Shown piece after piece: positions 1-33,061 of a DNA stretch of 33,061 nt (positions are counted from its first letter, which is position 1; each line of letters begins with the position of its first letter). Source of the DNA: a virus. The stretch covers positions 1 through 33,061 of the IMG/VR virus record IMGVR_UViG_3300028423_000418; one strand, given 5' to 3'. The notes under the pieces were generated by a model. The model was not told the origin of the DNA. It saw only the letters and a program-made list of their open reading frames with translations, and did no database searches. Both the position numbers and the translations under genes were made by a program.

Positions 1-68
1 TTCCACCGCGCGCGTGGATTTAATCCTTGCGGTAAAACGTTTAACGAACTAATGGGGGATTTGACGCA

Positions 69-239
69 ATGACACCAGAAGAAACAGACACCAAATTGCT
101 CATATCGCTTTTGGAGTCCTGCTCTAAAGCAGGCACGGCCTATCGCACCAGAGTAACAATCAACGGCGAGCGATACACACTCATAGACCGTCGCGCACAA
201 TGGCGAGAAAAACTTGACAGTGCAAACAGCAAGGCATAA
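69..239 (+). CDS. Small hypothetical phage protein (56 aa)
   Basis: An ATG follows a GGGGGA ribosome-binding sequence 10 bases upstream. The 56-residue product is hydrophilic, with an acidic N-terminus (MTPEETDTKLL) and a basic C-terminal half containing NGERYTLIDRRAQWREK. The short 'interaction loop, then helix' look is reminiscent of small head-joining proteins such as gpW, but I cannot assign it. It is the first complete gene of a short rightward group that ends at the terminator at 623-655, so it is probably the tail end of the replication operon if the genome is circular. Function unknown. Confidence 0.6.
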   Translation: MTPEETDTKLLISLLESCSKAGTAYRTRVTINGERYTLIDRRAQWREKLDSANSKA

Positions 240-274
240 TCTGTATATAGTCAACTAACAAAGAGGGCGAAACA

Positions 275-385
275 ATGAGCGAGCAAACCAAGTGGGAAGA
301 AGCGAAAGCGGCGTGGCAGGAATACAAGCGCGGCCTGATTAATGAAAGTGACTTCTGGGCTATCGTGGGAGACCTTTGCGAATGA
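275..385 (+). CDS. Small hypothetical protein (36 aa)
   Basis: A 36-residue reading frame starts with MSEQTKWEEAKAAWQEYK and is preceded by AAGAGGGCGAA, a good ribosome-binding site. It is charged and probably helical, with regularly spaced Trp, Glu and Lys. Its stop codon overlaps the next start (ATGA), which supports both as real, coupled genes. No family recognised. Confidence 0.55.
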   Translation: MSEQTKWEEAKAAWQEYKRGLINESDFWAIVGDLCE

Positions 386-531
386 ATTACACACCGCGCA
401 CGTTTGACGAATACGTGGACGAATTCCACGATGAGCTAGCAGAGGCTTACGCAGAAGCTAATACAAAGCTGTCATTTATCGGGTTTTGTTTTGAGAAATG
501 GAACGACTACAAAAGCGGGCCGCTCACATAA
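382..531 (+). CDS. Small acidic hypothetical protein (49 aa)
   Basis: This frame is coupled to the preceding gene through an ATGA overlap. The product is acidic in its first half (EYVDEFHDELAEAYAEA) and aromatic in its second (FIGFCFEKWNDY). Its TAA stop is the first three bases of an almost perfect complement of the 16S rRNA 3' end (TAAGGAGGTGGTC), although no normal start codon follows. Function unknown; last recognisable rightward gene before the terminator. Confidence 0.55.
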   Translation: MNYTPRTFDEYVDEFHDELAEAYAEANTKLSFIGFCFEKWNDYKSGPLT

Positions 532-622
532 GGAGGTGGTCTATCTCTGGCGCGTCGTGACGGACGCCCCGCACGTCGAGAGACGTCAATAGGGAAAGAC
601 TGATACTCTATCCCGCAATGAG
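532..622 (+). other. Structured leader-like stretch after a very strong Shine-Dalgarno sequence
   Basis: Between the last small rightward gene and the terminator lies a GC-rich stretch with no ATG frame. It begins at an SD-like sequence matching 12 of 13 bases of the ideal TAAGGAGGTGATC. The nearest open frames would use CTG at 547 (18 residues, Arg-rich, ending at 603) or a GTG inside the SD (ending at 592). It can fold into short hairpins, including ACGTC-GAGA-GACGT with a GNRA tetraloop. It may be a small RNA, a decoy for ribosomes or an untranslated tail; none of these is proven. Confidence 0.3.
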
Positions 623-655
623 TCCCCAGCCTTTCGCTACCGCTGGGGATTTTTT
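623..655 (+). terminator. Rho-independent terminator of the rightward operon
   Basis: TCCCCAGC pairs with GCTGGGGA in a perfect 8-bp stem with an 11-base loop, followed directly by six T residues. The T-tract is on the plus strand, so it stops rightward transcription just before the convergent end of the lysis genes at 659. Confidence 0.9.
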
Positions 656-658
656 GTG

Positions 659-874
659 TTACTCACCCTTACAAGCCTCGACGGCCTGATTATTGGCGAG
701 TATTAACCGCTTTGTCTGGTCGCTAAGCTTGTCGGTTGTTGAGTCCCACGTAACAATAATGCCCGCGCACTCAGTCCGCGTCACTGTCACCTGCTCGGTC
801 GTACTTCCGCATCCGCTTATCAAGAGTGTTATCGCTAACACTAAGAGCGTCGTCTTTAGCTTTTTGAATGTCAT
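659..874 (-). CDS. Rz1: Outer-membrane spanin lipoprotein, Rz1-like (o-spanin)
   Basis: The 71-residue product starts with two Lys residues and a hydrophobic stretch, then a lipobox (LISGC) with the acylated cysteine predicted at residue 22. The mature protein of about 50 residues would be anchored to the inner face of the outer membrane, where it joins the inner-membrane spanin to fuse the membranes at the end of lysis. It starts inside the Rz-like gene in another frame and extends beyond its end, the usual overlapping spanin layout. It lacks the Pro-rich tract of lambda Rz1. The call rests on lipobox, size and position. Confidence 0.87.
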   Translation of the reverse strand: MTFKKLKTTLLVLAITLLISGCGSTTEQVTVTRTECAGIIVTWDSTTDKLSDQTKRLILANNQAVEACKGE

Positions 875-1034
875 GCTGTTTGTCCATCTCTGCTTTGTTT
901 TGAGTATTTACCGCTGCCAGGCTATCAGCTCGCTGCTTTTCCGCTTTAACCTCGCTAGACTTTGACTTTAGCAGTAAGCCAAGCGCCCCCGCTAGTGCCG
1001 ACAAAGCCGCTATAATTATCGCTGTAATGCTCAT
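771..1034 (-). CDS. Rz: Inner-membrane spanin, Rz-like (i-spanin)
   Basis: An N-terminal membrane segment (residues about 3-22, Ala/Leu/Ile rich) is followed by a charged, Lys/Glu/Ala-rich helical periplasmic domain that looks like a coiled coil. This is the architecture of Rz subunits, which connect the inner membrane to the Rz1 lipoprotein. The gene overlaps the holin-like gene by four bases at its start and contains the start of the Rz1-like gene out of frame. At 87 residues it is shorter than lambda Rz (153). Confidence 0.83.
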   Translation of the reverse strand: MSITAIIIAALSALAGALGLLLKSKSSEVKAEKQRADSLAAVNTQNKAEMDKQHDIQKAKDDALSVSDNTLDKRMRKYDRAGDSDAD

Positions 1035-1225
1035 GCGCTCACCTTTGTCTGCTTAATTAATCGCGCCATTGGCAGAGCCACAAGGAGAATAGGCCGCGCC
1101 ACACTGGCATACTCGTCTGGCATCTCTGGCAGCATCGCGTTGACCGCCTCTAAGACGATTATTAACAAAGATAGCTGGACGCTAGCCATCTTGAGCGCCT
1201 TTTTCCAGTTGTCTACTAACTTCAT
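1031..1225 (-). CDS. Holin-like membrane protein (64 aa)
   Basis: I choose the ATG at 1225 (MKLVDNWKKALKMASVQ); an upstream in-frame ATG would overlap the previous gene and add a Cys-rich extension unlike the family. An amphipathic N-terminal helix is followed by two hydrophobic segments (roughly residues 16-32 and 44-58). The 'W-KALK--SVQL' start resembles small phage holin-type proteins of the DUF7940 sort. It sits between the amidase and the spanins, where a holin is expected. Assignment is by architecture and position. Confidence 0.65.
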   Translation of the reverse strand: MKLVDNWKKALKMASVQLSLLIIVLEAVNAMLPEMPDEYASVARPILLVALPMARLIKQTKVSA

Positions 1226-1230
1226 CGCTA

Positions 1231-1338
1231 TTAACTCCCAATTAGAACAACAAGAGCAAAGGCAAGGCAAGCGCCTATTGAGACAAAAGTCGCAATAGAT
1301 GCAGCCACCAAAATATTACTTGGTGCATGATTTGACAT
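1231..1338 (-). CDS. Single-span membrane peptide in the lysis cassette (35 aa)
   Basis: The start codon is coupled to the amidase stop in a TAATG overlap, and the stop lies five bases before the start of the holin-like gene. The peptide (start MSNHAPSNILVAASIATF) has a polar N-terminus and one hydrophobic span, about residues 8-33. Tiny single-span proteins next to a holin are often antiholins, pinholins or holin partners. Function here is inferred only from position and hydrophobicity. Confidence 0.6.
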   Translation of the reverse strand: MSNHAPSNILVAASIATFVSIGACLAFALVVLIGS

Positions 1339-1796
1339 TACTTATTAACCTCTTTCCACCATGCCCGCACATCAAAACACGGGCAATCTTTGATAAATTC
1401 ATTAGCTTCTATGGTGCCATCATTGTCCAAATCCGGCGACCAGTCCCGATGCCCGAGCGGTTCGTTTGTTATTCCAAACCACCCAACCATCTCAATAATC
1501 AGTAATCGAAGCTCGTCCTTCTGCGCTCGCGTGTAGTTGTCCACTGACTCACCCTGTGGATTAACACCACCCTCAAGGCATATATGGATATTGTCGCGGT
1601 TATGGCCTCGCACACCTGCACCCATGCGCGTTAACGGCCTGCACGCTACACGCTCGCCACTCTGACGAATATACCAGTGATAGCCAACATCTGACCAGCC
1701 ATTAACAGTTACGTGGGCGTGGCGCAAGTCGTCATAACTAAAATCATGCTCTGGCGCGGTCGCGCTACAGTGTACGGTTATATGCTTTGGCTTCAT
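1338..1796 (-). CDS. Endolysin: N-acetylmuramoyl-L-alanine amidase (T7 lysozyme type)
   Basis: A single Amidase_2/PGRP-fold domain fills the 152 residues. Expected zinc ligands are visible: H9 (in TVHCSAT), H116 (in GHRDWSPD) and C138 (in KDCPCFD), with Y39 in GYHW and K136 in the places of the T7 lysozyme catalytic Tyr and Lys. The enzyme cuts the amide bond between N-acetylmuramic acid and L-alanine. There is no signal peptide, so release needs the neighbouring holin function. Residues 122-133 (DLDNDGTIEANE) have the spacing of a calcium-binding loop, as in related phage amidases. It overlaps the upstream membrane protein gene by four bases. Confidence 0.93.
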   Translation of the reverse strand: MKPKHITVHCSATAPEHDFSYDDLRHAHVTVNGWSDVGYHWYIRQSGERVACRPLTRMGAGVRGHNRDNIHICLEGGVNPQGESVDNYTRAQKDELRLLIIEMVGWFGITNEPLGHRDWSPDLDNDGTIEANEFIKDCPCFDVRAWWKEVNK

Positions 1797-2119
1797 CTAT
1801 CCACCTTATCGCATTTAATCCAGTGACGGACTGTTAAGCCCGCGCATATGTGAAAGAGTAAGTTTTGATAATCGTAAGCAATCCAGCCAAGCTGTGACGC
1901 TGTGCCTATTACGTCGCCGTGATGGTTTAACACCCAACCAAACTGGACAACGATAAACGTAATCACGGTTGACGCTTGAAACAGCGACATTAACAAAACA
2001 AGAATCACTGCTGCGCCATCGCGGCAATGTGTGACTATCTGCGCGTTTTTGACTGCAATCGCTAAAGACAGCAAGCACAAAATCAGAGTTATTACATGGG
2101 GCGTGTACTGCATAATCAA
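1793..2119 (-). CDS. Lysis-region membrane protein (about 106-108 aa)
   Basis: Two strongly hydrophobic segments (about residues 8-24 and 36-62) and a weaker C-terminal one point to a multi-span inner-membrane protein. The start may be the first ATG or the ATG two codons on (MQYTPH). It overlaps the amidase gene and the preceding gene by four bases each, so it is translated as part of the lysis cassette. It could be a holin or a holin partner; I do not recognise a family. Confidence 0.6.
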   Translation of the reverse strand: MIMQYTPHVITLILCLLSLAIAVKNAQIVTHCRDGAAVILVLLMSLFQASTVITFIVVQFGWVLNHHGDVIGTASQLGWIAYDYQNLLFHICAGLTVRHWIKCDKVDR

Positions 2120-2373
2120 CTCCCGAACAACGCTGTTACCGCTAGGCCAATTATAGACAAAGCCGCGCCTGTCCCAAGAAGTTTTAACGCGCCATAAGCT
2201 GACTCAACCTTAATCAACCTTTTCTCAAGCTCTTGCATATCTTTTCGCGCCTGCGCGCTCTCTTGGATTGCGTCTTTGATTGTTTCCATAGACTGCGCCA
2301 TTAGGCGCACATCCATAGTTAAATCTTGCAATGCGCGCTCTAGTCTGTCTAGTCGGCTATTATCATCACCCAC
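2116..2373 (-). CDS. Coiled-coil protein with C-terminal membrane anchor (XhlA-like architecture)
   Basis: About 60 residues of charged heptad-like helix (RLDRLERALQDL, MQELEKRLIKVE) lead into one C-terminal hydrophobic span (residues about 64-83). This is the layout of the XhlA/hemolysin-type accessory holin proteins found in phage lysis operons. The gene overlaps its neighbours on both sides by a few bases. I infer a role in lysis or membrane anchoring from architecture and location. Confidence 0.6.
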   Translation of the reverse strand: MGDDNSRLDRLERALQDLTMDVRLMAQSMETIKDAIQESAQARKDMQELEKRLIKVESAYGALKLLGTGAALSIIGLAVTALFGS

Positions 2374-2566
2374 ACCGCGCCCCCACTACGTTTTTCAACA
2401 CGCCATATTGCGCATTCCTGCGCCCGTCATGGCTTTTGAGTGTTTTCTCTATTGTATCAAATCTGTGACCGACTTGATTAGAGAAATCGCGATAGAGCAA
2501 CGCATTGGCGGCAAGACTGATTACTAAAAACAACGCTAAGATAATTGGCAATTGACAATTGTTCAT
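2366..2566 (-). CDS. Small N-terminally anchored membrane protein (66 aa)
   Basis: One hydrophobic segment at residues about 7-24 is followed by a soluble tail of about 40 residues with heptad-like spacing (VGHRFDTIEKTL). It is the first gene after the hairpin at 2584-2602, and a GGAAAC sequence precedes the start. The pairing with the next gene, which has a coiled coil and the opposite anchor, suggests a two-part membrane complex; that is inference. Confidence 0.55.
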   Translation of the reverse strand: MNNCQLPIILALFLVISLAANALLYRDFSNQVGHRFDTIEKTLKSHDGRRNAQYGVLKNVVGARCG

Positions 2567-2583
2567 ATTGTTTCCTTAAATTT

Positions 2584-2602
2584 AAGGGGCGCAAAGCCCC
2601 TT
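2584..2602 (-). terminator. Hairpin between tail and lysis genes
   Basis: AAGGGGC and GCCCCTT form a perfect 7-bp stem with a 5-base loop just downstream of the tail chaperone stop. On the minus strand it is followed by TTAAATTT rather than a clean T-run, so it may terminate partially or serve as an RNA end or processing site. Confidence 0.5.
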
Positions 2603-2605
2603 TGT

Positions 2606-2998
2606 TTATATGTGGTCGGTAATGCTCGGTCGCTGGTTTCCGACGATAACAGGATTGCCATCATCATCTTTCGACGTGTAATCACGCAGTGCGATGGCAT
2701 AGTCTTTCCACGCTTGCTCTGTGTGTGACGCACGTGGGTCACCAGTCCAGTGATACATAAGCTCAACTGTTGCGGCATCAAGCTCTGATTTTACCCAGTT
2801 GTGTTCGCTTTCCGGCGTCGGCTCTGGCTTGAAAAAATCAGCAATCTCTTGCTCTGTCATCTCGTGCCAGCCGTTAGTCGCTACATACTCATCGACTTGC
2901 GACCATAACTCATTAACTGGCGGCACTATCGCTTTTTGCTGAATATCTTTGTAAGCCTCGACACACAAGGCGTGACCGTTATTTAACTTAATAAACAT
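2606..2998 (-). CDS. Tail fibre assembly chaperone-like protein
   Basis: The C-terminal half contains the pattern of the phage tail assembly chaperone family (Phage_tail_APC): a helix 'NWVKSELDAATVEL', then GDPRA, 'W--YAIALRDYT' and a terminal NQRPS. Proteins of this type are usually encoded directly after a tail fibre and help it fold or attach. Here the gene starts at the fibre gene's stop codon, which supports that pairing. The N-terminal half is less conserved and is expected to contact the fibre. Confidence 0.7.
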   Translation of the reverse strand: MFIKLNNGHALCVEAYKDIQQKAIVPPVNELWSQVDEYVATNGWHEMTEQEIADFFKPEPTPESEHNWVKSELDAATVELMYHWTGDPRASHTEQAWKDYAIALRDYTSKDDDGNPVIVGNQRPSITDHI

Positions 2999-3000
2999 TA

Positions 3001-4269
3001 TTACACTCCGTATTTGGTGTGGTCACTGACGGCCCGCGCGCTGCAGTAACTGCTCGAGTACCAAGGCTCGATGAACCAGTGCGAACAGCGAGGGCCCGAC
3101 TGCCCCGACCCGTCCCAATCGCCGCCGAATAACGAGGCACCAACGCCCGCTGAGCCAGACGTGTACACTTGTCCTGCGCCGTCAGTATCAGCAGCATACC
3201 ACGCATAGCCACTAGAACCGTTGCCGCGATCCCAGTTTTCTTGGCCCCACAGCCACATGGCGCCCGTCGCCTGCTCCAGGCCGATAGCCGATCTCAACCC
3301 GGCTTGATGCTTGGTCGTTACGGGGTCGCTACCCGATACCTGTCCTGTCACAGTGCCGTACGCGATGTCGGCGAACTCGTCGTAGTCGGGTAGTCGTTTA
3401 CCTGCGGCGGCCGCCATCTCTTTAGCGAGGTACTGCGTAAATGAACTATACGCCGCGCTGCCGTCACCGCCGTACGCGATCGGACGTTTCGGCGGACTGC
3501 CGCCGTCTGCGATCTGCGCGTCAGGTCGGCTGTGTCCGTTGATACCGTAGTCGCTGTCCATCAAGTAAATATCGGCCCATACCCGCTCTGATAGCGATAA
3601 TGCCATTGCGCGCGGCGAGCCGGTCGCGGGCTTCCATGCGAAATCCCACAGACTGCGCTCAACGATAGCCGCGTCGCTGTAGGCCGCGTGGAAACCGCCG
3701 ATTAGCGCACTGTTTGCCGGTGCGGGGGTGTCGTACTCTTGCGCTGATAGCGTGCCGTCTGCCGCCGCATAGACCTTGTAATCTGTCGCGTTGGATAGTG
3801 TTGGTAGCGTGACAGTCTCGCCAATTTCCACTATCACCCTTACGTCATTAATCACAATGCCAAACTCTTGACTTGCTTGCAGCGTAATTCCATTAAGCTC
3901 TAATGCTGACTTATCGTAATCTGACTTCTTAGAAGATGCAGTCGAACTATTATCAATAGCCGCAAGCAAGCTATTTTCGCCCGTATCATTAGCCATCAGC
4001 GCCGCCGTCCCCGTCAACACCTCATAGCGCCAAACCTGCGAACCCGCCGCTCCGGTCGCGGTGATACGGTACTCCCCTGGGTCTGCGTAAAACTCAGCAA
4101 ATCCCGATGAATCAGCAAAGAATGGATTAGTCTTTGCCGATGTGCCAGCGCGTGACATGTATAGGTCTGCGGGTAGGCCAGTTGCTTCGTTGACCACTTC
4201 AACCTCTGCGCCTGGTACGACGTCGCCGGTCGTGGTCGTGATTGTTCGTTGCCAGTTTGGTAATGCCAT
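3001..4269 (-). CDS. Lectin-fold tail fibre / tropism determinant with a DGR-type variable region
   Basis: The N-terminal ~100 residues form a tail-attachment-like domain (MALPNWQRTITTTTGDVV, then a beta-rich GEYRITATG segment). From about residue 215 it follows the C-type-lectin/formylglycine-generating-enzyme fold of Mtd-like proteins: WADIYLMDSDYGINGH, KRLPDYDEFADIAYG, GLRSAIGLEQATG, MWLWGQENWD, SLFGGDWDGSG. The last ~45 residues match the variable region of diversity-generating retroelement targets, with many NNC-type codons (Asp, Arg, Cys, His, Phe, Ile, Ser, Tyr) around conserved W, G, P and A-R-A-V-S-D. It probably binds the host receptor. No reverse transcriptase or template repeat is in the window. 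The C-terminal part is more GC-rich than the middle, which suggests module exchange. Confidence 0.82.
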   Translation of the reverse strand: MALPNWQRTITTTTGDVVPGAEVEVVNEATGLPADLYMSRAGTSAKTNPFFADSSGFAEFYADPGEYRITATGAAGSQVWRYEVLTGTAALMANDTGENSLLAAIDNSSTASSKKSDYDKSALELNGITLQASQEFGIVINDVRVIVEIGETVTLPTLSNATDYKVYAAADGTLSAQEYDTPAPANSALIGGFHAAYSDAAIVERSLWDFAWKPATGSPRAMALSLSERVWADIYLMDSDYGINGHSRPDAQIADGGSPPKRPIAYGGDGSAAYSSFTQYLAKEMAAAAGKRLPDYDEFADIAYGTVTGQVSGSDPVTTKHQAGLRSAIGLEQATGAMWLWGQENWDRGNGSSGYAWYAADTDGAGQVYTSGSAGVGASLFGGDWDGSGQSGPRCSHWFIEPWYSSSYCSARAVSDHTKYGV

Positions 4270-4331
4270 GTGAATTACTCGCTTAATAACTTATGTGTAA
4301 GTGTATCAGATTTTGGCGGCCTAGTTGATAG

Positions 4332-6650
4332 CTATCCAATCTCTGCACCTCGAATATCACCACGACTGATAAATGTCACGTTTGATACGCCTTGGATTGC
4401 TGGGCCTGCGGCACCTCCGGATGATACTGGCTTAAGGCTTGTTTGCCCATCACCACCGCTTTGCCCTAGGCCACCGCCAATGCCGCCCCGCGCATACGCT
4501 GAGCCATAGTTCGAGTTGCCGCCATCTCCCCCAGCAAGCAAGCTGCCTTGACTGCCGCTTCGCTCTAATAAATTTCCGCTACCGGATAAATCGGCGCTGC
4601 CGCCGTCAGCATAAGACGCCCCGCCGCCGCCACCTGCGGCAAGAGCATACGTCTGACCAAGGACTCTAAGGTCAAAAGTAGCACCGCCGCCACCGCCGCC
4701 ACCGCCGCCAATTATCCCGTTATTGTCGATACTGATAGATGAGGGAGATAGCAAAGCCAGCCCGCCATTGCCGCCATCGTAAGCGTATGCGTTAAAAACA
4801 TCGCTATAAGAGCCACCCCCAGCGCCACCACGTCCAGCGATAACAGCACCGGACAGTACGGACAATTTAAGTGACACCCCACTAGGCCAGCCGGTGCCGG
4901 TGTCAAACGCGGGGGCGCTTGTTGTTTCGCTTGTGACGATTACGTTTTCACGCACTTCACAGATAACTGTGTCGCCGTCCTCAGCCTCGGAAAAGATATT
5001 TAGGTAAGCCTCACGCAAGTTAACATTCGTCGCGTCTGCACTAATCACCACCCGCTTAACATCTGGCGGCTCTGGCGGTGTACCGCCGTCGTCTACGCCG
5101 TTGATGACGACTTCCTCAGCTTTAACGCCTACACCCACGTCGCTGACTTTTACCTCGATAGCCTGACATGGACTGGTTACCGGTGCGCCTGTAGGGTCTT
5201 GATTGAAGAATGATTGCAACTGCAAACCACTACCAAGGGGAGGCAAAGGGGTGCCACTATCCCGCAACAGGTTAAACTCAAACATCCGTGGCGGCTCAGC
5301 GAATCGTGACAGCACCAGCGTGTTTAATCGCTCTGCCGCGCTCAATGCAAACTGTGTCATCCATCGGCTATACACTTTCTTAACCGCTGGCTCCCCCCAG
5401 TTTAGTTCGCTGGCTTGGTTTACCGTCAGTAGTGTATTACGGTAGTTTTTTGGGTCGTCCTGTGATTCGAGCGGATTAATCTGCCCGTAGTACGTCCACA
5501 CCTGAGAAACGCGCTTGTCTGGCTGCTCCCGCTGTTTAAAGCTACCCGCCAGCATGAAATCATCGTTATAGACAAAACTGCCTTTTGTCACGTTACGCAG
5601 CACTTGGAGCTGTAGCGTTTCGCCTATTTCATCCCACCAGATAGAAAGTGCCGCTTGTTCGAGTAACTCATTAATCAGGTCAATAACGGGCGTTGGCTCT
5701 GCGATTACGCCACTATATCGACGGCCTAGAAACTGGTTTAACTCTGCCGTCCAGTTGGGCATATTAATAAATTCGGCTGGCACCTGTGCGTAATTAGTGA
5801 GCAGGTCAAACAGTACGTTTTCCGGCTCCTGTGATGAATACTCCAGCACCCATTGCACGCGGTCGCCCTCGTCGTGCTCTTTGATTTCAGTGTTATTGAT
5901 GCCTCGCGAAATCGTAAACGTGTCACCGCTGCGCGTATAGCTGACAATCTCGTTACCACCAATGGCAACTTTGCCGCTTGTTGGGTAATCCGCGCCAACA
6001 CCCGCTGGTGATACTATAAAGCTGGTAGCTGTCTCGCTTAGCGCGCTACCCAGCACGCCACGGCTTAGCTTTGGTGCCTGTGCGCGCTTGCTCTCGGTTA
6101 ACGTTAGCGGGTCTTTGGCTTTAATCATAAACTGCCCGCGCGTGTTTGGCCCTTCGGCGCTGTCAATGATATACGTGCGCCGCTCCATTTGTTCGAGCGA
6201 TTGACCTACGCGCCCGTTATACCAACGTAATTTATTGCCGCGCATGTACGGATGGCGCGCACGCAATTTACCCCAGAACGTGCCGCGCTCGAATGGGTCA
6301 TAGTTACGTTGGCCTAGGTAGGGGTCGCCACCCGCGCCCGTGTCCGGCGATGGATGGTCAGTGGCGGTGATTTTAAGGCTTGCGCGTGTACCAATGGATT
6401 CGCCTAGCTTAACAATTGATGGCGTGTAACTGCTATCCGCGACATTCTCGACGGCATCAATGCCGCCAGGATTATGCATAGACGGTTTACCAAGCCGCAA
6501 CACTTGCGTCGTGGGCGAGTACGCCTCAATGGCCTGGCATGTTTTGCGCGTGTTAAAGCACGGCTCACCCGTGGCGGGGCATAACCCCTCTCCATGGGTA
6601 AGCTCGCATACTTCTAAGTCAATCTCGTAATAGCTTAATCGTTGCGTCAC
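4332..6650 (-). CDS. Tail hub/tip protein with C-terminal polyglycine adhesin-like domain
   Basis: This 772-residue protein begins with a Cys-containing module (ELTHGEGLCPATGEPCFNTR, then KTCQA) typical of central tail hub proteins in phages lacking a lambda-type J. Residues up to about 520 are hub-like, with clear beta-rich segments. From about residue 590 the composition changes sharply to Gly-rich repeats, including nine consecutive Gly near 4682-4709, and ends in NVTFISRGDIRGAEIG. Such Gly-rich ends form polyglycine-II sandwiches in adhesins such as T-even-type gp38 and occur on tail-tip proteins. I infer a dual role: closing the tail tube and binding the host surface. It overlaps the distal tail gene by four bases. 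Confidence 0.77.
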   Translation of the reverse strand: MTQRLSYYEIDLEVCELTHGEGLCPATGEPCFNTRKTCQAIEAYSPTTQVLRLGKPSMHNPGGIDAVENVADSSYTPSIVKLGESIGTRASLKITATDHPSPDTGAGGDPYLGQRNYDPFERGTFWGKLRARHPYMRGNKLRWYNGRVGQSLEQMERRTYIIDSAEGPNTRGQFMIKAKDPLTLTESKRAQAPKLSRGVLGSALSETATSFIVSPAGVGADYPTSGKVAIGGNEIVSYTRSGDTFTISRGINNTEIKEHDEGDRVQWVLEYSSQEPENVLFDLLTNYAQVPAEFINMPNWTAELNQFLGRRYSGVIAEPTPVIDLINELLEQAALSIWWDEIGETLQLQVLRNVTKGSFVYNDDFMLAGSFKQREQPDKRVSQVWTYYGQINPLESQDDPKNYRNTLLTVNQASELNWGEPAVKKVYSRWMTQFALSAAERLNTLVLSRFAEPPRMFEFNLLRDSGTPLPPLGSGLQLQSFFNQDPTGAPVTSPCQAIEVKVSDVGVGVKAEEVVINGVDDGGTPPEPPDVKRVVISADATNVNLREAYLNIFSEAEDGDTVICEVRENVIVTSETTSAPAFDTGTGWPSGVSLKLSVLSGAVIAGRGGAGGGSYSDVFNAYAYDGGNGGLALLSPSSISIDNNGIIGGGGGGGGGATFDLRVLGQTYALAAGGGGGASYADGGSADLSGSGNLLERSGSQGSLLAGGDGGNSNYGSAYARGGIGGGLGQSGGDGQTSLKPVSSGGAAGPAIQGVSNVTFISRGDIRGAEIG

Positions 6651-7444
6651 GCGACGGCCTCCAAGTCGAATGATGTTTCCATCATACCATTAGCGCGCTG
6701 GTTGCTCACGTCCGGATCGCCGGATATCCATGCGTAAGCCACCTCCGCACTGTACGAATCAGGCCGCCATGCCCAAAAGCACGGTTTGCGCGGTCGCTGC
6801 GCAAAGAATGGATCCAACTCAGAGCGATACCAGTCAGGCGTTAGGTTTTCCATTTTGACGCTGGTCGAGCGACTTTCACGTCGGATTAACTCGCCAAGGT
6901 ACTGGCCTGACTCGCTCATACCGCCAACGACTGACAGATTACGCCCGTAAGTAATGGGCGTGTGGCCCACGTAAATGCGGCGCTGCAACACTGTGGATAA
7001 ACCTGTGTATAACACCGCAATACGTGGTGGCTCTGGGTTGTTGCGAATGCTTAGTACAATTTGGTCGGGTGCGGCTTCGTTAAATAACAGTAGCAACGCT
7101 TGCCGTGGCGGCACATTAGACCACGGCACAAGGGTAAACGTCGCGCCATCCACAACAATGTTTAGCCGGTATTCTGCTGTCTGATCTAAATTGTGTCGCG
7201 CAATACCCACGTAATCCACGTTTTGACCAGTACTGATAACGATATCCTGCTGGCTCGTGCTTGTTGCCTGCCATGCAAAAGACGTTGATGAATTCGCTAG
7301 GTTTTGCACCGGCTGCAACGGTTGCTGGCTAGTCGCTGTCACACTGGTGGGCGTGATAATGTTTTTCCAGCATAGGCGCGGATTGTTAGGGCTTCGCAAG
7401 TCTTTTTGCGAGATTACTAAACTGTTACTGATTACTGTTGCCAT
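6647..7444 (-). CDS. Distal tail / minor tail protein
   Basis: The 265-residue beta-rich protein lies between the tape measure and the hub, where the distal tail protein is expected. Visible conserved-looking segments include VDYVGIARHNLDQTAEYRL, RRIYVGHTPITYGRN and a C-terminal PCFWAWRPDSYSAEVAYAW. It overlaps the hub gene by four bases and the tape measure stop by one base, so the three are translationally coupled. The name is from position and length; no catalytic motif is visible. Confidence 0.65.
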   Translation of the reverse strand: MATVISNSLVISQKDLRSPNNPRLCWKNIITPTSVTATSQQPLQPVQNLANSSTSFAWQATSTSQQDIVISTGQNVDYVGIARHNLDQTAEYRLNIVVDGATFTLVPWSNVPPRQALLLLFNEAAPDQIVLSIRNNPEPPRIAVLYTGLSTVLQRRIYVGHTPITYGRNLSVVGGMSESGQYLGELIRRESRSTSVKMENLTPDWYRSELDPFFAQRPRKPCFWAWRPDSYSAEVAYAWISGDPDVSNQRANGMMETSFDLEAVA

Positions 7445-9795
7445 TAAACTACCACCGTATAGCCGTCTTTTTGCTGCTCTGCGATAGCATCGATTAAGCC
7501 TCGCACCGTGTCACCTGTAAATAGCTGGTTGGGACTAAAGTCACCCTGAACCATTAACGTGCGCTGGGTTTGCTGCCCACCGCCTTGCGCTTGGCTTGTT
7601 GCACCGCTCGGGTCGCTAGCACTGCCACCGCCTGTGGCTGGTGTCGCTGTCTTGCTGCCCCCAGGTTTCTGACTGGCGATAGACGCAACGTTTGCCATAC
7701 CTGCCGCTGTAATCATAGCTGCCAAAGGTGGGCCAATAAACGGACCAAGCGCCAGTGCCTTGGTTGCGCCCTCGTACGTGCTAACAATCGAGTTCGCGAT
7801 AGCTGCGGCCTGACCAATACGAAACAGCTTTTTGTTTTCCTGATTCATCAACGTGGCGATTTGACCAAACGCTGATTGCATTGACGCTTTCTTTGCTTGC
7901 GCTTCCTGCTGGGCTAGTCGTACACGTTTTTGCGCTGCCATTTGCTCGTTAGCAGTTTTCTCATCCTCGAAACGCTTAGCCGACTCCACTGCTAACTGTG
8001 AATACTCTTGCTCGGTAATAAGCTTTTGCTCAAGTGAGTTCTTTAGAATCTCCAGCTCGCTGAGGTGCTTTTCCTGCATTAGCTCAAGCTCTGTCTTGCC
8101 TGCTTGCTGTAACGTCTCAAGGCGTCCAGCGATGCGTTCACGCTCGCGCTCTAGCTGTCCTTTTTGGAACTCTTCAAGGCGTGATGCTGACTGGATAGCA
8201 AGATCTGTATACTGTTTATCACCAATAATTTTTTGCTGTCGCGCCTCGGACAGAATGTCCAGCTCTTCTTTGTGCTTGTCACGCTGTAGTTGTAATTCTG
8301 TCTTGCCAGCGTTGCGTACTATCTGTAACCTTTCTTGAGCCGCCTCTCTGAGTTTGGCAAGCTCTTCCTCGTTATTACCACCGCTGCCAGTGCCAGAGCC
8401 ACCACCTTGGCTTTTACCTTTCTCGTCTGGATTCGTCCAATTATCAGGCAGTCCCTGCTCGAAAATCTTAGCTTGTGCCGCTTTAATCTTGTTGTATTCT
8501 GACTCGACTTGCTCGCGCTCGTTACGCAAACGCTCAATCTGCTGGCGGATATCTTGACGGGTGCCTGAGTCCACGCTGCTCATAGAGTCTTTTAAACCAC
8601 GAATGCGCTTATCAATATCGCCCATTTGCTTGGTGTAATTAATGAGGTCTTGCTGTGATTTGGTCCAGAACATCTCGCGGCCTTGCGCGTTCAGCTCTTT
8701 ATAGTCGCCCACAATCCTGCGTACTGATTCGCGCTGCTCGTCGATTGAGTCGGTTAGCTTTATGGATTCCTCGCGCGTACTCATAAAAACCGCCGCCGCC
8801 GAGCCAACCGCAGCAATGAGCAAACCCCAAGGGCCAAGGGCGAATCGTGAAGCCGCGCCGAATGCAGTCACAGCTGTTGTGGTGCGCACTGTTTGAGTGG
8901 CAACCGCTGCCATTGCCGTGGCCTGTCCGTACAATAAGGGTGCAAATTTAACCAACGCGCCCGCACTGGCGACTGTGGCGAACGCTTTCGTGGCGTCCAC
9001 CACTGCATCCATGTTTTGACTTAGCGTGTTGAGCGCAGTGGTTGCCCCGCGCGCGCTGCTTTCTATTAAGTCGCCTGCTCCTTGGTTTGATACAGATAAA
9101 AATAACCTATCCCAGCTATCCGCCAAGTTGGAGATTGCACCATCTAGCGATTCGGTACGGTCTTGCATTGCCCCGGCAAACTCAGTCTCACCTAAATCCA
9201 TCAAGTATTTTTGAATGGCTTTGGAGTTTTTGGCGACCGACGTTTCCACGCCTTGGAATGTAAAGATTACGCGGTCTGCTTCTTGTGATGCCCGAATACC
9301 AAACTCTTTCAATCGCTCAAACTCAAACGTTGACGCATCAGCGACCGCCTCAATCATTTGATTCATGCTTTTACCCATAGCGGAAGCTGTGTTTCCGTAT
9401 GATTCGAGCGACGCTATTGATGGGTCTAGGCCAAGGTTTTTCAGCTTAATGAAGCCGTCGATAGATTGGGATACATCGAAAGGCGTAGAAGCCGCAAAGT
9501 CGGATAGCTCTTTCATGCGCTTTCGCGCTTCTTCAATAGAGCCGGTCGCGGTTTTGAGTTGCGCCTCAAATACGTCAAACTGGCGCGCCACCTCTAGCAG
9601 TTTCGCGCCTGCCCCCATAGCACCAATCGCCGCACCTGCCGCCGCTGCAACCTTACCAAGTGATGCCAGCTTTTGTGATGACCTGTCCGCTTGCTTGTCC
9701 ATACGTGACAGCTCGCCACGCGCCTCAGTCGTGCCGCGCTGCAATCCGCTAGTATCTGCGGTGATTTCAACGGACATTGCGCCAAGTGATGCCAT
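7444..9795 (-). CDS. Tape measure protein
   Basis: This is the second longest protein in the window (783 aa). It begins with a typical tape-measure start (SVEITADTSGLQRGTTEARG), has the 'FEAQLKTATGSIEEA... STPFDVSQSIDGFIKL' region, hydrophobic segments near residues 275-345, long Glu/Lys/Gln-rich coiled coils and a Gly/Ser-rich end. It contains a tandem duplication: AGKTELQLQRDKHKEELDIL and AGKTELELMQEKHLSELEIL lie about 69 residues apart (near residues 495 and 564). Tape measure length sets tail length; at about 0.15 nm per residue this would mean a tail of roughly 115-120 nm. AGGA precedes the ATG. Confidence 0.93.
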   Translation of the reverse strand: MASLGAMSVEITADTSGLQRGTTEARGELSRMDKQADRSSQKLASLGKVAAAAGAAIGAMGAGAKLLEVARQFDVFEAQLKTATGSIEEARKRMKELSDFAASTPFDVSQSIDGFIKLKNLGLDPSIASLESYGNTASAMGKSMNQMIEAVADASTFEFERLKEFGIRASQEADRVIFTFQGVETSVAKNSKAIQKYLMDLGETEFAGAMQDRTESLDGAISNLADSWDRLFLSVSNQGAGDLIESSARGATTALNTLSQNMDAVVDATKAFATVASAGALVKFAPLLYGQATAMAAVATQTVRTTTAVTAFGAASRFALGPWGLLIAAVGSAAAVFMSTREESIKLTDSIDEQRESVRRIVGDYKELNAQGREMFWTKSQQDLINYTKQMGDIDKRIRGLKDSMSSVDSGTRQDIRQQIERLRNEREQVESEYNKIKAAQAKIFEQGLPDNWTNPDEKGKSQGGGSGTGSGGNNEEELAKLREAAQERLQIVRNAGKTELQLQRDKHKEELDILSEARQQKIIGDKQYTDLAIQSASRLEEFQKGQLERERERIAGRLETLQQAGKTELELMQEKHLSELEILKNSLEQKLITEQEYSQLAVESAKRFEDEKTANEQMAAQKRVRLAQQEAQAKKASMQSAFGQIATLMNQENKKLFRIGQAAAIANSIVSTYEGATKALALGPFIGPPLAAMITAAGMANVASIASQKPGGSKTATPATGGGSASDPSGATSQAQGGGQQTQRTLMVQGDFSPNQLFTGDTVRGLIDAIAEQQKDGYTVVV

Positions 9796-9804
9796 GCTTA
9801 TATC

Positions 9805-10352
9805 CTAATCCAGTAAATCGTACAGTTCTTCGACGTCCGAGTGGCGTAAGTTGCCAGCAAAATCATTTTCAGGGTCACGAGGTTTTTTCATCTCGTAAAT
9901 GCGCCACCATTCCGCCGGTGTCATACCCCAAAAATCACCAATACTGACCCCCCACACACAGACAGCGACGTCATAATAGACGCCCCAGTCTACTTCTTCC
10001 GGCTGCTTTTGGCTGCCGCCTGTTTCTTTTGTTTCGCTGGGGCCACGGGCTTTCCCGCATTAGGGAATGCCGCGTACATCACAGCCTCCGCTGCCTGCTC
10101 AACGGCTTTTTGGTCGCCCACGCAGATTTCCGCGTACACATCCTCATCAGTCACATCAACACCAGCCGAGCGTAAAAAATGCGCCATGATTGTGGCTAGG
10201 TGGCTGAGCGGTGGCTTCTGCGAGGCCATTCGGTAGGCAACCTCCGACAAGCTGACGTCCTGCTCAATCTTGTTAAGCAGTGCCATTGTCGGTGTGATTT
10301 GATGCTCTTCGTCGTTCCAAGTGATTTTGATTGTGTTAAATACTGCTGCCAT
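9805..10352 (-). CDS. Frameshifted tail assembly chaperone fusion (GT-like, 182 aa)
   Basis: The upstream chaperone frame contains GGGAAAG (complement of 10050-10056), exactly the lambda G/T slippery heptamer, in the correct phase (G GGA AAG). After a -1 slip the reading frame stays open for 81 more codons, to TAG at 9805. The extension has no start of its own near the shift site and contains a typical T-domain segment, GMTPAEWWRIYEMKKPRDP. The fusion would be 101 + 81 = 182 residues. Such GT proteins bind the tape measure and recruit tail tube subunits. The extension ends nine bases before the tape measure start. Confidence 0.88.
9990..10352 (-). CDS. Tail assembly chaperone (G-like)
   Basis: The ATG at 10352 has an ideal AAAGGAG seven bases upstream; a TTG-initiated extension to 10391 lacks this support. 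The 120-residue product is mostly helical and ends in a Lys/Ala-rich tail (KQKKQAAAKSSRKK). It lies between the tail tube and tape measure genes, the place of lambda gpG. The unshifted product ends at 9990; a fraction of ribosomes should shift at 10050-10056 to make the longer form. Confidence 0.88.
   Translation of the reverse strand: MAAVFNTIKITWNDEEHQITPTMALLNKIEQDVSLSEVAYRMASQKPPLSHLATIMAHFLRSAGVDVTDEDVYAEICVGDQKAVEQAAEAVMYAAFPNAGKPVAPAKQKKQAAAKSSRKK
10050..10056 (-). promoter_or_regulatory. Programmed -1 frameshift site GGGAAAG
   Basis: Read on the minus strand the bases are G GGA AAG in the frame of the short chaperone. Slippage gives G GG.A AA and continues in the frame of the downstream extension. 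The heptamer is identical to that of lambda gpG-T. No strong downstream pseudoknot is obvious by eye. Confidence 0.85.
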
Positions 10353-10397
10353 CGTTTTTCTCCTTTGTGGGGTGCCGTCCTTGGCAAGCAATCCTGT

Positions 10398-10802
10398 TTA
10401 CGCGCCTGCGCTGGTATAGGTGAATTCGCCGCTCGACTGTACTGTTGAGCTGAACGTCACGGCTTCGTTGTAGTTCGCGCCAATCTCGATTGAACCGAAA
10501 TAGAAATCGCCGGTGAACGAGCCAATACCTGGAATATCCAGCGTGTACTCACTGACTAGCAATGAGCCAGAAGTTGCCGCCAAACTTACAAGCGCGTCGT
10601 CTTTAAGAATTCCCTCGACTGACATCTCGATTGAGCGCATTGCTGGGTCTTCTGCAAGTAGCGTCATGAATCCGTTATCGTCATCAGAAGTAATGTCAAT
10701 GGATTCGTTATTGAGGGTGATTGATTTGGTACGAGCGCCGATTACTGCCGCGCCCGTTCCTGTAGGGGTGAACGTAACTTTACGTCCGACTAGTGCTGCC
10801 AT
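10398..10802 (-). CDS. Major tail (tube) protein
   Basis: The 134-residue protein is beta-rich and includes 'KSITLNNESIDITSDDDNGFMTLL' and 'LDIPGIGSFTGDFYFGSIEIG', patterns of the TP901-1/phage major tail protein family. AGAGG lies nine bases before the ATG. It is followed by the frameshifted chaperones and tape measure in the standard siphovirus order. It would polymerise into the tail tube. Confidence 0.87.
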   Translation of the reverse strand: MAALVGRKVTFTPTGTGAAVIGARTKSITLNNESIDITSDDDNGFMTLLAEDPAMRSIEMSVEGILKDDALVSLAATSGSLLVSEYTLDIPGIGSFTGDFYFGSIEIGANYNEAVTFSSTVQSSGEFTYTSAGA

Positions 10803-10868
10803 GGTAGAACCTCTCTATGATTAGTGTTGCGCACACTGCGAGAGTATAGCACGAGTATAACCTGTTAA

Positions 10869-11312
10869 CTACTCAACGATTACGCGGAACGATTGCACGC
10901 CGTGGCGGGTTTTGCCGTCGGGGTCTAAGTAGGTGAGCGCGGTGGTTTGTTCAATGTTAACCACATTCTTATCCACAATGGTCAGGTTTTGACGTGATAA
11001 CGCATCAAACACCAAGCCTTGAATCTCTTTGGTTTCAGCTCTGCCCATTTGGCGTGACCAGATATGTACATCAACCGTTGCGTCACTGCCTTGGCTGTCG
11101 TCAGTGTTAAAGGCGTTTTCGCTATCATCACCAATGACGATATAAGGGAATGCCGAATCATCACCATAAACGCCCTGCGGTACGTTGTCGTAAATGGCTG
11201 GATAGGTCGTGGATGCACCGCTAATCGTGCGCTGTCGTGCAAGTGCAGCGTCTATCTCTGTTGATGCTGCTAGCGCGCTATAAATCATGCCCTGGATAGC
11301 TAGACTGTTCAT
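10869..11312 (-). CDS. Tail terminator / tail completion protein (DUF3168-like)
   Basis: The 147 residues show the DUF3168 pattern: an N-terminal helix (QGMIYSALAASTEIDAAL), PAIYDNVPQG, FPYIVIGDD and DATVDVHIWSR, then a helix and a final beta strand. Members cap the tail tube at the head-proximal end. The gene lies between the HK97 gp10-like gene (four-base overlap) and the tail tube gene. Confidence 0.85.
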   Translation of the reverse strand: MNSLAIQGMIYSALAASTEIDAALARQRTISGASTTYPAIYDNVPQGVYGDDSAFPYIVIGDDSENAFNTDDSQGSDATVDVHIWSRQMGRAETKEIQGLVFDALSRQNLTIVDKNVVNIEQTTALTYLDPDGKTRHGVQSFRVIVE

Positions 11313-11752
11313 CGGTCAAAACCTCGCTCAACGTCATCGAATGCTTTTTGGATGCTTTCCCTGTATTTTTCTTCGGCTTTTGCCAGTGCCGGACGCAGCC
11401 AAGGGCGAGGGGCGATTGCCGCCGTACCAAATTCCAGATAAAGGCCGTATTCTACAGGAGTGAACACAAAAGCCCTGAGTCTGACGCCTTGCACTTTGAT
11501 GTTTATACTACCAATAAGATTACCTGTATCCACTGCTGGTGCCTCACCTGCCGCACTGGCTTGATGGTCGCCTAAGTTAGCGCCGCGATTTGTGTGTAAA
11601 GTGCCGGTCTTTTCTTCACGCGCCATTGACTTGATTGCATTATTGCGAACCTCGTTGGCGGTGTCTTCTATTTGTCCGGCAATCTGTTTTCGCATGTCAA
11701 TAGATAGCCTTAGTAGGTTATCTAGCACACTCTGTTGGCCTTTAATGGTCAT
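11309..11752 (-). CDS. HK97 gp10-like head-tail / minor tail protein
   Basis: The 147-residue protein has the HK97_gp10 pattern: N-terminal helices, DTGNLIGSINIKVQG, then YGLYLEFGTAAIAPRPWLRPAL and a C-terminal helix. Members are head-tail joining or tail components. It overlaps neighbours on both sides by four bases, as expected in a connector operon. Confidence 0.88.
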   Translation of the reverse strand: MTIKGQQSVLDNLLRLSIDMRKQIAGQIEDTANEVRNNAIKSMAREEKTGTLHTNRGANLGDHQASAAGEAPAVDTGNLIGSINIKVQGVRLRAFVFTPVEYGLYLEFGTAAIAPRPWLRPALAKAEEKYRESIQKAFDDVERGFDR

Positions 11753-12087
11753 GCCGCTACTCCCTCGGTCAACTCCAACTCAAGAAAACGCCGCCGCTCT
11801 TCGACGTCATACACGGCTTTAATATCAAACGTCTTCCCATTGTACACCACGCGATGCGCTGGTAATACGTCGTCACGGTAGCGGATATAAGCGCGATATT
11901 TTACGGGGTTAGCCAAACCGTCCGCCATTAGCCGTTGCTGGCCTGACAGCGCCTTAATCTTGGCTTTAGGGGTAGCATAGGCGTCCCAATCCAGCTCAAC
12001 ACCGCCATAACCATCTGGCGCTTCTATCTGTGATTGTAGTTCAATCGTGTGGCGCATTTGCCCAGGTGTAATTTCACAGCATTTCAT
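11749..12087 (-). CDS. Head closure protein (SPP1 gp16-like head-tail joining)
   Basis: The motifs MRHTIELQSQIEAPDGYGG, 'AKIKALSGQQR' and 'HRVVYNGKTFDIKAVYDVEERRR' are those of the Phage_H_T_join family, a small beta barrel that plugs the connector after packaging. Length (112 aa) is typical. Position between connector and gp10-like genes agrees. Confidence 0.9.
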   Translation of the reverse strand: MKCCEITPGQMRHTIELQSQIEAPDGYGGVELDWDAYATPKAKIKALSGQQRLMADGLANPVKYRAYIRYRDDVLPAHRVVYNGKTFDIKAVYDVEERRRFLELELTEGVAA

Positions 12088-12665
12088 AAGACCACCGCAT
12101 TAACTCGGTAGGGTTGTAGCATCATCGCCGCGCCGCTTTGTTGCATAGCGTTGTCAGCGTTACACGCGCCGCGATGCTCGTACATGTAGGCCGTCATCAT
12201 CAGGATGCCCGTCTGAATTCCGGCTGGCACATCAGTTTGTGCGCCATATCCTGCCGTGTATACGACTTCAATAGCTGGCTGATTGCTGCCATCTTGCGGT
12301 AACTGGTCAAGCTCGACGGCTGCTGGCTGTGTCTTTGTTACCGTGTAATCTAGCTGATTCTCACCATAGACAGAGACAGTAGACACCGCATCAAGTGGCG
12401 CAGCGTATGGCAACTCTATGCGCCCATCATACTCAACACATGACGGACTAATGCCGATAGATTTACTACCGGAAAAAGGCCAATCCTGATAATTGACAGT
12501 GCGCTCGCGTGTGACCAATTCGCGCTGTAAATAGTTGATAGCCGCTTCGGTAGCCGCTAACGCCAAGGCCGTGGCGATAGGATCGAAACCATCCAGAGCC
12601 AAAAAGTCTTGGATTTGCTGGTCAGTCACCGCTGGCTGTAGTGGCTCATTTGGTGCGCTTAGCAT
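12084..12665 (-). CDS. Head-tail connector / adaptor (gp6-like)
   Basis: The 193-residue protein begins with a helical region (QQIQDFLALDGFD, AATEAAINYLQRELVTRE) and has a beta-rich centre with VVYTAGYGAQTDVPAGIQ, followed by a helix, as in the phage head-tail connector (gp6/DnaT-like 15 kDa) families; it is longer than HK97 gp6. It would form the ring below the portal. The start overlaps the preceding small gene by 20 bases. Confidence 0.82.
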   Translation of the reverse strand: MLSAPNEPLQPAVTDQQIQDFLALDGFDPIATALALAATEAAINYLQRELVTRERTVNYQDWPFSGSKSIGISPSCVEYDGRIELPYAAPLDAVSTVSVYGENQLDYTVTKTQPAAVELDQLPQDGSNQPAIEVVYTAGYGAQTDVPAGIQTGILMMTAYMYEHRGACNADNAMQQSGAAMMLQPYRVNAVVL

Positions 12666-12858
12666 TTGCTTTTACCTCTGCTTTTTGTCCAGCCTCTTTG
12701 GGTGTCGCTCCGCCTTTCTTTTCGGTTGGCTTGACGGGCTTGGACTCGACAATCACGCCGTTAGCCAATAACTGCTGAGTGCGCTGCTCGTCTGGATTCA
12801 GCTCTAACTCTGTGCCTTTCGCGCCTGCTGTGCTGTGTATTCTGCAAATATATTTCAT
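12646..12858 (-). CDS. Small basic hypothetical protein (70 aa)
   Basis: The ATG at 12858 has a strong AGGAGG seven bases upstream, so I prefer it to an in-frame ATG at 12882. The N-terminal 40 residues look folded (MKYICRIHSTAGAKG, ELELNPDEQRTQQLLANGVI), and the rest is a Lys/Ala/Pro-rich low-complexity tail. Genes of this size with such tails often sit between capsid and connector genes in siphoviruses. Function unknown. Confidence 0.65.
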   Translation of the reverse strand: MKYICRIHSTAGAKGTELELNPDEQRTQQLLANGVIVESKPVKPTEKKGGATPKEAGQKAEVKANAKRTK

Positions 12859-12892
12859 TGGATAGCCTCCTATTTTGTTCATTCTAGCATAT

Positions 12893-12915
12893 AAAAAAGG
12901 CCGCTATAAGCGGCT
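12893..12915 (-). terminator. Rho-independent terminator ending the nucleotide-enzyme cassette
   Basis: On the minus strand GCCGC-TTATA-GCGGC is followed by CTTTTTT. It lies directly downstream of the gene ending at 12921 and before the connector genes. Confidence 0.82.
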
Positions 12916-12920
12916 CTTTA

Positions 12921-13175
12921 CTAGAAGCCCAGCCCTGCTAACTCTGCTCGTTTCTTGCGTTCTTCGTACTGCTTGCGACGGTCGGTGATTTGAATCAAAA
13001 AACCATTCCTTTTCTTTACATTAGTTCTTTCATTGCTCTCTAGTGCTCTATTTATCCTCTGCATCCGATAAACATGTTTAGCTAGGTCTCCGGTTAATGC
13101 GCTAAAAAGGCCGATACCATTATCGGCATCCCGTCTTTTTACATCACGCAAGTATTCTTTAGCGTTAGTCTTCAT
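12921..13175 (-). CDS. Basic hypothetical protein (84 aa)
   Basis: This is a Lys/Arg-rich, probably helical protein (TNAKEYLRDVKRRDADNG, ITDRRKQYEERKKRAEL). It is coupled to the preceding diphosphohydrolase-like gene by an ATGA overlap and followed by a terminator, so the two form one transcript. No family recognised; nucleic-acid binding is possible from the charge only. Confidence 0.6.
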   Translation of the reverse strand: MKTNAKEYLRDVKRRDADNGIGLFSALTGDLAKHVYRMQRINRALESNERTNVKKRNGFLIQITDRRKQYEERKKRAELAGLGF

Positions 13176-13705
13176 TCCTCAACCTCCACCAAAAAAGCAG
13201 CGCAACACATCGCATGAGCAGCGTGCGGCAATCCCGTCTCGGGGTCTAGTTTCTCACCGCGCAGCATAGCGAACGAATGACGTAGCAGTGCAGCACGATA
13301 CCGCTCAACGGCGTTATCAACGTGCCGCCAGTTATCGGGCGCGTATTTCTCAGCGCCAAACGTCATCACCTTAGCCATCTCGTCAATAGCGATTGGTGGC
13401 AGCAAATCATAGCGCGGTTTGTCGCTGTCGTGTTTTTGGCCTTGCTCGGTTAAAGTTTCGGGGAATGCAAAAGAGTAGTCGCACTCTTGGTGTGGGTGCT
13501 CTAGAAAAATTCCCACCTCTGAACCATGAGTGATAGTGAAATCACCACCATTAAGATAATAAAACTCACAATCACGCACTATATCTGGGTTCCTACCAGC
13601 AAAACAAAATCCAACCTCAGACATATGAACTTGCCACTCGCGCTTCATGTCTTCCGTCCATTCACGCGCGTCCCACTTAGTGTTAATAAGGTCTTGCTTG
13701 TTCAT
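13172..13705 (-). CDS. dATP/dGTP diphosphohydrolase-like protein (DUF5664 / dGTP_diPhyd_N family)
   Basis: I choose ATG 13705 (MNKQDLINTK), preceded by GAGAGGAAAAC; the longer frame to 13738 would contain this site. The C-terminal ~85 residues carry the family signature KHDSDKPRYDLLPPIAID, VMTFGAEKYAPDNWR, 'RYRAALLRHSFAM', GEKLDPETGLPHAAHAMC. Relatives act on purine dNTPs and include the MazZ enzyme of Z-genome phages. The N-terminal ~90 residues resemble a separate small phage domain (AREWTEDMKREWQVHMSEVG, FYYLNGGDFTITHG). PurZ and DatZ are absent, so nucleotide-pool trimming is more likely than base replacement. The gene sits in a cassette with its own promoter and terminator. Confidence 0.77.
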   Translation of the reverse strand: MNKQDLINTKWDAREWTEDMKREWQVHMSEVGFCFAGRNPDIVRDCEFYYLNGGDFTITHGSEVGIFLEHPHQECDYSFAFPETLTEQGQKHDSDKPRYDLLPPIAIDEMAKVMTFGAEKYAPDNWRHVDNAVERYRAALLRHSFAMLRGEKLDPETGLPHAAHAMCCAAFLVEVEE

Positions 13706-13737
13706 TTTGTTTTCCTCTCGTCGCTGTGTATACATCA

Positions 13738-13766
13738 AAGATACTACCGTGAATGCTCGTTGTCAA
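13738..13766 (-). promoter_or_regulatory. Sigma-70-like promoter for the nucleotide-enzyme cassette
   Basis: On the minus strand TTGACA (13761-13766) and TATCTT (13738-13743) are 17 bases apart, about 30 bases upstream of the ATG at 13705. The -35 is embedded in TAGTTGACA, an 8-mer shared with other intergenic regions in this window. Confidence 0.7.
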
Positions 13767-13781
13767 CTAAAGTAAGCAAAT

Positions 13782-13808
13782 AAAAAAGCCCCGCCATAGG
13801 GCAGGGCT
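13782..13808 (-). terminator. Rho-independent terminator after the major capsid gene
   Basis: On the minus strand AGCCCTGCC and GGCGGGGCT form a 9-bp stem (one G-T pair) with a four-base loop, followed by TTTTTT. It separates capsid transcription from the next cassette. Confidence 0.9.
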
Positions 13809-13827
13809 TGCAATCTCACTTTAGCTG

Positions 13828-15069
13828 TTAGGCTGCAACGGTGAACGCGCCTTTACAGAACGCTTTCGGCAAGTTTACACCAAACGCCAGACGCTCTTCG
13901 GCAAGGATTGCCACGGCGTTTTCGGTGAAGTAGGTACCATGCGACTCACTCACGCGCACGCTAACATCTTCGCGCTCGTAGATTTTAGCGCCCATGGTCC
14001 AGTCGCCAAGTAGGAACTCGCCAACTTGCATCGCATTGGTAACAACAACCGGCATACGCCAGATTTGCTGATTTGCGCCGTTTGCGGGGAATTGCATCAA
14101 CAGGTAATGACCATCAGTGGCCTTGGCGGTTTCGAGTGTCGCCCAGTCCTCAGGGTTCAGCACAATACCGTTAGTATTGTAGAACTCGTTTTTCTGGCAC
14201 TCGGTAACAGCTTTGCGGATATGGTTAATCATCGCCGCTGGTACGTCTGCAATCGCTGTACCACTTGGCAATTCGCCAATGTCAGACACACCCGTGTCAA
14301 CCATCAAGCCAGTCAGGTTTTGACCAGAGCCATCGCCGCGCAATAGTTGCTCATCTGATTGCAAATCCAAGCCATAGTTAAGCTCGGTATCAATAAGGCT
14401 TTGCAGCATTGGCGCATCAGATAGTACCTGGCGTGATGCTGGCACCCAATGGGCAACAGTGCGAACAGGATAAGATACCAGCTCCCAGGTGATGTTTGAC
14501 TTCGCCTTAGACGCGAACTCACCACCACCAATGCCAGTGCCCGTACCTTGCGGTGCGGCGTTGTTGGTGTATACGTTTTGGCGCATCACCTCGACGCTGT
14601 TTGAGCTGGTCGGGATTGACGGAATCAGGTCACGGATTCGAGTTGGTCGTGACGGGTTACGGTAAACCGTCGGGTCGCGGTCAGGGCGAACCAGAGCACC
14701 AGCCGATGCTGACAGGTTGCTAATGTCTTTGCGCTGCATAGACACACGCGGCGTTGCATTAGCGCCTTGCTCGACTGCTGATTTGAACTGCTCAGACTCG
14801 GTAAACGCTTGGCCTAGCGACTTGGTTTCAGTCTGGCTGTGCGACGCGCGCAAAGACTTTTGATTTGCTTCAACTTCGGCGAATTTCTCGTCCAGCTTTT
14901 CAAAGCGTGATTTCAGCTCAGCGTAATCAGCTTGATGCTTTTCGAGTGCTGTCTTTGTTTCAGTGGTGGCTTCACCGTGTTGCTTGACTTCTTTCTCGAT
15001 ACGCTCTTGTGCGCTCTTGATTTCAGTCGATGCGGTGTTTAGCTGTTCGGCTAATTCTTTCATTTCCAT
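13828..15069 (-). CDS. Major capsid protein, HK97 fold, with N-terminal delta domain
   Basis: The first ~85 residues are charged coiled coil (EMKELAEQLNTASTEIKSAQ, KSRFEKLDEKFAEVEANQ), the built-in scaffolding domain removed by the protease. The remainder follows the HK97 capsid family: RIRDLIPSIPTSSNSVEVMR, KSNITWELVSYPVRTVAHWV, 'GSGQNLTGL', 'NTNGIVLNPEDWATLE', GEFLLGDWTMGAKIYEREDV and LAEERLAFGVNLPKAF. Length (413) fits the family. The prohead protease gene is directly upstream. Confidence 0.96.
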   Translation of the reverse strand: MEMKELAEQLNTASTEIKSAQERIEKEVKQHGEATTETKTALEKHQADYAELKSRFEKLDEKFAEVEANQKSLRASHSQTETKSLGQAFTESEQFKSAVEQGANATPRVSMQRKDISNLSASAGALVRPDRDPTVYRNPSRPTRIRDLIPSIPTSSNSVEVMRQNVYTNNAAPQGTGTGIGGGEFASKAKSNITWELVSYPVRTVAHWVPASRQVLSDAPMLQSLIDTELNYGLDLQSDEQLLRGDGSGQNLTGLMVDTGVSDIGELPSGTAIADVPAAMINHIRKAVTECQKNEFYNTNGIVLNPEDWATLETAKATDGHYLLMQFPANGANQQIWRMPVVVTNAMQVGEFLLGDWTMGAKIYEREDVSVRVSESHGTYFTENAVAILAEERLAFGVNLPKAFCKGAFTVAA

Positions 15070-15097
15070 GATATTTTACCTTTATTCGGTTACGGCC

Positions 15098-15715
15098 TTA
15101 GCGGCCAAAGTTTTGGATACTCTTGTATAGAGCGTCTAGCTCTGGCGGCTGTGTCGCGTCCTGAGTGCTTTTTTGCGGCTCAGTGCTTAGCAGTGCCGTT
15201 AAATCCTCAAGCATTGATTTCAGCTCGACGATTGAAGTTTTATCTAGGTTACCAGCCTGAATCGCGTCTTTGACGGACTTCACGCCGGTGATGATTGCGT
15301 TTTCGTTCATTGCCATATCAACAGGGCCGAACTCGTACAGCTTTAGCTCACGAATAATGCGACCGCCACTGTCTCGGTATTCAAACTTGTCATGCGGCAC
15401 AGCGTAGGTGATTGACATTTCATTGAGCGCGTTATCTTTCATCAAGGTAAGCACGTCATTACCAGCCGATACGTCGCTAATGTAGCCCTCAACGTACAAG
15501 CCTTTAGTTTCTTCGCGCATAACCTCGGGGCGACCAATGAGCGTCTTGTGATTATACATCACTTTTACTTTTTTCTGTCGCTCTTTAATGGTTTTGGAAA
15601 AAGCGCCTGGAACGATAATATCACCGCCCTCGTCTTCATCCCATGTCGAGGCGTACCCCGCAAAGGTGCGACCCTCTACGCCCTCAAGTTTGAAATCTAC
15701 GCTCTTATGCTGCAT
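15098..15715 (-). CDS. Prohead protease (HK97 family)
   Basis: The sequence follows the HK97 prohead protease family: FAGYASTWDEDEGGDIIVPG, MYNHKTLIGRP with probable catalytic H56, KGLYVEGYIS, and NEMSITYAVPHDK with probable catalytic S101. It would remove the capsid delta domains during maturation. An AAGGGG ribosome-binding site precedes the ATG. The usual 'SIG(F/Y)' after the Ser is SIT here, a conservative variation. Confidence 0.93.
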   Translation of the reverse strand: MQHKSVDFKLEGVEGRTFAGYASTWDEDEGGDIIVPGAFSKTIKERQKKVKVMYNHKTLIGRPEVMREETKGLYVEGYISDVSAGNDVLTLMKDNALNEMSITYAVPHDKFEYRDSGGRIIRELKLYEFGPVDMAMNENAIITGVKSVKDAIQAGNLDKTSIVELKSMLEDLTALLSTEPQKSTQDATQPPELDALYKSIQNFGR

Positions 15716-15746
15716 TACAGCCCCTTAAATTTTTGCCACTGCCGCA

Positions 15747-15773
15747 ATTATAACATAACGATAGCAAAGTCAA
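15747..15773 (-). promoter_or_regulatory. Promoter for the protease-capsid transcript (extended -10)
   Basis: On the minus strand a perfect TATAAT (15747-15752) is preceded by TG plus one base, and TTGACT (15768-15773) lies 15 bases upstream. The spacing is short, but the extended -10 compensates. It sits directly after the terminator that ends the accessory cassette and about 30 bases before the protease start. Confidence 0.65.
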
Positions 15774-15789
15774 ACCATAAACACAAAAG

Positions 15790-15812
15790 AAACCCCGCAC
15801 TTGGCGGGGTTT
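15790..15812 (-). terminator. Terminator at the end of the small-gene accessory cassette
   Basis: AAACCCCGC and GCGGGGTTT form a perfect 9-bp stem with a five-base loop. On the minus strand it is followed by CTTTTGTG. It lies three bases after the stop of the last cassette gene. Confidence 0.78.
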
Positions 15813-15814
15813 GG

Positions 15815-16045
15815 TTATCGGTAGTGGTGGTTCATTGCGATGTTATAGGGCCATCTAGCCGCAATGATAAATAAAAATACACACCCGACTATATCAGGGG
15901 TATTACTAAACGCTTTTGCGTGGGCGCATCGGTTATAGTTTTTCAGGCTTTGATACAGACACACAAACAACCCAGCCATATAGTAAATAATCAGCGCCGC
16001 CCAAAACCCATCGGGCGGCAGTGGTATGTAAAATTCTATTTGCAT
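15815..16045 (-). CDS. Small membrane protein (76 aa)
   Basis: Two hydrophobic segments (about residues 13-33 and 52-64) flank a basic loop (KNYNRCAHAKAF). It is the last gene of the accessory cassette, and its start lies inside the end of the interrupted DUF551-like frame. A role at the host membrane, such as exclusion, is possible but not supported by any recognised domain. Confidence 0.55.
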   Translation of the reverse strand: MQIEFYIPLPPDGFWAALIIYYMAGLFVCLYQSLKNYNRCAHAKAFSNTPDIVGCVFLFIIAARWPYNIAMNHHYR

Positions 16046-16260
16046 TGTGGCGGCTCCGGTATTGGCATCCAGTGGGTTACAATGTCAGCGTAAAATTGTA
16101 TTTTGTTTTTACACTTGTCATCCCAATACCAGAACTTGTTATTTTTCAGATTATAAAAGCAGTTACACAACCTCCCAGACAAGTCTGCGCTGTCGACCCA
16201 CACATCAACGCACTAGTTATGTTTTACTACCTTGTCATTTATGCTAATCCATTCGCTCAT
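16036..16260 (-). pseudogene. DUF551-like protein gene interrupted by an in-frame amber codon
   Basis: The frame starts at ATG 16260 with a GAGGTGAAGTG ribosome-binding site and a TGATG overlap with the gene before. It encodes MSEWISINDKVVKHN and then TAG at 16213-16215. The same frame continues without interruption for 58 codons to TAG at 16036, ending in DIVTHWMPIPEPPQCK. The start (WISINDK) and end (VTHWMP-PEPP) are the two hallmarks of DUF551, so this is one gene of about 74 residues broken by a single codon. CAG to TAG would explain it. Other genes here end in TAG, so general recoding is unlikely. Confidence 0.75.
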
Positions 16261-16556
16261 CACTTCACCTCACATGCAGGTTCGGCATACATCGCCACCA
16301 CGCCGTCTTCGGTATCGTAAATATCTACCAAGAACGCATCGGCTGGCATCTCTGGCTCCCAATCTGCGCAAGAGTTGATTTCGCCAGCTCCCCACTTATC
16401 GGCAATCTCACCTTCCATGAGTACCAGGTCACATGTTAAGCCATAATTAGCGAACCATGCACGGGCTTCGTCTAGTGTTGTGCCTTCATCCCACTTTGGT
16501 AAATTTGGGTGGGTCCAAAATCCGCGCTCGTCGCGTTTAATTTTTACTTCTTTCAT
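16260..16556 (-). CDS. Acidic hypothetical protein (98 aa)
   Basis: I choose ATG 16556 (MKEVKIKRDERGFW), seven bases after GAGG; a GTG one codon upstream is possible. The protein has regular features (TLDEARAWFANYGLTCDLVLM, an acidic centre, DIYDTEDGVVAMY), suggesting a small folded domain. It overlaps the preceding gene (TGATG) and the interrupted DUF551-like gene. Function unknown. Confidence 0.6.
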   Translation of the reverse strand: MKEVKIKRDERGFWTHPNLPKWDEGTTLDEARAWFANYGLTCDLVLMEGEIADKWGAGEINSCADWEPEMPADAFLVDIYDTEDGVVAMYAEPACEVK

Positions 16557-16699
16557 CACTTTACCTCATCTTTATCTTCGGGCAGTGAGCCGTCATGTGT
16601 TTTATTTGCTAATGACTCGAAGCCCATGCAGTTCAAAATATGCATCAAGGGATGCGCCAACATATTATGCACGTGCCAATTTTTGTATAGTTTCTTCAC
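16556..16699 (-). CDS. Small conserved-looking phage protein with HN-x-AHP motif (47 aa, GTG start)
   Basis: A GTG start follows GAGGTGAA with good spacing. The peptide contains NWHVHNMLAHPLMHIL and a terminal HDGSLPEDKDE. The combination 'W-VHN--AHPL ... HD--LP' recurs in small phage proteins of unknown function. It is coupled to the next gene by TGATG. Confidence 0.6.
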   Translation of the reverse strand: MKKLYKNWHVHNMLAHPLMHILNCMGFESLANKTHDGSLPEDKDEVK

Positions 16700-16714
16700 A
16701 TCACTTCACCTCGA

Positions 16715-16876
16715 TTAACACTCAACGCACGTTACTTTGTAAACGCAGCCACACTCACACGTTACCACTGGATTAACACCGCTATCATCAACTCGCTCAT
16801 CGTACTGATAGGTGTCAGTTGCGCATTCAGGACACTGCACTGTCCAGTCCCATTCCACCTCTTTGACTTCTTTCAT
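16715..16876 (-). CDS. Small zinc-ribbon-like protein (53 aa)
   Basis: The ATG at 16876 follows GAGGTGAGGTGG. Cysteines are arranged as CPEC, then TCECGC and TCVEC, which suggests a small zinc-binding knuckle. It overlaps the end of the upstream 76-residue gene by 50 bases in another frame. Role unknown. Confidence 0.55.
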   Translation of the reverse strand: MKEVKEVEWDWTVQCPECATDTYQYDERVDDSGVNPVVTCECGCVYKVTCVEC

Positions 16877-17057
16877 GCCACCTCACCTCACTTGCTTTGA
16901 TTGATACGACTCTATGAAAAGCAATAAATGCGCGATAATCGTCGGAACTTTCCAGCGACGAAATCATCAGGGTTGGGTGGGGTAATTGTTCCGTTACAAT
17001 CCACTTGCCACCAGTCACGCTCGCAATTACCCGCTTAATCTGCTTGTTGGTTTTCAT
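16827..17057 (-). CDS. Small hypothetical protein (76 aa)
   Basis: The ATG at 17057 follows a strong TAGGAGA site and overlaps the previous gene's end by 23 bases. The product is basic at the N-terminus (MKTNKQIKRVIASVTGGKW) with no recognised domain. Its last 50 bases overlap the zinc-ribbon-like gene in another frame; both have good ribosome-binding sites, so both may be real. Confidence 0.5.
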   Translation of the reverse strand: MKTNKQIKRVIASVTGGKWIVTEQLPHPTLMISSLESSDDYRAFIAFHRVVSIKASEVRWHERSQRGGMGLDSAVS

Positions 17058-17421
17058 TGTCTTCTCCTAGCTTGGCTAGCAACTTGCCAGCTCGAATCAA
17101 TTCGTCGTTAAACTTAGCTTCGACCGACGCAATATCACCAGAATCAAGGGTATTATCCATCTCGTCTAGATTCTGAAATGCAACACCTGAGCTTATAAGT
17201 CTAGCTACCGCCTCGCACAGTGCTGCGTTTTCTTCAACTAGGCGGTCGTGGTTTCTCAAAGCGTGAGCTTGAGCATCAGCGGCTTCCTCTGTGAGAAACA
17301 GCAAACCGTAACAGGCATCATCCCAGTCACCGTTATCATGCTGGTATCCGTTAAACTTGGTGTAATCTTGGGGAACATTTCCAAATCCCCATACATCCAC
17401 CATCTTCATTTCTTTACTCAT
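17035..17421 (-). CDS. Hypothetical accessory protein (128 aa)
   Basis: The N-terminal third is aromatic and acidic (YTKFNGYQHDNGDWDDACYG). The centre is a predicted helix (EEAADAQAHALRNHDRLVEE) that resembles the helical region of Ea22-type phage proteins, and the end is another acidic helix. Coupled to the gene before by ATGA. Function unknown. Confidence 0.6.
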   Translation of the reverse strand: MSKEMKMVDVWGFGNVPQDYTKFNGYQHDNGDWDDACYGLLFLTEEAADAQAHALRNHDRLVEENAALCEAVARLISSGVAFQNLDEMDNTLDSGDIASVEAKFNDELIRAGKLLAKLGEDNENQQAD

Positions 17422-17609
17422 AAGGCCTCCAATAATTCTTCTACCTGCTCTTTGCTTAGTAGGCGCAATGCTTCGACTAGTAACTCGCTAAAAATCTCGC
17501 CAACAGCAGGACATTCAACTTCGTAACCCTCAAGGATAGCAATAAGGCATAAAACCTGGTGTTCGCTAAACTCAACAATCTCTGATTCGTGTTTCATTAC
17601 TTTACTCAT
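17418..17609 (-). CDS. Acidic helical hypothetical protein (63 aa)
   Basis: The likely start is ATG 17609 (MSKVMKHESEIVEF), overlapping the end of the helix-turn-helix gene. The rest is mostly acidic helix (GEIFSELLVEALRLLSKE). No family recognised. It belongs to the accessory cassette driven from the promoter at 18123-18151. Confidence 0.55.
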   Translation of the reverse strand: MSKVMKHESEIVEFSEHQVLCLIAILEGYEVECPAVGEIFSELLVEALRLLSKEQVEELLEAL

Positions 17610-17799
17610 GATCACCACCAAATGCTTCTTTATTAACCTGAGCCGCAGCCAAATTGCCCATTATGCGCATAACTAACGCGCTTGGCTGGCTCTCCCCGCT
17701 ACGCCATCGACAAACAGTGCGCTGGGTCACTTCAAAATGCTCAGCGACTTCTCGGTTGTTCATCCTGGCGGCGTCTTGTAGTTGTTTGAATTCGGTCAT
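17602..17799 (-). CDS. Small helix-turn-helix DNA-binding protein (65 aa)
   Basis: Residues about 14-40 form a clear helix-turn-helix (NNREVAEHFEVTQRTVCRWR followed by SGESQPS) of the Cro/C1-like or small phage regulator type. It is coupled to the preceding gene by ATGA. It could control the accessory cassette promoter or the divergent control region at 25.1-25.5 kb; its target cannot be read from sequence. Confidence 0.75.
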   Translation of the reverse strand: MTEFKQLQDAARMNNREVAEHFEVTQRTVCRWRSGESQPSALVMRIMGNLAAAQVNKEAFGGDHE

Positions 17800-18083
17800 T
17801 TTCCATTCACCTTGACCAGAGTTTTACCATTCCAAACCAGTAAAGAATTTTCACCGATGGAGAACAGCCAACCTTGTTTTCTACTGGCAATGAAACCGCC
17901 GTTGTACGGCTTGGTGTCGACGTACGCAATACGGTCCCCGATTTTATACCCGTCGTACTCTGTCTTTTCCTGAAAGCTACCAGTGTGGGCCTGCATTTCG
18001 TTACGCTCAGTTAGGTACTCCTTAACCCACGGACTCCTCCGCGTCTTGATAAAAGCTTCACGCATTTCTGTTGCTGTTTTCAT
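17796..18083 (-). CDS. Hypothetical protein (95 aa), first gene of accessory cassette
   Basis: The ATG at 18083 (MKTATEMREAFIKTRR) follows GGAGATAGAGAC; a longer frame to 18134 would begin inside the promoter region and is rejected. The second half looks like a small beta barrel (YDGYKIGDRIAYVDTKPYNG, GWLFSIGENSLLVW). Function unknown. Confidence 0.65.
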   Translation of the reverse strand: MKTATEMREAFIKTRRSPWVKEYLTERNEMQAHTGSFQEKTEYDGYKIGDRIAYVDTKPYNGGFIASRKQGWLFSIGENSLLVWNGKTLVKVNGK

Positions 18084-18122
18084 GTCTCTATCTCCGTTGT
18101 TGTATCTTGTTTCGATATGTTC

Positions 18123-18151
18123 ACTATATGACAACCTGACACCCTTGTAAA
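18123..18151 (-). promoter_or_regulatory. Sigma-70-like promoter of the accessory cassette
   Basis: On the minus strand TTTACA (18146-18151) and TATAGT (18123-18128) are exactly 17 bases apart, each one mismatch from consensus. It lies just after the terminator of the minor head gene and about 40 bases before the first cassette gene. Confidence 0.75.
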
Positions 18152-18162
18152 CATCTAAAGAT

Positions 18163-18196
18163 AAAAAAACACGATAGGCATCACAAAACCTATCGT
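18163..18196 (-). terminator. Terminator after the minor head protein gene
   Basis: On the minus strand ACGATAGG and CCTATCGT form a perfect 8-bp stem with a 10-base loop, followed by G and seven T. The stem overlaps the stop codon of the gene ending at 18190. Confidence 0.85.
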
Positions 18197-18975
18197 TTTC
18201 GACTGTAGGCCACCACGCATCGGCAGTTTATCACATTGCGGGCACTCGCGGACGGGTCGCCAGGGTGCTGCATCTCCTCACCATCAACGATAAACGGCTG
18301 GTCGATAGGCACCGTTTGTTCATCTGCGTCACTGTGCCATGCGCGCGTACGCTCTCCACGACTAGCCACCCACTCCTTGACCATAGGAACGCCGCTAGTC
18401 TTGGCGGCGCTATGGTTGGCGGTTGCCTGAGCGTTATGCGTCTCTGTGCGTGCAATAAGACGACCACGGCGCGTGCTTAGTGCATCACTGGCTGATTTCA
18501 TGCGCTCGCGTATGAGCTTACCTAGCGCGGCCTGACCCAAACCCTCACGCGCACCCTCAGCGACGGAATCATTGATAATTTCCATCGCCTGCTTTTTGGT
18601 AGTGCCGGTGATTTGCGTTACTTTTTGCGAGCCATACTGTGCAATGAATTGCTGCAAGTAGAGTTGAAACAGGTCGGTTTCTTCGTCCTGTTTGGTCTCC
18701 ATGCCGCGTACGCTCTTTTGTGTCGCGTTAAGAACGCGCTCACCAAACACCGACCACGCCTGCCGCCAGTTTTTGATGATGATTCGCTTGATGTTTTGAC
18801 CATGCTCCGCGATTATTTCGGCCTGCTTGCCTGGTGAGTCTGGATGCTTGGCGAGTTGACGCATAGCCCGCCTAATTTCACGGGCTAGCGTTAGCTCATA
18901 CTGTCGAGCAATGCGCAGGCTTTGTCGCTCCTGCCATTGCTGCTCACGTTGCGGGGATAAGCCGGTGATGCTCAT
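18190..18975 (-). CDS. Minor head protein, SPP1 gp7 / Mu F-like head morphogenesis
   Basis: The C-terminal ~100 residues carry the family signature: RLIARTETHNAQATANHSAA, then VKEWVASRGERTRAWHSDAD, a region with QPFIVDGEEMQHPGDP, and NVINCRCVV. Members associate with the portal and a few copies enter the head. The N-terminal part is helical and basic. At 261 residues it is shorter than many relatives. The gene overlaps the methyltransferase stop by one base. Confidence 0.9.
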   Translation of the reverse strand: MSITGLSPQREQQWQERQSLRIARQYELTLAREIRRAMRQLAKHPDSPGKQAEIIAEHGQNIKRIIIKNWRQAWSVFGERVLNATQKSVRGMETKQDEETDLFQLYLQQFIAQYGSQKVTQITGTTKKQAMEIINDSVAEGAREGLGQAALGKLIRERMKSASDALSTRRGRLIARTETHNAQATANHSAAKTSGVPMVKEWVASRGERTRAWHSDADEQTVPIDQPFIVDGEEMQHPGDPSASARNVINCRCVVAYSRKR

Positions 18976-19937
18976 TAACCCATACCGCTAAATATGTGAG
19001 CGATAACATCCACTGTCCACCCATTACCTAACATCTTATAACGTTGGGTGTTGCTGACGTGCGCAGTGTAATCATCCGGCACTGTTTGGAGCCGCTCGCA
19101 TTCGATAGGGGTTAGTTTTCGGCATCCTAACTCGTCAATCAGTTTGGGCATATGACTAGTCGTTAGAGCGTAGCTTTTCTTTCCATCTGTAAAAATCATC
19201 CTCCCTAATTCGCTAATCCCGCTTTTTCTCTTATCGCCACGATGCGGTCTAATACCATTTTCGTTTATTGAGACGTCAACGCATCGAGGGTTTATCTTTG
19301 ATAACTTAAAGACCAACTGTCGCCGATGCTTCTCGAAATAACTTTTAAGATTTCCGCCTTTGAAGTAATTAGCGTCAATACACCAAGACTTATCGCGGTC
19401 AACTACTCCGCTTTCAATGATATCAGCGAGAGCCACACCCTTATCCTCTGGCTGCTCAAACTCCCAATTCGCCCAGTAGTAACGCTGGCGGTTTTGAGCT
19501 GACACTAGTGCGCTATTAATGAAAACAGGCTCGACACCTAAATACTCGCTGATGATATCCAGGTTTTCGCGCTTCATCTTGACGTTTTCAAGCATAAATT
19601 TCACATCAGGATTAGCCGAGCGAATGTGGTTTAGAATATCCACGTAAACAAAAAACAGCTTGCTGCGCGGGTCATCAAATGCGAGCTGCTTACCTGCAAA
19701 GCTAAAACCTTGGCATGGACTGCCGCCAATCAGTAAATCAATCGACGCCCAGTCTATATCCCATTCTTTCCATTTTGTGACGTCGCCAAGCTGAATTGTG
19801 TCAGGGTAGTTAGCCTGGGTTACTGTGATGGCGTATTTGTCCAACTCGCTAGAGTAATAGTTAGTGACATCAACACCTACTCTCTCTAGTGCAATTTGCC
19901 CGCAACTCATGCCGTCGAAAAGACTTAATACATTCAT
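18975..19937 (-). CDS. DNA (cytosine-5) methyltransferase, orphan
   Basis: Starting at MNVLSLFDGMSCG, the protein shows the C5-methyltransferase motifs in order: SAM-binding motif I (LFDGMSCGQIAL), GGSPCQGFSFAG with catalytic C75, LENVKM (E117), AQNRQRYYW (Q148, R150, R152) and the terminal YKMLGNGWTVDVI. It transfers a methyl group from S-adenosylmethionine to C5 of cytosine. No partner endonuclease gene is nearby, so protection against host restriction is the likely role. It is inserted between portal and minor head genes, which is unusual. Target specificity cannot be read from the sequence. Confidence 0.93.
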   Translation of the reverse strand: MNVLSLFDGMSCGQIALERVGVDVTNYYSSELDKYAITVTQANYPDTIQLGDVTKWKEWDIDWASIDLLIGGSPCQGFSFAGKQLAFDDPRSKLFFVYVDILNHIRSANPDVKFMLENVKMKRENLDIISEYLGVEPVFINSALVSAQNRQRYYWANWEFEQPEDKGVALADIIESGVVDRDKSWCIDANYFKGGNLKSYFEKHRRQLVFKLSKINPRCVDVSINENGIRPHRGDKRKSGISELGRMIFTDGKKSYALTTSHMPKLIDELGCRKLTPIECERLQTVPDDYTAHVSNTQRYKMLGNGWTVDVIAHIFSGMG

Positions 19938-19938
19938 A

Positions 19939-20028
19939 CTATTCACCGTTATAGTTATCACCGATTTCAGAAAGGAATGGCAGGCTGTCGGTGTTCAGCT
20001 TTTCGGGCGCTACCCTAGCCACTGTCAT
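19939..20028 (-). CDS. Possible 29-residue peptide between portal and methyltransferase
   Basis: An open frame (MTVARVAPEKLNTDSLPFLS, then EIGDNYNGE) fills the gap between the portal stop and the methyltransferase start, ending two bases before the latter's ATG. The ribosome-binding site is weak. It may be a real leader or coupling peptide, a remnant, or chance. Confidence 0.3.
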   Translation of the reverse strand: MTVARVAPEKLNTDSLPFLSEIGDNYNGE

Positions 20029-20033
20029 GAATA

Positions 20034-21320
20034 CTACTCTGGTTGTTTACCAAACGCAACATCAGCATCATCATTTTCCGGCGCATCATCGTCAGTCTCA
20101 AACCCTACCGGAATCAAACTTGCCCCGATGTAACCAATGTCGCCGCCTTTAATGTCATCATAGCCAAGCTCAAGGCGTTGATTGATATCGTTAAACGGCA
20201 CGCCCATACCGAACAGAGTTTGTGCGCGGCTTAGCTTTTCATCCTCGCTAGTTTGCAAGGCTTTAACGTTTGACGTGTCATAGACCAGCTTGTAATCGTC
20301 GCCAAAGTCAGCCGCCAACTGGTGGTTTAATTGGCGCTGGATTAGCTCTAGTTGCGGAATGATTGTATTAACCCAGAGTTGGCGCTCCATAGACTCAGCG
20401 TTGGCAAGGTTTACCGCTTCCGTCATACCCAGGGTAGCCAGTGGCACGCCAAATATCGCAGCCAGCTCAGTCCACACAGCTTTTCGTGACTCGACAAAAT
20501 CAAGCTCGACCGCTGTCATGCCTAGCTGCTGGATTTCACCGCTTGTGACTAGGGGCTTTCTCGCATTTTTTGGGCCTTGATTGCGATTGTGGAGTGACTT
20601 CTTCGCCGCGTCGATTTGCTCTTGGGTTGTACCCTCTGGAACCTTTACGTGATACTCAGCCGCACCACGGTTCTCAAGGCTGCACTTTTGCCAGATGCCT
20701 GACTCACGGTCAATGTCTGCCGCACGCCCGCCAGCTTTAAGCACTGGCATACCGAAATATCGGTTGCTTGGGTTAGGCATTTTTAGTTGCGCTATATCCT
20801 CGGGCATAATGCGCGTCTTGATGCCAGCGTCTTGATACTCAAAGTAGTCAATCAACCGCTCGCCGTTGCCAGGTTTAATTGCCATGTTCTCCGACGGCAA
20901 TAACCACAAGTGACGCGGGAATCCCTGACTGCCCGCTTTAATCTTTGACAGGTAGCCATTGCCGGACAAGTCAAGTTGCTGGCTGGCCTCATACATCAAT
21001 TCATAAAATGATTGGTCAGGGTTGGGGCGATTAACCAGCTTTTGAAGTGGCGAGTTAGGCACCTCTTTCCATTCTTTGCCGTTTTTACGCATGGCTTTCC
21101 ACGGCACCGACGCAATCAGCTTCGCACGCTTCTCAATCATCGCGTAAACGATAGCGGATTGGTTGTAACCCTCTTGGGTGCCAACCTCGGGTCGCCAATC
21201 GTGCTGCTTGTGCGCAAACAGCTTCCATCGCGGCTGGGCTTGCGGCAATGACAGCGACTTTAACTGCACGTCAATGCCGCCGTATGGGTTTGTTAACTGC
21301 TTAGTCTTGAAAGGCCACAT
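20034..21320 (-). CDS. Portal protein (HK97 family)
   Basis: The family pattern is visible: SAIVYAMIEKRAKLIASVPW, 'NRPNPDQSFYELMYEASQQLDLSGNGY', 'GMPVLKAGGRAADIDRE', then AAIFGVPLATLGMTEAVNLA and ERQLWVNTIIPQLELIQRQL. Length (428) is normal. The dodecameric portal forms the packaging channel at the head vertex. It lies between the terminase and the minor head gene as expected. Confidence 0.95.
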   Translation of the reverse strand: MWPFKTKQLTNPYGGIDVQLKSLSLPQAQPRWKLFAHKQHDWRPEVGTQEGYNQSAIVYAMIEKRAKLIASVPWKAMRKNGKEWKEVPNSPLQKLVNRPNPDQSFYELMYEASQQLDLSGNGYLSKIKAGSQGFPRHLWLLPSENMAIKPGNGERLIDYFEYQDAGIKTRIMPEDIAQLKMPNPSNRYFGMPVLKAGGRAADIDRESGIWQKCSLENRGAAEYHVKVPEGTTQEQIDAAKKSLHNRNQGPKNARKPLVTSGEIQQLGMTAVELDFVESRKAVWTELAAIFGVPLATLGMTEAVNLANAESMERQLWVNTIIPQLELIQRQLNHQLAADFGDDYKLVYDTSNVKALQTSEDEKLSRAQTLFGMGVPFNDINQRLELGYDDIKGGDIGYIGASLIPVGFETDDDAPENDDADVAFGKQPE

Positions 21321-21474
21321 GTTTAAACTTCCCGCTTTTCAGTGCGCGATATGCGCCTTTGGTGGATTCTGCCAGGTGGCGCGTGCCGTCCAGCGTCATG
21401 TAGCCGGATTCCGGCTGATTAGGCGTTACCTGCTTGGCCTTGCGTCGTAGTTCTTTGGCTTTCTTTGCGTTCAT
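21301..21474 (-). CDS. Small basic phage protein between terminase and portal (57 aa)
   Basis: An AAGGTGA site precedes the ATG at 21474, and the stop lies inside the start of the portal gene (20-base overlap). The sequence begins MNAKKAKELRRKAKQVT and continues with 'GYMTLDGTRHLAESTKGAYR' and a basic end. Small proteins of this look are common at this position in related siphoviruses. Function unknown. Confidence 0.7.
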   Translation of the reverse strand: MNAKKAKELRRKAKQVTPNQPESGYMTLDGTRHLAESTKGAYRALKSGKFKHVAFQD

Positions 21475-21514
21475 TCTGTCACCTTATGCGTGATTTAACA
21501 CGATAATAGCACAA

Positions 21515-22747
21515 CTAGCCCACGTCTAAAATGAAGCCGCTTGGTTTAATCATCGGCTCAATAGCATAGCGTAGGGCGTCAATGTAATGGTTGTCCTTGT
21601 CAACTAGCACAGGGAGTATGTCGCCTGTCCGTTTATCAACTTTGTAGCTATAAAGCCGGAATTCCCGAATCGCCTCTTTACATCGCGGATGAATCACAAC
21701 CTCCGCAAAACTTCGAATAAACTGAATGCCATCCTCCACGCTGCCTTTGCCTTTCTTGACACCGGTAATGTTCGGAATGCCTTGGCGCTTTAGAAAGCTG
21801 ATTGATTCAGGCCGCGCACTGTCAGCCCTTACCACATGATTAGAAAACTCAGGAATATGGCGCGTGATAAACTGCGCGGTATCGTCCAGCTCAAGGCCGA
21901 CTTTGCCAGCCTCGTGACTAATGAGAAGCCTGTCACCACTTATCCAACACTGAATCGCCGCTGTCGGGTCTTGTGAGAAACCAAAATCAAGGCCGTTGTA
22001 AGGCCCGTCCCAATTAGATTGCGGCTCGAATTCATCGACGCGGTACTTACCAGCGAACACTTGCGCGTCTGAATTCTCAAGGTAAGCGCCCTCCCAAATC
22101 CAAGCATATTTGTTAGGGTCGAGCGTGCGTTGCTGGCGTTTGCGTAGTGCTTCTAGCGGCTCTGGAAACCACGGGTTATCATCGTAGTTGACCTCAACAA
22201 TTAACGGATTACCCTCAAGCTCTGCCATTTGCTTGCGGAAGCGTTTATCTGTCGAGCTACCATCTAGCTCAGGGTTCCACGTCACCCAGATCTCTGACCC
22301 CTCAGCACGCACAGTTGGTTCTAGCTTGTCCCAAGCTGTTTCTGTGACGCCCTCAGCCTCGTCGACCCACGCTATTAGAATCTTGGCCTTGGATTTTAGG
22401 CTGTCCAGGTTGCGGTTCAGGCCGGTGAATATGTACTCGACGCGCCCATTGCGGGTGCGGATATATTCTTGCCCAATATCAAAGTAGTTTCTTAGCCACG
22501 GCTCTGAGTTGATAGCGTCTTTGACTTCAGCCATTGACGAATCACGCAGTGAATTCATCCACTCTCGCGCACAGAGAATAACACCTTTTTGCCCTGATTC
22601 TGCCGCCATGTATGCACGAATCGCTGTCATCTTGGCAAACGAAAACGTCTTACCACTACCACGACCACCAAAAGCGCCACGGATGCGGCGCTTCTCGCTA
22701 AATACTGGGATTAGCTTAGGTGGGAGTTTAATCTTCGCTGTTGTCAT
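21515..22747 (-). CDS. terL: Terminase large subunit
   Basis: The ATPase domain has Walker A GGRGSGKT (residues 27-34 from MTTAKIK) and Walker B ILIAWVDE (123-130), followed by the coupling motif region VTWNP. The nuclease domain shows GLDFGFSQDPTA, RADSARPESI and DKDNHYIDALRY, the expected metal-binding acidic residues. It cuts and pumps DNA into the prohead. The ATG three codons further downstream of the first possible start gives the better N-terminus. It overlaps the small subunit gene. Confidence 0.95.
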   Translation of the reverse strand: MTTAKIKLPPKLIPVFSEKRRIRGAFGGRGSGKTFSFAKMTAIRAYMAAESGQKGVILCAREWMNSLRDSSMAEVKDAINSEPWLRNYFDIGQEYIRTRNGRVEYIFTGLNRNLDSLKSKAKILIAWVDEAEGVTETAWDKLEPTVRAEGSEIWVTWNPELDGSSTDKRFRKQMAELEGNPLIVEVNYDDNPWFPEPLEALRKRQQRTLDPNKYAWIWEGAYLENSDAQVFAGKYRVDEFEPQSNWDGPYNGLDFGFSQDPTAAIQCWISGDRLLISHEAGKVGLELDDTAQFITRHIPEFSNHVVRADSARPESISFLKRQGIPNITGVKKGKGSVEDGIQFIRSFAEVVIHPRCKEAIREFRLYSYKVDKRTGDILPVLVDKDNHYIDALRYAIEPMIKPSGFILDVG

Positions 22748-23147
22748 CGGGTGCAACTAACTCAATGCGGCTAGGCGACATACTGCCGTCATCGCTAGTG
22801 TGGTTGATATCCTGCTTGGCGCTATGGGCCTTTGGTGCCATGCGTTCCGCTGCCCATTTCAGCCCATCCATCATTGCTTTGGCAGTCTGCGGGTCGACTG
22901 TGCCATCACGCACAAGCTCGACAACCTCAATAACGCCATCGCCATGCGCAAAGCCTGCTGCCTCTCTCGCGTGCACGTAACTGTTCCTAAAACCGCCCCT
23001 ATCCTGAACAACAGCAAGCATCACTGTACTCACGGATGGTAGCTCTTCATTTGTGCAAATCGACCTAAGCGACTCACCACTGGCTAGTCTTTGGCATATT
23101 TCATCTTGAATCTCGGGCGTCATAACTGTAGGTCTGCCACCAGCCAT
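22728..23147 (-). CDS. terS: Terminase small subunit
   Basis: The start MAGGRPTVMTPEIQDEICQR with an N-terminal helix-turn-helix (LASGESLRSICTNEELPSVS) and the later KAMMDGLKWAAERMAPK is the common small-terminase pattern in phages of this kind. It recognises the packaging site and feeds DNA to the large subunit, whose gene overlaps its end. The ATG at 23147 is preceded by GGAGGGGTGATT, which favours it over the upstream in-frame ATG. Confidence 0.87.
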   Translation of the reverse strand: MAGGRPTVMTPEIQDEICQRLASGESLRSICTNEELPSVSTVMLAVVQDRGGFRNSYVHAREAAGFAHGDGVIEVVELVRDGTVDPQTAKAMMDGLKWAAERMAPKAHSAKQDINHTSDDGSMSPSRIELVAPDDNSED

Positions 23148-23149
23148 AA

Positions 23150-23278
23150 TCACCCCTCCAAATAAAAATGTTTAACAATATCGACACCCGCCATAAAGGC
23201 GTAATTGTCGCGGTCTTGATAGCGCCCGTCTTTGTGGGCGCGCTCCATTTGCTTAATGAGCCATTTTTGATTATCCAT
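23150..23278 (-). CDS. Small hypothetical protein upstream of terminase (42 aa)
   Basis: The frame starts at 23278 after AGAGGA, inside the end of the preceding gene, and stops just before the small terminase start. The sequence MDNQKWLIKQMERAHKDGRY is helical and charged. Coupling on both sides supports expression. Function unknown. Confidence 0.6.
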   Translation of the reverse strand: MDNQKWLIKQMERAHKDGRYQDRDNYAFMAGVDIVKHFYLEG

Positions 23279-23651
23279 TTAGCAAATCCTCTAGCTTGAG
23301 GCCGCTACCGTCAGTAGCTTCTCCCCCATAAAATTCTACGTCATTAAGGCGCGTTAGTCGAATGCTATCAATGATTACGCGTTGATTATTAAACCTGTCG
23401 ATAGTGACGGAATCACCAACATCTAAATCCGACAGGATAGCGCGAAACATGATTTTAAAGCTCCCCATGCTTTCGCGGTTGTTATCAGAATCCGAAGCCT
23501 CACCAATAGCGAAACACTCGAAAACGTGCCGGTCTTTGTCCGTGTAGTGACCGCGCCGCCCCTTAACATTGCGGTATAGCTTCCCATCTTGTTTGAGCAT
23601 CTCAAACATTCGGGCCTGTCCCGTCTGTCCTACTTGTCGCGTTGTAATCAT
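23271..23651 (-). CDS. Hypothetical protein (126 aa)
   Basis: The start at 23651 (MITTRQVGQTGQARMFEM) is fixed by a TAATG overlap with the tiny membrane peptide gene upstream. Beta-rich segments (KDRHVFECFAIGEASDSD, 'LDVGDSVTIDRFNNQRVIIDS') suggest a small barrel. No family recognised. It belongs to the coupled leftward early block. Confidence 0.6.
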   Translation of the reverse strand: MITTRQVGQTGQARMFEMLKQDGKLYRNVKGRRGHYTDKDRHVFECFAIGEASDSDNNRESMGSFKIMFRAILSDLDVGDSVTIDRFNNQRVIIDSIRLTRLNDVEFYGGEATDGSGLKLEDLLNG

Positions 23652-23731
23652 TATAATGCCTGCATAGTAAATTTTAAATAGACAACCGCACCGATACACA
23701 GCGCGGCTAGGAATATATGGTATCTAATCAT
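23651..23731 (-). CDS. Tiny single-span membrane peptide (26 aa)
   Basis: The ATG overlaps the stop of the gene before (ATGA), and its TAA overlaps the start of the next (TAATG). The peptide (MIRYHIFLAALCIGAVVYLK plus six residues) is almost entirely one membrane segment. Double coupling argues that it is translated. Function unknown. Confidence 0.5.
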   Translation of the reverse strand: MIRYHIFLAALCIGAVVYLKFTMQAL

Positions 23732-23886
23732 CCCAACCACCGTGGTGAACTATTGCGTTTTGGCCCTGTTACCGTCACTTTCCCTGGTCTCGCATTGCTA
23801 CGTGCTGCCACTTTCCACGGGGAGGCACTCCACCGATTGCGATTGATAAACGCTTGGCGCTTTTCTTTTTCGTAGATTGTTGTCAT
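23728..23886 (-). CDS. Small basic hypothetical protein (52 aa)
   Basis: The start is two bases after the stop of the upstream gene, with GAGGTG just before it. The product is Arg/Lys-rich (MTTIYEKEKRQAFINRNRW, then ARSNARPGKVTVTGPKRN) and could bind nucleic acid. Not recognised. Confidence 0.55.
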   Translation of the reverse strand: MTTIYEKEKRQAFINRNRWSASPWKVAARSNARPGKVTVTGPKRNSSPRWLG

Positions 23887-23888
23887 GG

Positions 23889-24353
23889 TTACACCTCGAC
23901 TTCTATTTCGATGAATTGAGCGTCACAACTAGCACGGCGACCGAGCATAACCTCTGCTTCATGTTTGGATACAAAAATACGATTGCTTATCAGTGTTCCG
24001 TTTTTTACCACAACCCACCGTTTTTCCTTGCGAGGTTTGATGCGAAAATCCCCATCAGGCTGCATAAAGTCGTGATTCTTACTCCACGCCCGCGAAATAA
24101 GACATTCATCCCAATAATATGGAGGTTGAGAGGGGGTTTGGTATTTTTGTGCCTCGCCACCATTCAACCAGTGCAGGCACACATCGGCGTGCTTAGGGTG
24201 GCAGATAAAATACTCAACATGCGGTGAATTAACTGCTGGTAACACATTTCGACTATCGGTTTTCTTCCATGTCGTTCCATTCTTAAAAAACACCACCAAA
24301 TCCATGTCATCCACTTTGGCTTTAATTAAACCTGCGTGCTTATGTGCTGTCAT
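23889..24353 (-). CDS. Hypothetical protein (154 aa)
   Basis: A central segment 'HDFMQPDGDFRIKPRKEKRWVV' matches a pattern seen in small phage proteins of unknown function that end in an 'F-IKP' strand. Two short Cys-containing stretches are present (FICHPKHADVCLHW). Coupled to the gene before by ATGA. Confidence 0.6.
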   Translation of the reverse strand: MTAHKHAGLIKAKVDDMDLVVFFKNGTTWKKTDSRNVLPAVNSPHVEYFICHPKHADVCLHWLNGGEAQKYQTPSQPPYYWDECLISRAWSKNHDFMQPDGDFRIKPRKEKRWVVVKNGTLISNRIFVSKHEAEVMLGRRASCDAQFIEIEVEV

Positions 24354-24580
24354 AGTTTAATCTCCGTCTGTTCGGATTTTTTCGCTGGATTTTTTGAGGG
24401 TTTCGCGTCATGGTTTTTGCAAAACTCAGGAACACGAGTAGTAATAACTGAATTTCCGTCATATTGGTGAGGCACCACCATTTCGTCATCGGTTATCCCG
24501 CAATACGCTATAACGCCAAATCTGCCCATGTTATTTAGTTTCATGTGCGGGCAGGTTCCGCAAGTTTTATGCACTGTCAT
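24350..24580 (-). CDS. Small Cys-rich hypothetical protein (76 aa)
   Basis: The start at 24580 (MTVHKTCGTCPHMKLN) follows GGAGAAAGTGA and overlaps the preceding small gene (ATGA). Cysteines in CGTCP, AYCG and EFCKNH suggest one metal site. The Lys/Pro/Ser-rich tail is probably disordered. Function unknown. Confidence 0.6.
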   Translation of the reverse strand: MTVHKTCGTCPHMKLNNMGRFGVIAYCGITDDEMVVPHQYDGNSVITTRVPEFCKNHDAKPSKNPAKKSEQTEIKL

Positions 24581-24714
24581 TTCACTTTCTCCAATTGATA
24601 AATCTCGCTTAAATCGCCACTCACAGGCCACCACAGCCCATCACGATACACAAACCACCACTTGCCCCGCTTACATGCCAATCGCCCGTCAGGGAGTTTG
24701 TGAGTGGCTTTCAT
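24577..24714 (-). CDS. Small hypothetical protein, Trp-rich (45 aa)
   Basis: The ATG at 24714 overlaps the upstream stop (ATGA) and the TGA overlaps the next start. The peptide starts MKATHKLPDGRLACKRGKWW and continues 'FVYRDGLWWPVSGDLSEI', like a small beta domain. Coupling at both ends supports it. Confidence 0.55.
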   Translation of the reverse strand: MKATHKLPDGRLACKRGKWWFVYRDGLWWPVSGDLSEIYQLEKVK

Positions 24715-25097
24715 ACCCAAGCACTCCCCAAAATCTCGTTGTACTTACGAATGCGCGGACACACCACGGGGTTACCCAGGTTTGCGCGCTCCTTTTTCAT
24801 TAACTTCATTTTAACCAAACGCTTTTTGACGAACTCAACCGACACGCCTTTCTTTGGTGCCATCACCTGCAAGCTCATTGCGCCATAGTGCGATTTAAAA
24901 AACTCGTCATATTCCGCCATAACGTCTTTTGCGGATTTATATCCCCGCGTCTCACAGTAGTTCTTAAACCGGTTCATTTCTAGGCCCAACTCTTGAGCGA
25001 TGACCGGGCGCGTTACACACTCTAATGTGCGCTTGATGATGTAGTCCCGGTACTGGTCATACTCGTGCGGGGTGCTAGTGATTTTTTTACTTGCCAT
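24711..25097 (-). CDS. Possible DNA-binding protein, first gene of the leftward operon (128 aa)
   Basis: An ACGGAGCAAC site precedes the ATG. Two helix-turn-helix-like stretches are visible (PVIAQELGLEMNRFKNYCE; KGVSVEFVKKRLVKMKLMK), both rich in basic residues. As the first gene next to the repeat-rich divergent control region, it is a candidate regulator acting there. That role is inferred from position and composition. Confidence 0.55.
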   Translation of the reverse strand: MASKKITSTPHEYDQYRDYIIKRTLECVTRPVIAQELGLEMNRFKNYCETRGYKSAKDVMAEYDEFFKSHYGAMSLQVMAPKKGVSVEFVKKRLVKMKLMKKERANLGNPVVCPRIRKYNEILGSAWV

Positions 25098-25125
25098 GTT
25101 AGTTGCTCCGTTGCTGTCTCGTTAT

Positions 25126-25164
25126 CATGTAGTCAACTATAAGGCATGTAGCCAACCGATGCAA
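25126..25164 (-). promoter_or_regulatory. Probable leftward promoter with flanking direct repeats
   Basis: On the minus strand TATAGT (25136-25141) has TTGCAT 17 bases upstream (25159-25164). A 12-base direct repeat CATGTAG(T/C)CAAC occurs at 25126-25137 and 25145-25156 on the plus strand, overlapping this promoter; it could be an operator. The -35 is weak. Confidence 0.4.
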
Positions 25165-25360
25165 CAACCAGGGCGTAAAAAACCAAAATTCGGCAACGCT
25201 GAAAACTTTCCAGTCCCATTGTCCCACTCAGTCCCACTTAGTCCCAACTGACCAATCTCGCATAAGCACTTGTTTTGCATTATTTTTTATTCGCAAAAAT
25301 ACCGATTTGGGACTGAGGGACTGGGACTGAGTCACTTTCCTAACTTATTAAACTATTACG

Positions 25361-25371
25361 CGTGGTATAAT
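25361..25371 (+). promoter_or_regulatory. Extended -10 promoter for the rightward replication operon
   Basis: A perfect TATAAT (25366-25371) is preceded by TG plus one base. There is no good -35 at 17 bases, but extended -10 promoters do not need one. The transcript would begin with a leader containing the CTA repeats and two GTCCC boxes. Confidence 0.6.
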
Positions 25372-25396
25372 ACTTTCCTATATCTACTATATACCT

Positions 25397-25414
25397 CTAC
25401 TACTACTACTACTA
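25397..25414 (+). repeat. CTA trinucleotide repeat, six units
   Basis: Six perfect CTA units lie in the leader between the extended -10 promoter and the first replication gene. Such a tract can vary in length by slippage, but nothing here shows that it does. Confidence 0.8.
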
Positions 25415-25502
25415 AAAGATAGTCCCTTAGTCATCGTCCCAACAACCCCGAACATACGGTTTATGGGTAAATAAAAACACTGTATCATTATATATAAATG
25501 GC

Positions 25503-25531
25503 TTGACTAGGTATTTACTGGCTAGTATTGT
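25503..25531 (+). promoter_or_regulatory. Second rightward promoter close to the first replication gene
   Basis: TTGACT (25503-25508) and TATTGT (25526-25531) are 17 bases apart, 32 bases before the ATG. The GTCCCA copy at 25539-25544 would overlap the transcription start, a position suited to repression. Confidence 0.55.
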
Positions 25532-25562
25532 TTAGCAAGTCCCAACAACGGAGGAAGCAAAA

Positions 25563-26051
25563 ATGAAAAAACCAAAACCAACCGGTTACAATGACGCACG
25601 CATGGCGCCCATCAGCACTGGCGACGTGCTCACTTTCGATGTTAAAAACGAGCACCCGCTAGACGGTTACTGGCTGGTTATCGAGCAGGGCGGCTTGATT
25701 GCAATAGAGCAAGAGGGCGTACTTCACCCTTTGGGGGTTTTTGATTTCGGTCAAGAGCTAACGAGCGTGCCAGCCACTATCGAAGGCAACGCTTACACGG
25801 ATAACGGCCTGTTTCTCATGATGGCTGATTACTCGCACGAACTACTAAAAAGCCAGGGCGTAACTCAGCGCCGTAGTAAGTGGCCTTTTTCATCCCTACC
25901 CATCGGCGACTCGCTAAAAATACACGCCAGCGATACAGATAAAAACCTAAAAGATTTGCGCGCTTATGTGCATGTATTGGCAAGCAAAAGCGGGAAGAAG
26001 TTTGCGACAAGCATTAATAACGGCTTTTTGCACGTCGAAAGGGTGAAATAA
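25563..26051 (+). CDS. Hypothetical protein, first gene of replication operon (162 aa)
   Basis: GGAGG lies nine bases before the ATG. The N-terminal ~110 residues are unrecognised and beta-rich. The C-terminal ~55 residues (WPFSSLPIGDSLKI, then a helix, GKKFATSINNGFLHVERVK) follow the 'PF--L-vGDS ... GkkF ... vwRv' pattern of small DUF7303-like phage domains. Two bases separate it from the primase gene. An early role in replication control is possible from its place. Confidence 0.65.
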   Translation: MKKPKPTGYNDARMAPISTGDVLTFDVKNEHPLDGYWLVIEQGGLIAIEQEGVLHPLGVFDFGQELTSVPATIEGNAYTDNGLFLMMADYSHELLKSQGVTQRRSKWPFSSLPIGDSLKIHASDTDKNLKDLRAYVHVLASKSGKKFATSINNGFLHVERVK

Positions 26052-26052
26052 T

Positions 26053-27039
26053 ATGCTTTTCTTTGATGATTTCCTTAACTTTGCCGATGATAACGGCGTG
26101 GGCGTGGCCTTTCCCGACAAAATAAAAGGCACTGGCGATATTGAGCGGTTTACCGTTAAGGGCGACAAAAAAGGCAGCCTTAACGGCTGGCTTATCTGGC
26201 GCGACGAATTAAAGCCTAGTTGCACGTTTGGCAGTTGGAAAACAGGACAGCAAGTGACATGGTTCGCGGAGTCAGAAGAAAATATCAGCGACAAAGAAAA
26301 AAAAGAGCGCAAGCGAAAGATTGCCGAGGCACGCGCGAAAGCAAAACGCGCACGACGTGAAGAGCAAGAGCGTGAGCGCATACAAGCCAGCCAACAGGCG
26401 TTATCTATGTGGGAAAACGGCATTGATGACGCTAAAACGCTAGAAAGTCACGGTTACGTTAAAGCAAAACAGATAAAGCCTTATTTTTCTAAACTTGATG
26501 AAGAAACTGGCGCGTTAATTGTGCCAATGCTTAATCATCGTGGCGAACTAGCAAGCGCGCAAAGAATTTACCCCAACGGCAAGAAGTTGTTTTTGCCTGG
26601 CGGTCAGGTTTCTGGCACCTTGTTAACCCTTGATGGTGGTAGTGATGATATGGTTTTTATCTGTGAAGGGTACTCTACCGGCTGCACTGTTAGACAGATT
26701 ACCGGCTGCACCACACTGATAAGCTGGAATGCTGGCAACCTGCAATTCTTGGCGCAGTATGCCGCCGCAAAGTACCCGAAAAGCAAAATTTTTATCTGCG
26801 CCGATAACGACCATCAAACATACATCAACGGCGTCAAAACCAATGTGGGAGAAGCCAAGGCGATAGAGGCCGCTAAACTTGCCGGAAGCCAAGCGGACGT
26901 GAGCGTGCTATTCTACGGCACCGAACAACACGGCACCGACTGGAACGACTACGCCTGTATTCGTGGCATGGAAGAGGCTAAGGCATGGTTTGATTTTCGA
27001 CTAAAAGCAGCAATAAACGGGGAGCCTGAATATGTCTAA
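26053..27039 (+). CDS. TOPRIM-domain DNA primase
   Basis: After an N-terminal region with GSLNGWLIWRDE-type strands and a long charged helix (residues about 78-115), the protein has a TOPRIM domain: acidic E205 in CEGYSTG and D251/D253 in CADNDHQ, then GTDWNDYA at 295-301. TOPRIM primases make RNA primers on the lagging strand. There is no N-terminal CHC2 zinc finger, as in phages where zinc-finger and catalytic parts are reduced. The gene overlaps the next by eight bases, and the two probably work as a primase-helicase pair. Confidence 0.85.
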   Translation: MLFFDDFLNFADDNGVGVAFPDKIKGTGDIERFTVKGDKKGSLNGWLIWRDELKPSCTFGSWKTGQQVTWFAESEENISDKEKKERKRKIAEARAKAKRARREEQERERIQASQQALSMWENGIDDAKTLESHGYVKAKQIKPYFSKLDEETGALIVPMLNHRGELASAQRIYPNGKKLFLPGGQVSGTLLTLDGGSDDMVFICEGYSTGCTVRQITGCTTLISWNAGNLQFLAQYAAAKYPKSKIFICADNDHQTYINGVKTNVGEAKAIEAAKLAGSQADVSVLFYGTEQHGTDWNDYACIRGMEEAKAWFDFRLKAAINGEPEYV

Positions 27040-28339
27040 TAACGCACAAGAGCTAAGGCCCATTCAGACAGACACAGTGCCATTCACAGAAGAGTTAGAC
27101 CCAGCAGAATTTCCCAAAGTAAGCATGAACTCTATGGGCGCGATAAAGCTGAACGGCTCTATCGAAAACCTGCGCCACTTACTGAAACGCTACGGCATTA
27201 CATGCCGGTACAACATGATTACCCGTGAAGAGGAAATCTACGTACCAGGTAAGCGATTTACCAAAGACAACGCCGCAAACTGCTCTGTGCAGCAAGTAAT
27301 AAACCTGTGTATCAATAACAACTTGCCTCGCGCTGACGTGCTGGGCCACCTAAAACTGATTGCGGACGAGAACGCATACAATCCGGTTATCGACTGGATA
27401 ACATCAAAGGAGTGGGACGGCACCGACCGAATCAGTCAGGTTGTTGAGTCTATCCACGTACCAGACACGTTTGAAGAGATAAAAAAAATCTATATGCGCA
27501 AATGGTTCATGTGTGCCGTGGGTATGCTTTACAACGGCATGGATGACGTCGAGCTTGAGTATGAGGGGGTTTTAGTCCTTCAAGGCAAGCAGGGGCTAGG
27601 CAAAACGCGATGGTTTAAAAGCCTAATACCGGACCATCTTGGCAATATGGTAATTGACGGATTCGAGCTAGACCTTAACAACAAAGACAGCCGGTTAACG
27701 TTTGCGAGTCATTGGCTGGTGGAGTTAGGCGAACTTGATAGCACCTTTAAGAAATCAGAAGTTAGCGCGCTAAAAGCATTTATCACGATGAAAAAAGACA
27801 AGATTCGACGCCCTTACGACCGCGTAGACACGACACTTTTTCGTCGCACGACCATGTTTGCATCGGTAAACGATGAGCAGTTTTTGCATGACAGCACTGG
27901 CAACCGTCGTTTCTGGTGCCTATCAGTTGATGCCATTGATGTGGTCGATGATTTAGACGTGCAACAACTATGGGCGCAAGCGCACGCAGAACCGTGGTTT
28001 GTTGTAGGCGAAGAAGCAAAACTTCGTGATAAGGTTAATGCTGGGTTTTCTGTCACTGACCCTATCGAGGAATCAATCGGCTCGACGTTTGACTATGAAT
28101 CGTCTTCTTTAATGTATCGCGCACCTAGTACATCTATCGCAAAATACGCGGGCACGCACAACCCAAATAGAGGCCACATCATGGCAGCCAAGCGAGCGGC
28201 GTTAGCGTTTGGCGGTGAGGAAATTAAGAGTGGAAGCCGTCGATATGTCACAGTGCCACAGCCAGTCCATCTTGACCGCGTGAGGATGCGAGAGCTTGGA
28301 TTTCAGGAATGGATTAGCGGCAAGTGGGTTACGGTATAA
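27032..28339 (+). CDS. VirE-family (SF3-like) replicative ATPase/helicase
   Basis: The C-terminal part carries Walker A GKQGLGKT (185-192), Walker B LVELGELD (229-236), the LKAFIT--KDKIRRPY segment and TGNRRFW (289-295), all signatures of the virulence-associated E family. These are hexameric AAA+-type replication helicases of phages and mobile elements, often fused to a primase; here the TOPRIM primase is the overlapping upstream gene. The N-terminal 150 residues include the common 'YNPVIDWITSKEWDGTDRI' lead-in. Confidence 0.92.
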   Translation: MSNNAQELRPIQTDTVPFTEELDPAEFPKVSMNSMGAIKLNGSIENLRHLLKRYGITCRYNMITREEEIYVPGKRFTKDNAANCSVQQVINLCINNNLPRADVLGHLKLIADENAYNPVIDWITSKEWDGTDRISQVVESIHVPDTFEEIKKIYMRKWFMCAVGMLYNGMDDVELEYEGVLVLQGKQGLGKTRWFKSLIPDHLGNMVIDGFELDLNNKDSRLTFASHWLVELGELDSTFKKSEVSALKAFITMKKDKIRRPYDRVDTTLFRRTTMFASVNDEQFLHDSTGNRRFWCLSVDAIDVVDDLDVQQLWAQAHAEPWFVVGEEAKLRDKVNAGFSVTDPIEESIGSTFDYESSSLMYRAPSTSIAKYAGTHNPNRGHIMAAKRAALAFGGEEIKSGSRRYVTVPQPVHLDRVRMRELGFQEWISGKWVTV

Positions 28340-28389
28340 AAAAAGGCGACCATAAAGGCCGCCAAATCATGCAACAACGGAGAATTGTC

Positions 28390-30312
28390 ATGACTAATAT
28401 TAACGATGTACTGACTGATAGTCAAATCGCAGCAAAGCGTAAAGAGATAAACGATCCATTTTGGTTGCCGGATTTCGAGCTGACCACGTACGGCAAGATG
28501 ACAGACCGACCTTACCAGGAATTCGCTATTCGCTCTATCATCGAACACGTAAAGGCCACACGCGACCCGGCTATCGTTTCTGCAAGTGTCGGTGCTGGTA
28601 AAACATTGATAGCGGCATTCCTTGCGCGTCATGTGTCAGACCGCAAAGGCCGCGTTCTTGTTCTATCCCGCCAGGGTGAAATCATCCAGCAGGACGCAGA
28701 TGATGCGTGGCTGTCCAACTGCAAGAACTCGATTTATAGCGCGTCACTGGGCGTAAAATCCACAACCTACCCCGTTATTTTTGGCACTGAGGGTACAGTC
28801 TGGAAGGCGTTAGAAACCGATTTGCAATACTGGGGCGATATACAGAGCGATAAACAGCCGTCAGAGCCGAGCAAACTGCATGATAAGGCGTTTGACTTGC
28901 TTATGATTGATGAAGCGCACCACGTTGATTTTGAGGCGTCAGACAGCCAATACATGAAAATAATCAGCGAGCTTTTACGTCGCAATCCTAAAATGCGCAT
29001 CATTGGTTTGACTGGAACGCCTTATCGTGGTGTTACACCAATCATCGGCGAGGCGGACGGCTATTTCTGGCGCAAGCAGTTGTGCGATATCAGCACCGAA
29101 TATCTAACCAATATGGGGTATCTATCACCAATTCAGTGGGGGTTCTCACATGATGATGTGGGTTATGACCTGAGCGAGTTTAAAAGCGACGGGCAGGACG
29201 GCACGCAAGACTACACCGCCGAGCAATTGCGCCAGATGGAAAAGAAAATGCTCGAAGCGGAAACCACCACGCAAAAAATCATGATAGAAATTGCCGAAAA
29301 GACACGCGACCGTAACTGCGTACTGATTACATGCGCAGGCAAGAAGCACTGCAAAGAAGCGGCTAAGTTTTTGCCCGATGGCACATATAAAATCATCACC
29401 GATGACATGGCGGCACGAACGCGGCGCAAAGCACTTAAAGACGCTTACGACGGTAAAATAAAATACCTGTTACAGATAGGTTGCCTGACAACCGGCGTTA
29501 ATATCCCGTTAATTGATACCGTCGTAATATTGCGAAAAATTGGAAGCTTGACTCTGCTCACTCAACTTATCGGGCGCGGCTTGCGACTTCTAAAGCCAGA
29601 GCAAATAGAATCTGGGTATCGCAAAGAAAACGCGCTTGTGCTGGACTATTCCGACACACTCAACGAGCTGAAAGATTTGTACGATTCGCCAATCTTAGAC
29701 GAGGCTGATTTCTCCAAAGCCCAAGAAAGCGGCGACCTTATCACCTGCCCTAAATGCGAAACTGAGAACAGCTTTCACGCGGTTCGTTGTCGCGGTGTCA
29801 ATAGTGGCGGTGAGCGTTGCGATTTTTTCTGGAAGTCTCGAATTTGTGAAGACTTTTACGTTAACGGCAAGGTAAAAACAGAGGGTTGTGGAGCTGAAAA
29901 CGCGCCTACAGCCAGGCAATGCCGAATCTGCGAGAACACGCTCATTGATCCCAACGCCAATCTGAGCAAGAAGCACTACACGGCGAACGATTATAAGCCG
30001 GTTGAGCGTTTTGATATGCGCCCGACAAAAAACAACGGCGTTATTGTGGAGTATCACTTACCAAACGGCGAGACAGCCAAGGCGTTTTATTCGCCATTTA
30101 GTGACAACCAGATTGCCAAGCGTATTTTCTATAACCAATTCACCAAGCGCCACGCAACCACGCGCGCACTAAAAGGACTGGTGCGCGCTGCAAGAAACGC
30201 TGGCGAGCTGTGCGGACTGCGTGACCAGCTAGATACCGTCGAGGCAATCACGCACCGCACCAATGATAAGGGTGAGTCAGTAATCAGCAAAGTAATTAAC
30301 CGTAATAGTTGA
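28390..30312 (+). CDS. DEAH-type superfamily 2 helicase with C-terminal zinc-binding region
   Basis: I choose ATG 28390 (MTNINDVLTDSQIAAKR), seven bases after GGAG; the frame is open further upstream but lacks a site. Helicase motifs are SVGAGKT (66-72), IDEAHH (173-178), LTGTPYRG (207-214) and IGRGLRLL near residue 400. The C-terminal third has CPKCETEN and later paired cysteines (GCGAENAPTARQCRIC), which suggests zinc ribbons. Related phage helicases unwind DNA during replication or branch processing. The gene has a Q-motif-like PYQEFAI at 41-47. Confidence 0.92.
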   Translation: MTNINDVLTDSQIAAKRKEINDPFWLPDFELTTYGKMTDRPYQEFAIRSIIEHVKATRDPAIVSASVGAGKTLIAAFLARHVSDRKGRVLVLSRQGEIIQQDADDAWLSNCKNSIYSASLGVKSTTYPVIFGTEGTVWKALETDLQYWGDIQSDKQPSEPSKLHDKAFDLLMIDEAHHVDFEASDSQYMKIISELLRRNPKMRIIGLTGTPYRGVTPIIGEADGYFWRKQLCDISTEYLTNMGYLSPIQWGFSHDDVGYDLSEFKSDGQDGTQDYTAEQLRQMEKKMLEAETTTQKIMIEIAEKTRDRNCVLITCAGKKHCKEAAKFLPDGTYKIITDDMAARTRRKALKDAYDGKIKYLLQIGCLTTGVNIPLIDTVVILRKIGSLTLLTQLIGRGLRLLKPEQIESGYRKENALVLDYSDTLNELKDLYDSPILDEADFSKAQESGDLITCPKCETENSFHAVRCRGVNSGGERCDFFWKSRICEDFYVNGKVKTEGCGAENAPTARQCRICENTLIDPNANLSKKHYTANDYKPVERFDMRPTKNNGVIVEYHLPNGETAKAFYSPFSDNQIAKRIFYNQFTKRHATTRALKGLVRAARNAGELCGLRDQLDTVEAITHRTNDKGESVISKVINRNS

Positions 30313-30336
30313 CAACAAATAACCATAATGTATCAT
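30309..30336 (+). promoter_or_regulatory. Internal promoter before the recombination genes
   Basis: A perfect TTGACA (30309-30314), overlapping the helicase stop codon, and TATCAT (30331-30336) are 16 bases apart, about 30 bases before the next ATG. The -35 is part of the TAGTTGAC box found elsewhere in the window. Confidence 0.65.
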
Positions 30337-30365
30337 TAGCAATGACAACAACAGGAGAAAACAAA

Positions 30366-31247
30366 ATGAAAACCATTAAATATCAAGACGGCATGACCGT
30401 TGATGAAATGCTTAATAATTACGTCGTGGGAATGCCTAACGAGGTTTACCACTCATTGCCGGGCATCAGCACGAGCGGCTTAAAAGCCATCGCGCAAAAA
30501 AGCCCAGCACACTACGCCAACCCAAAGCCGCGAAAGGCGACGCGGCATATGGAAATCGGCACTGCCATCCATACCGCATTACTAGAGCCGGAGCGTTTCG
30601 AGTCTGAATACATCCTATTGCCGGAAGTTGAAGACCGCCGCAAGCCAGAGTACAAGCAGGCCGTTAAATCCGCCGAAACTAGCGAGCTTGTATTGGTGGG
30701 TCAGGAAGTCGCAAAAGTGACAGGTATGCAGGACGCGGCTTTTGCAAACCAAGAAGCGGCAAAACTGTTACGCAGTGATGGTTTTTGTGAGCTATCCGGC
30801 ATCGTTAAAGACCCAATCACTGGCGTTATTTGCCGTCACCGCTTTGATAAACTGTGCATTGTTGACGGCTGGGCGGTAGACATTAAGAAAACACAAGACG
30901 CTAGTTATGAGGGGTTCCAAAAGGCAATCTATAGCTACCAATACCACATGCAAGCGGCTTTTTATCTCGACCAGTACGAATGGATGACCGGCGAGCGACT
31001 TAAAGGTATGAAATTTGTGGCGGTTGAGGAGGATAAGCCCCACGCGGTTGGGGTTTACTATCTTGATGATGGCAGCTTGCAGATAGGCCGAGAGTTGCAC
31101 CGTGACGCGCTGAACACTTACGCAGAATGTGAAGCCAACAACGAATGGCCAAGCTACCCTGGTAGCGAACAAGCTCAAATCATTAGCCTACCAGAGTGGG
31201 CACTAGCACGTTACGAGAACGAGCTGGAAGATGGCGGCATTATTTAA
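30366..31247 (+). CDS. RecE-like exonuclease (PD-(D/E)XK, exodeoxyribonuclease VIII type)
   Basis: ATG 30366 follows CAGGAGAAAAC. The 293-residue protein contains the RecE-type landmarks: YHSLPGISTSGLKAI at the start, MEIGTAIHTALLEPERF with H69, RFDKL with D161, and VDIKKTQDAS with D172 and K174 as the nuclease core, followed by YQYHMQAAFYLD. It would resect double-stranded DNA ends to give 3' overhangs for single-strand annealing. A partner annealase is expected nearby; the next gene is the obvious place to look. Confidence 0.9.
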   Translation: MKTIKYQDGMTVDEMLNNYVVGMPNEVYHSLPGISTSGLKAIAQKSPAHYANPKPRKATRHMEIGTAIHTALLEPERFESEYILLPEVEDRRKPEYKQAVKSAETSELVLVGQEVAKVTGMQDAAFANQEAAKLLRSDGFCELSGIVKDPITGVICRHRFDKLCIVDGWAVDIKKTQDASYEGFQKAIYSYQYHMQAAFYLDQYEWMTGERLKGMKFVAVEEDKPHAVGVYYLDDGSLQIGRELHRDALNTYAECEANNEWPSYPGSEQAQIISLPEWALARYENELEDGGII

Positions 31248-31264
31248 CAACGGGAGAATAAGAC

Positions 31265-31846
31265 ATGGCAGACGTATCATTTGCAACACAAGCAAAAAGC
31301 GACCAGCTGAATGCGATGGACATTATCGGCTATGAGCCAGTAATCACCATTCGTGACGTGCAGGTTCGACAAGGCGACCAGCCCGTCTGGATTTTTTATC
31401 ATGGCGATAACAACCGACCATGGAAACCAAGTAAAGGCATGGTTCGCATTCTCGCTGCTGCGTGGGGACGCGAATCTGACCAGTGGGTGGGCAAATCAGC
31501 GCAAATATACTGCGACCCCGACGTGATGTATGCAGGCCAAAAGGTTGGCGGCGTTCGTATTCGTGCGCTATCTGATATTAACGCGCAAGGCATGACATTT
31601 ATGCTGACTATCAACCGCCAAAAGCGCACGCCGTATCCTGTCAGCTTTTTGAGTATGGAGCGCCCAACGTATCCACAAGAAAAGTTTGACCAAGCATTTG
31701 ACGCAATGGTGGGTAAAATGCAAAGCGGCGACATGACGCTAGCGCAAGTTGTTGCTCACTGCCAACGCACTGGCGACCTAACTCAAGAGCAGTACGATAA
31801 ATTAGAGCAGGCAGCGCCCATCGAGGCAGACGGCGACGCTGAATAA
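31265..31846 (+). CDS. Conserved-type phage protein of unknown function between exonuclease and SSB (193 aa)
   Basis: GGGAGAATAAG precedes the ATG. The protein begins MADVSFATQAKSDQLNAMDI and has beta-rich segments (PVITIRDVQVRQGDQPVWIF, then DNNRPWKPSKGMVRILAAAW, YAGQKVGGVRIRALSDI) and an acidic C-terminus. Similar proteins are found beside SSB or exonuclease genes in other siphoviruses, but I know no experimentally defined role. From its place it could be an annealing or SSB-like partner of the exonuclease; this is inference. Confidence 0.75.
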   Translation: MADVSFATQAKSDQLNAMDIIGYEPVITIRDVQVRQGDQPVWIFYHGDNNRPWKPSKGMVRILAAAWGRESDQWVGKSAQIYCDPDVMYAGQKVGGVRIRALSDINAQGMTFMLTINRQKRTPYPVSFLSMERPTYPQEKFDQAFDAMVGKMQSGDMTLAQVVAHCQRTGDLTQEQYDKLEQAAPIEADGDAE

Positions 31847-31854
31847 TTAACACA

Positions 31855-31874
31855 CGGGGCGTTAACGCGCCCCG
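31855..31874 (+). other. GC-rich hairpin upstream of SSB gene
   Basis: CGGGGCG and CGCCCCG form a perfect 7-bp stem with a six-base loop. No T-run follows, so it is not a standard terminator; it may stabilise or attenuate the SSB message. Confidence 0.5.
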
Positions 31875-31902
31875 CACGCAACGAAAATAAGGAATTAATA
31901 CG

Positions 31903-32373
31903 ATGGCACAGCAAGGTATCAATAAAGTAATCCTCATTGGCAACCTAGGCCAAGACCCAGAAGTAAAGTACATGCCAAGCGGCGATGCGGTAGCCAATAT
32001 CTCTATTGCTACGTCAGAATCATGGAAAGACAAAAACACCGGTGAGAAAAAAGAAAAAACCGAGTGGCACCGCGTGGCAATTTTTGGCAAGACGGCTGAG
32101 ATTGCCGGTGAGTATCTTCGCAAAGGCTCAAAAGTCTATATTGAGGGGCAGCTACAAACACGAAAATGGCAAGACCAAAGCGGACAAGACCGCTACATGA
32201 CAGAAGTAGTTATTCGCCCGTTTAATGGCTCCATGCAGATGCTTGGCGGTAAAAGTGAACAAGGCGCTAGCCAACAACAGTCACAACAGCCAGCGCCGCA
32301 ACCACAAAACCAACAGGCACCACAGCAGCAATATAGCGACATGCCTGATTTTGATGAATCAATTCCCTTTTAG
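31903..32373 (+). CDS. ssb: Single-stranded DNA-binding protein
   Basis: The N-terminal ~110 residues are a typical bacterial SSB OB fold ([59 protein letters not shown]). A Gln/Pro/Ser linker follows, and the end is DFDESIPF, the acidic tip that recruits replication and repair partners. The intact tip suggests that it can dock host SSB-interacting proteins. Ribosome-binding site AAGGAATT. Confidence 0.96.
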
Positions 32374-32376
32374 CGT

Positions 32377-32787
32377 ATGAAACTTAACCCCTACATACCA
32401 ACCTATGGCGACCCCGCATATCGCGGGGATTGCCGCAAAGAGGACGCAGAGCAGGTCGATGTAGTGGCATGGCTAAGGCTGCATTATCCTGTTTATTCTG
32501 CGTTAATGATTCACCCGAAAAACGAGGGCAAACGCACATGGGGCCAAGTGCATTATGAAAAGCGCACGGGCGGAATCCCGACCGGCGCTAGTGATATAAT
32601 CATTCCTGGCTCACCCGCTTTTGTTTGCGAGTTAAAGCGAAAAGACCACACAAAGTGCCAGTGGCAAAAAGGCCAACAAAACTACCTGACTAACGCTATT
32701 GATGCGGGTTGTTTTGCATGTGTCGCGCTGGGATTTGATGGTTTCAAGCTGGCTTTTGAGGACTGGCTAAATGCACAAGGACGATAA
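32377..32787 (+). CDS. VRR-NUC domain nuclease
   Basis: The protein fits the VRR-NUC fold: an N-terminal helix (KEDAEQVDVVAWLRLHY), 'IHPKNEGKR', then GIPTGASDIIIPG with D73, FVCELKRKD with E85 and K87, and QWQKGQQNYLTNAIDAGC. These enzymes resolve branched DNA such as Holliday junctions. It starts three bases after the SSB stop, without a strong site of its own, so it is probably translated by coupling. It likely serves recombination or debranching before packaging. Confidence 0.88.
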   Translation: MKLNPYIPTYGDPAYRGDCRKEDAEQVDVVAWLRLHYPVYSALMIHPKNEGKRTWGQVHYEKRTGGIPTGASDIIIPGSPAFVCELKRKDHTKCQWQKGQQNYLTNAIDAGCFACVALGFDGFKLAFEDWLNAQGR

Positions 32788-32989
32788 AAAGTTTGTACAA
32801 GAACAGATAAGCCAGGTTAACACGCCAAAGCTAAAGCAAGACGCGTGGAACGGTTACAAGCGCGTTTATCAAAAGGCGTTCGATGCCGAGCCGGTATCGT
32901 TTCGCAAAGAGAACAAAGCACGCAGAGCAGCTAACACCGCCTTACGTGCGTTTGTGAAAAAGTGCATGGAATTTGAGGCGTCACAGTAG
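32771..32989 (+). CDS. Small basic hypothetical protein (72 aa)
   Basis: GAGGA lies before the ATG inside the preceding gene (17-base overlap). The product is helical and basic (MHKDDKKFVQEQISQVNTPK, KENKARRAANTALRAFVKK). No family recognised; its charge and the company of recombination genes would suit a nucleic-acid-binding accessory, but that is a guess. Confidence 0.65.
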   Translation: MHKDDKKFVQEQISQVNTPKLKQDAWNGYKRVYQKAFDAEPVSFRKENKARRAANTALRAFVKKCMEFEASQ

Positions 32990-33015
32990 ACAACAAAAGG
33001 CCGGTGGTATACACT
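32987..33015 (+). promoter_or_regulatory. Possible promoter for genes beyond the right end
   Basis: TGG immediately before TATACA (33008-33013) makes an extended -10, and TAGACA (32987-32992) lies 15 bases upstream. It would drive transcription out of the window's right end, joining the small genes at 69-531 if the molecule is circular. Confidence 0.4.
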
Positions 33016-33061
33016 GGCTTTATGTAACAAACACGACCGCTATGGCAGATGGCAGCCGCCG

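Follow-up and report, generated by a model that had tools for sequence, protein, structure and literature searches.

The window, that is, the whole stretch of DNA analysed here, is a virus record of 33,061 nt in which two operons diverge from a non-coding intergenic region. The rightward genes encode, in this order, a 162-aa protein, a Toprim primase, a VapE/SF3 helicase, a DEAD helicase, an exonuclease VIII-like protein and SSB. The leftward genes, situated to the left of the region, encode a 128-aa protein, followed by the terminase, portal, Mu F-like and protease proteins. Because terminase, portal, protease and head genes are present, the element is of the complete tailed-phage type and is not a satellite. 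The portal gene is separated from the Mu F-like head gene by a cytosine-C5 DNA methylase gene (18975-19961, minus strand). No nucleotide matches to the window were found in annotated phages, and searches with the 128-aa protein and with the helicase sequence alone returned no close relatives.

The intergenic region carries an accumulation of the hexamer GTCCCA (Table 1). The window contains 18 copies of this word, eight of which fall within the 332 nt between 25213 and 25544, about 1% of its length, and these eight boxes occur in both orientations. There are in addition two near-boxes, GTCCCT. The sequence-only reading of this DNA had described four direct copies at a spacing of 8-10 bases and an exact mirror of 11 bp. 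Both descriptions were verified. The direct copies follow each other at distances of 8, 10 and 10, and ACTCAGTCCCA (25226-25236) and TGGGACTGAGT (25322-25332) are perfectly complementary over 11 bp. The inverted pair is 14 apart, so that the term "helically phased", used earlier for the arrangement, is a loose one for spacings of 8, 10, 10 and 14. The clustering of GTCCCA is far above chance. Shuffled windows had at most six copies of any hexamer per 332-350 nt, and mostly four or five; when the intergenic region was shuffled 5000 times, GTCCCA reached a maximum of 3 copies, with a mean of 0.16. The window has one other hexamer cluster that is similarly dense, formed by GCCGCC/CCGCCA repeats at 4408-4641, apparently inside a long leftward reading frame (4332-6650).

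Table 1. Boxes, candidate melting segments and flanking genes of the intergenic region
Feature	Position	Strand	Remarks
Small protein, 128 aa, first gene of leftward operon	24711-25097	-	No conservation in relatives
Left box set, direct	25213-25246	+	GTCCCA at 25213, 25221, 25231, 25241
Spacer, 61 bp, 67% AT	25247-25307		Separates direct from inverted set
Inverted box set	25308-25327	-	GTCCCA at 25308, 25322; GTCCCT at 25316 in between
Candidate unwinding element	25340-25425		Least stable 60-mer in all 33 kb begins at 25365
Right box pair	25422-25441	+	GTCCCT at 25422, GTCCCA at 25436
Second-easiest-melting segment	25460-25535		60-mer at 25468; weak promoter match 25503-25531 inside
Last GTCCCA box	25539-25544	+	Directly precedes the ribosome-binding site of 25563-26051; may serve in autoregulation
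Small protein, 162 aa, first gene of rightward operon	25563-26051	+	No conservation in relatives
Toprim primase, "pri" half of split pri-rep pair	26053-27039	+	
VapE/SF3 helicase, candidate origin-binding initiator ("rep")	27032-28339	+	Predicted C-terminal winged helix at about residues 361-409
DEAD/DEAH helicase	28324-30312	+	Overlaps helicase stop; 69% identical to that of L002

The ease of melting was calculated from nearest-neighbour stability for 60-mers over the entire window. The two least stable 60-mers are flanked by the inverted boxes on one side and the right-hand boxes on the other. The AT-rich core had been placed at 25262-25303 from the letters of the sequence. That segment is indeed AT-rich, as is the whole spacer when compared with the window mean of 50% AT, but its ease of melting is merely within the top 5% or so. 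The earlier claim that further boxes stand in the leaders of two rightward promoters held for the boxes, at 25436 and 25539, but two promoters are not established, because a sigma-70 search found a single weak match, no more than in shuffles. The cumulative GC skew of the window turns at 25657, so that the change of skew suggested as a check is present. However, this is where the direction of the genes switches, and no turn was found at the box clusters of Pseudomonas phage Haddon, Stenotrophomonas phage S1 and phage PS3. The skew was therefore discounted as evidence for an origin.

The VapE/SF3 helicase matches SaPI PriRep1 in sequence (E 2e-18). Its structural comparison with PriRep1 bound to dsDNA (7pds) gave a Z score of 23.4 with 378 residues aligned, the C-terminus included. 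An AlphaFold2 model, made with close relatives in the alignment, predicts a C-terminal wHTH with a pLDDT of about 90 and the order strand-helix-helix-wing. The C-terminus belongs to the ep3/Mica-like subgroup, but its recognition-helix sequence is its own. In SaPI Rep the iterons are recognized by the C-terminal domain (PMC7581432). The helicase of the window probably reads the box in the same manner, with its C-terminal winged helix, as judged from the architecture and by analogy.

The proteins suggested earlier as binders of this DNA are not favoured. The 128-aa and 162-aa proteins are unlikely to be general binders because neither has a relative in any of 355 loci, and a motif search with the C-terminal domain of the 162-aa protein matched the window alone. 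The third suggested binder is a short protein encoded among the head genes (17602-17799); its match to an HTH is weak, and no link between this protein and the cluster DNA was found. A small DNA-binding protein shared among the loci was also considered as the reader of the box; an all-against-all comparison of the neighbours yielded none.

A search for GTCCCA finds nothing but GTCCCA. For this reason 80 viral loci were gathered by their helicase alone and searched for any hexamer clustered in both orientations, and for the same reason an anagram control was used for the GTCCCA searches. Clusters of at least six copies in two orientations were present in 24 of 74 segments of 600 nt that directly follow the helicase stop, several of these loci being near-duplicates and not all independent, compared with 15 of 870 segments elsewhere (1.7%). 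The boxes of the helicase relatives differ by lineage and include AGGGTA, AGGGAC, CTGTCA, GGTTAC, GGTGTA, TGACCA and others. GTCCCA is not among these boxes of the protein-chosen set, and none of the nearest relatives of the window helicase has it as its box. Among annotated phages, SFCi1, 1N2-2, PS3, ep3, Mica and Persinger have a similar architecture with other box words. A sample of 190 genomes of one bacterial class gave three matches to VapE, too small a number to be of use.

GTCCCA itself recurs widely. A pattern of three GTCCCA boxes was found in at least 120 viral stretches, many of them with inverted halves. The strict palindromic pattern, GTCCCANNNGTCCCAN(75-104)TGGGACNNNTGGGAC, occurs in 72 viral stretches, as against one for the anagram control, and also in 71 contigs of bacterial genomes, the carriers including Actinomycetota, Alphaproteobacteria, Desulfovibrio, Limosilactobacillus and others. 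At about 80% of the loci (57/72 viral, 58/71 bacterial), the pattern has a replicative helicase or primase within 1.5 kb. VapE is the commonest neighbour in viruses and DUF3631 in Actinomycetota; DUF5906, DUF927, AAA_25 and Prim-Pol are also found. In this TGTCCCA palindrome group the helicase gene most often ends right at the cluster, and the inner spacer, with a median length of 92 and a median AT content of 39%, is hence not AT-rich.

The pattern specific to the window (AGTCCCA, 10-bp steps) led to AGTCCCA clusters in three other phages, which contain no relatives of the window proteins; an AGTCCCA cluster in another phage record (L195, 12066-12520) has at least 11 boxes. A single viral contig, IMGVR_UViG_3300021958_011313, carries up to three palindromic GTCCCA clusters (L158, 1738-1855; L177, 5601-5718 and 11027-11145). 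In one group of related phages (L003, 3170-3399; L011, 2240-2463; L014, 3071-3252), the core cluster is accompanied by extra ordered arrays of GTCCCA (> 20 < 11 < 26, repeated). In the chromosomes of Nonomuraea, Kribbella, Saccharothrix and other actinomycetes (L198-L268), the exact TGTCCCA palindrome adjoins DUF3631, Prim-Pol and integrase genes, which suggests integrative elements with the same origin box. No publication describing a GTCCCA box was found in a limited literature search.

Different types of box go with different recognition-helix and winged-helix sequences of the helicase. The VapE proteins adjoining TGTCCCA have in common the winged-helix motif KWTxxEQxRVG, which is absent from the VapE proteins adjoining most other boxes and from the window helicase. 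A profile of the C-terminus containing this motif found no match in the window; it matched weakly in Marinobacter phage PS3, the box of which is GGGTGAC. In phage S1 another word, CCGCACA, is arranged like the boxes of the TGTCCCA group, in 9-bp steps with a gap of 91 bp.

A change of box and initiator can be followed at one locus, L002, which has the DEAD helicase, an exonuclease, a 193-aa protein and SSB in common with the window. At the equivalent place its initiator is a DUF3987 helicase instead of the VapE/SF3 helicase, and inverted TTCGTCA boxes take the place of GTCCCA in its divergent intergenic region. The clusters of 7-, 8- and 9-mers in that region exceed those in all of 100 shuffles. 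From a comparison of the two sequences, the initiator and the box appear to have been replaced together. Conservation of the repeats in relatives with the same flanking genes had been proposed as a test of the origin. The box is not kept in such relatives because it changes together with the initiator, as in L002.

These observations bear on other explanations of the cluster. A phage repressor or early regulator, for instance the 128-aa or 162-aa neighbour, could use the boxes as multiple operators for switching the divergent operons, with replication starting elsewhere. The position of the boxes in a divergent intergenic region, two of them in the leader of the rightward operon, agrees with this. 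It is nevertheless unlikely, as the left set overlaps no recognizable leftward promoter, the small neighbouring proteins lack conservation, and the architecture recurs mostly just downstream of a helicase gene, where divergent promoters are unneeded.

The occurrence of one box with unrelated helicase families in many phyla would be explained if GTCCCA were read by a DNA-binding protein encoded by the host, and GTCCCA palindromes do accompany VapE, DUF5906, DUF927, AAA_25, DUF3631 and other initiators. Such a reader is very improbable, given that close relatives of one helicase use many other boxes and that the winged-helix sequence varies with the box. Multi-copy short boxes can also be centromeres, and ParB-like genes are found in some of the helicase relatives (Mica, Mano). 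However, the clusters track replicative helicase and primase genes of several families, and there is no partition gene among the window proteins scanned, so that a partition, centromere-like or other structural site with ParB/Noc-like boxes, in place of an origin, is hardly to be expected here. An oriC-like origin with DnaA boxes was rejected, the four matches in the window being at chance level and none of them lying in the region.

The segment 25213-25544 is likely to be the replication origin of the phage, of the PICI/SaPI type and read by the VapE/SF3 helicase. The candidate origin proposed in the sequence-only reading is thus supported, by the box clusters adjoining equivalent helicase genes and by the recurrence of GTCCCA near replicative helicases. 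In the mechanism envisaged, the helicase would bind the boxes via its C-terminal winged helix as two oppositely facing hexamers, melt the adjacent AT-rich DNA (about 25340-25420) and load itself. The helicase and the Toprim primase would then start bidirectional theta replication. At the leader boxes, 25436 and 25539, the initiator may repress its own operon as a feedback. The alternative role of master operator, which had been suggested for the region, may be an additional role of these two boxes. Against the origin reading stand the position of the cluster 5' of the pri-rep operon, in contrast to the 3' side of rep in most relatives and all PICIs; the window helicase, which lacks KWTxxEQxRVG and none of the nearest relatives of which has GTCCCA boxes; and the spacing of 8, 10, 10 and 14, where the TGTCCCA group keeps to 9 bp. 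Because the spacing and the helicase features of that group are not found in the window, the GTCCCA that it has in common with the TGTCCCA phages may be due to convergence.

A wider proposal can be put forward only tentatively and is rather doubtful: that GTCCCA is a recurrent origin box of self-loading initiators which belong to six or more helicase families and occur in the phages and integrative elements of many bacterial phyla, the box having come to be shared through repeated convergence or through swaps of winged-helix domains. The inverted-iteron origin would then be general to a large class of phages, the box and the initiator being exchanged as a module. The origins of most phages are unmapped, and the inverted-iteron origin has been stated to be unique to PICIs; if the proposal is true, it is the general origin of this large class. 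The way in which the box and the winged helix of the helicase vary together is a natural data set from which a recognition code could be derived. This variation may also have been shaped by nucleases directed at origins, such as Odn (PMC8263062).

Several other origins, known or putative, resemble the cluster in part. The putative origins with TGTCCCA palindromes in other phages and prophages have the same hexamer in two orientations with a replicative helicase adjacent. They differ in their regular 9-bp steps and core of about 92 bp (39% AT median), compared with steps of 8, 10, 10 and 14 and a gap of 61 in the window, and in being located 3' of a gene for a helicase with the KWTxxEQxRVG motif, which the window helicase lacks. 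The alpha protein of phage P4, with ori/crr, combines Toprim primase and SF3 helicase functions and uses short origin boxes. The window too has both functions with short boxes at the candidate origin, but its pri and rep are split, whereas the P4 protein is fused. The P4 iteron, GGTGAACA, has no exact copy in the window; copies with one mismatch are at chance level and none lies in the region. Cch2 of SCCmec, an initiator helicase that loads itself, recognizes short repeats, the AAGTG iterons, through its C-terminal domain (PMC7581432), and the same is proposed by analogy for the window. Cch2 belongs to another helicase subgroup, and its origin, with three direct iterons, is downstream of the operon.

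The closest likeness is to the SaPI/PICI origins. The origin of PICIs directly follows rep on its 3' side, with an AT-rich region between its two sets of iterons, and pri-rep-ori is capable of autonomous replication (PMC6092414). The window likewise has short iterons in two oppositely oriented sets with easily melted DNA adjacent, the best melting segment being located not in the first spacer but farther right, where the inverted set and the right-hand boxes enclose it. It also has separate primase and helicase genes, the helicase being homologous to PriRep1 (7pds). As in SaPI/PICI, rep is an SF3/AAA+ helicase with a C-terminal dsDNA-binding domain, which in the window is predicted from homology and the model. 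The differences are that the window box is AGTCCCA, that there are extra boxes in the operon leader, that the cluster lies 5' of the operon, and that PICIs are satellites without structural genes, in contrast to the tailed phage of the window with its terminase, portal, protease and head genes. In the window an origin would not fit on the 3' side of rep, since the DEAD/DEAH helicase gene (28324) overlaps the rep stop. Although it does not have the position 3' of rep and the element is not a PICI, the candidate origin of the window is probably of the PICI type in the way it works.
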